The position numbers were made by a program, and so were the translations under genes. Below, piece by piece: positions 1-64,000 of a DNA stretch of 64,000 nt. Source of the stretch: Kovacikia minuta CCNUW1 (GTDB lineage: Bacteria; Cyanobacteriota; Cyanobacteriia; Leptolyngbyales; Leptolyngbyaceae). The number at the start of each line of letters is the position of its first letter. Position 1 is the stretch's first letter. The DNA is taken from assembly GCF_020091585.1 (NCBI RefSeq), contig NZ_CP083583.1, forward strand, positions 124,001-188,000, written 5' to 3'. Under the pieces are notes generated by a model, which saw only the letters and a list, made by a program, of their open reading frames with translations, was not told the origin of the DNA and did no database searches.

Positions 1-1254
1 TTCATCAATAATACCAATGCTGCCACTGGAGCCATTCCAAGAGCGGGTCGAGATGCTCAGATTGTGTTTAACGATCGCGTCCGACTCAATCTGCTAACCA
101 GCTTTTCCGGGAAAGATCTGTTAATCACGGGATTACAAGCTTACAACTTTGGGGGTGGTCCCAGTGCCGCATTACCCGGATTTACAACGGGTGGCAGCCT
201 TGCCGGAACCCTGGGCTATGGCGATGTCCTATTTGGGAATGCCAGTAATGTGAGACTGTCCTATGAGCCTCAGTTTCCAACCGTTAATCCATCCAATCTC
301 TCCTTTGTGGGCGGAAACAATAGCGTCAACATTTACAAATTGCTCTACATCTTTCCAATTGCAGATAAATTAACGCTATTTGCTGGAACCAATGCAGAAG
401 TGTCGGACGCATTTCCAGCGATTCTGCCCTTTGCCGGTGAAGGGCAGGGGTCGATCTCCCGCTTTGGTAATTTGCCAGCCGCACAGCGTGTATCCGGAGG
501 GACATCCCAGACTGGATTGGCATCCGCAGCCGGATTCATCTGGACGATTTCAGATGCAGTGGATCTGCGGGCATTGTACGGAGCAGTGCAGGCAAACTTA
601 CCAGCCAATCAGGGCTTTCCCGGTACGCCCTTGGGAGCGGGGATCTTTAACGGGAGTTACATTGCCGCAACCCAACTGACCATTAAGCCTTCCAAGAGCT
701 TTGATATTGGTCTAAATTATGCTCACAGCTATCACCAAATCAACATTTTAGGAACGGGGTTGGCTTCCGCTGACATTGGTTCTGTTTTGTTTGCACCGAA
801 TGCGTCTGAACTAGCCAGAGCGAATGGATCGGCACTGGTTGCGGTTGCGAATCAGGGAATCACACTGGATACTCTCGGCGCAACTGCGGCTTTTCGGATT
901 ACCCCAGCAGTGACGCTGGCAGGCTCATTTACCTATATTTTCAGCGATTTGGTGCGGGTCGATGCATCCACCAATTTTATTAGCTGGTTGGTGGGTGTTC
1001 ATTTCAAAGATCTGCTGACTAAGGGGGGTTCTGCGGGGCTTTTGTTTGGTCGTCCCCTATCTCGAATTGCAACAGGGGGAAGAGCTTTTGCGCCTGAAGA
1101 TGAGACTCCTTACCAGTTGGAAGGGTATATCAATTTCAAGCTGACCGACAACATTAGCGTTACTCCTGGTCTGTTTGTTATTTTCAATCCGGAAGGGTTT
1201 AGTGATAATCCGACGACCTACGTACCCGTGATTCGCACAACGTTTACGTTTTAA
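1..1254 (+). CDS. Iron-uptake/OprB-type outer-membrane porin, C-terminal part
   Basis: Reading frame open from the first base of the window, so the 5' end is missing. The visible ~417 residues are rich in Gly, Ser, Asn and aromatic residues in alternating patterns (for example LTLFAGTNAEVSD, KSFDIGLNYAHSYH), typical of transmembrane beta-strands, and the protein ends in RTTFTF with a C-terminal Phe, the usual outer-membrane-protein insertion signature. The start of the visible part (IPRAGRDAQIVFNDRVRLNL) resembles the barrel region of cyanobacterial SLH-domain porins, often called iron uptake porins (carbohydrate-selective OprB superfamily). The SLH domain and coiled coil would lie upstream of the window. 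It should form a channel in the outer membrane; the substrate is inferred from family only. A hairpin follows about 95 bases after the stop. Confidence 0.8.
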   Translation, partial: FINNTNAATGAIPRAGRDAQIVFNDRVRLNLLTSFSGKDLLITGLQAYNFGGGPSAALPGFTTGGSLAGTLGYGDVLFGNASNVRLSYEPQFPTVNPSNLSFVGGNNSVNIYKLLYIFPIADKLTLFAGTNAEVSDAFPAILPFAGEGQGSISRFGNLPAAQRVSGGTSQTGLASAAGFIWTISDAVDLRALYGAVQANLPANQGFPGTPLGAGIFNGSYIAATQLTIKPSKSFDIGLNYAHSYHQINILGTGLASADIGSVLFAPNASELARANGSALVAVANQGITLDTLGATAAFRITPAVTLAGSFTYIFSDLVRVDASTNFISWLVGVHFKDLLTKGGSAGLLFGRPLSRIATGGRAFAPEDETPYQLEGYINFKLTDNISVTPGLFVIFNPEGFSDNPTTYVPVIRTTFTF

Positions 1255-1348
1255 TGGGTTCCAGGCTGATTATTGGGTAGGGCACAGGTCGGTAAACAAG
1301 TCAGCTTCATATAACCTGCGCTCCAGCCAAGCATGAAAATAAGGAGCC

Positions 1349-1414
1349 AGAATCCAGAAACTAGAAGAGGGCAGCCATTTCGGTTCCTAACTTCTAGCTT
1401 CTGGATTCTATTTT
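1349..1414 (+). terminator. Hairpin, probable terminator of the porin gene
   Basis: A 19-bp stem with one mismatch (arms 1349-1367 and 1391-1409, AGAATCCAGAA... against its complement) is followed by ATTTTGTG. It is built from the same AGAATCCAGAA STRR-like sequence found at 55655-55713. The short T-run is weak for an intrinsic terminator. Confidence 0.5.
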
Positions 1415-1445
1415 GTGTCTAGAAAAATCTAATCGGTAAGGTTGT

Positions 1446-1542
1446 CCCAAATTAAATCGTCTTCGTGGCACATCAACATCCTGTAAGGGCGTTTGGCCAA
1501 ACGCCTCTACCCGATCTGTCGCGTTTTCACTTCAAATTGCTA
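1446..1542. repeat. Dispersed palindromic repeat, family A (copy 1)
   Basis: About 97 bp, flanked by CCAAATTAAA and TTCAAATTG, with a perfect 18-bp palindrome GGCGTTTGGCCAAACGCC at its centre (1488-1505). Related copies at 5768-5867, 17088-17187 and, inverted, 34804-34871. The rest of the 1255-1744 gap holds only the hairpin above and the metY leader. Confidence 0.75.
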
Positions 1543-1729
1543 CGAAAATAGCCAATTTTTATTTCTTGGGGTACTAAAACTTAGTACGGACGATTGGTAT
1601 TACTGCCAACAAAAACTGTATTCCTAATCTTCGTGTAAGTGCCACCCAACTGCTAAAAATCGCTCGACTTACCGTAGAATGGTCTGAGTAATGCTGATTG
1701 TTCGTCTAAACTTGATTCCCACTCTTTGA

Positions 1730-3049
<1,320 letters not shown>

Positions 3050-3098
3050 GTGCAGGGTAAGGGGATGGGTGACAAACAAGTTTTTCTGAATCGGCATC

Positions 3099-4184
3099 AT
3101 GGACTATCGGCATTTCATCTCCGCAGATACTCAGTTCTACCCACTCCAGGATTCATTTCGATTGGAATCGGGTGCAATTCTAAACGGTGTGCAGGTTGCC
3201 TACCGTACCTGGGGACGGTTAAATAGCACACGGGATAATGCGGTGCTGGTATGCCATGCCCTGACCGGGTCGGCAGATGTTGATCGGTGGTGGGAACTGC
3301 TGTTGGGTTCCGGGCGATCTCTCGATCCCGATCTCGATTTCGTTGTATGCAGCAATATTCTTGGGAGCTGCTACGGCACTACTGGTCCCACTTCTATCAA
3401 TCCTGAAACGGGAGTTGCCTATGGCACCACGTTCCCAGCTATCACCATTCGAGATATGGTGCGGTTGCAAGCCGTGTTGCTGGAAGCCTTGGGGGTGAGA
3501 TCGCTGCAATTGGTGGTGGGCGGTTCGTTGGGAGGAATGCAGGTATTAGAATGGGCACTGCTTTATCCAAATCGGGTGCAGGCGATCGCGGTCATTGGTA
3601 CATCCGGTCGCCATTCTGCCTGGTGCATTGGGCTAAGTGAAGCCCAGCGACAGGCAATTTTTGCTGATCCCAACTGGCAAAATGGGGATTACAAGCCAAA
3701 CCAAACCCCCGATCGGGGTTTGGCGATTGCTCGCATGATGGCAATGAGTACGTACCGCTCCTGGGCAAGTTTTTCAGCCCGCTTTGGGCGGCAGATGCAA
3801 ACCAGGGAGACACGCCAGCAGTTTGCGATCGTAGATTATCTCCATCACCAGGGCAGAAAGCTGGTAGAACGGTTTGATGCCAACACTTACATCACCCTCA
3901 CCCACGCTCTCGATAGCCATGATGTAACCCGTCCTGGGCAAACCTATGAAACGGTTTTGCAAAGTATTTCTCAACCAACATTAGTCGTCTCAATCAGCTC
4001 TGATATTTTGTATCCTCCAGCCGAGCAAGAAGAATTGGCAAACCTGATTCCCAATGCAGAGCTACGCCAGTTGGACTCACCCCACGGACATGATGCCTTT
4101 CTGATTGAAACCGCCACAATCAATGATTTGCTCATTCAATTTCGAAATAAGCTTCAGTTACCAGTACTCACGGCTATCCCATGA
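3099..4184 (+). CDS. metX: Homoserine O-acetyltransferase
   Basis: Transfers acetyl from acetyl-CoA to homoserine, giving the substrate of MetY just upstream. It is an alpha/beta-hydrolase-fold protein of 361 residues, normal for MetX. Visible family marks are YRTWGRLN near the start, the segment SCYGTTGPTSINPETG, the nucleophile elbow LVVGGSLGGMQVLEW with the serine at residue 143, the acid-containing segment SSDILYPP and the terminal histidine in DSPHGHDAFLIE. The serine elbow and the C-terminal His complete the expected triad. No strong ribosome-binding site is visible before the ATG. Some family members use succinyl-CoA, which cannot be excluded from sequence alone. Downstream the convergent VOC gene ends 63 bases away. 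Confidence 0.93.
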   Translation: MDYRHFISADTQFYPLQDSFRLESGAILNGVQVAYRTWGRLNSTRDNAVLVCHALTGSADVDRWWELLLGSGRSLDPDLDFVVCSNILGSCYGTTGPTSINPETGVAYGTTFPAITIRDMVRLQAVLLEALGVRSLQLVVGGSLGGMQVLEWALLYPNRVQAIAVIGTSGRHSAWCIGLSEAQRQAIFADPNWQNGDYKPNQTPDRGLAIARMMAMSTYRSWASFSARFGRQMQTRETRQQFAIVDYLHHQGRKLVERFDANTYITLTHALDSHDVTRPGQTYETVLQSISQPTLVVSISSDILYPPAEQEELANLIPNAELRQLDSPHGHDAFLIETATINDLLIQFRNKLQLPVLTAIP

Positions 4185-4247
4185 AAAAACCTGCCCTCTG
4201 TCTTAAAAACAAATCTGTACGCCACCCCCAATAAAACCTACTCTCCC

Positions 4248-5342
4248 CTATTTTTCAACTAACCGCAGGGTATGCCCGTCCGGATCACGAACTAAAATTC
4301 CCTTTCTAAATCCCAGGGTTTTTTCAGGAATTGTGGCAATGTTCGGAGAGATGAATAGGGCTTGATTGTGGCGTAGCTGCTCAACAATCGGTTCTATCTC
4401 TTTCACAACCAGTGTTGTTTGCCAGTGCAATAAATCATTTGATCGGGCATCTAGAGGGAGCGATCGCCCGTCTTTTGGTTCCAAATACTCTAAAAACTCG
4501 ATTCCAGGTCCACTGGTTGAACGTAATCCGCTAATGCGCAATCGTGCGCCTTGCACCTGATTCAGGTGTTCCTGCTCTGTACCATAATTCATACTTTCTC
4601 CTACCCATTTCAACCCCAGCACATTGCGGTAGAATTTAAGGCTTACTTCCGTATTGGCGACCACGATCGCCGTGTGATCAATCCCCAGGAATAGTTGATC
4701 GGTTTGTTTTTGCCATTTGGGATTCCCCTTGCCAGGTGGAAAGTAAATAATCTCCAGATTATGTCCATCTGGGTCCTGGAAGTAAAACGCCCGAATACCC
4801 GCAGCAGCTTTATTCCAATCCGGGATGCGTTGGGGGGCGGTTGAGGCATGCTGAACTTTATACTGGCGTAAGTGCTGGTAGGCTTTATCCATATCGCTAA
4901 CTACGATCGCAATATGTTGAAACCAGCGATCGTTGCTGCGTGAATCAATCGGAATGGGTCGCCCTCTGGGAGTGAGATACTCAGTTAACTCGATCGTCTC
5001 ATTCCCCAGTTGCAATTTAACAATGCGTAACCGCACTCCAAACAATCCTTGCAGTTGTTCATACTCTTTCCCCCAAACTTCTGTGTCTGAAACTTTCTTG
5101 AAACCTAATACACCAATGTAAAAATTGACCGATCGATCCATATCCGAAACAGTCATACCCACAGACTCTACAGCGACTACCGCATTCTCAACGATCTGAG
5201 ATTGAGCGAGCTGGGTGGAAAGCTGCGAGGGGTTTTGTCCAGCTTGCCCGATTGCCTGAAGATGAGAAGTCCCAACAATGACCGCAAAGGTAAGCACAGA
5301 AATGAGCGATCGTTGAAGCATTTTCGTTGGTTGTATACGCAT
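4248..5342 (-). CDS. Exported protein with two VOC (glyoxalase/bleomycin-resistance) domains
   Basis: The 364-residue protein begins with a basic N-terminus and a hydrophobic stretch (LISVLTFAVIVGTSHLQA) that looks like a cleavable signal peptide. Two vicinal-oxygen-chelate domains follow, at about residues 57-205 and 219-363. Both show the family pattern: a start such as VGMTVSDMDRSVNFYIGVLGFK or IDHTAIVVANTEVSLKFYRN, and an end with DPDGHNLEIIYF or DPDGHTLRLVEK. VOC domains bind a metal with His/Glu residues and act on many small molecules, so the reaction cannot be named. Export to the periplasm is unusual for the superfamily and is inferred only from the N-terminus. An alternative start is Met8. 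It is convergent with metX and no operon partner is evident. Confidence 0.8.
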   Translation of the reverse strand: MRIQPTKMLQRSLISVLTFAVIVGTSHLQAIGQAGQNPSQLSTQLAQSQIVENAVVAVESVGMTVSDMDRSVNFYIGVLGFKKVSDTEVWGKEYEQLQGLFGVRLRIVKLQLGNETIELTEYLTPRGRPIPIDSRSNDRWFQHIAIVVSDMDKAYQHLRQYKVQHASTAPQRIPDWNKAAAGIRAFYFQDPDGHNLEIIYFPPGKGNPKWQKQTDQLFLGIDHTAIVVANTEVSLKFYRNVLGLKWVGESMNYGTEQEHLNQVQGARLRISGLRSTSGPGIEFLEYLEPKDGRSLPLDARSNDLLHWQTTLVVKEIEPIVEQLRHNQALFISPNIATIPEKTLGFRKGILVRDPDGHTLRLVEK

Positions 5343-5380
5343 GGGGTAAACCTCACTTCAGAGATGAATGCAGCGGCGCT

Positions 5381-5546
5381 ATTAACCCGGCAACAAAAGA
5401 TAGGACATGCACGCGTAGGGTGCTGTTAGCGTCAGCGTAAGGCACCGAAACTCAGGGGAACCGCGCGTTACGGCGTTGCCTAACGCACGCTACGCAATTG
5501 ATGCAATCCGGTTGTCGCTGCCAAATCTGGATGAACAAAGGTTACC
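5381..5546. repeat. Decayed MITE of the 165-bp family (copy B1)
   Basis: Begins with ATTAACCCGGCAA, the terminal inverted repeat of two better copies (16218-16382 and 30720-30884). It contains the same internal arms, GCGTAGGGTGCTGTTAG and TAACGCACGCTACGC. The right end is degenerate (about 5538-5546, GGTTACC instead of GGTTAAT). Confidence 0.55.
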
Positions 5547-5767
5547 GAATTCATAGGTTTAAGCAAGCAGTACGCTGTGAAATTAATTGTGATGACAGGT
5601 ACACCATGCAGAATGATGGGCACCTAAGGAATCTGGTTTAGAATGCTGATTTTTTGATGGAAGAACGTTTAGCCTGATCTCAGTGAAGTCTCATTTTCTA
5701 GTGGGTTAGAACAGATGTCAGGTGTCAGAGTAAATCAAATGTAAAACGGGTTAGCGATCGCGTAATC

Positions 5768-5867
5768 CCAAATTAAACAGATTCTTGGGCATATCAAGGT
5801 TCGGTTAGGGGCTTGGCAGTGCCAAGCCCCTACAAGCATCTGCTGCGTTTCCAACTCAAATTGGTAT
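5768..5867. repeat. Dispersed palindromic repeat, family A (copy 2, different core)
   Basis: Same outer sequence as copy 1 (CCAAATTAAA ... CAAATTGGTAT) but a different central palindrome: 13-bp arms TAGGGGCTTGGCA and its complement around one base (5806-5832). Confidence 0.7.
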
Positions 5868-5927
5868 CGTGTGGGAGCGCCGGACTTAAAATATTCAAAG
5901 AAAAACCCGGCACTAGAACGCCGATAC

Positions 5928-5994
5928 AGAAACCGGGTTTCTTCTGTGAGATGCTCAAGTTTTGTTGCATATCCTCACCAGAAACCCGGTTTCT
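5928..5994. repeat. REP-like repeat pair AGAAACCGGGTTTCT
   Basis: Two near-palindromic 15-mers, AGAAACCGGGTTTCT (5928-5942) and AGAAACCCGGTTTCT (5980-5994), about 50 bases apart. The same unit, spacer included, recurs at 40627-40697 and in altered form at 57570-57637. Between copy 2 of family A and the small gene at 6188 nothing else is recognisable. Confidence 0.7.
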
Positions 5995-6187
5995 CGAAAT
6001 ACTGTACCGATGCTCTAGACCGGGTTGCCAACGTTGTTCTTACAGAGGGATAGTTTGATTCGTAGGGCTTAGGCATGGTGGCTAAAACCTGCACGGTTTA
6101 AGAGCCAGCATTGGATTGGGATGGGCAATGGAGAGTTAAACTTCCGCGATTTGCGTCAATCCTGATTAAAAAGGATTACACGTCTCT

Positions 6188-6409
6188 TTAAATCGTTTTT
6201 TCCTGATGGTTGAGCTTCCAAATCCGCTCTAATATTTCTCTCTGGCGGCGTTTCTGCACAACTCGATAGCGCTTGTAAAGTAGCACGCTTGCAATTACGG
6301 CAATCGGGAAAGTCAGGATGAAGATGCCAATGGAAGTATCGACGCTTCCACCCGTTGTGGTGGATTTGGGAGAAGCGATCGCGGGTTGGGTATGGGCAAC
6401 AGTTTTCAT
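6188..6409 (-). CDS. Small single-pass membrane protein, function unknown
   Basis: A 73-residue protein. After about 24 polar residues comes one hydrophobic segment (SIGIFILTFPIAVIASVLLY, residues ~25-44), then a strongly basic tail (KRYRVVQKRRQREILERIWK). By the positive-inside rule the tail should be cytoplasmic. It lies on the same strand, 118 bases downstream of the CPBP protease gene, and could be co-transcribed with it. The protein is not recognised. Coding status rests on the coherent membrane/basic-tail layout and the ATG start; a spurious frame remains possible. Confidence 0.5.
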   Translation of the reverse strand: MKTVAHTQPAIASPKSTTTGGSVDTSIGIFILTFPIAVIASVLLYKRYRVVQKRRQREILERIWKLNHQEKTI

Positions 6410-6527
6410 GGGGGCTTTTGAACGTATAGGTTTTCCAAAAAGAAGCTACACAAAGCCCTGCAAAGTTTCCTGGGTAAATCCGGTGATAATCGTCCAGACT
6501 AAGTGTGATTTTGATCAGGAGTGGGAT

Positions 6528-9281
6528 CTATCTGCTCTCCCTGCCCAACTCTGGCGGATGCTTCTTCCAGGGCGATCGTTGCTTGCCACCAAGCAATAGC
6601 CACCAGGCTGATACGGCAATCCAGTGGACTAGCGTAATGGTCCATAGGGAGCCGGTAAACCGATAAACCAGCGTGCAAGCCATCCCCAATAATGTCATCA
6701 GAATCAACAACGGTGTAGAAACAGCGGGATACCAGAATCGCCAGCGCCAGCGGGCATAGAGCCATTGAAACCCAACAAACAACCCCAGAGCCAGCATTGC
6801 CCAACTCCACCAGGCAGATGCGGGCAACCAGTCCAATGGATAGGGAATCAGGAGTACCCGAAACACGTACTCTTGAACCAGCGCAGGCACAAATAGGAAC
6901 CGCAGCAAAGTTCCCAATTGGCGGTACCAGGGATGTTGAGGTTGCCAGTCAAAGAATTCCGTGGAAAAACCCAGCGGTAGGGCGATCGCGCTAAATCCCA
7001 GCAAAATTCCGATCGTTTGGAGCCAATCCAGCCCTGTGGGAATCGTCACTCCCCCCAGAGTGCGGATGACCCCATAGGCAAGTAAGGGTACGTTGGATAG
7101 GGGTAACTTCCATGCTCCCAGGAGCAGGGTTGGTTCCAGGGGAGCAATGCCCGGATCAGTACCCCCAATTTGATTGGGGCGCAGAAACCAGAGGGTTGCG
7201 CCATTGTGCAGAAATAGTTTGGCAAATTCATCGTTGCCCTGACGCGGCATGGCGGTGCGCCAGCTAATCAGTCCAGTTGCCAGGTTCTTGAGCTTGAAAT
7301 TATCGATGCTAATAAATTGATTGCTGTGATGAACGCCAGTCAGCATATCCGCGTTTTGATCCCAATCCCAACGCACAACTCCCATTGGGGTCAGTTGCTG
7401 GGAAAGATCCTGGGCAAGTTTGACCAAGCGCCGGAAGCGATCGGCGTTGGGGTCATCCGGATGCTCCCCCATCCATCGAACGATCTGAGGATTGGCTTCC
7501 ACCTTTTCCCTGAAACGACGGAGTGTAATGAATACTGCTTGAGCCGAATCTTGAACACAAGAGGTGGCAGAAGTAATGCTGGAATCGCCACTGCCATCGC
7601 CAATTCGGTAACGGGCACCGACTAAACTGAGTTCAGCAACCAGTTCGTTAAAGAAAGAAAGTTTGGTGCCGCCAAAATTGTAATCATCGGTCAGGGTATC
7701 CAGCTGAATCAGGGTATCGGAAACCGGACGGGTGCCCATAAAGCCTCGCCGCAAATTGCCCATGTAATTTGCCCAGGTTTGCCCACCCGACAGCATTCCA
7801 TCGACGCCATTGCCATACACTTGGAAATAGTCGTAGCTGAGGATGGGTTCATTGGTGAAGGGATCTGGAACGACTTCTCCAATCCCAAAGGAGAAATGTC
7901 CGGCGTAGGTGCCCGCAACCAATGATTCGTGGGCTGCATGGGTGCCTCCCCGCCCCCCGTAATTATGCAGCACCAGAAAGCGGGTTCCTAGCTTCCAGTT
8001 CGCCTGAGCCGTTGTGGGCGTTTTAGCGTTTGGGTTTACCAACACCGTCTGCACACTGCCCCGACGGGATACGGCATCTTGCCAATTTCCAACGTCGATG
8101 TATCTCAACCCCTGCCTGTAATCGAGGACAACCTGCTGGGGGTTGAGTTGGAAAAGTATCCGTGGCTTCATTGCCTGAACGGTAAACACTCCAGCGTGAT
8201 CCAGCGCGCCGTAAACATACCACCCGGCTACCCCCGCTGGAGATTCTTCCAGGTCACGGGTAGACATGTTAAAGACCCCATCCTTGTCGGGTGGTTGCTG
8301 GGGAATCCGAATCACTTCCCGCGCCCCATCAAACTGCCGTGAAACGGGATTATAGTGCTGCACCTGGAACCGATCGCTGCCACAGGGTGGAGCGCCGGGG
8401 CACTTTTGGGGCAGATCCTGGGGATCTTTGGTTAGCACTGGTTTTAGGATCTTCACCAACCCGTAAAAGCGCCCAGTTTCTTGCAGGGGTTCCCGATTCA
8501 GCCGCAAGGTTGGGGAGTGGGGAGTGGGGGAAGAGTTTTGAGTTTTAAGTTTTGAGTTTTGAATTGAAGCTACATGGGGAGTGGGGAGTAGGGAGTAGGG
8601 AGTAGGGAATGAATTTTCTTCCCCACCTTCCCCACCTTCTGCCCTCTGCCCTCTGCCTTCTGCCTTCTCCTCTGCACTGCCTCCTGCCTCCTGCTCCCTC
8701 CCCCCTTCCTGTACCACCGTTCCCCGTAATACCACCGTCACATCATCATAGGGATGCCCGCCTGCCAGGGATTGGAGCGGTCCAACTTGAGTTCGACCAT
8801 TCAGCCGAATGGGGTTAATCACACCGCTTTTGAATGCCTGCTCTGCTGAGGGCACAAATCGGACATCGCGGGAAGCCGTTTTGACGTATGCCTGCACCTG
8901 GGGGTTATTTTGCCAGGCAAGCCGAACGGTTTGACCCATCAGCGCTTTGGCATTCGCTGGGGCAGATTGAACCTCAAACCATGCCCAATCTGTTTCTTGC
9001 TGGTTTTTTTCAACCTGTTGGTACTCGGCTGCATCTGGCAAGATTAAACGCCCCACCCAGGCATCCACAGGGCGGTAATGGGGAGGAGGGGTTTGGGTAA
9101 GGGGGTAATAGTCTGGTTGGTTGAAGGGGGCTGTAATGGTAGAAGCGTATTGGGAAGGAGGTAGTTGTGCCGCTGCTGCTGGCAACCGAGCATGCAACAG
9201 AACAGCCACGATCGCGCCCAGAACCAGAACCAGGATGAGGCTGAGAGATCGCAGTAGATTGATTTGTGGTTGTTGCCGCAT
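6528..9281 (-). CDS. CPBP (CAAX/Rce1-like) membrane protease with long N-terminal extracytoplasmic region
   Basis: The ATG at 9281 gives ~917 residues; an in-frame TTG at 9329 is less likely. The N-terminus has a signal anchor (LLRSLSLILVLVLGAIVAVLL). A long, mostly soluble region of ~600 residues follows, not recognised as a known domain. The last ~200 residues hold several membrane helices with CPBP-type marks: EYVFR (E-x3-R), aromatic-rich helices, and TLVHW with a candidate catalytic His. CPBP proteins are intramembrane glutamic proteases linked to protein maturation, bacteriocin immunity and related roles; the substrate here is unknown. A low-complexity insert encoded by STRR sequence (about 8508-8715) interrupts the N-terminal region in frame. 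The small membrane protein at 6188-6409 follows on the same strand. The C-terminal assignment is fair; the N-terminal role is open. Confidence 0.68.
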   Translation of the reverse strand: MRQQPQINLLRSLSLILVLVLGAIVAVLLHARLPAAAAQLPPSQYASTITAPFNQPDYYPLTQTPPPHYRPVDAWVGRLILPDAAEYQQVEKNQQETDWAWFEVQSAPANAKALMGQTVRLAWQNNPQVQAYVKTASRDVRFVPSAEQAFKSGVINPIRLNGRTQVGPLQSLAGGHPYDDVTVVLRGTVVQEGGREQEAGGSAEEKAEGRGQRAEGGEGGEENSFPTPYSLLPTPHVASIQNSKLKTQNSSPTPHSPTLRLNREPLQETGRFYGLVKILKPVLTKDPQDLPQKCPGAPPCGSDRFQVQHYNPVSRQFDGAREVIRIPQQPPDKDGVFNMSTRDLEESPAGVAGWYVYGALDHAGVFTVQAMKPRILFQLNPQQVVLDYRQGLRYIDVGNWQDAVSRRGSVQTVLVNPNAKTPTTAQANWKLGTRFLVLHNYGGRGGTHAAHESLVAGTYAGHFSFGIGEVVPDPFTNEPILSYDYFQVYGNGVDGMLSGGQTWANYMGNLRRGFMGTRPVSDTLIQLDTLTDDYNFGGTKLSFFNELVAELSLVGARYRIGDGSGDSSITSATSCVQDSAQAVFITLRRFREKVEANPQIVRWMGEHPDDPNADRFRRLVKLAQDLSQQLTPMGVVRWDWDQNADMLTGVHHSNQFISIDNFKLKNLATGLISWRTAMPRQGNDEFAKLFLHNGATLWFLRPNQIGGTDPGIAPLEPTLLLGAWKLPLSNVPLLAYGVIRTLGGVTIPTGLDWLQTIGILLGFSAIALPLGFSTEFFDWQPQHPWYRQLGTLLRFLFVPALVQEYVFRVLLIPYPLDWLPASAWWSWAMLALGLFVGFQWLYARWRWRFWYPAVSTPLLILMTLLGMACTLVYRFTGSLWTITLVHWIAVSAWWLLLGGKQRSPWKKHPPELGRESR

Positions 9282-9388
9282 GGGCGTCAGGCTATACAGC
9301 ATTGCTAGTATGCACACAAACTTCCGCAAGCAAATCAGACTGTTTCTAAGGAATGGGAAGTCAATAACATCGGCAATTCCAGGCGTCA

Positions 9389-9452
9389 GGGCTTAGCATG
9401 CGGCAGAGATGCTTTCGGTGATGGCGAAGGCTTTTGCCTGCATGCTAAGCCC
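9389..9452. repeat. Long hairpin in the leader region of the IS110 transposase
   Basis: Perfect 13-bp arms GGGCTTAGCATGC (9389-9401) and GCATGCTAAGCCC (9440-9452). The pairing continues inward through GGCA/TGCC after a one-base bulge. It may be part of the IS110 left end or its non-coding RNA, or a host repeat of the GGGGC type. The gap 9282-9698 holds no other recognised feature. Confidence 0.5.
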
Positions 9453-9698
9453 CTTGTGTGTAGGGCAGCTTTCAGCAACAGTAATGAAAGTTGGGTCAGG
9501 TCAAGTGCACTCTGGTATGCCCCTAAGGCTAGCCAAGCCTGGATGTAGATTAGACGCTTTTGCTGACCCTAAGCCCGCTCCAGCCGCTCACCACACTGAA
9601 CAGTATCATAGGGCTGCCCCTGCAGTGGACATGACCCTGGACTGACAAGGAAAGTGGGTTCTGAGGCTGTAAACCCTGGATGGATTGAAGGAGCCTTT

Positions 9699-10694
9699 AT
9701 GTCATCGTCGTCCCCTGTCGTTGATGCTGTATTGGGTTTAGACATTGGCAAAACACGGATTCATGGGGTGTTGCTCTGTGGCACCCAAGCGCTTCGACGC
9801 AAAGCGATCGCCAACACAGTTGCTGGGCACCAAGAATTGCTCGCTTGGTTGAGCCAGCAACGCTTTACCCAGTTACATGCCTGTCTCGAAGCCACCAGCA
9901 CCTATGGGCATGCCATCGCCAAGCAGTTGCATCACGCCGGGTATGGCGTGACGATTGCCAATCCCCAAGCGGTCCATGCTTATGCCCAGAGTCGCTTGAG
10001 TCGCACCAAGACCGATGCGGCTGATGCTCGCTTAATTGCCGAATACTGCCGTGACCTGAAGCCTGAGCTTTGGCAACCACCGGCCCCTGAGGTGGAAGTG
10101 TTGCAAAATCTGATGCGACGGGTGCAGGCCCTCGAGCAGATGATTGGACAGGAAACCAATCGCCTCGAAACGGCTCCCCCTGAGTTGGTAAGCGAGATTA
10201 ACACTCACATCACCTTTATGGAAGACCAACTCAAAGCCTTGCGAGACAAGATTCGAACCCATATCGACCAATTCCCCGGTCTCAAACGGCAACACGAATT
10301 GCTCGATTCGATTCCTGGTATTGGTCCTCACACCGCGGCCCTGATTCTCGCAGAAATCGGCAGTTGGCAGCACTTTGCTTCGGCTCGGCAGTTGGCGGCT
10401 TACGCCGGACTCACGCCCCAGGAAAAAACCTCTGGCACATCGATTCACGGCAAGCCCAGGCTGTGCAAACTTGGTAATGCCCGCTTACGCAAAGCCCTGT
10501 TTCTCCCAGCCCTGTGCCTTTTACGCTGGAGCAAGCCGATTCAAGCTTGGCGCGCACAACTCCTCCAGCGCCACAAAACTAAGCGTCAAGTCGTCGGGGC
10601 CGTGATGCATAAGCTGATTCGCTGGATTTACGGGGTTCTGCACGCCAATAAACCTTTTGACGCCCAGGTCTGCTTCCCAACCTCATCGACTTGA
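9699..10694 (+). CDS. IS110-family transposase (DEDD, RuvC-like)
   Basis: A 331-residue recombinase. The N-terminal DEDD domain shows LGLDIGK (first Asp), CLEATSTYG (Glu) and KTDAADARLIAEY (Asp pair). The C-terminal Transposase_20 domain shows LLDSIPGIGPHTAALILAEIG, AAYAGLTPQEKTSGTS and GNARLRKALF. This is the full IS110 layout and the frame is intact. The ATG at 9699 has AAGGAG about seven bases upstream and is preferred over an earlier in-frame start at 9654. IS110 transposases act with a structured non-coding (bridge) RNA encoded in the element's own flank, so the ~250 bases upstream may be functional. Terminal inverted repeats are not expected and the ends were not fixed; a shared ACAGTATC near 9600 and 10711 is a weak hint. 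Confidence 0.9.
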   Translation: MSSSSPVVDAVLGLDIGKTRIHGVLLCGTQALRRKAIANTVAGHQELLAWLSQQRFTQLHACLEATSTYGHAIAKQLHHAGYGVTIANPQAVHAYAQSRLSRTKTDAADARLIAEYCRDLKPELWQPPAPEVEVLQNLMRRVQALEQMIGQETNRLETAPPELVSEINTHITFMEDQLKALRDKIRTHIDQFPGLKRQHELLDSIPGIGPHTAALILAEIGSWQHFASARQLAAYAGLTPQEKTSGTSIHGKPRLCKLGNARLRKALFLPALCLLRWSKPIQAWRAQLLQRHKTKRQVVGAVMHKLIRWIYGVLHANKPFDAQVCFPTSST

Positions 10695-11027
10695 CACCTG
10701 CAACTTTGCACAGTATCTACAGGTTAGCGATTTTATTTCATTCTTGTTCCTAAGGAAGGTCCGGATTGCATTGCCGAGCAGCAGTGCCATAAACGCGATT
10801 TTACATCTTGCCGCCGTCTCAGCAACCGGATTTCTCACCCTTGCCTCAACCTGAAACTCCTGATTTTCCGTTCAGCAACCCGGTTTTTCAAGGTTTGTTG
10901 AGAATGGTGCAAGCTTTCAGCGATCGACGGGAAAATCTCGGTTGGGTCGAGGATGGAGAAATCAGGAAACCAGCTATCTGATTGTTTAGATCGCTTGTAC
11001 TATTAAAGTAACGAGCTGGGATGACCG
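10695..11027. other. Intergenic gap between the IS110 transposase and topA
   Basis: No gene is supported here. It contains the right flank of the IS110 element and fragments of the AACCCGGTTTTTC-type repeat (about 10875-10895). No clear promoter or terminator could be assigned. Confidence 0.5.
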
Positions 11028-13259
11028 ATGGTAAACCTGTTGTTGATTGAAAGCCCCGGTAAGTCCAAAAAACTGAGTCAGATTTTAGGATCGGGTTGGA
11101 TTGTGAAAGCCAGCATGGGGCACGTGCGAGAACTGGCAAATGACGGCGAAGATGCCCTGGGTTTTGACCTGCTCGATCGCCGCATCGAGTGTCGCTATGA
11201 ACCGAGGGGCGCAAAAGGAAAGAAGGTGCTATCAGACCTGCGGCAAGCTGTAAAACAAGCCGATGCAGTCTACATTGCCACTGACCCCGATCGGGAAGGC
11301 GAAACCATTGGCTGGCATTTGCAACAGGAATTACGGTTGAAGAATCCACGCCGAGTCGTCTACAGCGAAATTACCTCCCAAGCTGTGAAAGCCGCGATCG
11401 CCCAACCGCGATCGTTGGATCAGTCCCTCATCGCTGCCGGACGGGCACGGGATTGTCTCGACAAGTTAGTGGGCTACAAGGGCAGTAAGCATGTGGTCTG
11501 GCGACTTAACATTGGCGCAAAATCAATGGGGCGGGTACAGAGTGCAACGCTGCATTTGCTGAGCCTGCGGGAGAAGGAAATTCAGGCGTTCAAGCCCCAG
11601 GATTATTGGAGCGTGTGGGTCGAGTATCAGGAAGGGTTTAAGGCATTCTACCGGGCCAAACTAAAGGCACCGGGTTCCAATTCGGCCCCAACTGGAGAAC
11701 CCCCCGATGATGCAACGGATGGCAAGGAAAGCCAGGAATCGGATCGGGTGACCAGCCAAGCAGAGGCAGATCGACTGGTGGCGATCGCCCGTGCCAACCC
11801 CCATCAGGTCGTCAGCGTGGAAGGCAAAACTAGCCAGCAATCCCCCCCGCCCCCCTTTATCACCTCCAGTTTGCAGCAAGCTGCCGGGGCTAAACTACGC
11901 TTTAGCCCCGATAAAACCATGAAAGTCGCGCAGTCGCTTTATGAAGCGGGTCACATCACCTATATGCGAACCGATTCGGTGGCTCTTGCCGAACCCTTTC
12001 GTGCCGCTGTCCGCCGCTATCTGGAGCAGTATGACCCCTCGAATGTGCCCAACCGGACCACCCACCATCGGGCAGTCAAAGGGGCACAGGAAGCCCACGA
12101 GGCAATTCGTCCAACGGATGTGCTGCGATCGCCCACCGCTTTAGCAACTCAAGTTAGTCCGGATGCAGCCAAATTGTACGAGCTAATCTGGAATCGAGCG
12201 GTTGCGAGCCAGTGTTGCCCTGCCCGATTACGGAAAACGCGTGTAGTCACCCGTTCTGAGGCAGCACACTGGGAAGCAAAAGGACAGGTGGTGGAATTCC
12301 CTGGCTATACCCGCTACTGGAATAACCTGAGTGCTGACACTCAACTGCCTGCCTTGCAACGGGGGCAGCCCCTCACCTTAAAACAAGCCGCTGCGGACAA
12401 AAAACAAACCCAACCGCCCCCTCGCTATACGGAACCCAAACTGGTGCAGTTGATGGAGCGCAGGGGCATTGGGCGACCCAGTACCTACGCTCCGACCATC
12501 AAGACGCTGAAGGAGCGGGAGTATGTACAGGTCGAGAAAGGTAAGCTCCAACCAACGGGGCTAGGGATGGAACTGGATGGGGCACTGGAAAAGCTACTGC
12601 CAGACTTGATCCAGCCAGAATTTACTGCCCAGATGGAATTGGCGCTGGATACGATCGCCCAGGGACAGCAGGACTGGCAGGAATATTTGACCCATTGGCA
12701 CTGCACCTATTTTGCACCAGCGCTGGAGAAGGCGGGTCAGGTTTTGAAATCGAGTGGTGCGCAGGTTTTGAAATCGAATGGTACTCATCAGGTTGGGAGC
12801 CTGAATGGTGCGCAAGGTTTGCAGGGAACCGTGGCGCGATCGTCCGACTCCCCCACACCCAGGACCCAGGCAACGGTCACAAAAACAGCCTGTCCTAAAT
12901 GCGGAGGGGCAATGCACAAAATTCCATCTAAATCCAAAAAGCTGAAGGCAAATCATTTTCTGAAATGTGCAGCGGCAGGCTGCGATACGGTCATGTTCTG
13001 GAATCCCCAGGGGAAGCGGTATGAAATGCCCTATGCCCAACGCACCCCTGACCCAGAAGCGTTTACCGATCTGCCCTGCCCAGTTTGTGGAGCGTTGCTG
13101 GAACGCTACACCTACACAAAGGAGGGCAAGGAAAAGGTGATGTTGCGCTGTTCGCTACTGGAGAATCGCCGCAGCAAGTGCAAAGAAGTCGCATTCTTTG
13201 AAGGGCGAGATGGCTTTTGGTCGCCGAAATTTGGCGTGCTAGAAGGCGTTAGAATTTGA
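11028..13259 (+). CDS. topA: Type IA DNA topoisomerase (topoisomerase I)
   Basis: Relaxes negative supercoils by a transient 5'-phosphotyrosyl break in one strand. The 743-residue protein opens with the TOPRIM domain (LLIESPGKSKKL, then DPDREGETIGWHL). The catalytic tyrosine is Tyr312 in GHITYMRTDSVAL. The gate segment PSTYAPTIKTLKEREYV is present. The C-terminus carries two zinc-ribbon-like Cys clusters (CPKCGG...CAAAGC near residue 625 and CPVCG...CSLL...C near residue 684). Between the catalytic core and the ribbons is a tandem-repeat linker encoded by repeated CAGGTTTTGAAATCGA units at about 12738-12830. At ~740 residues it is shorter than the usual cyanobacterial TopA, so it may be a second copy in the genome. 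Confidence 0.9.
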   Translation: MVNLLLIESPGKSKKLSQILGSGWIVKASMGHVRELANDGEDALGFDLLDRRIECRYEPRGAKGKKVLSDLRQAVKQADAVYIATDPDREGETIGWHLQQELRLKNPRRVVYSEITSQAVKAAIAQPRSLDQSLIAAGRARDCLDKLVGYKGSKHVVWRLNIGAKSMGRVQSATLHLLSLREKEIQAFKPQDYWSVWVEYQEGFKAFYRAKLKAPGSNSAPTGEPPDDATDGKESQESDRVTSQAEADRLVAIARANPHQVVSVEGKTSQQSPPPPFITSSLQQAAGAKLRFSPDKTMKVAQSLYEAGHITYMRTDSVALAEPFRAAVRRYLEQYDPSNVPNRTTHHRAVKGAQEAHEAIRPTDVLRSPTALATQVSPDAAKLYELIWNRAVASQCCPARLRKTRVVTRSEAAHWEAKGQVVEFPGYTRYWNNLSADTQLPALQRGQPLTLKQAAADKKQTQPPPRYTEPKLVQLMERRGIGRPSTYAPTIKTLKEREYVQVEKGKLQPTGLGMELDGALEKLLPDLIQPEFTAQMELALDTIAQGQQDWQEYLTHWHCTYFAPALEKAGQVLKSSGAQVLKSNGTHQVGSLNGAQGLQGTVARSSDSPTPRTQATVTKTACPKCGGAMHKIPSKSKKLKANHFLKCAAAGCDTVMFWNPQGKRYEMPYAQRTPDPEAFTDLPCPVCGALLERYTYTKEGKEKVMLRCSLLENRRSKCKEVAFFEGRDGFWSPKFGVLEGVRI

Positions 13260-13421
13260 GTAAATACCTAAATGCTTTAGTCCTGTGTGAGGCTGAACGA
13301 CGGTGATCGTACTTAACAATCACCTGAATCGCTGATTTGAGGCTCCGCTATTATATGACATATTATATTCTGTGCAGGATTACTATCTCTATCAAGAATA
13401 TGTATTTCAAAAGGACTCATA

Positions 13422-14963
13422 ATGCTGACACGGCTAAAGGTTTCTGGCTTTAAGAATCTTGTTGATGTAGATGTTCGCTTTGGAGCATTTACCTGCATTG
13501 CCGGGGCAAACGGTGTTGGTAAATCTAACCTTTTTGATGCAATTAGATTTTTAAGTGCATTAGCAGATTTGCCTTTAATCGAAGCTGCTTTATCTGTTCG
13601 AGATGAAGCAGGTAAAACAGGTGATGTACGAAGTTTATTTCATCGTGTAGGCGAAACCTACGATGATCAAATGTCCTTTGAAGCAGAAATGATTGTTCCA
13701 GCCGAAGGCATTGACGATTTAGGACAAAAAGCCAAAGCACGCATTACGTTTTTACGATACACCATTCAACTTAACTATCGTGCTGATAACAGCTTGCGTT
13801 CGTTGGGAGCTTTAGAAATTCTTAAAGAAGAATTAGTTCATATTAACCTTGGAGATGCATCTAAATATTTATTGTTTCTCAACAAACCTGCTTGGCGAAA
13901 AACAGCCGTAAGAGGAGATCGTAGAGTACCTCCTTTTATTTCTACAGAAGGTGAGGGGGCTAATAGAGTAATCAAGCTCCACCAAGATGGTGGGAGTAGT
14001 GGAAGACCTTTAGCTCGGTCAGCTATTAATCTCCCTCGAACAGTATTATCGGTTACTAATGCCGCTGAAAGCCCGACGGCTTTGATGGCTAGACGGGAAA
14101 TGCAGTCTTGGCAATTGCTTCAGCTAGAACCATCTTCTTTAAGACAACCTGATGAATTCACTGCTTCCACTAAACTGGAAACGGATGGATCTCATTTGGC
14201 AGCAACTCTCTATCATCTTGCAAGATTAGAGAGACAAAAAAATGGACAATCTGATGGTGAAGTAGACAACCAGGTCTATTACGAGGTTGCAAACCGTTTA
14301 GCAAGCTTGATTGATGATGTGGATAAAGTTTGGGTTGATCGGGATAATCGACGTGAACTTCTTACTTTGATGGTCACAAGTCGAGATGGAACATCCCACC
14401 CAGCTAAGGCACTTTCAGACGGAACAATGCGATTCTTAGCGCTAGCAGTGCTTGAGCTAGATCCAGAAGCTCAAGGTCTTCTATGTCTTGAAGAGCCAGA
14501 AAATGGTATTCATCCAGAGCGAATCCCGAAGATTCTTCAACTGCTTCAAGATATCGCTACTGATACCGATGAATCTATTGGATTGGATAATCCTTTGCGC
14601 CAGGTGATTATTAACACTCATTCACCAGCAGTGGTTATGCAGGTACCTGAAGATAGCCTTTTAGTGGCTGAATTGAAAGAAACAGTACGCTTAGGTCAGC
14701 GCTTTAAGCGGGTTTGTTTTGGACACTTACCTAATACTTGGCGACAACTTAAAGATCCAGATTCTAATAATGTGAATGTTGTCTCAAAAGGTAAACTTCT
14801 TGCGTATCTTAATCCCGTTTCTAGTCATGATTCAGAGTCTGATGACTATGGAGATATTACACATTATCAGAGGACTAAGGCTGGGAAATCTAAGAAGCGT
14901 CGAGTTGTGGACAGGGAAGATCTTCAACTCTTACTTCCAGGTTTCTCTAGCGAACACCCATGA
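13422..14963 (+). CDS. ABC/OLD-like AAA-family ATPase, candidate defence component
   Basis: A 513-residue ATPase of the RecF/OLD-like AAA_15/AAA_21 type. Visible motifs are Walker A GANGVGKSN with Lys34, signature-like ALSDGTMRFLALAVL (about residues 335-349), Walker B GLLCLEEPENGIHPERI and the switch histidine in INTHSPAVV. No nuclease domain is fused after the ATPase; the C-terminal ~80 residues are charged. The stop codon overlaps the next start as ATGA, so the two genes are coupled. AAGGA lies six bases before the ATG. The pair is AT-rich with codon use unlike its neighbours and has no GCGATCGC site, whereas flanking genes are rich in it, which suggests recent acquisition. Such ATPases occur in many phage-defence pairs; the specific system is not identified. 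Confidence 0.8.
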   Translation: MLTRLKVSGFKNLVDVDVRFGAFTCIAGANGVGKSNLFDAIRFLSALADLPLIEAALSVRDEAGKTGDVRSLFHRVGETYDDQMSFEAEMIVPAEGIDDLGQKAKARITFLRYTIQLNYRADNSLRSLGALEILKEELVHINLGDASKYLLFLNKPAWRKTAVRGDRRVPPFISTEGEGANRVIKLHQDGGSSGRPLARSAINLPRTVLSVTNAAESPTALMARREMQSWQLLQLEPSSLRQPDEFTASTKLETDGSHLAATLYHLARLERQKNGQSDGEVDNQVYYEVANRLASLIDDVDKVWVDRDNRRELLTLMVTSRDGTSHPAKALSDGTMRFLALAVLELDPEAQGLLCLEEPENGIHPERIPKILQLLQDIATDTDESIGLDNPLRQVIINTHSPAVVMQVPEDSLLVAELKETVRLGQRFKRVCFGHLPNTWRQLKDPDSNNVNVVSKGKLLAYLNPVSSHDSESDDYGDITHYQRTKAGKSKKRRVVDREDLQLLLPGFSSEHP

Positions 14964-15607
14964 CAGAACTTCGTTATACTTTGCTTTCTGATGGTAGTTC
15001 AGATAGGGCACTTCTTCCTATCCTAAATTGGTTATTACAAACCCACCTTAATAACTGGGCTATTCAATCTCAATGGGCAGATCTTCGTCGCCTAGACAAA
15101 TCACTAAGAAATACATTGGGAAAGCGAATTCAATTAAGCGTGGAGTTATACCCGTGCGAACTTCTATTTATTCACCGTGATGCGGAAAGAGATTCGCATA
15201 CTGCTCGCGTAAATGAAATTCGCACAGCCGTCACACAGGTTGATTCTCTTGCTTCAACGCCAGTAGTTTGTGTTGTGCCAGTTCGTATGACAGAAGCATG
15301 GCTGCTGTTTGACATTGTTGCCTTGCGTAAAGCTGCATCAAACCCAAATGGAGATGTTGTGCTACAACTTCCAGATATCAGGAGGCTTGAGCATGAACCT
15401 GATCCTAAAGAAATACTTCATGGGCTTCTTCGCACAGCGAGTGAGCTCTCGTCAAGGCGGCTCAAACGGTTTTCAGCGAGTGATTGCACTCATCGAGTTT
15501 CAGAACTCATTCATGACTTTAGCCCATTACGTGCTCTAAATGCTTTCGCAGCTTTGGAATCTGAGTTGGAAGATGTTATCGAGGAACAAGGATGGAGATC
15601 TACTTAG
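14960..15607 (+). CDS. DUF4276/TOPRIM-like partner of the ATPase
   Basis: A 215-residue protein coupled to the ATPase by a 4-base ATGA overlap. The start LLSDGSSDRALLPILNWLL resembles the first motif of DUF4276/TOPRIM-like partner proteins (usually an EG-x-SE/TE pattern), here with Asp in place of the usual Glu. CELLFIHRDAERDSH matches the acidic second motif, and VPVRMTEAWLLFDIVALR the third. By analogy with OLD-type and other ATPase-plus-TOPRIM pairs it would be the nuclease or effector controlled by the ATPase. Family placement comes from motif resemblance only and the altered first motif leaves catalytic activity uncertain. Confidence 0.6.
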   Translation: MTELRYTLLSDGSSDRALLPILNWLLQTHLNNWAIQSQWADLRRLDKSLRNTLGKRIQLSVELYPCELLFIHRDAERDSHTARVNEIRTAVTQVDSLASTPVVCVVPVRMTEAWLLFDIVALRKAASNPNGDVVLQLPDIRRLEHEPDPKEILHGLLRTASELSSRRLKRFSASDCTHRVSELIHDFSPLRALNAFAALESELEDVIEEQGWRST

Positions 15608-15835
15608 CAGATCGATCGATTCGCCCCTTCTCCCGCAACCAATCCCAAAACAATGGAGCGCGATGCAATCTAAATGGATGGCATTGCAATAGAACTGTCT
15701 CTATCGACAATGTTCTGTGATAGAGCAAGTTCAAATGTGCAGCCGATACATTCAAGGGCGATCGCGTTGCATCTGTATTAAGCCGCTATCCGGCAGGGGT
15801 TTTATAATGCAGAGGATAATTGAGGGCATTGCATC

Positions 15836-16213
15836 ATGGCACAAGTACAAGTACAAGAAGATCCAGATCGGGAAGAGCGGATTACGATGGAGGCGATCGT
15901 CGATGCCTATGGTTCTGAAGAGCAGGCAATGGGGTGGTATTACTACCTTGACGACAAAATTACGTTTCCATTTCAAGCCAAGTGTATTCAAGCGAGAAAA
16001 GTGTCACCCTTGAAGCTGGGAGAAGTTGTAGAAGTCACAGCAATGGCTCCTGCGGATGATTGCGAGCGAGAGATGTTTGTTTTGATCCGTTGGGTGGATC
16101 GAGAACTGGCAGTGCCTTTAGTCCAGCTTGAGGGAATTGATGTCGATGATGAAACAGAAGAAGCGATCGCAGATTGGCACTACTGGATGGCACGTGGTTA
16201 TGAACTTGGTTAA
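15836..16213 (+). CDS. CcbP-type calcium-binding protein
   Basis: A 125-residue acidic cytosolic protein matching the cyanobacterial Calci_bind_CcbP family. Characteristic segments are ERITMEAIVDAYGSEEQAMGWYYYLDD, FPFQAKCIQARKVSPLKLGE, MFVLIRWVDRELAVPL and TEEAIADWHYWMARGYE. In Anabaena the founding member binds Ca2+ and influences heterocyst development; family members occur in many cyanobacteria without heterocysts, so that role should not be assumed here. The clustered Asp/Glu residues are consistent with Ca2+ binding. It stands alone between the defence-like pair and a MITE. Confidence 0.82.
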   Translation: MAQVQVQEDPDREERITMEAIVDAYGSEEQAMGWYYYLDDKITFPFQAKCIQARKVSPLKLGEVVEVTAMAPADDCEREMFVLIRWVDRELAVPLVQLEGIDVDDETEEAIADWHYWMARGYELG

Positions 16214-16217
16214 CAAT

Positions 16218-16382
16218 ATTAACCCGGCAACCTTTGTTCATACAGATTTAGAAGTGACAAGGTGATTGCGTAGGGTGTGTTAGGCAGCGCCGTAACGCAC
16301 CATCCACGGTTGTTTCGATGCGTTACGCTGGCGCTAACAGCATCCTACGCGGGAATGCCAGATCTTTTATTGCCAGGTTAAT
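16218..16382. repeat. 165-bp MITE, copy B2
   Basis: Ends ATTAACCCGGCAA and TTGCCAGGTTAAT form 13-bp imperfect terminal inverted repeats. Inside are long inverted arms around GTAACGCACC and GCGTTACGC. Exactly the same length as copy B3. It fills the gap between CcbP and the UPF0175 gene. Confidence 0.75.
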
Positions 16383-16402
16383 AGATCGATTGAGGGCAAC
16401 TG

Positions 16403-16669
16403 ATGATGCAAATTACGATCGAACTTCCTGATAGCATCGCCAATCAACTCCAATCTGGCAACATTTCCCGTCGAGTTCTGGAACTGATTGCGGCTGATTA
16501 CTACCGTCAGGGGCGAATTGGAGCGGCTGAAGTCCGGCGAATGCTCAACTTCTCCTCACGCTGGGAAACCTACGACTTTCTCAAGCGTGAAAAAGCCTAC
16601 TTGCCCTATATCCAAGATGAACTGAACCAGGATATCCAAAATATTCGCAGAGTTCTAGCGCTTTACTAG
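16403..16669 (+). CDS. UPF0175 family protein (antitoxin-like)
   Basis: An 88-residue protein matching the small UPF0175 family: N-terminal ITIELPDSIANQLQSGNISRRVLELIAADYY and helix-rich GAAEVRRMLNFSSRWETYDFLKREK. UPF0175 proteins are usually antitoxin-like partners encoded next to a PIN-like (DUF3368) toxin. No such gene follows; instead a 21-bp repeat array begins 52 bases downstream. The start may be ATG 16403 or the adjacent ATG 16406. The protein could be an orphan antitoxin, a DNA-binding regulator, or a relic. Confidence 0.72.
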   Translation: MMQITIELPDSIANQLQSGNISRRVLELIAADYYRQGRIGAAEVRRMLNFSSRWETYDFLKREKAYLPYIQDELNQDIQNIRRVLALY

Positions 16670-16721
16670 CAAGATTGTCATCGCATAATGCGAGATCGGC
16701 ATACTACCGAGCAACACTTTT

Positions 16722-17057
16722 GCGTTACCAGGTGTGGTCAGTATGTTACGAAGTAACCTTAGCGCATTACGAAGTAACCTTGGCGCGTTACCAGGTGTGG
16801 TCAGCATGTTACGAAGTAACCTTAGCGCATTACGAAGTAACCTTAGCGCGTTACCAGGTGTGGTCAGCATGTTACGAAGTAACCTTGGCGCATTACCAGG
16901 TAACATCATCGCGTTACCAGGTGTGGTTAGTGTGTTACCAGGTAATATCGTCGCGTTACTAGGTGTGGTCAGTATGTTACGAAGTAACCTTGGCGCAATA
17001 CGAAGCAACACCGTCGTGTTACCAAGTAACATCGTCGCATTACTCAGTAATATTGCA
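16722..17057. repeat. Array of sixteen contiguous 21-bp units with GTTAC-n3-GTAAC dyads
   Basis: Sixteen head-to-tail 21-bp units cover exactly 336 bp. Many carry the dyad GTTACGAAGTAAC or TTACCAGGTAAC. Three unit types repeat as an A-B-C block of 63 bp (16722, 16785, 16848), with more diverged units after 16890. Because 21 is a multiple of three, frames stay open on both strands (heptapeptides such as ALRSNLS), but no credible start or protein context supports translation. Two helical turns separate successive dyads. There are no unique spacers, so this is not a CRISPR array. Possible roles are a protein-binding array, an iteron-like or segregation site, or an amplified STRR. Confidence 0.85.
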
Positions 17058-17087
17058 ATCTTTCTTTATACGGTCACGATGCTATCA

Positions 17088-17187
17088 ATACCACATTAAA
17101 TCGTCTTCGTGGCATATCAATATCCTGATAAGGGCGTTTGGCCAAACGCCCCTACCAGATCTGTCGCGTTTTCGATCAAATTGGTAT
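17088..17187. repeat. Dispersed palindromic repeat, family A (copy 3)
   Basis: Bounded by ATACC and GGTAT, with the same GGCGTTTGGCCAAACGCC core (17133-17150) as copy 1 and the same CGTCTTCGTGGCA and CTGTCGCGTTTTC arms. The remaining bases up to recD2 (17188-17401) show nothing recognisable. Confidence 0.75.
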
Positions 17188-17401
17188 AACAAACATCGTT
17201 GCATTTGCAATAAAATGTGCCATCGGGTCAACTAAGATATTAATTGACTGTAGAGTATTATCCTGAGCCAACGATTTGCCTCGCTGCTTGCCGACTGTTG
17301 GTAGCTTTTCCTGTTTCCAAAATCTCCGAATTTTGAAACCGTTCAAGGTCTGAAGCAGTCGATATATAATACGAGTGTCCTAATCAGCTAACGCAACTGA
17401 G

Positions 17402-19636
17402 TTGAACTCGTCGAGCCAGAAACCGGGAACCTATCACGCGCCTCCTGTGGAAGCGCTGCAAGGCGTGGTCGAACGGCTCACCTATCATTCCGAAGAATCT
17501 GGCTACACGGTTGCCCGCCTCAAAGCGCCCCGCACCAACGAACTGATTACGATTACGGGAAACTTTGCCAATATCCAGGCAGGGCAAACTCTACAATTAC
17601 AAGGCACGTGGAAAGATCACCCCAAATTTGGTGCCCAATTTCAGGTCACACAATATCGGGAGACCAAACCCGCTACCATCACCGGCATCCAGAAATATTT
17701 GGGCAGTGGGTTGATTAAAGGCGTCGGCCCCGTCACGGCTAAACGGATTGTGGCTCATTTTGGCGTGGAAACCCTGGACATCATTGAACACCAGATTGAA
17801 CGGCTGATAGAAGTTCCCGGCATTGCCCAGAAGCGGGTTAAGCTGATTCAGGCCGCATGGGTAACCCAAAAAGCCATCAAAGAAGTGATGTTGTTTCTGC
17901 AAAGTCACGGTGTTTCCACCACCTATGCCGTCAAGATTTACAAGCAATATGGGGATGCGGCGATCGAAACCGTCAGCCATAACCCCTACCAGCTTGCAAC
18001 CGATGTCTATGGCATTGGGTTTGTAACCGCTGATGCGATCGCGCGCAATCTCGGTATCGCTCCCGCTTCCGAGTTCCGTTACCGCAGTGGGATTTTGCAT
18101 GTGTTGGGTGAAGCTTCTGAAGACGGGCACTGTTTCTTGCCCGCCAATGAGTTAGTCGAACGAGTGGTCAAACGGCTGGAGATTGCGGATCATCGCCCTG
18201 ACCCAGAACGGGTGACGGGGTTAATTGAGCAAATGGTAGTCGATGGGGAATTGGTCAAGACAGAAGCACCCATTGCCGAGCTGAAGCAGTATGGCTATTA
18301 TGCTCCTCCCTTTTTTGGAGCCGAAAAAAAGCTGGCAGAACGGTTACAACAGCTTTTAAAACAGCCGCTAGAAGTAGACTTGCCCCGTGTCCAACGCTGG
18401 ATTGAGCGGTTTGTGGAAAAGACTGGAACTCCCCTGTCTGAACAGCAACGCCATGCGGTTGAAATGGCAGCCAGCCGACGAGTCCTGATTCTGACGGGGG
18501 GACCTGGAACCGGAAAGACCTTTTGTACCCGCACGATCGTTGCCCTTTGGAAAGCGATGGGGAAATCGATCGCCCTCGCTTCTCCAACGGGGCGGGCATC
18601 CCAACGGTTGAGTGAGATGACCCGGCAGGAGGCTAAAACCGTCCATCGCCTGCTGGAGTTTGACCCCAAAACCATGAAATTCAAGCGGGATGAGGAAAAT
18701 CCCATTCCAGCGCAGGCGATCGTGGTCGATGAAGCCTCCATGCTGGATCTGTTTCTGGCAAATTCCTTGGTCAAAGCGATCGGACTCGATGCCCAATTGC
18801 TGTTTGTTGGCGATACGGATCAATTGCCCAGCGTGGGACCGGGGTCAGTGTTACAGGATCTCATTGCCTCTGGACAAGTGCCCGTAGTACGGTTAACTCA
18901 GGTATTTCGGCAGGCGCAAGCCAGCCAGATTGTCAGCAATGCCCACCGCATCAATCAGGGGCAATTCCCTCAGTTAGAGCCAGTTTCCCACGCTCCCCGG
19001 TCGGATTGCCTGTGGTTGGGTGCGCCAGAACCAGCGCATGGAGTGCAAGCCATTCAGGAGCTAGTCACCGACTTCATTCCCCAATTGGGTATTGATTCTG
19101 CCAGGGATGTCCAGGTTCTCTGTCCGATGACACGGGGAGAGGTGGGTACCCGTAATCTCAACACGGTTTTGCAATGCCTGATCAATCCACCCAGTCCGAC
19201 AAAGGCTGAAATTGCCCGGGGCGGAATGACCCTACGAGTGGGCGATCGCATCATCCAGAAAGTGAATGACTACGATCGAGAAGTCTTTAATGGTGACCTG
19301 GGGAGTATCACTGCGATCGATGGGGAAGAGCAGGAGGTGATCGTTCAATTTGCCGAACGTTCCGTTACCTACGACTACGCTGACCTGAATGAAATTACAT
19401 TGGCATGGGCAGTGACCATTCATAAGTCTCAAGGCAGCGAATACCCGGTGGTAATTTTGCCCATTTATATGCAGCACTACTTAATGCTTTCGCGTAATCT
19501 GATTTATACAGGTTTAACCCGTGCCAAAAAATTGGCAATTTTAGTGGGTCCCCAGAAGGCAATCGGATTAGCTGTTCGGCAAATTAAGGATCAACACCGA
19601 TATACCCTGCTGGAGCACCGACTGCAAATGACATGA
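17402..19636 (+). CDS. recD2: ATP-dependent RecD2-like DNA helicase
   Basis: SF1B 5'-3' helicase of 744 residues, a usual RecD2 length. The N-terminal ~340 residues hold an OB-like and helix-hairpin-helix region (GSGLIKGVGPVTAKRIVAHFG, GIAQKRVKLIQAAW). The helicase core starts with Walker A LTGGPGTGKTFCTR (Lys372). Motif II-like VVDEASMLD, motif III GDTDQLPSVGPGSVLQDL, QVFRQ and the late motif AVTIHKSQGSEYPVVILP follow. There is no RecB/RecC context, which fits the stand-alone RecD2 class that acts in replication-fork and mismatch-related repair. The start is a TTG at 17402. An in-frame stop lies at 17381-17383 and no ATG occurs between, so TTG is the best choice. The next gene, cobN, is convergent. 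Confidence 0.9.
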   Translation: MNSSSQKPGTYHAPPVEALQGVVERLTYHSEESGYTVARLKAPRTNELITITGNFANIQAGQTLQLQGTWKDHPKFGAQFQVTQYRETKPATITGIQKYLGSGLIKGVGPVTAKRIVAHFGVETLDIIEHQIERLIEVPGIAQKRVKLIQAAWVTQKAIKEVMLFLQSHGVSTTYAVKIYKQYGDAAIETVSHNPYQLATDVYGIGFVTADAIARNLGIAPASEFRYRSGILHVLGEASEDGHCFLPANELVERVVKRLEIADHRPDPERVTGLIEQMVVDGELVKTEAPIAELKQYGYYAPPFFGAEKKLAERLQQLLKQPLEVDLPRVQRWIERFVEKTGTPLSEQQRHAVEMAASRRVLILTGGPGTGKTFCTRTIVALWKAMGKSIALASPTGRASQRLSEMTRQEAKTVHRLLEFDPKTMKFKRDEENPIPAQAIVVDEASMLDLFLANSLVKAIGLDAQLLFVGDTDQLPSVGPGSVLQDLIASGQVPVVRLTQVFRQAQASQIVSNAHRINQGQFPQLEPVSHAPRSDCLWLGAPEPAHGVQAIQELVTDFIPQLGIDSARDVQVLCPMTRGEVGTRNLNTVLQCLINPPSPTKAEIARGGMTLRVGDRIIQKVNDYDREVFNGDLGSITAIDGEEQEVIVQFAERSVTYDYADLNEITLAWAVTIHKSQGSEYPVVILPIYMQHYLMLSRNLIYTGLTRAKKLAILVGPQKAIGLAVRQIKDQHRYTLLEHRLQMT

Positions 19637-19684
19637 AATATGGCGTTAGAAAGGCAACGCAACCCAATCAAATCACACACGCCC

Positions 19685-22600
19685 TCATCCCTGCTGTGAC
19701 TCAATCATACCTTCGGCTTCGTTGACCAGCGATCGCAACCGTTCCAGCATCTCCAGATTGGTTTGCCACAAACCCCGCTGATTTGCTTCCAGCAGGCGTT
19801 CTGCCATGTCACGCAGTGCCCAGGGATTACTGGCTTGCATGAAATTTTGCACACCTGGATCAAACAAGTATGCCTCGGCAACACCTTCGTACATAAAATC
19901 TTCGACACAATGGGTGGTGGCGTCGTAGGCAAACAAATAATCTAATGTGGCAGCCATTTCAAACGCACCTTTATAGCCATGACGCATGGCACCCGCAATC
20001 CATTTCGGATTGACCACCCTGGAGCGATAGACACGGCTGATTTCTTCGCTTAGCTTTCGCACTTTGGGTTGGGCAGTGCGGGAATTGTCGCCAAAATAAA
20101 CGTCTGGACGATCACCAGAAATGGCGGTTACGGCGGCGGTTAACCCACCCTGAAACTGGTAGTAATCGTCTGAGTCGAGCAGGTCGTGTTCCCGATTGTC
20201 CTGGTTTTGCAAGACAATTTGCAGGCTGTTGAGCCGTTGTACAAAGGCTTCCGGTGCGGATTTTCCTTCGGCATTGCGGGTGTAGGCGTAGGCACTCCAG
20301 TTAATGTAGGCACGGGCTAAATCAGCTTCACTTTCCCAATGGTGGGATTCAATTAAACCCTGAAGTCCGGCTCCGTAGGCACTGGGTTTAGAGCCAAAAA
20401 TACGATAACGCGATCGTGCCTGCGCCTGTTCCTGGGTTAACCCCTGGGATTCCCACCGCCGTGTTTCCTGCTCGACCTGGGCAGCCAGAGGATTTTGGTC
20501 AGCGGGTTCGTTGAGCGTTGCGATCGCATTTACCGCACTATCAAATAGATCGATCAGATTGGGAAACGCATCCCGGAAAAAACCAGAGATTCGCAGCGTC
20601 ACATCAATGCGGGGGCGACCCAGAACCGACAGCGGTAAAATCTCAAAGTCGATAACGCGGCGGGATACCCCATCCCATACGGGTTGAACCCCCAGTAATG
20701 CCAACGCCTCTGCCAGATCATCGCCCCCTGTTCGCATGGTGGAGGTACCCCAGATCGATAAGCCCAGCGTTTTGGGATATTCCCCATGTTCCTGGGTGTA
20801 GCGTTCCACCAAAACTTCGGCAGCTTTGCGCCCCACATCCCAGGCGGTTTCCGTCGGAATGGCACGGATATCCACCGAGTAGAAATTGCGTCCCGTCGGG
20901 AGTACCTCTGGTCGGCCACGGGTGGGTGCACCGGAAGCCCCACTGGGGATGTAATGGCCATCCAGCCCGCGCAGGAGATTGGTGATTTCCTGGTCGGTTT
21001 GTTGCAGGGCGGGCAGCAGCCGATCGCGCACCCAGATTAGCTCCTGTTGCGTAAACTTGCCCACCTCTAGAATTTCATGACCTTGCATCATTTCCGTCAC
21101 CAGGTCTGCGGCAACTGTTTCAATCACTTCAACCGCATCGCCAATGATGCGACAGGTTTGTAATTTGGGATGGAAGGGAGCTTCCAGTGTCTCCGCTAAA
21201 TTCGCCGTTAGCGGATCAAACTCTAACTGCCAATCTTCTGCAATGGCACGGGTTAAACCCAAACGGTTGGCATTGGGATTGCGGGCGATCGCCACCACCA
21301 GATCCCGCAGTTGTCGGTCTTGGGGGCATTGTCCAAAGATATGCAAACCATCCCGAATTTGGGCTTCTTTCAATTCGCACAAATAACCATCCAGCGAATT
21401 CAAAATGGATGATTCAAGCCTGGAAATGTCTTGAACTGCTTCCGGTTGCATTCCCAAATCCTGAAGTAAATTTTCTTGCTGCATCAGTTGGCTCAAGCGA
21501 TCGCGAACCAGGTTAACTCGATCAGGGTCAAGGGTTTGTGCTTCGTAGTATTCGTCAATTAATCCTTCTAATTGGTGCAAACTGCCGTAAAGCTCCGCAC
21601 GGGTCATGGGTGGTGTCAGATGATCGAGAATGACTGCCTGCGATCGCCGTTTTGCCTGGGAGCCTTCCCCCGGATCATTGACAATAAAGGGGTAGAAATG
21701 GGGCGTCGCACCGAATACCGCTTCGGGATAGCAACAGTCTGACAGGGCGACACTTTTTCCGGGTAACCATTCCAGGTTTCCGTGTTTACCCACATGGACA
21801 AGGGCATCGGCTCCAAACTGATGATTCACCCAGTGGTAAAACGCCAGGTAGGCATGGGTGGGTTCCAAATCGGGGGCGTGGTAGTTGAGTGCTGGATCGC
21901 GATCGTAGCCACGGGCAGGTTGAATTCCCACAAAAACATGGCCCAGTTGAATTCCTGCAATTGGAAATGCATCGGTTTCCTCAGGGGTTCCCCAACGGTT
22001 TTGAATCCCCATTTGCACGGGGATGGGTAATTTCTGGAAATGAGTTTGATACTCTTCCAGGGACAAAGATTGATACACCGATCGCAGTGAAAAACTCTCC
22101 GGATCATTGGTCACACTTGTCGTCAACAGTTGCATCAATTGATCGCTGGTTTCGGGAATTTCTCCAACGGTGTAGCCTTCTGCCCGAAGTGCTTTCAGGA
22201 TTTCTAGACAACTGGCAGGAGTATCCAACCCTACCCCATTGGCTAGGCGTCCATCCCGATTTGGGTAGTTAGCAAGAATCAGGGCAATTTTTCGGTCTGC
22301 TGGCGGGGTTCGTCTTAACCTGATCCAGCGGGCTGCCATTTCTGCCACAAACTGAATCCGCGATCGCTCCGGTTCATACACCACTACATCCGTTTGCAAA
22401 CATGAATTTTGGGATTGAACCGCTTTAAACGAAACAGCGCGGGTAATGATTCTGCCATCGACTTCCGGTAACACCACATTCATTGCCATATCGCGGGGTG
22501 TCAATCCCTGAGGGCTTTCTGCCCAGGCTGACTGGGTTCCCCCACTCAAAATCACTTGAAATACCGGGACATCCAACGTTTTCCACAAATCAACCTGGGG

Positions 22601-23497
22601 GGTCTCCGTTTCTAAACTCGCCAGGGAAAAACTCGTTGTATTTAGCAATAGATCCACTTTTTGCTGACAATAGCGGATCAATTCCGATTGCACATCGGGT
22701 TCTTTCAAGGAAGAGACAAAGATCGGAATGGGAGACAAACTGCGCTCCACAAGCGCATGACACAGGGCATCGATCGCCGCCGTATTGCCGGACAAATAAT
22801 GCGCCCGATAAAAAACAACAGCAACGCTTCCTTGGCTTTCTAAAGAAAGGAATTCATCCACTTCCGGCGACTCCCAACCCCCAACCCCCAGCCCCCAGCC
22901 CTCATTTTCTGATTCTTCCCTACCACCTACCACCTGCCACCTACGACCTACTCGATACCTTCCCATCCGTGGAACAGGCTGCGGCGCTTGATAGGCGATC
23001 GGGTAATCCAAAAAATTCGCGGCAACAAATTTCAACAGGTTTTGGTAGTTTTCTACGCCTGCCTCGATGAAATACTGCCAGATTTGATTCACGACTGATA
23101 GGGGAACGGTGGAATGGCTGATCAGAGTTGGATCAGGGCGTTCATCCCCCGGAATGACAATCAGCGTTGCATCCGTTTGCTTAATCGTTTGCTCGACCAC
23201 TTCCAGCCCATAGCTCCAGTAGGACTGCCCCCCAATTAACCGGACGATAATTACCTTGGCTGCGGCTAATACGGTATCGGCATAGGTATCGATCGCCAAT
23301 TGCTGTTGCAGTTGCAGCAAATTCACACCGCGCAATTCAGGAAAATTCTCTGGTAACTGGGCAGCTGCGATTGCCAATGTTTGAATATCGGTGTCTGCCG
23401 CTGTCAGGACAACAATGGGGGCAGGTTGTTGCTCGACAAAAATCACACCGTCCGTAGACGGGTTCCAGCCTCCTGGTATAGTAGCAAGACGATGCAT
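19685..23497 (-). CDS. cobN: Cobaltochelatase subunit CobN
   Basis: Large subunit of the ATP-dependent cobalt chelatase that inserts Co2+ into hydrogenobyrinate diamide in aerobic-type cobalamin synthesis; related to ChlH. The ~1270-residue length is normal. Family stretches include VHVGKHGNLEWLPGKSVALSD, GTSTMRTGGDDLAEALALLGV and the C-terminal NPKWIAGAMRHGYKGAFEMA. The ATG at 23497 (MHRLATIPGG) is preferred over one 39 bases earlier, which would overlap the divergent cobB. A low-complexity STRR-encoded insertion (about 22863-22955) sits near residues 185-215, outside the conserved core. Cyanobacteria usually lack CobS/CobT and may use ChlI/ChlD as partners; those genes are not in this window. 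It diverges from cobB with only 28 bases between start codons. Confidence 0.92.
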   Translation of the reverse strand: MHRLATIPGGWNPSTDGVIFVEQQPAPIVVLTAADTDIQTLAIAAAQLPENFPELRGVNLLQLQQQLAIDTYADTVLAAAKVIIVRLIGGQSYWSYGLEVVEQTIKQTDATLIVIPGDERPDPTLISHSTVPLSVVNQIWQYFIEAGVENYQNLLKFVAANFLDYPIAYQAPQPVPRMGRYRVGRRWQVVGGREESENEGWGLGVGGWESPEVDEFLSLESQGSVAVVFYRAHYLSGNTAAIDALCHALVERSLSPIPIFVSSLKEPDVQSELIRYCQQKVDLLLNTTSFSLASLETETPQVDLWKTLDVPVFQVILSGGTQSAWAESPQGLTPRDMAMNVVLPEVDGRIITRAVSFKAVQSQNSCLQTDVVVYEPERSRIQFVAEMAARWIRLRRTPPADRKIALILANYPNRDGRLANGVGLDTPASCLEILKALRAEGYTVGEIPETSDQLMQLLTTSVTNDPESFSLRSVYQSLSLEEYQTHFQKLPIPVQMGIQNRWGTPEETDAFPIAGIQLGHVFVGIQPARGYDRDPALNYHAPDLEPTHAYLAFYHWVNHQFGADALVHVGKHGNLEWLPGKSVALSDCCYPEAVFGATPHFYPFIVNDPGEGSQAKRRSQAVILDHLTPPMTRAELYGSLHQLEGLIDEYYEAQTLDPDRVNLVRDRLSQLMQQENLLQDLGMQPEAVQDISRLESSILNSLDGYLCELKEAQIRDGLHIFGQCPQDRQLRDLVVAIARNPNANRLGLTRAIAEDWQLEFDPLTANLAETLEAPFHPKLQTCRIIGDAVEVIETVAADLVTEMMQGHEILEVGKFTQQELIWVRDRLLPALQQTDQEITNLLRGLDGHYIPSGASGAPTRGRPEVLPTGRNFYSVDIRAIPTETAWDVGRKAAEVLVERYTQEHGEYPKTLGLSIWGTSTMRTGGDDLAEALALLGVQPVWDGVSRRVIDFEILPLSVLGRPRIDVTLRISGFFRDAFPNLIDLFDSAVNAIATLNEPADQNPLAAQVEQETRRWESQGLTQEQAQARSRYRIFGSKPSAYGAGLQGLIESHHWESEADLARAYINWSAYAYTRNAEGKSAPEAFVQRLNSLQIVLQNQDNREHDLLDSDDYYQFQGGLTAAVTAISGDRPDVYFGDNSRTAQPKVRKLSEEISRVYRSRVVNPKWIAGAMRHGYKGAFEMAATLDYLFAYDATTHCVEDFMYEGVAEAYLFDPGVQNFMQASNPWALRDMAERLLEANQRGLWQTNLEMLERLRSLVNEAEGMIESQQG

Positions 23498-23525
23498 GGG
23501 CGTTCTGGGAATCAGGTAACGGGCA

Positions 23526-24918
23526 ATGGCTATCATTATTGCAGGTGAGCGCAGTGGTGTGGGGAAAACGACCGTGACCCTGGCACTGCTGGCTGCACTA
23601 TGCCAACGAGGGCAGCGGGTTCAATCCTTTAAGGTCGGACCCGACTATATCGATCCCATGTTTCATCGCTACGTGACGGGACGCCCCTGCCGCAATCTTG
23701 ACCCTGTGCTGACCTCAGAAGCTTACGTGCGGGATTGTTTTGCCCGTCATACCCAGGATGTTCCCCATGCTCTGGTTGAAGGGGTAATGGGGTTGTTTGA
23801 TGGGGCATCCGGCAGGGATGACTTTGCCAGTACTGCCCATATTGCCCGGTTGCTCAACGTCCCGGTGGTGCTGATTCTCAATTGCAGTAGCCTGTCCCGA
23901 TCGATTGCCGCCATTGCCCACGGTTACCGCAGTTTCGACCCCCGAATTAAGATCGCGGGTTTGGTGCTCAACCGAGTTGGGAGCGATCGTCACCTGGAAC
24001 TCCTGACCCAGGCCCTCGAACCCTTGCATCTACCGATCCTGGGCGTTCTTCGCCGTCAGGATGAGATCACGATTCCCGATCGCCACCTCGGTTTAGTTCC
24101 CACTGCCGAACTCAGCCAGTTGAACTCTGTCATCCAGCGATTAGCCCACCTGGGCGCGACCTGCTTTGATTGGGAGAAGTTGCTGCCGTTAATGGGGAGT
24201 GGGGGTCTAGGGGCTAGGAATCAGGAGCTAGGAGCTAGGGGTCAGGAGTCAGAATTCAAAATTCAAAATTCAAAATTCAAAATCCGTCTTGCGATCGCTC
24301 AAGATGAAGCGTTTAGCTTTTACTACGAAGGACAACCTGGATTTACTTCAGCAGTTGGGGGCAGAATGGGTGCCCTGGAGTCCGTTGCGCGAGGGATTGC
24401 CAGCGGATGTGCAAGGGCTATATTTGGGCGGTGGTTTTCCAGAGGTGTTTGCAGGGGCGTTAGCAGAGAACTTATCAGCAAGGCAATCGGTGCAGGCTGC
24501 GATTCAAGCAGGCATACCGACTTTCGCAGAATGTGGGGGACTGATGTATTTGTCTGAGCAAATTACCGATTTTACGGGTCAGACGTATCCAATGGTGGGC
24601 ATTTTCCCAACAACGGCAGTCATGGGCAAACGCCTGACCCTGGGCTATCGACAGGCGATCGCCTTGCAGGAGAGTCCTTTGCTAAAGGCGGGCGATCGCC
24701 TGTGGGGACATGAGTTTCATCGATCGACGCTAACGCAATCGCCCGATCATCCCCTGTTGTCGCTCTGCGGCTATGACTCCCGCTTACAATTTCCCCCCGA
24801 AGGCTGGCAACGCTATCAGGTACATGCAACCTATACCCATCTTCATTTCGGTGCCCAACCCCATTTAGCGCAGCGGTTTTTGCAGCACTGTGTTCAACAA
24901 ATCGATCGCCATCAATAG
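23526..24918 (+). pseudogene. cobB/cbiA: Cobyrinate a,c-diamide synthase, frameshifted
   Basis: ATP- and glutamine-dependent amidation of the a and c side chains of the corrin ring. The N-terminal dethiobiotin-synthetase-like ATPase domain reads IIIAGERSGVGKTTVTLALL, then KVGPDYIDPMFH and LVEGVMGLFDG. The C-terminal class-I glutamine amidotransferase has FAECGGLMYLSEQ (catalytic Cys) and HATYTHLHFG. The gene is broken at about 24330: the frame after SFYY changes, and removing one G from GAAGGACAAC restores EDNLDLLQQLGAEW. An STRR-derived stretch (about 24197-24290, encoding NQELGARGQE and IQNSKFKI) is inserted between the domains. Whether the frameshift is real or a read error is unknown. It shares a 28-base divergent promoter region with cobN and ends overlapping the alkB tail by 7 bases. 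Confidence 0.88.
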
Positions 24919-25496
24919 ATAACTCGAAAGGTGAGATTAATTCGGGGAGATACGGGACGCCTGGTTTTAGGAATTTGATGCTGCCAGTAATGTTGGGTTT
25001 TGCCCTGCATCAGCAAAAAACTACCTGAGGTCAGTTCCAATTCGTGCTTCAAGCCTTTTTCAAATCGATGCCGGAGCATGAAACGTCGTGTTCCCCCTAA
25101 GCTGAGCGAGCCAATCATGGGATTTAGACCCAACTCCGGTTCATCGTCACTGTGCCACCCCATACTGTCGTTCCCATCCCGGTACAGATTGAGCAGTACG
25201 CTATTAAAAGCCACTCCTGCAAGCGCATCCACCTTTGCTTTCAAGTTAAGTAGGGTGGGCGTCCAGAGCCTTGGATTCATGGTGATGCCAGAGTAGGTGT
25301 AAGATTTGCCCGGATCACCATACCAGGCAGTTAACCGGGGTTGCGGTAGCGATCGTCCGTAGATGGTAATCCAATCCTGCCGCCACTCAATGGTTTGGGT
25401 CAGTTCTGTAAGGAAGAAAGCGCATTCTGATTCATCCAATAGCGATGGATATAAGGTAATATCCGCGTCCGGTAAGGGCAGTAAAACGGTAGGCAT
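24912..25496 (-). CDS. alkB: AlkB-like 2-oxoglutarate/Fe(II)-dependent dioxygenase
   Basis: Oxidative demethylation enzyme, most likely for alkylated DNA or RNA bases. The ATG at 25496 (MPTVLLPLPDADITLYPS) gives 195 residues, the usual size for the small AlkB (ALKBH2/3-like) group; a longer frame extends upstream without support. Visible motifs are PRLTAWYGD and YTYSG (substrate lid region), NSVLLNLYRDGNDSMGWHSDDEPELG with the HxD iron ligands (His-Ser-Asp), the distal His in MQGKTQHYWQHQIPKT, and the 2-oxoglutarate-binding R-x5-R in SPRINLTFRV. All iron and cosubstrate ligands are present. Convergent overlap of 7 bases with the cobB end. Confidence 0.88.
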   Translation of the reverse strand: MPTVLLPLPDADITLYPSLLDESECAFFLTELTQTIEWRQDWITIYGRSLPQPRLTAWYGDPGKSYTYSGITMNPRLWTPTLLNLKAKVDALAGVAFNSVLLNLYRDGNDSMGWHSDDEPELGLNPMIGSLSLGGTRRFMLRHRFEKGLKHELELTSGSFLLMQGKTQHYWQHQIPKTRRPVSPRINLTFRVIY

Positions 25497-25673
25497 GAAA
25501 TGGAACAGGGTAAGTCGTGTACTGAACCGGATTGCCCTGGCGATCCTGGGGTGAAGCGGTACGTCAGGAGTCATATCGCTGAAACACTGCATTCCAGAGG
25601 AATTCATACTGCCCTGCAATTGAAGCAGGCAGACCCCAATTGGATCAGGAACCGCTTGAGACTCAAACCCCGT

Positions 25674-27035
25674 TTAATCCTCTGACATCGGTTTCCGGCG
25701 GATCATTGTGCGAACAGAACCGGAGAGTTGATTGGCTGCCCGTGCAGCTATCAAGCCGGAGAAGGTGGCGACTCCAACTGTAGCGAGGCAAGTTAGCTTA
25801 GCGGATTGGGGTCCACCAACCCCCAGCACCATTGCGATGGCTGTCAGCGGTAGCCGATAGCCGCCAGCAATACCCGCCGCCGCCCCAGCAGCACCGGCCA
25901 GATCCGGCGGTACTCCAAAGGCTGCTGCGAACACCCGTCCACCCAGGTCGCCGATCGCCAGGAATGGCACAAATACTCCACCACACCCCCCGGCTACCAC
26001 AGCAGCGGTGGTGGAGGCTGCCCGGAGTAAGGATACAGCTAGGAGATGATAAGGGGTTGTTTCGACCGTTTCGGACCAGATGATGGCCGCTCCCCCTGGA
26101 CCGAAAGCGGCGGCTGGGGAAGCGATTTGTGCTGTTATGATTGCCAGCACGAGCATGGCCAGACTCCCCAGCAGAAGACGAATCGCTGGAGGGGTCTTTA
26201 AGCCTCTGGCCCAGTAAATTGCCTCACCGGAGAGCGATGTAATAACGCCCGCGATCGCTCCGATGAACAAAGCAGCCGCTACGGCATCCCACAGGTCAAC
26301 AGGGGGAACTTTCGGTACGACAAGCCGGATCAGACTGAGCTTAAAAATAAGGTTGACCCCCCATCCGACCAATCCCCCTACTAGAACCGCAGCTACCCGT
26401 TCCGGCGTGATTGGAACTTTTCGTCGTTGGCTCAACTCCAACATGAAGAAACTGCCCACCAGTGGAAGCCCCATTAAGGCGGCTACTCCTGCTGCACCAC
26501 CACCGATCGCGGCAGGTCGCACCAGCGCGCGCAATGATGGATTGGTGCGCCCCAACCAGACGCCTGCTGCAACGCCGAGATGGGCTGCGGGAGATTCGGT
26601 TCCCATTGCTGCACCTAGCCCAACAGTGGACACGATGGCAAGAGCACGCAATGGCGCAAGATTCCAGGGGAAATGCTCTTCAACTCCAGATGTGGCAATC
26701 ACATCGGCACTTAGATCGGAGCGGGCAACGTCGTGGGGGAAGGAGTACCAAGTAGGTGAAAGCCGCCGAGCAGGGAGAATGGTCCGGCGTGGAACTAACG
26801 TCTGCACAGGCTCACCTTTACCCAACCCATACAGGACTAATACTGCTAACATGACACCGAGCAATGGCAGCAGCAGCAGCCAGAGGGTGCCTAGTCCAGA
26901 GACAACATCGAGAATTTGTTTAATCGTCTGCGTCAGCATCACCGCAGCCAGGGAGCCAACCACCCCTCCCAGTAGTCCACCGGCAGCCCAGATGCCTACG
27001 CTGTTTAACAAAGGTAGGAGTTTGCCATTTGCCAT
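25674..27035 (-). CDS. ClC-type chloride channel or H+/Cl- antiporter
   Basis: A 453-residue integral membrane protein with about ten hydrophobic segments. ClC signatures: AMGTESPAAHLGVAAG (variant of the GKEGP selectivity segment with the gating Glu), GGGAAGVAALMGLPLVGSFF and GGCGGVFVPFLAIGDLGG (GxFxP segment). The protein starts directly in a hydrophobic helix and lacks C-terminal CBS domains, so it is a short ClC. Whether it is a channel or an exchanger cannot be decided; the position after the GxFxP segment that often carries the proton Glu was not resolved. No operon partner. Confidence 0.85.
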   Translation of the reverse strand: MANGKLLPLLNSVGIWAAGGLLGGVVGSLAAVMLTQTIKQILDVVSGLGTLWLLLLPLLGVMLAVLVLYGLGKGEPVQTLVPRRTILPARRLSPTWYSFPHDVARSDLSADVIATSGVEEHFPWNLAPLRALAIVSTVGLGAAMGTESPAAHLGVAAGVWLGRTNPSLRALVRPAAIGGGAAGVAALMGLPLVGSFFMLELSQRRKVPITPERVAAVLVGGLVGWGVNLIFKLSLIRLVVPKVPPVDLWDAVAAALFIGAIAGVITSLSGEAIYWARGLKTPPAIRLLLGSLAMLVLAIITAQIASPAAAFGPGGAAIIWSETVETTPYHLLAVSLLRAASTTAAVVAGGCGGVFVPFLAIGDLGGRVFAAAFGVPPDLAGAAGAAAGIAGGYRLPLTAIAMVLGVGGPQSAKLTCLATVGVATFSGLIAARAANQLSGSVRTMIRRKPMSED

Positions 27036-27430
27036 TCTTTTAAATCATTCTGTTAAATCAGTCTACATAGGGTTTTTTTCATAACCCCCGAGAAGGTATA
27101 TTCCATAATGAAACGAGCAAGCCACATTCGGGTGGCAACTGTATCAATTGTTGAAGAATCGCTGCCATATCAATTGCTTCAGTCTGCCTACTAAACTCAT
27201 AGCGACCATAAAAATTGATGGGCTGCTACGCGACTGGTGACACCTGGCTGAGCAGGGACAACCCTCGCCGGACCCTCCTGCTTCGGTTGACAAGACTTTA
27301 AGCTCGCCAATCAACTGTTTCAACTTATTAAAATCATCCTGAAAATTCTTGTGGCTTTTCTCTAAAAAGAGATTATAGGTCTTGATTAAAGATCCCTGGT
27401 ATAATTCCGAGTGAGATCGGTGCGTAAGGG

Positions 27431-27556
27431 CTGATTGACTGACAAAATTACTGGAAGGCGCATTCTACTGTAGGGGCAGGTTTTACCGAAATGCTGACCG
27501 TAAGGCGATCGCAAACTGGCTAAACCTGCCCTTACAGAGATTTGTCAGCCAATCAG
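27431..27556. repeat. Palindromic MITE-like repeat with nested arms
   Basis: Outer 16-bp arms CTGATTGACTGACAAA (27431-27446) and TTTGTCAGCCAATCAG (27541-27556, one mismatch). Inner arms TGTAGGGGCAGGTTT (27469-27483) and AAACCTGCCCTTACA (27522-27536). The gap 27036-27791 holds no other recognisable feature apart from AT-rich sequence. Confidence 0.65.
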
Positions 27557-27903
27557 GAGTAAGGGATATTCGACATTATCGGCAATTAACTACCCAGTTC
27601 AAGAATGGGCGGTAAAGCTACAGGAATTGACAACTTTACATCAAGAATTGATTGCTTTTCCTATTTCCGACTAAGTCTGTTAATTTGATTTTCACTTGAT
27701 TGAGAAGGGGAATGACAAGGAGATGTAACTTTTATCAATTCAGATGGGCAACAGACATAATAAAGTTGACACCCTGTGAAACAATGCATCCATTAGAGGA
27801 TGTTTGAAAAGGGGTAGTACCCTTATGTAAATGCCAGAGAAAATAAGCAGTTGTTATCATGGAGCCGTGTAGTTCTATTGGCTCTGAGCAACAAACCTGC
27901 ATC

Positions 27904-28629
27904 ATGAAGCTCTATCTTCTTTGCCCAACCTGTGGTTCCGACGACATCAAGAAAAACGGTACGACTCGTCGGGGCAAGCAGAATTACCGCTGTCGAGACT
28001 GCGGTCGTCAGTTTGTCGAAGATCCGCAGTGGAAACGCATCGAGCCTGACCGCACTGCCCTCATTGATCGCCTGTTACTGGAGAAGATCCCTTTGGCAGG
28101 TATTGCTCGTGTGATGGAGGTATCTGAGGACTGGTTGCAGCGTTATGTCAATGAATACTATGAGCAGGTTCCTCAACAAACGCAGGTAGAGTCCAAACCC
28201 AAAGGCTCTCATCAAGTGCAGATGGACGAGTTGTGGTCGTTTGTAGACCACAAAGGGAACAAGCAATGGGTCTGGTTGGCATTGGATGTGGTAACACGCG
28301 AGATCATTGGGTGCTTCATTGGCGACCGCTCCAAGGAGTCGGCACAGGGCTTATGGGAGTCACTGCCTGCGGTTTATCGACAATGTGGGGTGGTTTATAC
28401 CGATGACTGGGAGGCATACAAATCGGTGTTGCCCAGCAAACGGCATCGAGTTGTGGGTAAAGAGACGGGATTAACCAGTTACATTGAGCGCTTTAACAAC
28501 ACACTCAGACAACGTGTATCCCGGTTAGTGAGAAAGACCTTATCCTTCTCAAAGAGCATCGAGAATCACAAAGCTGCGATTTGGAATTTTATTCATCATT
28601 ACAACGAGCAGCTTCACGTTACAGGATGA
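27904..28629 (+). CDS. IS1-family transposase
   Basis: A 241-residue single-frame IS1-type transposase. The zinc-ribbon N-terminus CPTCGSDDIKKNGTTRRGKQNYRCRDCG is followed by a helix-turn-helix (ARVMEVSEDWLQRYV). The DDE domain reads QMDELWSFVDHKGNKQWVWLALD, then VVYTDDWEAYK and a late SYIERFNNTLRQRVSRLVRKTLSFSK. Unlike enterobacterial IS1, no InsA/InsB frameshift is needed, as is common in cyanobacterial IS1 elements. The ATG at 27904 is preferred over one at 27859, which adds residues unrelated to the family. The frame looks intact. Confidence 0.9.
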   Translation: MKLYLLCPTCGSDDIKKNGTTRRGKQNYRCRDCGRQFVEDPQWKRIEPDRTALIDRLLLEKIPLAGIARVMEVSEDWLQRYVNEYYEQVPQQTQVESKPKGSHQVQMDELWSFVDHKGNKQWVWLALDVVTREIIGCFIGDRSKESAQGLWESLPAVYRQCGVVYTDDWEAYKSVLPSKRHRVVGKETGLTSYIERFNNTLRQRVSRLVRKTLSFSKSIENHKAAIWNFIHHYNEQLHVTG

Positions 28630-28716
28630 AGTTGGTTGATTCTTCCTTATTTCTCTCTAACCTTTACTAAAGTGGACTACCTGAAAAGGTATGGACTGTA
28701 AGATGCAGCACTCAGA

Positions 28717-28792
28717 GATCCCCCCTAACCTCCCTTAAAAAGGGGGGAAACAGGCTTAAAGTCCCCCTGATTAAGGGGGATTTAGGGGGATC
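28717..28792. repeat. C/G-run dispersed repeat (GATCCCCC ... GGGGGATC)
   Basis: Inverted low-complexity repeat made of CCCCCTAA/TTAGGGGG and AAAAAGGGGG runs, a common cyanobacterial intergenic repeat type. It sits inside the IS1 right flank. Confidence 0.6.
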
Positions 28793-28936
28793 GCATCTTT
28801 GCTACCGACAGTAGGACTTTTCAAACACCCTCTAAAGTATGGACGATTGTGTTGAGTTGTTCAGTCGTAAATACTGACCCAGACTCTGCGATTGCTTGAG
28901 CATTCCAATACGGTTGCTTCACAGTTGCACTTTGCA

Positions 28937-29260
28937 CTAACCGTGAGATGACCAATAGGGAATGATCAACAGTACCAATTGATCAATTCCATTGAATCCA
29001 AAGAGGTCGAAATAGCCCCAGATGATGGAACATCCCATTGAGTGACCAAACAGGTGTGGCTTTTCGAGTTGCAGAGCAATGATCAATTCCTGGACAATGA
29101 TCAATTCCTGGACATCTTTAGCCAAGCGAGCGATGCGATACCCAAATGGTACTTTTTCGGACTCACTATGTCCCTGTAGGTCGATCGCGATGACCTGATA
29201 CTGTTCAGCAAACGCAGGAATTTGATATTTGAATTGTTCTGACGTATAGCGATCCTATTT
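28937..29260 (-). pseudogene. Alpha/beta hydrolase fragment, cut by IS256
   Basis: On the minus strand from about 29250 to the stop at 28937 the sequence reads FAEQYQVIAIDLQGHSESEK, then RIARLAKDVQELII, then KPHLFGHSMGCSIIWGY, a clear alpha/beta hydrolase core with nucleophile elbow GHSMG. The N-terminal part is missing: an IS256 element starts at 29269. An 18-base tandem duplication repeats VQELII, and the C-terminal ~120 residues of a normal hydrolase are absent. This is a decayed remnant. Confidence 0.7.
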
Positions 29261-29268
29261 GGATTGTG

Positions 29269-30646
29269 GTTAGTGTCACGAATTTTTCGCCATTAGACAG
29301 AGAAAAAAGATTCAGTGACAGTAGAGGAACTCCATCGAGAGGGGAGCTTCCCATGACCATAGCCCAACGAGAACAACAAATCCATCGAGTCAAAGCCGTC
29401 AGTTTTCAACCTGAACTGGATGAGGCGTTAGAACAGGCCCTCAGAGAGGCCGTCATCAGTGCCGTCAAAATCACCTTGGAGAGCGCACTGAAAGAGGAAC
29501 TCAAGGCAGAACTAGCCAAAATGGGAGACGATCGACCTCGACGTTCCGGGTATTTTCAACGGAGACTCGATACCCAGTATGGCCAGGTGAAGGATTTGCG
29601 AGTTCCGAAATTACGAGAACGCAACCCAGAACGAGAGTGGCAGATTCTCCAACGTTACCAACGGGGCTTAGGCAACCTGCTCAACTGGTTGTGTTGTTTG
29701 TATGTGATGGGACTGTCGTTGAGAGATTTGCAAGAGGCGCTATATTTTCTCATAGGACATGTGCTTTCCCGCAGTGCTGTGAACCAAGTCACCCTCCAGA
29801 TTCAGCAACACTTAGACACTCGTCGCTTAGCCCCGATTGGCAAAACCCCTGCGATATTAATCGTCGATGGGGTGTGGGTAGAGATTCAATATACCCGAGA
29901 AGCGTTTAAGCTAGACCGGGCAGGACATCTGCGACAAAGTCGGCAGGCCGAAGAACGGGTAATTTTGGCAGTTCTAGCCGTCTGGGAGGATGGGTCTTAT
30001 GAAATCCTGCATTATGAGATTGCCTCCGACGAAGGAGAAGCAGAGTGGGAGGCCTTGTTTGAGCATTTAATCGCCCGAGGACTGCAAGCCGATGCGGTGA
30101 AATTAGTGGTCAGTGATGGCAGTTTGGGATTGCCCAAGGCGTTGAAAAAGACCTTGCCCCAGGCCCAACAGCAACGCTGTATCACGCACAAAATCCGAGG
30201 GATTGAGCGCTATTTGAGTTATGAGGATTTGCCGAAAACCGATGAGCAGGAACAACCCCTGAAGCGGGAAGATGCCAAACGGCAGCGTCGATTTGAAATT
30301 GCCTCTGAGGCTTATCAAATCTACAATGCAGAGACTTTGGAGCAGGCAAGGCAACGGTTAGAGCAATTCATCACCAAATGGGAAACACAAGAACCCAAAG
30401 CCATCCAAGTCTTTCAACGCGATCTAGAGTTGACCCTGACTTTCTATCAATTTGCACCAAACCTGCATCGGCATATTCGCACCACTAATCATTTGGAGCG
30501 GCTATTTCGAGAATTTCGCACCAAGTCAGATGAAATTGGGGCATTCCCGCATGAAACGAGTTGCCTCACTGTCTTTTTCCTCGTGATTGAGCGTGATCAT
30601 GCCAAACATGACCGTAAAACCGTGGCGAAAAATTCGTGACACTAAC
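29269..30646 (+). mobile_element. IS256-family insertion sequence
   Basis: Perfect terminal inverted repeats TTAGTGTCACGAATTTTTCG (left, 29270 on) and its complement (right, to 30645) enclose the transposase; the right repeat overlaps the end of the gene. GATTGTG occurs directly outside both ends (29262-29268 and 30647-30653), a likely target duplication. Confidence 0.85.
29353..30639 (+). CDS. IS256/mutator-family transposase
   Basis: A 428-residue DDE transposase. The N-terminal part carries SALKEELKAELAKMGDDRPRRSGYF and the conserved VKDLRVPKLRERNPEREW. The catalytic Asp residues lie in ILIVDGVWVEIQY and VVSDGSLGLPKAL, with the CITHK segment (QQQRCITHKIRG) and the catalytic Glu in TTNHLERLFREFRTKSD. 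The ATG at 29353 is preferred; an upstream in-frame start would lie within the terminal repeat. The frame is intact and the gene ends inside the right inverted repeat, so the element is probably recent and possibly active. Confidence 0.92.
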   Translation: MTIAQREQQIHRVKAVSFQPELDEALEQALREAVISAVKITLESALKEELKAELAKMGDDRPRRSGYFQRRLDTQYGQVKDLRVPKLRERNPEREWQILQRYQRGLGNLLNWLCCLYVMGLSLRDLQEALYFLIGHVLSRSAVNQVTLQIQQHLDTRRLAPIGKTPAILIVDGVWVEIQYTREAFKLDRAGHLRQSRQAEERVILAVLAVWEDGSYEILHYEIASDEGEAEWEALFEHLIARGLQADAVKLVVSDGSLGLPKALKKTLPQAQQQRCITHKIRGIERYLSYEDLPKTDEQEQPLKREDAKRQRRFEIASEAYQIYNAETLEQARQRLEQFITKWETQEPKAIQVFQRDLELTLTFYQFAPNLHRHIRTTNHLERLFREFRTKSDEIGAFPHETSCLTVFFLVIERDHAKHDRKTVAKNS

Positions 30647-30719
30647 GATTGTGAGAAAGGATTCCGATGAAATCCTTTCTCACAAAGCCTCTCCTCTCAC
30701 AACTAATTTTAAGGCTGCT

Positions 30720-30884
30720 ATTAACCTGGCAATATTTGATCTAGCATGAGCTGTAGGGTGCTGTTAGGCATCGCCGTAACGCACCGCTAACCCACGCCTC
30801 GGTGCGTTACGCTGTCGCTAACAGCACCCTACGCAATCATGGCGCAATTCCAAAATATGTAGGAACAAAAGCTGCCGGGTTAAT
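30720..30884. repeat. 165-bp MITE, copy B3
   Basis: Ends ATTAACCTGGCA and TGCCGGGTTAAT, same length and same internal arms as copy B2. A long hairpin, TTGTGAGAAAGGATT with its near complement, lies just upstream at 30651-30688. Confidence 0.75.
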
Positions 30885-30889
30885 ATAGG

Positions 30890-31077
30890 CTACGGTGTAC
30901 ACACAAGTCGATCGCTGATTCGTTTTCCGAAAACCTGATCCTCCACAACCTTGATTTCTCGTTGCCGGTTCTCAATAAGCCGAGATTATTGAGATTTCAG
31001 CCAATTTCCAAAGTTGAGGCAGAGCAAGGGTTTCAGGACTTGTGTTCACAGATTTCCGACTTGTGTGTACACGGTAG
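30890..31077. repeat. 188-bp MITE with perfect 20-bp terminal inverted repeats
   Basis: CTACGGTGTACACACAAGTC (30890-30909) and its exact complement (31058-31077) bound a non-coding segment. GGTTAATATAGG occurs at both sides (30878-30889 and 31077-31088), consistent with an 11-12 bp target duplication. The right end shows a second direct copy of GACTTGTGT 21 bases inside. Confidence 0.75.
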
Positions 31078-31105
31078 GTTAATATAGGAGGGCAAGGTAA
31101 TGAAC

Positions 31106-31607
31106 TACCCCGCCGCAAGCGGACGGGGTATCAGAATCAAAAAAGAGCAAGTTGCTCATCTCTGTGTAATTGGAGATAGTCATTGCCCTGGTTTTTGACG
31201 TATTTCGCAATCATGCCTTCATCTCCGTGTTTGCCCACCGTACTCGCAAAATAACCGTCACTCCAAAACTCTCCACCCCATAACTGCTGTTTCACTTGAG
31301 GGCAGCGTTTGAACACTTCGCGCGCTGTCAAGCTCTTGATTATCGTCACCAGTTTAGTCACGCTGTAGGTTGGCACCGACTGGACCAAAAAATGCACATG
31401 GTCTTTGTCCACCCCAATCTCCATAAACTTGATCTCGTAACGCTTCTCAATTTCTAGACACACTTCTCGCAAGACTGCATCCACCTGTTCGTCGAACACA
31501 GCCCGTCGATACTTCGCTGGAAACACTAAGTGATAAAGCAAAACTGTAACGTTATGTCTTTTGTGGATGTACTCGCTCATCCCTGCATTTTACGCCGCAG
31601 AGCGGCG
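31106..31607 (-). mobile_element. IS200-type insertion sequence (approximate ends)
   Basis: The tnpA gene is bounded by subterminal hairpins CGCCGCAGAGCGGCG (31593-31607) upstream and TACCCCGCCGC/GCGGACGGGGTA (31106-31130) downstream, as expected for single-strand transposition. No tnpB is present. True cleavage sites lie a little outside these coordinates. Confidence 0.75.
31137..31580 (-). CDS. tnpA: IS200/IS605-family transposase TnpA (HUH, Y1)
   Basis: A 147-residue Y1 transposase. The HUH motif is in VDKDHVHFLVQSVP. The candidate catalytic Tyr lies in the C-terminal helix GMIAKYVKNQGNDY. Family stretches VLLYHLVFPAKYRRAVF and LWGGEFWSDGYFASTVGKHG are clear. It acts on single-stranded DNA at hairpin ends, which are visible on both sides. 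Intact frame. Confidence 0.93.
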   Translation of the reverse strand: MSEYIHKRHNVTVLLYHLVFPAKYRRAVFDEQVDAVLREVCLEIEKRYEIKFMEIGVDKDHVHFLVQSVPTYSVTKLVTIIKSLTAREVFKRCPQVKQQLWGGEFWSDGYFASTVGKHGDEGMIAKYVKNQGNDYLQLHRDEQLALF

Positions 31608-31761
31608 AGGAATTGACCCGCCAGGGATTAAAGCAATGACAAAAGGTAGCCAAACTCACACCCTACTCTACTAGAATCAATGGAATTGAAATTTCTGAAG
31701 CATAATGGCATAAACCGCCATTCGCTTATCTACCACCATTCTTCGCCCAGGGGTTTGCATT

Positions 31762-32703
31762 ATGGTTACTTCCATGCCATCTCCATTAGCTGATATCTGG
31801 CTACCGTTGCCCGTTGCTGCCTGGCAAGATACAAATGCAACCTTACATTTATGGACTCAGATTATCGGTAAGATTCGCTTGGCACTTGCTCCCAGGCTGA
31901 ATCATTGGTGGCATTCAACGCTCTATGTCACGCCGCGTGGACTCACCACCTCAGCGATTCCCTACGGAACCCGAACCTTTCAGATCACCTTTGATTTTCT
32001 CAAGCATCAATTAGTGGTTGAAACTAGTGATGGAATTACAAGAACGATCGAATTGATCCCACGCTCCGTTGCTGATTTTTATCAGGTGGTGATGAGCACC
32101 TTAAGGGATCTGGGCATGGAAGTGCAAATCTGGACGATGCCCCAGGAAGTTGCTGATCCGATTCCGTTTGAGCAAGATACTCAACACGCTGTTTACGATT
32201 CAGAATATGCTCAACGGTTTTGGCAAATTCTTGTACAGTGCGATCGGCTCCTGACCCTTTTTCGCTCTCGTTATGCAGGCAAATGCAGTCCAGTCCATTT
32301 CTTTTGGGGGAGTTTTGACCTGGCAGTGACGCGCTTTTCTGGGCAACGCGCACCAGAACATCCGGGTGGCGTTCCCGGTATGGCAGATTGGGTGACGAGG
32401 GAAGCATACTCCCATGAAGTCAGCAGTTGTGGGTTCTGGTTTGGTAAGGGTTCCATTGAAGCTTTGTTCTATGCTTATGCCTATCCCGCTCCTGAAGGCT
32501 TCAAAGATTACCCCGTGCAACCCCAGGAAGCCTTCTTTAGCCCTGAGATGCAAGAATTCATTTTGCCCTACGAGGCAGTCAGGCAGTCAAGCGATCCAGA
32601 CAAAATGGTGCTGGCTTTTTTGCAAACGACCTACGAAGCTGCCGCAGATTTAGGACATTGGGACCGCACTGTGCTGGAATACACTCCCATTGTTAAAAGC
32701 TAA
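31762..32703 (+). CDS. DUF5996 family protein
   Basis: A 313-residue cytosolic protein matching DUF5996. Recognisable stretches: LPVAAWQDTNATLHLWTQIIGKIRL, HWWHSTLYVTPRGLTTSAIPYG, KCSPVHFFWGSFDLAVTRFSG and a C-terminal HEVSSCGFWFGKG. Function is unknown; the W/H/C-rich conserved segments suggest a binding site or catalysis, but none has been identified here. No signal peptide, and no obvious partner. It follows the IS200 element after 181 bases. Confidence 0.85.
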   Translation: MVTSMPSPLADIWLPLPVAAWQDTNATLHLWTQIIGKIRLALAPRLNHWWHSTLYVTPRGLTTSAIPYGTRTFQITFDFLKHQLVVETSDGITRTIELIPRSVADFYQVVMSTLRDLGMEVQIWTMPQEVADPIPFEQDTQHAVYDSEYAQRFWQILVQCDRLLTLFRSRYAGKCSPVHFFWGSFDLAVTRFSGQRAPEHPGGVPGMADWVTREAYSHEVSSCGFWFGKGSIEALFYAYAYPAPEGFKDYPVQPQEAFFSPEMQEFILPYEAVRQSSDPDKMVLAFLQTTYEAAADLGHWDRTVLEYTPIVKS

Positions 32704-32793
32704 ATCACATATATTGAGGTTTGTATCGAGATGGCACAATGGAGATAATTTTACAAAATCCTCAGTTTTGAGCGATCTCGCCAATCTCCCCCT

Positions 32794-34126
32794 ATGACTG
32801 CTACTCTGACCGAAATTCTGTTTATCCTCCTGCTGATTATTGCCAATGGCGTGTTCTCTGGCTCCGAAATTGCGATCGTTTCGGCACGAAAGGTGCGCCT
32901 AGAACAGGCAGCAGAACGAGGTAACCGCAAAGCCAGAAATGCCCTGAAGTTAGCCAACTCTCCAAATGATTTTCTCTCGACTGTCCAAATTGGCATCACG
33001 TTAATTGGCATTCTCAGCGGTGCGGTTGGGGGTGCAACCATTGCCCAACGCTTACAGCCCGTATTGGATAGTGTTCCGGTCTTGCGTCCTTACAGTCAGG
33101 GAATCAGCGTCGGAGTTGTGGTCACCATCATTACCTATCTGTCGTTGGTGGTCGGTGAATTAGTTCCAAAACGGATTGCTTTGAATGATCCAGAGCAAAT
33201 TGCCTGTTCGGTAGCGAAGCCGATGCAGTTGCTCTCCCGGTTAACGGCTCCACTGGTTCACCTGCTGGGCATTTCTACCGATGCATTGCTCGCACTCCTG
33301 GGAATCAGAGCTTCAAACGAGCCAGAGATTACCGAGGAAGAAATTAAGGTGCTGATTCGGCAGGGCGCGGAAGCGGGAATGTTTGAGGAAGCGGAACACG
33401 AAATGGTCGAGCGGGTCTTCCGGTTGGGCGATCGCCCGATCAAATCTCTGATGACTCCCCGCATCGAAATTGTTTGGTTAGATGTGGAATCGTCCCTGGA
33501 AGAGAACCTGCAAAAGGTGGTAGAAAGCACCCATTCCCGCTTTCCAGTGGGTCGTGGCAGGCTGGACGACTGCATTGGCATGATCCGAGGGGGTGCCTTA
33601 CTTTCTGCGCGCCTGTCCGATCACCAACATCAACTTAGAGGCAATTGTTCACCCCCCCCTTTACCTGGCGGAAAGTACCCGTGCTTTGATGGTCTTGGAG
33701 CAGTTCAAACAAACAGGCATCCACATGGCATTGGTGACTGACGAATATGGGGGCGTCGAAGGGTTGGTGACCTTAAATGATTTGATGGAAGCAATCGTTG
33801 GCGACTTGCCGTCCCTGGAGGACCAGGAAGACCCGCTTGTGGTTGAACGCGAAGATGGCTCCTGGCTGATTGATGGTTCTTTGGATGTCCATGAGTTTAA
33901 GGATATCGTTGACACAGCCATCTTGCCCGGAGAAGAAACCGGCAACTTTTACACCTTAGGTGGTTTTGTGCTGAACTTTTTGGGGCAGATTCCTCGATCG
34001 GGTGAGCATTTTGAATGGACAGGGTTACGGTTTGAGGTGATGGACATGGATGGGACGCGGGTTGACAAAGTGCTGGTCTCTCGCCTGTCAAACGCTGATT
34101 CAGAACCAGAGGAGCCGCTTGATTAA
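32794..34126 (+). pseudogene. CNNM/CorC (HlyC-like hemolysin) family membrane protein, frameshifted
   Basis: Membrane protein of the DUF21-CBS-CorC_HlyC layout, linked to Mg2+/divalent-ion homeostasis. The N-terminal DUF21 region (residues ~1-190) has SGSEIAIVSARKVRLEQAAERGN and several hydrophobic helices. The first CBS domain starts with PIKSLMTPRIEIVWLDVESSLEE. After a frameshift the second CBS domain reads GIHMALVTDEYGGVEGLVTLNDLMEAIVGD, then the CorC_HlyC domain DGSWLIDGSLDVHEFKD. The shift lies between 33589 and about 33625; deleting one base (for instance in the GGGGG run at 33589-33593) joins the halves. A one-base insertion; real loss or read error is undecided. A hairpin follows at 34171-34209. 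Confidence 0.85.
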
Positions 34127-34170
34127 CTATCGAGTAATCTGATTTGACGTAGGAGAAGCCTCTTGCCGTT

Positions 34171-34209
34171 AGCAATTGCCTATCAGCTAATTGCTGATAG
34201 GCAATTGCT
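34171..34209 (+). terminator. Strong hairpin downstream of the CNNM gene
   Basis: Perfect 17-bp arms AGCAATTGCCTATCAGC and complement around the loop TAATT. It lies 45 bases after the CNNM stop. There is no T-run after it, so it may be a repeat or a non-canonical terminator. Confidence 0.5.
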
Positions 34210-34321
34210 GATAATTAAAAGCTATAGCCAGAGTGCCATACGGGTTAGGACATTGAATATCGCTGAAGCCCTGACGCTGGTTATTTCTTCTCCGGCACCT
34301 GGCACCCGGAATGACTCCTAA

Positions 34322-34699
34322 TTAGCGGTCAAGCGGAAGAATTTGACTCACATGACCCGCAACGATTTGCCAACGATCCTGACGGTGTACCCAAATACGA
34401 GTGAAGCGATAGGTTTCTGAAAAGGTTTGTCCGCTAAGGGTTCCCGTGATTTCTGCTTTGAGGGTAACGACGACACAATCACCGTACTGATGGATTTGCC
34501 GATCGCTGATATCCAGCGTCGTAAACCGGAAGACTCCAGAGCGGTGCGCCTCCAGATCAAATTGCTTGCCCACGACCTGACCGGTATGCATCGTCCAAAC
34601 CAGGTCATCGGCAATCAGTTCATCCAGGACAGGCACATCACTGGTCAGCATGGCTTGCCGCAATTTGTCTTCCAGGTTTTCGATCGTTCGATCTCCCAT
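34322..34699 (-). CDS. NTF2-like (DUF4440/SnoaL-type) protein
   Basis: A 125-residue single-domain protein of the nuclear-transport-factor-2 superfamily: an N-terminal helical pair (ENLEDKLRQAMLTSDVPVLDELIADDLVWTM), then curved-sheet strands DCVVVTLKAEITGTL, ETYRFTRIWVHRQDRWQIVAGHVSQI. The W-x-I-v-x-G-H-x-S ending is typical of the DUF4440 group. These are small-molecule-binding or isomerase-like folds with many roles; none can be assigned. Confidence 0.8.
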   Translation of the reverse strand: MGDRTIENLEDKLRQAMLTSDVPVLDELIADDLVWTMHTGQVVGKQFDLEAHRSGVFRFTTLDISDRQIHQYGDCVVVTLKAEITGTLSGQTFSETYRFTRIWVHRQDRWQIVAGHVSQILPLDR

Positions 34700-34803
34700 T
34701 CAAAATTTCCCCTATAAGCTAAAAATTCAGGTTTGATGAAATTCCCCTTCCCCCAGGGGTAAAAAATTCCTCTAACCAAAGCGTTTTGGTTAGGATTTGT
34801 GTT

Positions 34804-34871
34804 GTACCAAGTTGAATTGAAAACGCGACAGAGCGGGTAGGGGCGTTTGGCCAAACGCCCTTCCAGATTCA
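34804..34871. repeat. Dispersed palindromic repeat, family A (copy 4, inverted and partial)
   Basis: TACCAAGTTGAATTGAAAAC, then the GGCGTTTGGCCAAACGCC core (34842-34859). Inverted relative to copies 1 and 3; the far end is lost. Confidence 0.65.
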
Positions 34872-34911
34872 GCACGCCCTTGTTTCTTTTTGCTGCTTCC
34901 TTACTGGTTCA

Positions 34912-35917
34912 TCAGGTGCTGACTTTAATGGTATAAGTGCCAGTGCCACCACTTTTGTTGTAGTGTCGGACTTGAGCAAAATACTGCCCCGGACCGAGGT
35001 TCGTCACAATTCTTGAGTTGAATCCCTCCCCTCCATCATCATCTTCAGCAATCAGCAGGGTTTGACTATTCGGTCCAAACAGTTTCATCACCACATCCGT
35101 TTGCCCCCCGGTTTCAATCACGTACCGCCCTGCGGTAGCGACGGTAAATTTATACAGGTCTTCCTCTCCGGGTTGACCGATACTGGCTTGGGTTGGGGTG
35201 TCGTTAACACGCAACTCAACCCCTGGAGCAACCGAGCGGGGATAGGCGGCTGCGCTGGCAATAAACGCCTTATCCATTGCGGACAGAATCTCGTTGGCTT
35301 TGGTACTTTTACCATTCTTAGTCCAGCGTGCCGGGAAGAAGTAAAGCATGATCGAGTCTGGATCAAACTTTGTGCCTCTAATTTGATCTTTGCTGTACTT
35401 CTCAAGCACGTTGTGGTCTGGTTACGTCTGGCGTCCAGTTATTGGGGGGGCCACCCAACTCCCGAATCACAACTTCCTCATTCCATTCAATTCCCCCCTC
35501 AGGATTTTGATGCTCATGTCCTAACCCGATCGCGTGGCCAAATTCATGGGCGGCTGTCCCCCCATCCAAAAAGCCGAGATTCATGGTGGGTTGATCCTTG
35601 GGAATGCTGAGGCAATCGGTGCCAATGTAGGACCATGCGCCATCATTGGGGTCGAAGGCAATGCGGATTTCGGCATCGGGGGCATTGTTGAAATCAAACG
35701 AAAGATTGGCGTGTTCCGCCCACCACTGGGCTTGTTCTTTCGCGATCGCCTGTTGCTCTGGGGTGCCTCCCAGGAACCGCACGCGCAGCTTTGAGCCATT
35801 AATCCACATTTTTCTGAACTCAAAAACCGCCCGCGATCGTCCACCTCCAGAATTTTGAGGGGAAAATAGGTTTCCTGGCAAAACTTTGTCAAAACAAACC
35901 TTAGGAACGTCAGTCAT
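34912..35917 (-). pseudogene. Astacin-like (M12A) zinc metallopeptidase with PPC domain, frameshifted
   Basis: The N-terminal catalytic domain holds GTAAHEFGHAIGLGHEHQNP, the extended HExxHxxGxxH motif of the metzincins with a following Glu as in astacins. A KFDPDSIMLYFFPA segment downstream is the usual Met-turn region (DSIMLY). The C-terminal ~100 residues are a bacterial pre-peptidase C-terminal (PPC) domain (EEDLYKFTVATAGRYVIET ... GTYTIKVST). The ATG at 35917 has GGAGA upstream and is preferred. The halves are in different frames; deleting one base at about 35413-35421 joins TPDVTR to HNVLEKYS. No signal peptide is evident. It faces a conserved unknown gene and the caspase fusion, all within 8 kb. 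Confidence 0.82.
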
Positions 35918-36039
35918 GGCGTTGTCTCCGTGTAGAACTGTTTCCATTACATCGGTCGTCGTCCGAAATATCCTCACTGGATTGTGGGAGCCTTACCGCC
36001 CAATTTGGTAAGAAACGTGAAGGGTAATCAGGAAGCCTT

Positions 36040-37005
36040 TCAATGGGGATTTTCCAAATCTAATAACTTAATTTGAGATTCGGGTACCGCAAATGAAGGG
36101 GTATCCTCTGCTGAATGGGCTGTTTCAGTATCTCGTTCGGAAATGGTTTTGGCTTGATTTAACGGGTCGGAGGCGGCAAGCCCAACTTTCGTTTCGTCAT
36201 ACAGGGCAAACCAGGGCAAGCCATATTCCGTGTAGGTATTTGCAGCGATCGGGGTTGGAGGCGGTTCCTGCCCCGTCAATGCTTGAAACTGAAGGCTATT
36301 CAGAATGTGAATAAAGATCCGCCCATAGTTGTCTTCGTCCCAGGTATCAAGCCCATAGGGGTCGGGGTAAATTTTTTGTTGAATCACACCCCCCGCCCCC
36401 ACCCCCATTGACTGAAACCCAGCGGGCGAGAATAGGCTGCGGGCGCGTCTTAAAACGTTGTCGTCTACGGGTGGCGGTTTGTCGGGGAATTTACCTGGTT
36501 TTGGCTCAAACACCACAATCTGAATCCCTCCCAGGGCTTCTGTCCCTGTCAGCGAAGCTTCTACGGTATAGCCCTGCCCCAGGGGCATTGCCACAAACTG
36601 CCGGATCGAATTTTGGCCGGTATGAATTCCGTCTAGCCAGGGTTGGTTGGGGCAGACGATGTAGTTTTGGGGATCGGCACGAAGCTGGTTATCGTCGGGT
36701 TCTCCTGTAATTGCGTTGATGCCGCCGATCGCAATTTTGACCGCATTCGGTTTCCAGGATGCAGCACTGAAACTGAGCCAGAGGGCTTCCCGTTGATACA
36801 TAGGAATGAACACGCCCCCCTGCTGAAGCCAGTGCTGCGGTACGCGATCGCGATAATCCTCCACCTTACGTAAGGGAAACGAGCCAAGCCCGGGGGGAAG
36901 CGGGTAGGTGTGCCCATCGTCAGGAATCCGCAGGGTGCGCTGAAAGGAGACAGCAAACCGCTGACCAATCTGCATCCGATGCCCGTCAATATCAACATTG
37001 AGCAT
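36040..37005 (-). CDS. Conserved protein of unknown function
   Basis: A 321-residue protein, no signal peptide or membrane helix. Distinctive stretches are SFQRTLRIPDDGHTYPLPPG, GGVFIPMYQREALWLSF, NYIVCPNQPWLDGIHTG and RQFVAMPLGQGYTVEASLTG, followed by GGIQIVVFEPK. This pattern belongs to a conserved bacterial family that I recall without a known function, often beside secreted or self-contained proteases. No catalytic motif was found. The C-terminal ~60 residues are polar and variable. It shares the minus strand with the astacin-like gene (122 bases apart) and is divergent from the amidase-caspase fusion. Confidence 0.7.
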   Translation of the reverse strand: MLNVDIDGHRMQIGQRFAVSFQRTLRIPDDGHTYPLPPGLGSFPLRKVEDYRDRVPQHWLQQGGVFIPMYQREALWLSFSAASWKPNAVKIAIGGINAITGEPDDNQLRADPQNYIVCPNQPWLDGIHTGQNSIRQFVAMPLGQGYTVEASLTGTEALGGIQIVVFEPKPGKFPDKPPPVDDNVLRRARSLFSPAGFQSMGVGAGGVIQQKIYPDPYGLDTWDEDNYGRIFIHILNSLQFQALTGQEPPPTPIAANTYTEYGLPWFALYDETKVGLAASDPLNQAKTISERDTETAHSAEDTPSFAVPESQIKLLDLENPH

Positions 37006-37576
37006 GGTCTACCTCTGTTGATCCTGCTCAACATTGTGATTCTTTAAGCCTGAATTGGCAATGGGATATTAAGAAGAAAAACACTTTGCTACTGGTTTTT
37101 ACAAAATGAACTTTTCAAACCCTTTACTTTTGCTTTCACGGCGAAATATCGTTAGAATACTTTACAATTTAGGGGTGAAATTTCCTATTCCTTTAATGAA
37201 GTTGAGATTTGAATAGCCGTACTTTTTTGATTAAATGAATTAATTATTTGGGGCACTGATGGTCCAAAAGTTTTTAATACTGGGATTAGGGCAACGTAAC
37301 CCCAGGTAGTTCACAAAATTTATTAGCCCCATTTCCACGGGTTAAATTGGGAAACTTTAAAGATCGTCGATCAAGGCTTGAGTGAATTGCTGCCTGCATA
37401 CGTGTGTTATTCATAACACCCATTACAAATGGAAGTGGGGATGGAAGTAACACTAATTCTTAATAGAGAATGCCATTTTTCCTAGTTGGCAATTTGAAAC
37501 TTTGTGTGACAGCTTATAAAAGTCTTAACTACTCCCTACCCCCTGCCCCCTGACCCCTAACACCTAACACCTTCCT
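37006..37576. promoter_or_regulatory. Divergent intergenic region between the unknown gene and the caspase fusion
   Basis: 571 bases, AT-rich through most of its length, between two divergent genes, so both promoters should lie here. No specific operator was identified. A C-rich STRR (CTACCCCCTGCCCCCTGACC-like units, 37530-37571) runs up to the ATG at 37577. Confidence 0.45.
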
Positions 37577-40561
37577 ATGCCCCCATTTCACCCCCTTTCC
37601 CTCCAAGAATTTGCCGATCTGCTTGCCCGTTTTCCGTTTCAGCGGCAAATCAATGCGGTTCATCTGCATCACACCTGGCGACCCAACCATGCTCAAGATC
37701 GGGGTTTGAAGTCGATCGAAGGCATGTGGCAATACCATACTCAGGTCAATGGTTGGAGCGATATTGCCCAGCATCTTACCGTTTCCAGTGATGGCACAAT
37801 TTGGACGGGGCGTTCCTGGACTCAGCCACCCGCCAGCGCTGCGGGTCATAATGGCAACCGCGATATCGGTCCCTTCATGATTGAGATGATTGGGGATTTT
37901 GACCAGGGACACGATCGGTTTGAGGGGCAGCAACGGGAGGTGGCGCTAGAGGTGATTGCCCGCATCCAACTTCGCTTTAATCTGCCCGTCGAATCGCTCC
38001 GGTTCCACAATCAAATGTCGCGCAAGTCCTGTCCGGGAACTTCCCTTCAGTATGAGGAGGTGCTGAATGCGGTGCGGGAAGTCCGATCGCGCTTGCAAGC
38101 TACCGATCAGGCACGGGAACTAACAGACCTGCCGTTTCCCGCCGCCGCCCTAGCCTATCGGCAACATACCGATGCGGTCATCCAGGCGATGAGTCGGGAA
38201 TTGCCCAGTAAAGCTGAACCGTGGGATGCGGAACCAGACCTGCGATCGGCAAAAGAGAGTGATCTTGCCATCTTAACGGGGTTAGAGAATCCCACCGAAT
38301 CGGTGTCAGGGGCGCGATCGGCAACCCAACAAAACGGGGCGAGAAATTTGGATCTCTCGCCTGAGGTTCTGAACGAACTCAGACCGCATGTGATCAATCT
38401 GGTGCAGGGAGAATTCCGGGATACGGGTGTGTTTGCCACGTCCAAAGGAGACGTTGATGCCATTTTTGAAGACTATCTTCCCCGTGAACTGGCAGCAGCG
38501 AAAGAGAGGGGACAGAAACTCAAAGTGTTGTTCTATGCCCACGGTGGATTAACGGCTGAGGAGAATGCGCTGCGAACTGCCCATACCCAGCTTGCCTGGT
38601 GGCGCGAAAACCATATCTATCCCATCTATTTTGTTTGGCAAACGGGTTTACTGGAAACGATCGGGCAACTGTTGCAAATGGCAGCCCAACGGTTTCTTTC
38701 GAAGGAACCTGCAATGCGGGACATTGCCCGCGATATTCCAGATTTCACCACCGATCCAGTGATTCAGGAAGTGGTACGAAACCTTGGCTGTGTGCAGATC
38801 TGGTCAGGGATGAAACTCAGCGCAGAACGGGCATTTCAACCCGATCGGGGCGGTTCCTACCTGGTTAAAAAGTTGCAGGAGTTCTGCCAGAACCATCCAG
38901 AGTTGGAATCCATCGAATTGCATGGTGTTGGACACAGTGCCGGGGCAATTTTTCAATCTCACCTGATTGCGGCTGCCCGTCAGGCAGGCATTCCCTCCTT
39001 CAAAACCATGCACTTTCTGGCTCCCGCGATCAGAATTGATGCATTTAAGGAGTTGTTGCTGAAGCCAGGTTTAATCGGTTCGGGGCAGGGCATTGACCAC
39101 CTGACCATTTTTACGATGAAAAAGGATTGGGAGCAGGCAGATCAGTGCGCTGGAGTATACCGAAAGTCATTGCTTTACCTGATTTATCATGCCCTGGAGC
39201 CACAACGAAAAACCGAAATTCTGGGGTTAGAAGAATTTCTCCGCGCCGATGTGGAAATGAAATCGCTGTTTGGTTTAGCCGGAATTCCATCCCCAAAAGG
39301 GGAGGTGATCTGGTCAAAATCGATCTTAAAGACCGGACCAAATGCCAGCACCTGCACAGAACACGGACGATTCCCGGCAGATGCCCCAACCATGAATAGC
39401 GTTTTACTGCGGATTGTTGGTGCAACCGATAATGGAGCGATCATCGAGTTCCCGGCAGCCGCAGCCCGTGATCTGGAAGTTGTGAATTTTGAACAACTGC
39501 CCACTGGTCTGGAGGCTGCGGTATCGGCACCCATGAATGGGGCGATCGCTCCTCCGCCTCTGCCCATTCTTCCTGCCCCTGTTCCACCCATTGCTGCCCC
39601 TGTCATTGCTGCCCCTCCTCAGAATGGGCAGGTTGGAAAACGGCTGGCACTGTGTGTGGGCATTGACACCTATCCTTCTCCCTATGAGCTGCTGGGCTGT
39701 GTTGCCGATGCCACCCTGTGGGCGACGGTACTCGATCGGTTAGGCTTCTCAACCACCCAGTTACACAATCAGCAAGCAACCCGCAGCGCGATTCTGGATG
39801 GTCTGAACACGCTGGTTCGCTCCAGTCAGGCGGGCGATGTGATTGCCTTCCAGTTTTCCGGTCACGGCATCCAACTGCCCGATATGAATGCCGATGAGTC
39901 GGAAGGCGACAGCCCCCATCTGGATGAAGCCATATGCCCCTACGATTTTGCCAGTGGCAGTTTTGTGATTGATGATGATATCGGTGCCATTTTCAGCACC
40001 ATCCCGACTGGGGTGAATGTTACCTGTTTTATTGATTGTTGCCATTCGGGAACTATTTCCCGTTTTGCGGTGGGTGCTTCTCCCCAACGTCAGGCAGATA
40101 CGAGAGTGGAGCGGGTACGGTTTATGAAAGCGACGGAATCCCTGATTGAAGCCCATCGTCGGTTTCGAGAGCGCGTCGGGCGATCGCGATCGGTGAGCAA
40201 TGGCGGCATTGATTTGATGAAGGAAGTGGTCTTTTCTGCCTGTCTTTCCATTGAGCAAGCGTTTGAAAACAACGGCCAGGGGGATTTTACCCGCTACGCC
40301 ACCCAACTCCTGCAACAGGGAATTCAGGGCTTATCCCACGAAGACTTTGAACGCCAGGTGATTGCTGCCTTTGGTGCCGCTCCCCGCCAGCACCCCCGTC
40401 TCTACTGCAACCCCACTGTGCGTAATGGGTTACTGCTACAGCCGATCGCCCTCAGCCCCGCCAGCCGCTCAGTCAGCCCAGGAACTGCCCATGCCGACAG
40501 TGACACCGCCGCGATCGCCCAGGGATTTCGCCTGATTGCAGACCTGTTAGAGAAACGTTGA
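37577..40561 (+). CDS. Amidase-2/PGRP, alpha/beta hydrolase-like and caspase (C14) fusion protein
   Basis: A 994-residue three-part protein. Residues ~1-175: type-2 amidase/PGRP domain, with INAVHLHHTWRP, GHNGNRDIGPFMIEMIG and RFHNQMSRKSCPGT, whose His and Cys residues match zinc ligands. Residues ~270-590: alpha/beta-hydrolase-like region with LKVLFYAHGGLTAEE and IELHGVGHSAGAIFQSHLI (elbow GHSAG). After a Pro/Ala-rich linker, residues ~690-940: caspase-like peptidase with ALCVGIDTYPSPYELLGCVADA, FQFSGHGIQL (His763) and FIDCCHSGTIS (Cys822). All catalytic residues of the caspase part are present. No signal peptide, so it acts in the cytoplasm or is released by lysis. It starts right behind an STRR with no clear Shine-Dalgarno. 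The M4-like peptidase follows on the same strand. Confidence 0.82.
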   Translation: MPPFHPLSLQEFADLLARFPFQRQINAVHLHHTWRPNHAQDRGLKSIEGMWQYHTQVNGWSDIAQHLTVSSDGTIWTGRSWTQPPASAAGHNGNRDIGPFMIEMIGDFDQGHDRFEGQQREVALEVIARIQLRFNLPVESLRFHNQMSRKSCPGTSLQYEEVLNAVREVRSRLQATDQARELTDLPFPAAALAYRQHTDAVIQAMSRELPSKAEPWDAEPDLRSAKESDLAILTGLENPTESVSGARSATQQNGARNLDLSPEVLNELRPHVINLVQGEFRDTGVFATSKGDVDAIFEDYLPRELAAAKERGQKLKVLFYAHGGLTAEENALRTAHTQLAWWRENHIYPIYFVWQTGLLETIGQLLQMAAQRFLSKEPAMRDIARDIPDFTTDPVIQEVVRNLGCVQIWSGMKLSAERAFQPDRGGSYLVKKLQEFCQNHPELESIELHGVGHSAGAIFQSHLIAAARQAGIPSFKTMHFLAPAIRIDAFKELLLKPGLIGSGQGIDHLTIFTMKKDWEQADQCAGVYRKSLLYLIYHALEPQRKTEILGLEEFLRADVEMKSLFGLAGIPSPKGEVIWSKSILKTGPNASTCTEHGRFPADAPTMNSVLLRIVGATDNGAIIEFPAAAARDLEVVNFEQLPTGLEAAVSAPMNGAIAPPPLPILPAPVPPIAAPVIAAPPQNGQVGKRLALCVGIDTYPSPYELLGCVADATLWATVLDRLGFSTTQLHNQQATRSAILDGLNTLVRSSQAGDVIAFQFSGHGIQLPDMNADESEGDSPHLDEAICPYDFASGSFVIDDDIGAIFSTIPTGVNVTCFIDCCHSGTISRFAVGASPQRQADTRVERVRFMKATESLIEAHRRFRERVGRSRSVSNGGIDLMKEVVFSACLSIEQAFENNGQGDFTRYATQLLQQGIQGLSHEDFERQVIAAFGAAPRQHPRLYCNPTVRNGLLLQPIALSPASRSVSPGTAHADSDTAAIAQGFRLIADLLEKR

Positions 40562-40573
40562 TTTGAGAAGCCA

Positions 40574-40751
40574 GGAGTTGGGAGTCAGGAGTTAGGAGCT
40601 AGGAGCTAGGAGCTAGGAACTAGGAGTACAGAAACCGGGTTTCTTCTGTGAGATGCTCAAGTTTCGTTGAATATCCTCACCAGAAACCCGGTTTCTCGGA
40701 GTTGGGAGTCAGGAGTTAGGAGCTAGGAGCTAGGAGCTAGGAACTAGGAGT
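40574..40751. repeat. Duplicated 54-bp STRR flanking a REP-like repeat
   Basis: The same 54 bases (GGAGTTGGGAGTCAGGAGTT..., units of GGAGCTA) occur at 40574-40627 and 40698-40751. Between them is the AGAAACCGGGTTTCT pair also seen at 5928-5994. C-rich STRRs continue to the ATG at 40884. Confidence 0.8.
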
Positions 40752-40883
40752 CAGAATACTAATTAAGGAGTGGGGGAAGAGAATGATGAATGATGAATTA
40801 AAGTCTCCGGTTCTCCGCATCTCCGCGTCTCCGCGTCTTCTTCTACTCCTAACCCCTAACTCCTAATTCCTAGCTCCTGCCCT

Positions 40884-42810
40884 ATGACCGATCCTTCCAC
40901 CAGCATTCCTTCTACGCCAGCAGCCACCGCTGCGATCGCCCAGACGCGGGAAACGGGAAGCGTCCCTCCAGATGACCCGTTGGTAAGCCGCTATCCGGGG
41001 TTAGATTTTCGATTTAAGCTCGGTGCCAGGGTGAAGCAGGCAGTCTATGGGCAGCCCTACGAGCGGTCTCAAGATGATCCGGTTTACCGACCACTCAAAA
41101 TCTTTACCCTCGATCCGTCTGTTTCACGCCTGGAAGGATCGATCGCCCTGGTTAACGTCCCCTATGAACCGTTGGAACCAGGACCCGCAGGCAGAGTTTT
41201 GCGGGTTGAAGACTACGATGAGTCCCAGGACTGTTACTACAGCTCCATCAATCTGGATGATCCAGCCATTCTCATTCGTAACGGGCGCAATCCGTCCCCT
41301 TCCGACTGGCTATTTCACCAACAAATGGTGTATGCCGTTTGCAGTAATGTCTATGCCTGCTTTAGAACAGCACTCGGTCGTAAGTTAGCCTGGGCATTTG
41401 ACCAACCGCAGCTTAAACTTCGCCCCCATGCCTGCTGCGATCGCAATGCCTATTACAACCGGGATGGATGTGAACTATGTTTCGGGTACTATCGAGCAGA
41501 CTCAACGGTGGCAGGCTCCAATCTACCGGGTGGATTTGTGTTTACCTGTTTGTCCCATGACATTGTGGCGCATGAAATCACCCATGCCCTGCTGGACGGA
41601 CTCCGCGCCCACTTCTCCTTCCCCACCGGACCGGATGTGCTGGCGTTCCATGAAGCCTTTGCTGACCTGGTTGCGGTTTTTCAACACTTTAGTTACAGCG
41701 AAGTGTTGCGGACTGCCATTCGCAAATCGCGGGGTGATTTAGTCAATGCGGGATTGTTAACGGAAATTGCCCGCCAGTTTGGTTACACCACCAGCGGTCA
41801 GGAAAAGCCCCTGCGGTGTGCAGTTGATGTGGCAGATAGCGCCCGATCGCCGAAACAGTACGATCCATCCGCAGAAGCCCACGAATTGGGATCTGTCCTG
41901 GTTTCGGCAGTGTTTGAAGCATTTAACACCATGTTCAAACGCAAGACAGAGCGCTATATTCGGTTGGCAACCGGAGGGTCTGGGGTGTTGCCTGTGGGGG
42001 AAATGTCGGTTGATTTGCAAGCCCTATTAGCTGATGAAGCGAGTAAACTGGCCAGTCAATTTCTGGCAATTTGCATTCGGGCGATCGACTACTGCCCCGC
42101 GGTCGATCTGGAATTTGGCGAATTTTTGCGGGCGGTCATCACCGCCGATCGCGACCTTGTACCCGATGATCCGTGGGGATATCGGGAAGCCTGGATTGAT
42201 GGCCTTCCGGCGACGCGCGATTTACCCATCGGGGGTAGACAATCTTTCAGAAGATGCCTTAGTCTGGCATACACCTGATCGCAACCTGCCCGCGATCGAA
42301 GCCCTCAGTTTTGCGGAATTGAAGTTTAAAGGCGACCCCGGATCACCCAGTGGTGCGGAAGAACTGCAACGTCAAGCCTGTGTTTTGGGGCAAGTCATTT
42401 CCCAACCCGACTTTCTGCCTTTGTTTGGGTTAAGTGGTCCCACCGATCCCTGCCTCGCTCAGGATACGGTCGAACTTCCCTGTGTGCAATCAATCCGCTC
42501 ATCCCGCCGGATTGGTCCCGATGGGCAAGTTGTCTTCGATCTAGTTGCGGAAGTGACCCAGCGACGGGTTGTACGAGACGACAACGGCAATGTCCAGTTT
42601 TACTTCTATGGCGGTTCAACCCTCATTTTGGGACCAGATGGAGCCATTCGCTACATCGTTTCCAAAAGCGTCAGAAACAACCAACGGCTACAACGCCAGC
42701 GCGACTTTTTATCCGGCGATCGCAACCACCTGTGGGAATTGGTCAACGGCACCTATATGCCTAAGCAGCAATTATTTCGCCTTCTGCACCACAACGGCGC
42801 AAAAAGCTGA
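40884..42810 (+). pseudogene. Thermolysin-like (M4/gluzincin) metallopeptidase, frameshifted
   Basis: Catalytic region: VAHEITHALLDGL with His230, Glu231 and His234, and the third ligand Glu257 in FHEAFADLVAVFQHF, the M4 spacing. A C-terminal ~190-residue domain (SEDALVWHTPDRNLPAIEAL ... VFDLVAEVTQRRVVRDDNGNVQFYFYGGSTLIL) is not a known M4 propeptide or PPC and is unassigned. No signal peptide or pre-pro region, unlike secreted thermolysins. The frame breaks near 42201: removing one G from GATGGCC turns REAWIDGL into REAWIDAFRRRAIYPSGV, which flows into the downstream frame. It follows the caspase fusion after a repeat-filled 320-base gap and has the CTGCCCTATGA start context also seen at 55822. 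Confidence 0.82.
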
Positions 42811-42866
42811 AGGCAGAGGAATTTTCAATTCCTACCCCCAACCCCCTAACTCCCAACTCCTAATTC

Positions 42867-44081
42867 CTAACCCCTAACCCCCTCTTCCCGCTCCAACTTC
42901 CGAGGTGGAAGGAGCTTCCATTTCGTCAGCGTTTGGTCGATTTGATTGAGAAACAGAAAATCCTTCTCCGGTAAGGCAGGAGAAGAATGTACACCATCAG
43001 AATCGGTTTGGGTTGGAAAAGTTTGGAGGAAGTTAAAGGCAGTGCGAAACTCAGTTGGAGTCGCCGCGATCGGGGAATCAAAGTGGGCCGAAACAATCCG
43101 CTGAAAGTCCCAATTTGCGACCTGATTCACCCACCGGATTGTTTCAATTGGCGCACGATTGAGGATCAGGGCTTGCAGAATCGGAGCAACCAATGGCTGC
43201 CCATTGCCACGCAGTTGCTCAAAAGCCTGATTCCAGCCCTCCTGCCAGTGGAAAGGGAACACCCCAAAAAATGCTGCCTTGGAGCGATCGGGTGCCTGCG
43301 CCGCCTCTCGAAAAGCCTGCCCCCACGGGATAACATTCAGGGTGTCGGGCTGGAAATAAAGTGCCAGTAGGGCGGTTCGTTGCCAACCTTTACACCGATT
43401 TGCGAACGAATCTTTGATTTCATCCGACGGACTATCCTTAGCATGAAACAGCAGCGGATAGGGATTCAGCTGAAGGATTTCCGGCGGAGTAGCGGGCACA
43501 GAAATGACCGCATCAGTCACCAACAGAGTGTGCGACCGCCGATGGAAAAAAACAACCTCCTCGAAGGTGCCAGGTCCTAAATAAATTGGACCCAAAATCG
43601 CGTAGTCAAACTCGTCCGCGAAAGGAACTTGGGAGCTATCTGGGGGAAGCACCTGGGTTCGCTTTGTCGGTAACCCCAGCCAGCTCAAGGGCAGATTCAG
43701 CGGAAAACTCCATTGATTGGGTGCTACAAACACCTGGGCAGAGGGAAATTGTCGGGCAAAAGGACCCACAAAAACCTTATGTTCAATCCCTGAAATGGTT
43801 GGCAGAACAATATACTTAACATCCCCGTGGGCCGCAGTTAGCTCCTGCATCAGGTGCAGACATTCTGGGGTAGGGGCGATCGGTGCATAGACAAGCAACC
43901 CTCCCTGCTCCAACTTAACGACGGTCATGCGAATGGGGACGGTAACATAGAGAATGCCCTGCAACTGGTCAAAGGTCCAGATCGTATCTTTCAGAACTTC
44001 ACGGCGAAGGGTGCGCCGCTTACTGTAGGGATAAAGGGGAACAATCGGCCAAAACCGCCAAGAAAAATATCCGGCACGCAT
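42867..44081 (-). CDS. DUF4336 domain-containing protein
   Basis: A 404-residue protein of the DUF4336 family, common in cyanobacteria and plastids. Recognisable stretches: YFSWRFWPIVPLYPYSKRRTLRREVLKDTIWTFDQLQGIL, IRMTVVKLEQGGLLVYAPIAPTPECL and EEVVFFHRRSHTLLVTDAVISV. The fold resembles metallo-beta-lactamase-like proteins but the HxHxDH metal motif is not visible, so hydrolase activity is doubtful. It is convergent with the M4-like gene. Confidence 0.82.
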   Translation of the reverse strand: MRAGYFSWRFWPIVPLYPYSKRRTLRREVLKDTIWTFDQLQGILYVTVPIRMTVVKLEQGGLLVYAPIAPTPECLHLMQELTAAHGDVKYIVLPTISGIEHKVFVGPFARQFPSAQVFVAPNQWSFPLNLPLSWLGLPTKRTQVLPPDSSQVPFADEFDYAILGPIYLGPGTFEEVVFFHRRSHTLLVTDAVISVPATPPEILQLNPYPLLFHAKDSPSDEIKDSFANRCKGWQRTALLALYFQPDTLNVIPWGQAFREAAQAPDRSKAAFFGVFPFHWQEGWNQAFEQLRGNGQPLVAPILQALILNRAPIETIRWVNQVANWDFQRIVSAHFDSPIAATPTEFRTAFNFLQTFPTQTDSDGVHSSPALPEKDFLFLNQIDQTLTKWKLLPPRKLEREEGVRG

Positions 44082-44126
44082 ATCTAACTAGGGGTAGCTA
44101 CCCACACGCTTTAAGACTAATTCCAG

Positions 44127-44669
44127 TTATTTTACAACTCTGGATTCTAGATATTGACCAATTACAACTTCCTGATTGTTCTTAGAAATAATCGTTTGGC
44201 GAGTTCTGTAGTTAGAACCGATCAGTTTGATTTCTTCCTCAAAATCAGAATTGTTGTATTGGGTGCGGAGAACCAGCGTGTTGGCGTTTGGCAGAGAGAA
44301 TTGGGCAGTAACCGGGTTGGGAGTCGCAAAGCCCCGATCGCGATAGAGCGTTGAACCAAGAACCCCAAAGATGGTAGAACCAGAAACTTGCTTTGAACTG
44401 GGACCAATATAGTTACTATCCCAGGACGTTAATGCCCCACACAGTAAAGGGGAAGAGGGCGGCAGATCATGGGTCTGAGCCAATTTCAACAGCTCAGGGC
44501 AACCCTGTTCCAGAAAAGTAATTGTCAGGGAACTCAACACTTCTTGAGATTCACCACTGTTGAGGGTGTAGTAACGCCGCTGGGAGTGCCAGTTACCCTC
44601 AGAGCGGCGAAAGAATTCTTCTACCAATCCTGCTTGAGTGGTGTAGATAGATTGAAGTGGAATGGACAT
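44127..44669 (-). CDS. Phycobiliprotein lyase, CpcS/CpeS family
   Basis: A 180-residue lipocalin-fold protein that attaches bilin chromophores to cysteine 84-type sites on phycobiliproteins. The family start VEEFFRRSEGNWHSQRRYYTL is clear, with later strands GFATPNPVTAQFSLPNANTLVLRTQY and EEIKLIGSNYRTRQTIISKN. It may be CpcS, CpcU or CpeS; the subgroup cannot be assigned by eye. It implies phycobilisomes. Divergent from the next gene (44952), with 282 bases between them holding both promoters. Confidence 0.85.
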   Translation of the reverse strand: MSIPLQSIYTTQAGLVEEFFRRSEGNWHSQRRYYTLNSGESQEVLSSLTITFLEQGCPELLKLAQTHDLPPSSPLLCGALTSWDSNYIGPSSKQVSGSTIFGVLGSTLYRDRGFATPNPVTAQFSLPNANTLVLRTQYNNSDFEEEIKLIGSNYRTRQTIISKNNQEVVIGQYLESRVVK

Positions 44670-44951
44670 AAACCCTCAACGCTAGAATGTAATTTCACAA
44701 AACAGATTTTTAGTCAATATTTTGCTGCATTTTCTTTATCATTATTTACACTGCTTAATATAGGCGATCGCAGCTTCCTTGACAACGGCTCATAATGTTC
44801 TCTTTTGTAACGGGCTTCTTAATTTCCCTGGAAAAAGTTTTTGAATCGCTTCCAGTCCAGTAATCTGATCTACGAATGAGTGGATCGAAACAATTTGAGG
44901 ATTTGCTCTTTAATTCAGTGCCCCGCAATGAAATAAATCATCAACGGTCGA

Positions 44952-45575
44952 ATGTTGTTTGAACAGGCTCCGGTTTCTTCATCTCAACAGGTTCATGAAA
45001 GTCTCTTTGAAAGTGGCTTTCAATGGGTGAATCAGCGTTGTTCCGACCAGGGCTTAAGCGAGGGAATCAGGTATCTGCAACAGGTGCAGAAGTTGGCAAT
45101 TGATCCTGGGATGATTAACGTTTTAGAAAATCTGCGCGATCGTCAGGTAATCTGCACCTGGATCGGCGAAAATATCCCTGTCGTTAACGCCAGATTGAAT
45201 CAGTGTTTACAAGCCTGTCAGGACTGTTTTTATCCCCAGGAGAGACGGTCTGCCCAAATCTTCGCTGTTCCCCTGGCACAATCTTTTCAAATAGACGGTT
45301 TATGTAATCTCCAGACCCGTCCCTATAGCATTTTGATTGATGTTGGACGTGTGCCCTCTTCTGACTGGATGGCGATCGTCGCCCATGAATACGCCCATGC
45401 CCAGGTTGGCAACCCTGGACACGATATTACCTATGCTCAAGTTCTGGCTCACCTCTGTTTGGGGCTGGGGTTAGAGGCAATTGATTGGGAGCACGTCACA
45501 GAAAGTCGATTACGACATTGGCCCCCCTATACTCCGAAAACTGATCCCCTGGCTTTCTGGCGTGGGATGGAATGA
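44952..45575 (+). CDS. HExxH-containing protein of unknown function
   Basis: A 207-residue protein. The C-terminal half has WMAIVAHEYAHAQVGNPGHDITY, a zincin-type HExxH motif on a predicted helix; a downstream third ligand could be Glu or His in GLEAIDWEHVTESRLRHW. A Cys-rich segment (QCLQACQDCFYP) lies at about residues 83-95. No signal peptide. The stop overlaps the next start (ATGA), so it is translated together with the membrane protein that follows. It could be a metallopeptidase, or a SprT-like metal-binding protein. Confidence 0.62.
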   Translation: MLFEQAPVSSSQQVHESLFESGFQWVNQRCSDQGLSEGIRYLQQVQKLAIDPGMINVLENLRDRQVICTWIGENIPVVNARLNQCLQACQDCFYPQERRSAQIFAVPLAQSFQIDGLCNLQTRPYSILIDVGRVPSSDWMAIVAHEYAHAQVGNPGHDITYAQVLAHLCLGLGLEAIDWEHVTESRLRHWPPYTPKTDPLAFWRGME

Positions 45576-46165
45576 ACTTTTTGGAATATCTGATTAAACT
45601 TTTATGGAAAGCCCGTAAGCCCCAAAACAGTGAGCAGTCAATCATGGAATTATTACAACAGGAACCTTCCGAAATCTTGCTGGGGGAAGATTCAGTTAAG
45701 CTAACGATTCAAGAGAACACAAAAATAAAGTGGTTACTCAGGCTAGTAGGACTTTGGGCAGTATTGGGGGTGACGATCGCGACCATTTTACTTGTAGCAG
45801 GAATATGGTTTTGGATAGTTGGTCTGATCTTAGGGATAGCAGTCGGGATGATTGGTATGACCCTTGCCTCCTGGGCTGTATCCCAAACCTGCCAGATAGA
45901 CAGAAGTATTCGTTCCCTGACCCTGACCCAAACCGGATTGTTTGGAAGAATGAAAATCAATCGCTATGACCTCGATCAGATCGAGAAGGTTGAATTGACC
46001 CCTAAAACCAGCAGGAAAGCCTGGAGCTACTACATCACCTTAAAACTGAAGACAGAACAAAGCGTGGCGATCGATTTAACGTCCAGCGAAATGGTTGATC
46101 GAGAGCTAGTCAGGCGGATCGATCGCTTCCTCTATGCCCGTGTTGATATCGCAGTTCCCAATTAG
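45572..46165 (+). CDS. Membrane protein with two helices and a PH-like C-terminal domain
   Basis: A 197-residue protein: an N-terminal cytoplasmic part, two adjacent membrane helices at about residues 53-105 (LRLVGLWAVLGVTIATILLV and WFWIVGLILGIAVGMIGMTL), then a soluble domain whose pattern (IDRSIRSLTLTQTGLFGRMKINRYDLDQIEKVEL) resembles bacterial PH-like domains. It overlaps the upstream HExxH gene by 4 bases, implying coupled expression. Function unknown. A lone MITE-B end (TTGCCGGGTTAAT) lies about 60 bases after the stop. Confidence 0.6.
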   Translation: MNFLEYLIKLLWKARKPQNSEQSIMELLQQEPSEILLGEDSVKLTIQENTKIKWLLRLVGLWAVLGVTIATILLVAGIWFWIVGLILGIAVGMIGMTLASWAVSQTCQIDRSIRSLTLTQTGLFGRMKINRYDLDQIEKVELTPKTSRKAWSYYITLKLKTEQSVAIDLTSSEMVDRELVRRIDRFLYARVDIAVPN

Positions 46166-46230
46166 TTGTGCGTCGGGCTTAATCATTAAGCCGTCAATGG
46201 TCAACCAAAACAAGATTAAATATTGCCGGG

Positions 46231-47241
<1,011 letters not shown>

Positions 47242-47425
47242 CTATTCAGCTAACCATCACCAAGATATTCAGACGAAGTTCTGTAAATACAGTTCCTTGT
47301 ATCAGTCCCTTCCCCCTTCCCTCCCAATTAGTCTGCCACTTTCTCAAACTAAATTGGTGCAACCCATAAATCCTAGCAAGGGATGAATACAGCGATCAAA
47401 AATCGGTTAGGAACACTTAGACATT

Positions 47426-47461
47426 AAGATCCCCGGAATCTTCAAAGATTCCGGGGATCTT
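47426..47461 (-). terminator. Long hairpin after the cysA gene
   Basis: Perfect 17-bp arms AAGATCCCCGGAATCTT and complement with a two-base loop. It sits 85 bases beyond the cysA stop, on the way to the fcl promoter. T-runs are poor on both sides. It probably ends the sulfate locus transcript. Confidence 0.6.
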
Positions 47462-47545
47462 GCTCTGATCAATAATTTTGGCTCACTAAAACTAATAGCT
47501 GAAAGCTATTGGCGATCCTTCCTTGATTGATGCACTTCTACTGAC

Positions 47546-48595
47546 CTAATTAAATGCGTAGGCTGATTCCGCGAACACCTTTACCTGTTTGGTTTTGACA
47601 TACACCTGTTGGTGGCGGACGATCGGTAGGGTGTCGAAGGCTTCCCGACTAACGTAGGCAGTGACGACCTGTCCGGATTCTAAAATCAGTTCCACTTGAA
47701 TTTCCCAGCCCAGGTGAATCACCCGTTCTACCTGGGCGGGCACGGCATCTTCTGTGGCAAAGGGTTGGATCACTACATCGTGCGGGCGCAGGAACACGGA
47801 GGCAGTCGGATCGTGGGAAAACACTCGATCGCCTGCAACGGACTTTCCTGCTGGCGGCAAAATTCCTGCACTGAGGGGCAACACATTCACAGGCCCAATG
47901 AAACTCATCACAAACGGCGTTGCGGGATGATCATAAATCTCCGTGGCTGTACCTACCTGTTCCACCTGCCCCTTGTTCATTACCACAATCTCGTCTGCCA
48001 CCTCCATTGCCTCTTCCTGGTCGTGGGTGACAAAGACGGTCGTTACATTGACCTCGTGGTGCAGTCGTCTCAGCCAGGTACGCAATTCCTTACGAACTTT
48101 GGCATCCAGCGCACCAAAGGGTTCATCCAGCAGCAACACCCTGGGCTGGACTGCCAGTGCCCGCGCCAGGGCTACCCGTTGCCGTTGTCCACCGGAAAGT
48201 TGGGAGGGGTAGCGATCGCCCAAGCCCCCCAACTGAACGAGACTCAGGAGTTCCTCAACCCGCTCCTGAATCTTATCTTTAGCCACCTTGCGGATTTCCA
48301 TGGCAAACGCCACATTTTGCCGGACAGTCAGATGCTTGAACAATGCATAGTGCTGAAACACAAATCCGATATGGCGATCCTGAACCCGCCGATAGGTGGC
48401 ATCTTCACCCACCAGGTAAATTTGACCTGAATCCGGTTTCTCCAGTCCTGCAATCATCCGCAACAACGTAGACTTTCCTGAACCGGATGGACCCAACAAC
48501 GCGACCAGTGATCCTGTCTTAAAGTTCAAACTGACCTGATCCACAGCGTGAAATGAACCATAATGCTTCGAGACATTTTGAACAGAAATACCCAT
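47546..48595 (-). CDS. cysA: Sulfate/thiosulfate ABC transporter, ATP-binding subunit
   Basis: Energises the CysTW permease. The 349-residue protein has Walker [10 protein letters not shown] with Lys41, the signature [15 protein letters not shown], Walker [13 protein letters not shown] and the switch [20 protein letters not shown]. The C-terminal TOBE-like regulatory part carries [12 protein letters not shown], typical of CysA. AGAGGA stands six bases before the ATG. The last gene of the minus-strand sulfur locus; 120 bases separate it from the upstream NIL gene, so it may also have its own promoter. Confidence 0.94.
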
Positions 48596-48715
48596 TGTGA
48601 TCCTCTCGGTACTATGCCTGCACTTAGAATACTACGGTTTATTGATCGATAATTAGTGTTTTTCCCTGAAATTTTAACGAACACAAGGTGTCGGAGGAGG
48701 ATTACTCTGGGAATT

Positions 48716-48976
48716 CTAGTAATACCAACTGTCCCCCTCCACATTGGGTTTTCCCACAATCTTGAGTTGAACTGATTCCAAATAGGCTAATCCCGACTTA
48801 ATTTGCTGCGTTGTCCCTCTTAGTTCTAAATCAAACCAACCCTGTTCCTGTGAGTTCTTTTGTAGTCTTGCTCCCATAATATTGACGATCAACCTATGTT
48901 CAGAAATCAGGCGCGAAATTACCGGTTCATGCCAATCACAGGAGGAAACTTGCACTCGTAGACGAACTTGGCTCAT
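48716..48976 (-). CDS. NIL-domain protein (copy 1)
   Basis: An 86-residue protein consisting of one NIL domain: VRLRVQVSSCDWHEPVISRLISEHRLIVNIMGARLQKN then GWFDLELRGTTQQIKSGLAYLESVQLKI. NIL domains usually occur at the C-terminus of methionine ABC ATPases (MetN), where they bind a sulfur-containing ligand and regulate transport. Free-standing NIL proteins often lie beside cyanobacterial sulfate transport genes. A second copy is encoded at 51716-51982 (similar in length, sharing the EPVISRL core). A role as a sulfur sensor or a transporter regulator is inferred. Confidence 0.85.
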   Translation of the reverse strand: MSQVRLRVQVSSCDWHEPVISRLISEHRLIVNIMGARLQKNSQEQGWFDLELRGTTQQIKSGLAYLESVQLKIVGKPNVEGDSWYY

Positions 48977-49030
48977 CGATTTATGCTCTAATCCTTCTAC
49001 CTACTTTCAACTGGTTGCAACCTTCTTTCA

Positions 49031-50351
49031 CTAATTCGGTACTTTCAACAAAAGACGCAGACGAATTCCTATTACCGTTCCAATTAGCGCCGCCGCAATC
49101 CAAACCCATCCATGCAAACTGGTAGAAGCAATGCCACCAAAAAAAGCACTGACATTACAACCATAGGCAAGAAACGCCCCATACCCCATGATCAACCCAC
49201 CCAGGAGCGCAGGGATGATGACTGGCAGAGTAGGCGGTATTCTCAGCGTTAACCGACCTGCCAATGACACCGCCAGGATTGCGCCCAACACAATACCAAG
49301 ATTCATTACAGAACTGATATCTGCAAAGATGCCCCGGCTAAGCGCTTGCTGCCCCCCACTACTGCCCCAAAAGGGGCTAGACATTGCATCCCAGCCTATC
49401 ATCGTGGCGAGTTTTGCTGCCCACAGAGCAAATCCCCAGGTGATCCGCCAGGGTTGCCCGGACAGTAACAAAGTTAGCCAGTTGAGAATTGCTAGGACAA
49501 CTGCGCCAAAAACCAGGGACCAGGGACCGTAGAGGAGGGATGAGGGATGGGGGATGAGGGATGAAAGTTGTAAGTTTTGAGTTTTGAGTTTTGAGTTTTG
49601 AATGAGGGCAGAGGGCAGAGGGCAAGGAGAATTTTGAATTAATTCTGGCTCCTGAGTTCTGACTCCTGGCTCCTGCAATCCTCCTACCTTCTGACTTTTA
49701 TCTCCCCGACTCCACCACCGCAGGATAACTGCCAGAATGACAAACAGAACGAGTTGCAAAAGAACTGCTCCCGGCCAACCCAGGGTTTCGCCCAGGGAGA
49801 TGGGTGGGGTAGCAGGCAAACCTGCCCATGCCTGGCGGGTCAGGCTTGCCCAGAAGGCACCGATGCAGAAAGTAATCAGGGTCAATATCATTGTCAAACT
49901 GCCGCCCCCCCAAAGCGTTCAGGGTGCCACAGCCACAGGCTCCCCCTAGCTGCATACCAATCCCAAACAGCAAAGCTCCGATCACACCCTGCACTCCCAC
50001 CGGCGACACGGCTCCCCGGACTTCTTCACCAAAAACAGAGCCAGTCGCCAGGAGCGGTGCAAACAAAAGCGTGGCGATTGCCAGCATCACCAATTGAGCA
50101 TCCATCCCGCGCACATCCCGATTGACAAACAATTTGCGATAGGCAGAGGTGAAGCCAAAGCTGGAATGGGACAACGTAACGCCTAGCAATCCACCGATCA
50201 AGAACAACACGCTCTGCCGCCAGCCATAGGAACTGAGGGCGATCGCCACAACGGTCAGCAGAAACAGGGCAATCGCCACAATTAACCATTGCGGACGTGA
50301 CCTGGCAGGCAATGACTCAGACAGAATCGGCGAATTTGCAATATGGCTCAT
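49031..50351 (-). pseudogene. YeeE/YedE (TsuA-like) sulfur-compound transporter, frameshifted
   Basis: Multi-helix membrane protein of the sulf_transp/DUF395 family, which in characterised members imports thiosulfate. The first half has GVTLSHSSFGFTSAYRKLF and the pore motif GGACGCGTLNAL; the second has LIMGYGAFLAYGCNVSAFFGG. The key cysteines of both halves are visible. The frame breaks in a run of seven C (plus strand, 49905-49911): six would give NALGGGSLTMILTLITFCIG, a smooth join. A low-complexity stretch from STRR DNA (about 49540-49680, encoding QNSKLKTQN) is inserted in the loop between halves. The start ATG overlaps the stop of the small protein upstream (ATGA). Confidence 0.85.
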
Positions 50352-50497
50352 TTCTTTGGAGGTTTCTTAGAGTCAGGGGGTGGATCACAACTCGCCAAAC
50401 TACTTTGGGAAGAGACGATCGCAGTACTGATAAAAGTCATTGCCCCCAAACTCAATAACAGGGCAATCATCAATGAACCTGTGAAATTGATAAACAT
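50348..50497 (-). CDS. Small membrane protein (49 aa), newly noticed
   Basis: Minus-strand frame from ATG at 50497 to TGA at 50348. It begins MFINFTGSLMIALLLSLGAM, continues TFISTAIVSSQSSLASC and ends PPPDSKKPPKK: a single hydrophobic helix followed by a Pro/Lys tail. The stop overlaps the YeeE start as ATGA and the start lies 19 bases after the rhodanese stop. The tight packing between two sulfur genes supports it. It may be a transporter accessory subunit; no family is recognised. Confidence 0.62.
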   Translation of the reverse strand: MFINFTGSLMIALLLSLGAMTFISTAIVSSQSSLASCDPPPDSKKPPKK

Positions 50498-50516
50498 GAC
50501 TTAAACCAGGTTGAAA

Positions 50517-51488
50517 CTACGCTTTTTCGGGTCCAGTCGCAACAGGTAAATCGGTTGTGCTGTACTCTGTCCAGGAACCCTCATAAACCCGAACTTTAGG
50601 GTATCCTAACAGGTGTTTCAGGACAATATATTGCAGAGTCGCTTCCCGCCCAGTACTACAGGTCACAATAATGTCATCAGAAGGCTTAATCCTTTTGTCT
50701 GCTAGAAGTTTTTTGATATCATCCAAAGGCTTGAGCTTGTGAGGATTTTTCAGAGCTTCCTGGGGATTATCGGCTTCGGTAAAAGTGGGCCAAGGGATGT
50801 TACGGGCACCCGGAATGTGTCCATTTCGCACCCAGATATCCTTTTCACCCCGGAACAAGTCTCCCGGTCTTGGATCGATGAACACCACACCTGGTTTACC
50901 AATCAGTTGTCTGATTTCAGCCAGTGACACCCGAATCGATGGATTATCACGCACAACGAACTTTCCAGGTTTGTAGCGAGGAAACTCCTTCGTCGGCTGC
51001 CCAGAAGCTTTGTAGCCAGTGTAACCCCCGTCCAAAATAGCAATCTCTTGAACGCCCGATCGCTCCAACAAATAGGCAACCATCGTCGCGCCCAATACAT
51101 CTCGCCCATCAGAATAGACCAGAACTTTGCTGGTATTTGTCACACCAGATTTCTCAAACGTACTGCCCAACTTAGCGTTGTCCCAGTATTGAACAGGCAG
51201 GAATCCATTCGGGCCTCGAAAGACTGGATCTGCAATATTCACTGCACCCGGAACGTGTCCAGCAATATATTCCAACGGGGCGCTGCGGACATCAAGAATG
51301 CGTAGATTAGGGTCTTTTGAATTGGCTGCAACCCAGTCAGACGACACAAACTGGATACTGGTGCGAGGACTGGCAGCCAGAGTAGAGAATGATAGAACTG
51401 GAATTGTAACCAGAGCAGCGACCAAAGCCACCAAAGCCAGAAAACCTCCCGGTTTTCTCAACCTTATCCATAGTGATTGAATGTTCAC
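50517..51488 (-). CDS. Exported or membrane-anchored tandem-rhodanese sulfurtransferase
   Basis: Thiosulfate/3-mercaptopyruvate sulfurtransferase type with two rhodanese domains. The first (about residues 50-170, LRILDVRSAPLEYIAGHVPGAVN) is the inactive-type domain. The second (about 190-310) holds the catalytic Cys in DIIVTCSTGREATLQYIVLKHLLG and HIPGARNIPWPTF. The GTG at 51488, with GGAGA seven bases upstream, is the best start; the longer frame to 51593 begins with TTG and lacks a signal. From the GTG the protein begins with a short basic stretch and a hydrophobic segment (FLALVALVAALVTIPVL), so it is periplasmic or anchored. It sits between the NIL protein and the YeeE transporter, fitting handling of sulfane sulfur during uptake. 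Confidence 0.87.
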   Translation of the reverse strand: MNIQSLWIRLRKPGGFLALVALVAALVTIPVLSFSTLAASPRTSIQFVSSDWVAANSKDPNLRILDVRSAPLEYIAGHVPGAVNIADPVFRGPNGFLPVQYWDNAKLGSTFEKSGVTNTSKVLVYSDGRDVLGATMVAYLLERSGVQEIAILDGGYTGYKASGQPTKEFPRYKPGKFVVRDNPSIRVSLAEIRQLIGKPGVVFIDPRPGDLFRGEKDIWVRNGHIPGARNIPWPTFTEADNPQEALKNPHKLKPLDDIKKLLADKRIKPSDDIIVTCSTGREATLQYIVLKHLLGYPKVRVYEGSWTEYSTTDLPVATGPEKA

Positions 51489-51654
51489 AAAAGGTCTCCG
51501 TAGGAACAAGTGAATAAACCACGTCAAGTCGAGTGACTTACCGTATTTAATTTGAATAATAAGGAGATTGCCATATTTCGCTGTCAGAAGCAAGTTAGAA
51601 GGTGTCGAAACGCATATTTTTTGAAAAATTGCATTCGGAAACGGAAGCCTTAAT

Positions 51655-51680
51655 CAGGCATAGGAAATTTCCTATGCCTG
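51655..51680. promoter_or_regulatory. Perfect 26-bp palindrome between NIL and rhodanese genes
   Basis: Arms CAGGCATAGGAAA and exact complement with no loop, in the 227-base gap of an otherwise tight minus-strand gene string. There is no T-run. It could be a transcription-factor operator or an attenuating hairpin that splits the locus. Confidence 0.5.
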
Positions 51681-51715
51681 CTCTGCACCTTTACGGTTTA
51701 CCTCTGTCTCAAACA

Positions 51716-51982
51716 TCACCAGCCGTCGGCTTCCTGCTCGTTCCAGAGTTCCAGATCGAGTTCATTCAAATAAATCAATGCACTTTGAATGTGGGCATTA
51801 GTGCCGTTCAGTTCCAGATCAAACCAGCCATCACCATTGGCATTTTTGCCTAGAATTGCAGCTGTAATGTTGACTGTCAGGTGGTACTGGGAAACCAGGC
51901 GGGAAATGACGGGTTCCTGATGATAGTGCTTAGGAATCCTTAGACGAATGCGTTTATGAGTCAGCCGATGATCTTCGGTCAT
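51716..51982 (-). CDS. NIL-domain protein (copy 2)
   Basis: An 88-residue single NIL domain (KRIRLRIPKHYHQEPVISRLVSQYHLTVNITAAILGKNANGDGWFDLELNGTNAHIQSALIYLNELDLEL). It is a paralogue of the protein at 48716-48976. The gene follows cysW after 15 bases and so belongs to the sbpA-cysT-cysW transcript. Two NIL proteins in one locus suggest different ligands or partners. Confidence 0.85.
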   Translation of the reverse strand: MTEDHRLTHKRIRLRIPKHYHQEPVISRLVSQYHLTVNITAAILGKNANGDGWFDLELNGTNAHIQSALIYLNELDLELWNEQEADGW

Positions 51983-51997
51983 GGTTTGTTTGCACGA

Positions 51998-52876
51998 TTA
52001 ATGCGCTTTTGTCTTGCGACTTGCGCCCGTTTTCTGTTCCAGAATCTCCTTCGCCACCAATGTCACCACTGCCAACAACGCTAACAGCACGGCTGCGGCA
52101 TAGGCGGCTTCCGTATCGTATTGTTTGTAGGTTTCCTCGACAAACAGGGGTAAGGTTTGAGTCTTACCCGCGATATTTCCAGACACCACAGAAACCGCGC
52201 CAAATTCACCCATCGATCGGGCGTTGGTCAAAATCAACCCGTAAAGTAAACCCCAGCGAATATTGGGAATGGTTACCCGCCAGAAGGTTTGCAGGCTATT
52301 TGCACCCAGGGTGTAAGCCGCTTCTTCCTGATCCATTCCCGCTTCCTCTAAGACCGGAATCACTTCGCGGGCAACAAAAGGCATACTGACAAACATGGTC
52401 GCCAGCACCATCCCCGGCAATGCAAACACAATATTAATGTTATGCGCCTGGAGCCAACCGCCAAACCAGCCCTGCCGCCCATACAGCAGTACAATCATCA
52501 AACCTGCAACAACGGGTGAAACCGCAAACGGCAAATCGATGATACTCAGAAGCAATGTCCGTCCTGGGAAACGCTTGCGAGCGACTGCCCAGGCAGTTGC
52601 CAACCCAAAAATTGTGTTGATTGGCACAGCAATCAACGCGATTAGCACGGTCAATTTAACCGCATGCAAAAAGTTGGGTTGCACCAGGTTTGACAGGAAT
52701 GGTCCAATTCCCTTGTGAAATGCCTGGTAGAAAACATTAGCGGCAGGAATGTAAAGAAACAACCCTAAAAAGGCAAGCGAGATTCCAATTAAAATCGTTG
52801 GAATCCAGCTCTTTGGCTGCGTCTGAGAATTATTCTCTGATGCAGCATTCCCATTCACATTCGTAACACTACTCAT
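51998..52876 (-). CDS. cysW: Sulfate ABC transporter permease CysW
   Basis: Inner-membrane permease subunit of 292 residues with about six helices and the cytoplasmic coupling segment EEAGMDQEEAAYTLGANSLQTFWRVTIPNIRWGLLYG, the EAA loop that contacts CysA. SMGEFGAVSVVSGNIAGKTQTLPLFVEETYKQYDTEAAYAAA is a CysW signature. The Ser/Asn/Gln-rich N-terminus (residues 1-25) is cytoplasmic. Follows cysT after 43 bases. Confidence 0.93.
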   Translation of the reverse strand: MSSVTNVNGNAASENNSQTQPKSWIPTILIGISLAFLGLFLYIPAANVFYQAFHKGIGPFLSNLVQPNFLHAVKLTVLIALIAVPINTIFGLATAWAVARKRFPGRTLLLSIIDLPFAVSPVVAGLMIVLLYGRQGWFGGWLQAHNINIVFALPGMVLATMFVSMPFVAREVIPVLEEAGMDQEEAAYTLGANSLQTFWRVTIPNIRWGLLYGLILTNARSMGEFGAVSVVSGNIAGKTQTLPLFVEETYKQYDTEAAYAAAVLLALLAVVTLVAKEILEQKTGASRKTKAH

Positions 52877-52919
52877 TTGTTTTTTCTCCCTTACTCCTGC
52901 TCCTTACTTCCGACTCAGA

Positions 52920-53790
52920 CTAGTCATACCGCTTGCCCCAGGCTTGAATCAGGTTAATTGCCAGCAGCATCATCAACGACAGGATCAACAACACAATTCC
53001 AATCACTGTCGCGCCAGCATAGTCGTATTGCTCCAACCGCTGAAAGATCAAAATCGGTGCAATCAAATCCTTAAAGGGCGTGTTCGACGAAATAATGACG
53101 GTTGAACCGTATTCTCCTACCGCCCGTGAAAATCCCAACGCAATTCCAGTTAAGATGGCAGGAAATAGCGGTGGCAACTGAACTTTCCAGAAAGTTTGCC
53201 ACTGGGACGCTCCTAAACACCAGGCAGCTTCTTCTATCTCTTTTTCCATCTGCATTAAAACAGGCTGCACCGTTCGCACCACAAACGGCAGCGAGATGAA
53301 GATCATCGCGATCGCCACCGCCAATTCGATTGAATGCCAACTTGATGCCAAAGGGGGCGAACAAGGAGCCAATCCAGCCGTTCTCGCTGTAAACCGTTGC
53401 CAGGGTCAAACCGGCAACGGCGGTTGGTAGGGCAAATGGCAGGTCGATCGAAGCATCGATAAAACGTTTGAAGGGAAATTCGTAGCGCACCAAAACCCAG
53501 GCAATGATGGTGCCAAAAAGACCATCGATGAGGGCAGCAATTAAGGACGTGGTAAAAGTGACATCGTAGGTGGATAGGGCAACAGGACTGGTGGCAATCC
53601 GCCAGAACTCCGCAGGTCCAACCGCTACCGCCTTTAAGAACATTGCCGCCACTGGCATGAACAGCATGACGGCTAAATACCCAAACATGATGCGCCAGGT
53701 CCAGGGCGCATGGATGATTGGATTCAGAAATGCTTTCCAGGGGGGAGTGTTTTGCGAATCGTCCTGAGGGGGAAGAAAGGAAGGAGTCAT
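52920..53790 (-). pseudogene. cysT: Sulfate ABC transporter permease CysT, frameshifted
   Basis: Permease partner of CysW. N-terminal part to [14 protein letters not shown] in one frame; then [49 protein letters not shown] (EAA loop) and [40 protein letters not shown] in the next. The break is at 53317-53321 (plus strand): deleting one base from GGCGGTGGCG (minus strand) gives RIGVAIAMIF. All expected segments are otherwise present at normal length (~290 residues). Loss of CysT would disable sulfate import by this system, so an insertion error in the data is plausible. Confidence 0.88.
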
Positions 53791-53974
53791 TGTTTAGGTG
53801 GCAGGGGGTAGGGGGTAGGGGGTACTTATCAGTGCCAGTGAACAGTCATCAGGTATCAGTCATCAGGTATCAGTTTTTGCCTGTTTACTGACAACTGTTT
53901 ACTGTTCACTAACAACTGTCCACTGACTGATAACTGCCCACTGTTCACTGTCTACTGTTCATCGACCAGACCGA
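53791..53974. repeat. STRR region between sbpA and cysT
   Basis: 184 bases dominated by short repeats: GGGGGTA units, CATCAGGTATCAGT twice, and many copies of ACTGTTCACTG or ACAACTGTTT. It separates two genes expected to be co-transcribed. No terminator was recognised. Confidence 0.7.
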
Positions 53975-55123
53975 TTATCGTTTGATGGCAGCTTGAACCT
54001 GGTCAAAGACGGCTCCATCTTCAAAGAACTTCTTCTGAGCATCGCCCCAACCGCCAAAGTCTTCCACTGAACCCAGCGTTTTTACAGGTGGATACTTCTC
54101 AGTAAACTCCTTCGATTTGCCAGCATCGCCCGTCGGTCTAAAGCCAACCTTGGCAAACTCTGCTTGAGCCTCCGGAGTAAACAAATACTTCAGGAATGCT
54201 TCGGCAACTTCGCGTGTCCCGTGTTTATCGACGTTTTTATCGATAACAGCACCGGGGGTGTCGATCGAGATGTTGATGTCTGGGACAACGAAATCAATCT
54301 TTTCACCCTTAGACTTCGCCAGGATGACTTCATTTTCATAGTTAACCAGGGCATCCCCCTGTCCTTGTTTAGCAAAGGCATCGGTTGATTCCCGCGCATC
54401 TTTTGCCAGCACAGCCACATTGGTATATGCCTTTGTGACGAATTCCTGGGCTTTAGTGGCATCTCCGCCGGTCTTCAGTGCATAGTCCCACAGCGCCAGG
54501 AAGTTCCACCGTGCGCCACCGGAGGTTCTGGGGTCTGGTGTAACCCACTTCACATCAGGGCGGGTCAAATCTGGCCAGTTCTTGATATTTTTGGGGTTTC
54601 CTTCCCGCACAATGATGGCAGCCACCGTTTCTGCAACCGTGCCATTGTTAGGAACACGTTTGTTCCAGTCCTCATTCACAAAGCCAGCTTTAACGAGCTT
54701 GAGGACATCGGCTCCCACTGCCAGGTGGACGACATCCGCTTCTAACCCATCAATAACGGCACGAGTCTGGGAACCAGAGCCACCATAGCTTTGCTTAAAG
54801 GTGACGTTCTGACCGTGCTCCTTCTTCCACTGTTCAGCAAACTTGGGAATAATAGCATCGTGAGCCGCTTTAGGGACGGCGTAACCCACTAACGTCAGTT
54901 CAACATCCTTTTTCTGATCTGCCACTGGGCTGGCACTCCCTGCTGTCCCAGGTGAGGTTGAAGCGGTGTTGTTGCTGGGGGAGCAGGCAGCGATCGCCAG
55001 ACTCAATGCCGCCCCCACAACAAAGAGCGATACAAAACCTTTCGTTGAATTAAGCCTGAACCTAATCGCAACCCGGTGAATGGTTTGCCCCAACTGGTTC
55101 AGGGCAGATTGCCAGAATTTCAT
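53975..55123 (-). CDS. sbpA: Periplasmic sulfate-binding protein (lipoprotein)
   Basis: Delivers sulfate to CysTW-A. The ATG at 55123 with GGGGAG upstream is preferred. The protein is ~382 residues with signal peptide and lipobox LSLAIAAC at about residues 36-43, so probably lipid-anchored. Family stretches: LTLVGYAVPKAAHDAIIPKF, FKQSYGGSGSQTRAVIDGLEADVVHLAVGADV, KNWPDLTRPDVKWVTPDPRTSGGARWNFLALW and LVNYENEVILAK. It heads the minus-strand sulfur locus; its promoter should be in 55124-55330. Confidence 0.93.
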   Translation of the reverse strand: MKFWQSALNQLGQTIHRVAIRFRLNSTKGFVSLFVVGAALSLAIAACSPSNNTASTSPGTAGSASPVADQKKDVELTLVGYAVPKAAHDAIIPKFAEQWKKEHGQNVTFKQSYGGSGSQTRAVIDGLEADVVHLAVGADVLKLVKAGFVNEDWNKRVPNNGTVAETVAAIIVREGNPKNIKNWPDLTRPDVKWVTPDPRTSGGARWNFLALWDYALKTGGDATKAQEFVTKAYTNVAVLAKDARESTDAFAKQGQGDALVNYENEVILAKSKGEKIDFVVPDINISIDTPGAVIDKNVDKHGTREVAEAFLKYLFTPEAQAEFAKVGFRPTGDAGKSKEFTEKYPPVKTLGSVEDFGGWGDAQKKFFEDGAVFDQVQAAIKR

Positions 55124-55332
55124 GTCACTGTTCTCCCCTAATTTACGGTTAGCCCATAGGAATACCGTATTTGCTAACTGATTTTTAATCCTACAAATAA
55201 GGGAGGGAAAAGGCAAGAGAAATCTCCTAAAGCTTTATCGGCAAAGGAGCTTTTCTCTGTATCAATAATAACGCCGGATTAGCAAAAACTTGTCAGTGAG
55301 GCAGGGATAATCGTCTACCGTAGGGCATCTTC

Positions 55333-55554
55333 TTGTGGGTGGCGCTGACGGGTGCCTATTTTCTGGCGATAGCGCTGACGAGTGTTCAGATCCAGCAGAC
55401 GGCTGAAGATACGGTGTGGTGGGAGCAACCGGCTTGTGCTGAAGCCGAAGCAGCGCAAACCCGATTAGAAATGGTGTTGTCTAATCTGAATAAGTCGTTT
55501 GTTGTGGTCGATAGTACAAATTGGGAACAGGCACAGGCATTATCTCAACAGTAG
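55333..55554 (+). CDS. Small hypothetical protein or gene fragment
   Basis: A 73-residue frame starting with GTG: a short hydrophobic N-terminus (WVALTGAYFLAIALTSVQI) then an acidic segment (EDTVWWEQPACAEAEAAQTRLEMVL). It is not recognised. A rho-independent-type terminator on the same strand 110 bases downstream gives some support for transcription, but a remnant of a larger gene is equally possible. Confidence 0.3.
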   Translation: MWVALTGAYFLAIALTSVQIQQTAEDTVWWEQPACAEAEAAQTRLEMVLSNLNKSFVVVDSTNWEQAQALSQQ

Positions 55555-55665
55555 GGTCGTGCCGCTTCCGTCCAACCCACCCACCTTTGATGTGCTATTT
55601 GAGTGATTTCACTTATACCGTTCCCCAGAATGGTTGGTAATGTGAAAAAGATAGAATCCAGAAGT

Positions 55666-55713
55666 CGGGAGTCAGAATCCAGAATGGGTGACTCCTCCTG
55701 GCTCCCGTTTTTT
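55666..55713 (+). terminator. Rho-independent-like terminator
   Basis: Arms CGGGAGTCAG (55666-55675) and CTGGCTCCCG (55698-55707, one G-T wobble) followed by six T. It is built from STRR-type sequence. Confidence 0.6.
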
Positions 55714-55821
55714 ATTGATCGCGTTACCGTCGTAGCCATAAAGGTTAGGACATACTGTAATGCTAGAACCCTTTGTTAGTGGTTACTTATTCCCTGACAC
55801 CTGACACCTGACACCTGCCCT

Positions 55822-57537
55822 ATGAGAATTCTCCTGGTAGAAGATGACCAATATTTTTCTGAGCTGATTCGGGAGGCTCTTAGGGAACACCGCTATATTG
55901 TTGATACGGCTGCGGATGGGGAAACGGGGTGGGAACTGGCAGAATCCCTCAACTACGATCTAGTATTACTTGATCTAACCCTGCCAAAACTAGATGGAAT
56001 CCGGTTTTGTCGCCAATTGCGCGATCGCGGGTTGCAGGTTCCCGTGATGCTACTGACTAACCGCAACTCAAGCCAGGACAAAGCTATTGGGCTAGATGCA
56101 GGAGCCGATGATTACGTACTGAAAACGGTGGAATGGCAAGAGTTAGAAGCCCGGATTCGGGCATTGTTGCGCCGTAAAACCGTTACCGTGTCTACCACTC
56201 TGGAGTGGGGGCAGTTGCGGCTTGACCCTGCGAGCTGCGAAGTCAACTATGGCAGCCAGCCGTTAAATCTGACAGCAAAGGAGTTTGCGCTGTTAGAACT
56301 GTTCCTGCGGAATAAGGAGCGGGTCTATACGAATAGCGCGATCGTCAGCCAGCTCTGGTCCGTAGCAGATGAGCCACCCAGCGAAGATACGGTCAGATCC
56401 CATGTCCGACGCTTGCGGCAGAAGCTAAAAGCCGTTGGCGCAGCCGACCTGGTTGAAACGGTGTATGGTTTGGGCTACCGTCTGAACCAGGCATTTCGGG
56501 GAGAAGCAGAGGCAGAGTCCATTCCTGCCAGCTTAAGTAGTCCCAAAACACCGCAGATGCGCCTGCCAGCCCAGCCAAAGGCAGCTAGTATTTCTACGGG
56601 TGTAAACCCTGTTAATCAACTTCTCCAACCTACCCGGTTAGCAGATGCCAAAGTCATGGTTGTAGACGATGACCCCTTTATGCTGCGCCTGCTCAAAGGC
56701 ATTCTGGAACCCTGGGGGCTGCAAGTCGCAACTCTCAACGATCCACTGAAGTTTTGGGATGAATTGGACGTGATCGCTCCCGATTTGCTCGTGCTGGATA
56801 TTCAAATGCCAGAGGTGAATGGGATTGAACTCTGTCAAACATTGCGGAACGATACCCGTTGGGCATGGCTACCCGTTCTGTTCCTGGCAGGGCAACAGGA
56901 CGCAAACACCATTCAACAGGTTTTCACCGCTGGAGCCGATGACTACATCAGTAAACCCGTGGTCGCGCCAGAAATGATCACCCGTATCTTCAATCGTTTG
57001 GAGCGCACCCGCCTGCTTCGCAACCAGACGGAAAATGATCCACTCACCCACCTTCCGAATCGCTACCGTGCGGGTCAGGATGTGAACCTTCTCCTGCAAC
57101 AGGCGGAGCGATCGCGGCAACCCCTCTGTCTCGCTGTTCTGACAATAGACAATCTCAAGCAAATTAACCGCCAGCACGAACACCGGGTTGGCGATACCCT
57201 GCTACGTCAGACTGCCCATCTGTTACGCCAGGAACTTCGCAGTGAAGATGTGATATCCCGTTGGGACGGAGCAGAGTTTTTGCTGGCTCTTGCTGAAATG
57301 ACCCGGCAAGATGGCGTGAAGTGGCTCACCAGGGTTTTGGCATCCCTGCGTCAAATAGAATTCTGTACAACGGACGGAACCCTAATTCGGACGACTTTCA
57401 GTGCTGGAGTGAGCCAGTATCCAGACGATGGCACACAGCTTCAATCGTTGTATCAGCAGGCAGTGGCAGCAATGGAATTTGCAGAAAATGAAGGGGGCGA
57501 TCGGGTTTTGCCTGTGCGCCCACTCAGAATTCCCTAA
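55822..57537 (+). CDS. Response regulator: REC, OmpR-type wHTH, REC, degenerate GGDEF
   Basis: A 571-residue hybrid regulator. Residues 1-115: receiver (LVEDD, phospho-acceptor Asp51 in LVLLDLTLP, Lys in DDYVLK). Residues ~130-230: OmpR/PhoB winged helix (LNLTAKEFALLELFLRN ... VRSHVRRLRQKLK ... GLGYRLN). Residues ~275-395: second receiver (MVVDDDPFMLRLL, LLVLDIQMP, SKP). Residues ~405-565: GGDEF-type domain starting NDPLTHLPNRY, but the signature reads RWDGAEF, losing the metal-binding Asp, so cyclase activity is doubtful. A partner histidine kinase is not nearby. The ATG directly follows tandem TGACACC repeats; no Shine-Dalgarno is evident. Confidence 0.87.
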   Translation: MRILLVEDDQYFSELIREALREHRYIVDTAADGETGWELAESLNYDLVLLDLTLPKLDGIRFCRQLRDRGLQVPVMLLTNRNSSQDKAIGLDAGADDYVLKTVEWQELEARIRALLRRKTVTVSTTLEWGQLRLDPASCEVNYGSQPLNLTAKEFALLELFLRNKERVYTNSAIVSQLWSVADEPPSEDTVRSHVRRLRQKLKAVGAADLVETVYGLGYRLNQAFRGEAEAESIPASLSSPKTPQMRLPAQPKAASISTGVNPVNQLLQPTRLADAKVMVVDDDPFMLRLLKGILEPWGLQVATLNDPLKFWDELDVIAPDLLVLDIQMPEVNGIELCQTLRNDTRWAWLPVLFLAGQQDANTIQQVFTAGADDYISKPVVAPEMITRIFNRLERTRLLRNQTENDPLTHLPNRYRAGQDVNLLLQQAERSRQPLCLAVLTIDNLKQINRQHEHRVGDTLLRQTAHLLRQELRSEDVISRWDGAEFLLALAEMTRQDGVKWLTRVLASLRQIEFCTTDGTLIRTTFSAGVSQYPDDGTQLQSLYQQAVAAMEFAENEGGDRVLPVRPLRIP

Positions 57538-57569
57538 CTCACATCTTGCACCATTCTCAACAAGGGTAG

Positions 57570-57637
57570 AGAAACCGGGTTTCTAAACCAAATATCAAGG
57601 GTTTCACGCATTGATTCTCGCAAGAAACCCGGTTTCT
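57570..57637. repeat. REP-like pair AGAAACCGGGTTTCT (variant copy)
   Basis: AGAAACCGGGTTTCT (57570-57584) and AGAAACCCGGTTTCT (57623-57637) with a spacer different from the copies at 5928 and 40627. Confidence 0.65.
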
Positions 57638-57728
57638 GAGACTGCTGCAAGATCTCGGCTAACCCTCCGGTCGATCGGTGTATCGGGTGAAACTCTCTCG
57701 TCAGCGGAGGCTGCCCAACACCAGAGTG

Positions 57729-57867
57729 ATACCCAATTAAATTGAGCATAGGGCAGATGCCTGTAGGGGCGGGTTTAGTCAGTACCGATTCAGCTAAACC
57801 AACCCTCTCAACGAAACCCGCCCCTACGATTATTCCCATTTGCCCAGAAGTTCATTTAAATCGGTAT
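57729..57867. repeat. Palindromic repeat with TGTAGGGGCGGGTTT arms
   Basis: Outer ATACCC ... GGTAT boundaries, inner arms TGTAGGGGCGGGTTT and AAACCCGCCCCTACGA. Its right 61 bases (57810-57870) recur downstream of cas6 at 59118-59178. Confidence 0.7.
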
Positions 57868-57982
57868 GAGTTTGTTGAAGGTGCGATCACGGTGACTGGC
57901 AAGACCAATCCTTCAACCCTCTTCCCCCCAAGGGGACGGAAACCATGAATAATAGATCTGAATAGAATTGTAGTTGCCTGGT

Positions 57983-59095
57983 ATGCCCCGATCGACCTCT
58001 CAACGAAAATCGATTAGCCCAACACTGGTTTGGGACAAAGGGACTGAACTCATCGGGTTAAACCTGAGCGTGCAGCCACACCAGGATATGGTGGTTCCTT
58101 CTCACTACACCACGGAACTCCATTCCTGGTTTCTCGACCAGGTTCGGCGCACGAACTTTAAACTTTCCAGCCATCTCCACGACGAGCAATCGGAAAAACC
58201 CTTTACCATCTCCTGCCTGGATGGTTTGGTTGACTCCCAGGGGCGCTCCCTTCGGTTTGCCGCCGATCGTCTCTACACCTGGACTATCACTGCTCTGACG
58301 CAACCCGTTGTGGAATGGATGCGGCAGTGGCTATTATCTCCCCCCACGGATATTCACCTCCGTAGTGGTTCATTGCGAATTGTAGGTTGGGAATTTGCCC
58401 ACCCTCCAACCACCTACGATGGCTTGCTGCAAATTCCTCCCCCCCAAAGTCCTACCATTACCCTCAGCTTTTTAACCCCTACAAGCTTCCGACGTAAAGG
58501 CAATCATCTCCCCCTACCTTTACCAACCAACCTGTTTCAAAGCTATCTCCGGCGTTGGAACAACTTTTCTCAAGAAGAGGTGGATCAGGATGAATTTCTG
58601 GACTGGATTGACGAATGTGTGATTATTCTGCGTCACCAGATCCAGTCTGCTAAAGTCATGGCAGGAAAAAGTGGCGCTGTCACAGGGTTTACCGGCTCCG
58701 TGCAATTGGGTCTTGCCAGTAAAGCCGATCGCGATCCCGAACTGGTTGAACTATGGCTGGCACTCGGACAACTCGCCCCCTACTGTGGTACCGGGCATAA
58801 GACTACCTTTGGTTTAGGTCAAACCCGCCTCGGCTGGCTGGCTGAATTAACTCCCAACTCGCTCTCTTTGCAAGATTTGCTGGCACAACGGATTGCAGAA
58901 TTAACTGAGCAATTCATCGCCCAACGGAAGCGCACGGGGGGTGATCGAGCGACCCAGGTTGCCGAAACCTGGGCAACGATTCTGGCACGCCGGGAAATGG
59001 GGGAATCGTTACAGGCGATCGCCGCGGATCTAGAGATGCCCTATGAAACCGTCAAAACCTATGCCAAGTTAGCGCGACGAATGGCTAAGTCGTAG
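57983..59095 (+). CDS. cas6: CRISPR-associated endoribonuclease Cas6 with C-terminal helix-turn-helix
   Basis: RAMP-fold pre-crRNA processing nuclease. The 370 residues include family stretches LHSWFLDQVRRTNFKLSSHLHD, FTISCLDGLVD, YTWTITALTQPVVEWMRQWL, the glycine-rich segment SGAVTGFTGSVQLGL and the C-terminal PYCGTGHKTTFGLGQTRLGW. After the Cas6 fold, ~75 residues end in a predicted HTH (ARREMGESLQAIAADLEMPYETVKTYAKLARRM). This extension may bind DNA or RNA. A TTG at 57974 is possible but the ATG at 57983 is preferred. No other cas gene or repeat-spacer array lies in the window, so partners would be elsewhere. Confidence 0.82.
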   Translation: MPRSTSQRKSISPTLVWDKGTELIGLNLSVQPHQDMVVPSHYTTELHSWFLDQVRRTNFKLSSHLHDEQSEKPFTISCLDGLVDSQGRSLRFAADRLYTWTITALTQPVVEWMRQWLLSPPTDIHLRSGSLRIVGWEFAHPPTTYDGLLQIPPPQSPTITLSFLTPTSFRRKGNHLPLPLPTNLFQSYLRRWNNFSQEEVDQDEFLDWIDECVIILRHQIQSAKVMAGKSGAVTGFTGSVQLGLASKADRDPELVELWLALGQLAPYCGTGHKTTFGLGQTRLGWLAELTPNSLSLQDLLAQRIAELTEQFIAQRKRTGGDRATQVAETWATILARREMGESLQAIAADLEMPYETVKTYAKLARRMAKS

Positions 59096-59117
59096 TTCTT
59101 TCCCCTGGCAGCGGTTT

Positions 59118-59178
59118 AACGAAACCCGCCCCTACGATTGTTCGCATTTGCCCAGAAGTTCATTTAAATCGGTATGAG
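59118..59178 (+). repeat. 61-bp direct repeat downstream of cas6
   Basis: AACGAAACCCGCCCCTACGA... to TCGGTATGAG matches 57810-57870 with two mismatches in 61 bases, in the same orientation. The cas6 gene lies between the copies. Confidence 0.8.
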
Positions 59179-59275
59179 GGATTTCCCTGGGTGTGAGCGC
59201 ACGGCTGTAGAACGCAACCAGATGGTAAGCGCCACTCCAGGCGCGATCGCCCCTACCATCTCGGATCAGGGTAGC

Positions 59276-59641
59276 CTACAACGGTGCGGGTTCCAGGAAG
59301 TTCACCGCCCGATCGTCGCCAACCTCTACAATGGGGGACTGGTTGACCCGCACATTCATCGTATCGGTTGCGGTTAATGAGCCATCACTCGCCTTCAGTT
59401 CCGGAACGTATTTTCCGATCTGATTAAAGGTGGCGGTGGCGGTCAGCCGATCCGGATCGTCAAAGGTGACGATCGCCTCCTTGGGTGCCTGTTTCACAGT
59501 CCAGGTGACAAACACCGCACTAGGTTCGAGTTGATCATCTGCCCCCGCGCCTTGCAGAGCCAGGGTTGTCGTTTCGTTATCCAGACGCAGGGTTTGGTCG
59601 CGTCCGGTGCATACTGCGTCAGCAGGAGGGCTTTTTGTCAT
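59276..59641 (-). CDS. Protein with one PKD/Ig-like domain
   Basis: A 121-residue acidic protein. The pattern DQTLRLDNETTTLALQGAGADD, FVTWTVKQAPKEAIVTFDDPDRLTATATFNQIGKYVPELKASDGSLTATDTMNVRVN is a single PKD/cadherin-like beta-sandwich repeat of the kind found in large cell-surface proteins. No signal peptide is visible and only one repeat is present, so it may be a relic or C-terminal fragment of a larger surface protein. Confidence 0.6.
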   Translation of the reverse strand: MTKSPPADAVCTGRDQTLRLDNETTTLALQGAGADDQLEPSAVFVTWTVKQAPKEAIVTFDDPDRLTATATFNQIGKYVPELKASDGSLTATDTMNVRVNQSPIVEVGDDRAVNFLEPAPL

Positions 59642-60298
59642 TGGCTTTCTGTTTGTCGCGCAGAGAGCGGAGGGCAGTCATGGGAGAGAAGACAGAGGGC
59701 GGTAATCCTCTTGTCAAGTTTTTCCTATCTTAGGGTAGATATTATTAATCCTAAAAGGTGATTAACTCAAAATGTCCTTGAGTCAATCAAACAACAGTTT
59801 GTAAGTATTGATTGGCTAATCTTGCCTACCTTGCAGGTTGTCCTGTGGTGGGCAATCTTTTTAATTGCACAGTTTTTCAACGAGTTGCTCAAATTCAGCT
59901 CTCTGAACCATCAAAATTGTCTGAACAAGTGCATCTTCAATATAGTTAGTTGCCTCTCACTTGTCGTCCACGCAGGGTTTACACTTCTTCCTGACAGAGC
60001 GATTGACAAAGTAATCCATCTCAAAATGGCAGCTTGGCTCCAACTAAAGTTGGTATGAAAGGTTGAACCAGAGTATCACTACAAATCGACAAATTAATGC
60101 TAATTTAGGGACTCGCTGAGAAATAACATCCCGCTTTCATCTACCCATCCACCCTCTTCAACCTGGGGTTTTATTTGTACGCTCACCCCTTATTGATCTT
60201 ATTTACTCTGATGCAGCCGATTCTTGCATCTTGGCTTGATTGGATCGCACCAGGGGCTGTCCTGTTCTGCCGATCGCAAAGGTCATGGGGGTAGCAAT
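59642..60298. other. Intergenic gap upstream of the TPS exoprotein
   Basis: 657 bases without a supported gene. A hairpin-forming repeat (TTGCCTACC at 59822-59830 against GGTGGGCAA at 59847-59855, with CAGG/CCTG inside) is the only structure recognised. The promoter of the exoprotein should lie in the last part. Confidence 0.5.
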
Positions 60299-62866
60299 AT
60301 GAATCGATCGCACTTTATAGCAGGAGTTTTGACGGTTGGTAGCTTGGGGGCATTGCTTTGGGCCCAACCGATCGCCGCGCAAGTCGTGCCCGATAATACT
60401 TTGCCAGTGGGGGAGCGATCGCAAGTCACGGGCAATCCCACTGTGCAAATTGATGGCGGGGCAAGACGGGGCAGTAATCTCTTCCACAGCTTCAGCCAAT
60501 TTTCCATTCCCACGGGCGGTTCTGCCGTCTTCAACAATGCACCTACGATCGCCAACATCTTCGCTCGCATTACAGGTAATTTCATCTCCAATATTGATGG
60601 GTTGATTCGAGCCAACGGCACAGCAAATCTGTTTTTGCTGAATCCCAATGGCATTCTGTTTGGTCCCAATGCGCGACTTAATATTGGTGGCTCGTTTGTT
60701 GCTAGTACTGCCAACAGCATTATTTTTGCTGATAATTTTCAGTACAGCGCCACTAATTCCCAAACGACAACGCTCTTGACCATCAGTGTACCCGTTGGTT
60801 TGCAGGTGGGAGCCAATCCGGGAACGATTACGGTGCAGGGGAATGGATATGGTTTATCAGTTTCAGTCCCTGTTTTTTCCCCCTTGATCAGAGGTAATAG
60901 TACAGCAGGGTTGCAAGTGCCAGTTGGTCAAACCCTTGCTTTGATTGGCGGGAATGTAGCCATTGCTGGCGGCACATTGACGGCAGACCAGGGACGCATT
61001 GAATTGGGCAGCGTCCGCGAGGGACAAGTGATCCTCAGTGCCACAAACTCTGGCTTTGCGTTTGATTATCAGGGAGTCCAACGCTTTGGAGATATTCGCC
61101 TCTCACGACAGGCGTTAGGGGATGCCAGTGGTGGTGGGGTAATCCAAGTGCAGGGAAATCAGGTTTCAGTTGTGGACGGCTCACTGCTGTTGATTAATAA
61201 TCGGGAAGCTCAAACAGGGGGCAGCATTCATGTAAATGCAGCCCAATCTTTAGAACTGAGTGGCACTGATCTACAGGCGACAATTAACGGTGGTTTGAAT
61301 AGCCAAACGGTGGGAAGTGGACGTGGAGCAGATATTACCGTTTCTACACAGCAGTTAATTGCACAGGGTGGGGCAAGAACTGCTGCTCGCTCTTACGGCT
61401 CTGGAGATGCTGGCAATATAACTGTAAATGCTTCTGACTCTATCCAAGTGATTGGATTTTCGTCTATAAACCCTAGGCTTTCTAGTGCTATCGGTAGTGG
61501 TCCATATGGCTCTGGACATGGAGGAATGGTAACGGTATCAACAAGACGCTTAAGTCTTCTGGCGGGAGGGGGCGTATTCGCTCCTACTTATGGAACTGGC
61601 AACGGTGGAACTGTGACAGTGAATGCAACTGAAGCAGTGGAAATAGTAGGAGTTACACCTGTTTTCAGTTCAAGCGGTGTAGCTTCTAACTCTCTCAATG
61701 CTGGTGATGCTGGGGCAATCACGATCAACACAGCGAGACTGATTGTTCAGAACGGAGGCGACACCAATTCTTCCAGTGTAGCAACTGGTAACGCTGGAAG
61801 TGTCACCATCAATGCTAGTGAGTTTGTTGAGATCAGTGGTACGGTACCGGGAAATGTTCCAGTTCCCAGTAATGCGGGTTCGGCTATTCTCGTTGTGCCT
61901 GAACCCATACGAAAAATTTATAACCTGCCTGACAGACCCAGTGGAAATGCAGGTAACGTGACCATTAACACTCCCCGTTTGAGCATCAGCAATGGTGCAA
62001 ACATTGGTGTCAACAATGAGGGAACTGGAAATGCTGGCACCTTACGGGTGAATGCCAATTCGATTGTGGTAGACCGTGGCGGTTCAATTGCTGCTGCTAC
62101 AGCATCCGGGGAAGGGGGCAACCTTGACCTCAACGTGCGCGATGTGCTGCTGCTGCGAAACAACAGTCAAATTACGGCTTCGGCAGGTGGCAATGGCAAT
62201 GGCGGCAATATTCGGATTGATGCCGGGTCGATCGTGGCAGTGCCCGGTGAAAACAGCGACATTCGTGCCAATTCTGTCAATGCTCGTGGTGGTAACGTCA
62301 CCATCAATGCTTCCGGCATTTTTGGGCTTCAGTTTCGCCCTCAAGACACGCCTCTGAGTGACATCACCGCAACTGGAGCCAATTCTGCTTCAAGTGGCAC
62401 GGTGCAACTAAACATTGAGCGGCTTGATCCGGCTTCCGGCTTAATCGCACTACCTATCACCGTCGTTGACTCCTCCCACTTGATCGCCCAAGGGTGTCCT
62501 GCCAACCAGGGTAATTCGTTTGTCATCACTGGTCGCGGTGGTTTGCCGCCCACACCAGAACAGCAATTGGATGATGATGCGGAGTGGCGCGATCGGCGCA
62601 GGTTGGTTGTAGATGGGAGCGGAGGGCACAGAGACGCGGAGGCTTCCTCAATTTTTAATTCTCAACTCTTAATTCCCAATTCTCCTCCCCATCCCCACAC
62701 CCCACATCCTACACCCCACACACCCATCATCGAAGCCACTGGATGGCAGCTAACTCCTGTCGGAGAAATCTCTCTAGTTGCTAATACCGCTGCTCCAACG
62801 GTGCAGAATCGGTTAAATCAATCAGTTGTTTGTGCGGGAGGGGAAAGCCAGCGATCGCTTAAGTGA
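60299..62866 (+). CDS. Filamentous haemagglutinin N-terminal (TPS) domain exoprotein
   Basis: A ~855-residue secreted protein. The start at 60299 (MNRSHFIAGVLTVGSLGALL) places a signal peptide directly at the N-terminus; an earlier in-frame ATG adds 25 unlike residues. The TPS/haemagglutination domain follows (residues ~35-150: GGARRGSNLFHSFSQFSIP, NIFARITGNFISNIDGLIRA, NLFLLNPNGILFGPNARLNIGGSF). The rest is beta-helix repeats with recurrent GNAGxVTIN motifs. Near the C-terminus an STRR-derived Pro/His stretch (about 62625-62725) is inserted before a conserved end EATGWQLTPVGEISLVAN. Such proteins are exported by TpsB/FhaC-type transporters; none is in the window. The TPR protein gene follows after 112 bases. 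Confidence 0.85.
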   Translation: MNRSHFIAGVLTVGSLGALLWAQPIAAQVVPDNTLPVGERSQVTGNPTVQIDGGARRGSNLFHSFSQFSIPTGGSAVFNNAPTIANIFARITGNFISNIDGLIRANGTANLFLLNPNGILFGPNARLNIGGSFVASTANSIIFADNFQYSATNSQTTTLLTISVPVGLQVGANPGTITVQGNGYGLSVSVPVFSPLIRGNSTAGLQVPVGQTLALIGGNVAIAGGTLTADQGRIELGSVREGQVILSATNSGFAFDYQGVQRFGDIRLSRQALGDASGGGVIQVQGNQVSVVDGSLLLINNREAQTGGSIHVNAAQSLELSGTDLQATINGGLNSQTVGSGRGADITVSTQQLIAQGGARTAARSYGSGDAGNITVNASDSIQVIGFSSINPRLSSAIGSGPYGSGHGGMVTVSTRRLSLLAGGGVFAPTYGTGNGGTVTVNATEAVEIVGVTPVFSSSGVASNSLNAGDAGAITINTARLIVQNGGDTNSSSVATGNAGSVTINASEFVEISGTVPGNVPVPSNAGSAILVVPEPIRKIYNLPDRPSGNAGNVTINTPRLSISNGANIGVNNEGTGNAGTLRVNANSIVVDRGGSIAAATASGEGGNLDLNVRDVLLLRNNSQITASAGGNGNGGNIRIDAGSIVAVPGENSDIRANSVNARGGNVTINASGIFGLQFRPQDTPLSDITATGANSASSGTVQLNIERLDPASGLIALPITVVDSSHLIAQGCPANQGNSFVITGRGGLPPTPEQQLDDDAEWRDRRRLVVDGSGGHRDAEASSIFNSQLLIPNSPPHPHTPHPTPHTPIIEATGWQLTPVGEISLVANTAAPTVQNRLNQSVVCAGGESQRSLK

Positions 62867-62978
62867 GCAAACTGACCTATCTTTCCTGGTTTAATTGCCC
62901 AAAACCTGGGATAAGGTTACGAGTGATGGCACAAACAGATCACTGATTACGCCAATACTGGAGAGCTGCATACCTGTA

Positions 62979-64000
62979 ATGAACGGACATTGGAACGGGC
63001 GAATCAATCAGGGGTTGTCTAACATACAGCACCTCTTGTGCAATCAGGGGTGGCTGAAATCTGTTCGCTTTGCTCTGTTAGGGTTGCTCATCGCGATTAG
63101 CCTGCATGCGGGAATTGCAGTTGCGATCGGGAGGACTCTCGATCGCCAGGCAGCCAATCAAGGACAGCCGATCGAAATTACGTCTCAGCCGCTTCAACCG
63201 TCTACAATTGCACCCGTCCAACTGGTGCAGCAAGCAGAAGAACACTATCAGGCTGGGCAGATTTCTGAGGCGATCACCCTCTGGCAACAGGCAGCAACCC
63301 ATTATGAGCAGGACGGTGATCGTCTCAATCAAGCACTTGTTCTCAGTTTTCTTGCCGCCGCTTATGCGGATTTGGGACAGAGGGCACAGGCGAATCGTGC
63401 GATCGCAGACAGTCTGGTGTTCATTCAAACCTCAAACCTTGAAACTCCCAACGCCCATTTACTGCGCGCCCAAGTGCTGACTGTGCAGGGAAAGCTGCAA
63501 CTCGCTCAGGGTCAGGCAGTTGCAGCACTTAACACCTGGCAACAGGCTGAAGTTGCTTACCGTCAGACAAACGACAGCAGCGGCATCCTGGGTAGCCAGA
63601 TCAATCAGGCAAGGGCATTACAGGCGGAGGGGTTGTATAGACGAGCGATAACCCTGCTGACCCAGGTGGAGCAGTCCCTCCAAAATCAACCCGATTCGCG
63701 CCTCAAAATGACAGGATTGCGAAATCTAGGCAAGATGTTGCGCTTAGTCGGTAACCTGGCGCAATCTCGGACGGTCTTAGAACAGAGCTTAGCGATCGCC
63801 CAAAAACTCGATGACAAAACACCGGCATCGGATATCAGCGGCATTCTATTCAGTTTGGGGAACACGGTTCGCGCCCAGGGAGACACAAACACCGCCCTCG
63901 ATTTCTATCAAAAAGCTATCGCCACGGCTCCCTCGCTCACCGCAAAAACGCAGATTGAACTGGCCCAATTAAGTCTGCTAGTGGACAGCAATCAAACCGC
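62979..64000 (+). CDS. TPR protein, N-terminal part (probable CHAT-domain protein)
   Basis: Open to the end of the window, about 340 residues visible. The start ATG at 62979 is followed by a membrane or signal segment (VRFALLGLLIAISLHAGIAVAI) and then TPR-like helices: QAEEHYQAGQISEAITLWQQAA, NQALVLSFLAAAYADLGQRAQANRAI, GLRNLGKMLRLVGNLAQSRTVLEQSLAIAQKL, ILFSLGNTVRAQGDTNTALDFYQKAI. In cyanobacteria a TPR protein of this type beside a haemagglutinin-domain exoprotein usually continues into a CHAT (caspase-like) domain, but that part is outside the window, so the CHAT call is inference. Confidence 0.72.
   Translation, partial: MNGHWNGRINQGLSNIQHLLCNQGWLKSVRFALLGLLIAISLHAGIAVAIGRTLDRQAANQGQPIEITSQPLQPSTIAPVQLVQQAEEHYQAGQISEAITLWQQAATHYEQDGDRLNQALVLSFLAAAYADLGQRAQANRAIADSLVFIQTSNLETPNAHLLRAQVLTVQGKLQLAQGQAVAALNTWQQAEVAYRQTNDSSGILGSQINQARALQAEGLYRRAITLLTQVEQSLQNQPDSRLKMTGLRNLGKMLRLVGNLAQSRTVLEQSLAIAQKLDDKTPASDISGILFSLGNTVRAQGDTNTALDFYQKAIATAPSLTAKTQIELAQLSLLVDSNQT

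Follow-up and report, generated by a model that had tools for sequence, protein, structure and literature searches.

A candidate lytic effector that joins a peptidoglycan amidase, a likely alpha/beta-hydrolase and a caspase in one chain in Kovacikia minuta, and its homologue at the end of a contractile injection cluster in Desulfopila

The stretch of Kovacikia minuta DNA analyzed here (64,000 nucleotides; the window) contains an open reading frame of 994 codons at positions 37577 to 40561 of the + strand. The frame runs without a break in the ORF listing, and frame 1 of the minus strand across the same interval is full of stops. It encodes three enzyme-like domains that are separated by two linkers, all given below in + strand positions. 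The GC content of the gene (0.542) and its GC3 (0.551) are like those of the neighboring genes, so composition gives no sign of recent foreign DNA. Neither a signal peptide nor a transmembrane segment stands out in the 994-residue chain, as judged from hydropathy rather than with a dedicated predictor, in keeping with the original prediction of a protein that carries no signal peptide. On the minus strand, the gene is preceded by a frameshifted gene for an astacin-like (M12A) metallopeptidase with a PPC domain, recognized with Pfam (34912 to 35977), and by one for a 321-aa protein that falls into no known family in the ORF listing and Pfam scan (36040 to 37005). On the + strand, it is followed by a rare, frameshift-split gene for an HExxH protein that is zinc-peptidase-like by motif only (40884 to 42810; ORF listing and searches). 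Membership of these three genes in one system with the fusion is putative. Nothing recognizable as an immunity gene or as a loading signal turned up. A CNNM/CorC-like gene (by eye) at 32794 to 34126 of the + strand is also split by a frameshift, and the three frameshifts within 10 kb (CNNM/CorC-like, astacin-like and HExxH genes) represent either assembly errors or decay. Short repeats of the GGAGTTAGGAG/CTAGGAG type lie at 40570 to 40760, between the fusion gene and the HExxH gene, and similar C-rich runs are found just upstream of the starts of both genes.

The N-terminal domain (residues 22 to 154; 37640 to 38038) matches the Amidase_2 profile (PF01510) with 48.9 bits (E 1.1e-12; curated cut-off, 26), and the sequence matches of this end of the protein in the PDB are T7 lysozyme and PGRPs. 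The zinc-ligand motifs of a type-2 amidase that had been read from the sequence are indeed present. His31, His144 and Cys152, together with Lys150, align with T7 lysozyme, and by the residue roles in that enzyme we take the first three to be the zinc ligands and Lys150 to be the catalytic lysine. Gln65 stands at the position of the catalytic Tyr46 of T7 lysozyme. Glu103, which lies within an E-x-x-G-D-F motif and is also kept in the Desulfopila homologue described below, may in our view stand in for Tyr46, as Glu does in AmpD-type amidases. The domain is predicted to cut peptidoglycan.

At the C terminus, residues 688 to 944 (39638 to 40408) match the Peptidase_C14 profile (PF00656) with 67.6 bits (E 1.7e-18; curated cut-off, 21.4), and the PDB sequence matches are GSU0716 (3bij) and metacaspases. 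Alignments with 3bij and with metacaspases confirmed the proposed caspase dyad of His763 and Cys822, the latter within D-C-C-H-S-G. This domain of the caspase family C14 (orthocaspases) scored 19.6 bits with the EACC1-associated caspase model (NF047832), below its cut-off of 140. The two linkers differ in composition: the one between amidase and hydrolase (residues 172 to 262; 38090 to 38362) holds nine Lys/Arg, and the Pro/Ala-rich one between hydrolase and caspase (residues 632 to 687; 39470 to 39637) holds none. In the Desulfopila homologue, the last 34 residues of the second linker are free of Lys/Arg, but the linker as a whole is not. For caspases of prokaryotes, cleavage behind basic residues has been reported (PMC6426788). 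Together with the composition of the linkers, the only hint in the sequence on self-cleavage, this suggests that a self-cut, if there is any, would be expected to release the amidase rather than the caspase.

The middle region (residues ~262 to 615; 38360 to 39421) has no direct Pfam match, and its assignment draws on conservation and on modeling. Ten divergent relatives share as invariant positions the two glycines of the HGG loop (HGGL, residues 322 to 325), His453-Ser454-x-Gly456, Glu519, Asp522 and His596. The GHSAG serine elbow that was first noticed in this protein is a GHSxG motif in which Ser454 is the candidate nucleophile, with Glu519 or Asp522 as the acid and His596 as the histidine. 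Six of the 10 relatives also give weak matches to DUF900, an alpha/beta-hydrolase family. The original prediction had proposed structure prediction of this region as a check, and the outcome was mixed. The top 31 structural matches of the AlphaFold2 (AF2) model in VIA-align were all cutinases (Z 8.0 to 8.7), but the model, built from a two-sequence alignment, was poor (pLDDT 56.7), and Foldseek returned nothing under an E value of 0.001. The top Foldseek rows, to tryptophan synthase, had a TM score of about 0.2 and were judged meaningless. A PDB profile search with the domain gave only weak lipase matches (E 0.19 to 0.61), and a profile comparison of the family with one alpha/beta-hydrolase aligned the elbow alone (probability 17%, versus 0.1% for a sheath control). 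The AF2 model of the whole chain, also from two sequences (pLDDT 41.8), was left out of all fold claims. The invariant Ser454 and His596, with a weak model whose best matches are cutinases, make it likely that the middle domain is an alpha/beta-hydrolase, with a lipid or another ester as its predicted substrate class.

A single full-length homologue was found, a protein of 940 aa with 51% identity from Desulfopila sp. IMCC35006, in which no signal peptide is evident. Because this homologue exists, the fusion is not a chance product. The search for the same architecture that had been suggested has therefore placed it in a second phylum, and three enzyme-like domains in one chain, with their catalytic residues kept, are real. 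A word-pattern scan of limited reach gave one match in 84,980 species genomes. No further full-length copies were found in the sampled cyanobacterial genomes, the sampled Desulfobacterota, plasmids or phages; a viral contig carried a papain-hydrolase relative only. The middle-domain family usually follows a papain-like peptidase domain, as in Rhizobium, Microvirga and Desulfobacterota proteins, and the window architecture therefore looks derived. In a midpoint-rooted tree of this domain, the window and Desulfopila sequences form a pair (100/100) that falls within the papain-linked family, next to forks with values of 86/83 and 91/87. Given this placement, which has moderate tree support, domain exchange is the probable source of the amidase and the caspase. 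The papain-like (C1)-alpha/beta-hydrolase proteins (for example L028:7089-9116, L006 and L058) share the middle domain with the fusion at 27 to 34% identity; in them, a papain-like peptidase replaces the amidase and there is no caspase.

A run of co-oriented + strand genes spanning about 36 kb has the Desulfopila homologue at its end. The run holds a phage-tail-like contractile injection (CIS) cluster, with genes for a contractile sheath, a gp25/sheath initiator, baseplate J and hub; no capsid genes are evident in it. A protein of 2853 aa that gives weak matches to BNR repeats is encoded there as well. The injection genes are followed by genes for a CHAT-CHASE2 protein, a FecR-PASTA protein and a second caspase, which lies about 75 bp upstream of the homologue. 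That the homologue sits with an injection cluster and with proteins resembling envelope sensors (CHASE2 and PASTA) suggests that this machine triggers or delivers it, a reading taken from gene order, in which co-oriented neighbors are no proof of cargo. For the hydrolase or caspase family at large, a link to CIS was rejected: a sheath gene lies no more than 30 kb from a family member on the same contig in only 2 of the 48 genomes checked, many of whose contigs are short. Of 297 Desulfobacterota genomes, only two, G386 and G671 (44% identical, E 3.9e-57), clearly have the Desulfopila-type sheath subtype; in a further two, the sheath matches are weak (E 1.8e-10 and 7.5e-6). The clusters in G386 and G671 both end at their 3' side in a co-oriented caspase gene, about 25 to 28 kb from the sheath. 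Since no sheath was found near caspase or hydrolase relatives in other genomes, the link looks specific to that cluster subtype, for which two cases are few; CIS linkage of the fusion itself comes from one genome, that of Desulfopila. The window copy has no link to such a cluster. Its own genome has three sheath genes, none of them near the fusion gene; on the 1.2-Mb contig that carries the fusion, about 264 kb separate it from the closest one. One contractile injection cluster (L088; C2:418001-438000) shares the contig of the window, and two further sheath genes are on C1.

The three-domain architecture is a new combination of parts that were already known in pairs. Asplund-Samuelsson et al. 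in 2012 (PMC3501461) listed four Amidase_2-metacaspase proteins, from Polaromonas naphthalenivorans, Nitrosococcus oceani, Desulfobacterium autotrophicum and Chitinophaga pinensis, which resemble the fusion in carrying both domains on one polypeptide. The one from Chitinophaga has a lipase as well, and the authors termed it a highly destructive weapon; that lipase is of the GDSL type, whereas the fusion has an alpha/beta-hydrolase. In the other three, a hidden middle domain is possible. For predicted conflict systems, Kaur et al. in 2020 (PMC7159879) described the pairing of a caspase with an alpha/beta-hydrolase as well as effectors that attack the wall. In their MoxR-vWA-VMAP ternary systems, the caspase and the alpha/beta-hydrolase apparently work as a pair too, but as neighboring genes, not in one chain with a wall amidase, and no MoxR, vWA or VMAP was found among the Pfam-scanned window neighbors (34.3 to 45.6 kb). 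Because of these two reports, the novelty argument of the original prediction is weaker than stated, and its view that caspases are not usually joined to a cell-wall hydrolase is partly wrong. The T6SS effector TseP, with amidase and lysozyme activities, likewise puts several envelope-degrading functions into one protein (PMC11893102); it has no caspase and is delivered by the T6SS, whereas delivery of the fusion is putative. An incomplete survey of the open-access literature turned up neither the three-part architecture with a hydrolase of the papain-linked family nor a link of such a fusion to a contractile injection cluster.

The leading class of explanation is still the one first proposed, a device for lysis or cell death, to which the Desulfopila locus adds a link with an injection system that the original prediction had no means of seeing. 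We give about an even chance to a lytic effector of this class that combines three enzymes, resides in the cytoplasm and belongs to a bacterial conflict or cell-death system. Its amidase would cut peptidoglycan, the alpha/beta-hydrolase would attack a lipid or another ester, and the caspase would cut proteins, perhaps including its own chain, most likely in the first linker, so that the amidase is activated or freed. Because the protein has no export signal, it would need injection, a membrane breach or lysis to reach the wall, and in Desulfopila the injection machine would trigger or deliver it. Such a protein may kill the cell that makes it or a target cell. A more specific form of this reading, which we regard as rather unlikely, is a contractile-injection-linked, caspase-armed lysis effector in which one chain breaks wall, lipid and protein, the caspase is a built-in activator, and the gene forms a single injection and cell-death module with those for a CHAT protease and for proteins that sense the wall. 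If the protein works as we infer, bacteria would have a caspase, a wall amidase and a lipase-like hydrolase acting as a single unit of programmed lysis, one subtype of contractile injection cluster would regularly be accompanied by a caspase gene, and the purpose of bacterial caspases could be tested directly with a single protein.

Other readings fit parts of these data. The fusion could be an abortive-infection or programmed self-lysis protein, inactive in the cytoplasm until stress or a phage causes caspase self-processing and death of its own cell, with no injection machine involved in the cyanobacterium. We hold this to be possible but doubtful. It would agree with the lack of an evident signal peptide, with the distance of the window copy from any CIS, with the caspase/alpha-beta-hydrolase pairs of predicted conflict systems (PMC7159879) and with the CHAT, CHASE2 and PASTA neighbors in Desulfopila, which look like a sensing and protease chain. 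However, no NTPase, EAD or recognizable sensor occurs among the Pfam-scanned window neighbors (34.3 to 45.6 kb), and a cytoplasmic amidase cannot reach the wall unless the membrane is breached. Streptomyces is known to have CIS that act in the cytoplasm and bring about cell death (PMC10066040), so that self-lysis and a CIS-linked role may be one and the same.

A digestive or predatory exoenzyme, freed with lysing cells or by another route to degrade other cells for nutrients, seems improbable. The two frameshifted metallopeptidase-like genes that flank the fusion would suit it, as would relatives that combine wall hydrolase, papain and hydrolase modules, but Pfam and hydropathy found no signal peptide or secretion domain in the fusion, and a caspase module is unusual for such enzymes. 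The Amidase_2 family includes recycling enzymes such as AmpD, and the protein might then be a housekeeping enzyme of wall recycling or remodeling that carries a regulatory caspase by chance. The extremely patchy distribution, with no other full-length copy in the sampled cyanobacteria and the single match of the limited-reach scan, makes this very hard to credit. A lytic effector remains our preferred reading.

Relatives of the middle domain join or adjoin other degradative enzymes. A Desulfopila protein (L069:5299-8172) contains PG_binding_1, a weak GH19 match, a papain-like peptidase and the same hydrolase domain, and a gene with a weak DyP-peroxidase match lies nearby. On a Rhizobium gallicum plasmid (L028), genes for a trypsin-NucA protein, a DUF2272-SH3 protein and two papain-hydrolase proteins are clustered with P450/peroxidase-like genes (by eye), and the cluster resembles the NucA-trypsin system of PMC7159879. 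Another pairing of a caspase-like protein with a hydrolase occurs at L072:6680-13213, where a caspase gene is followed by one whose product of 1785 aa matches DUF7379, alpha/beta-hydrolase (LCAT-like), CHAT and TPR-S. The protein encoded at L070:11272-11979, near caspase and papain-hydrolase genes, is 236 aa long and combines acidic repeats with a glycine-rich FLGGLIKKVGGF segment.
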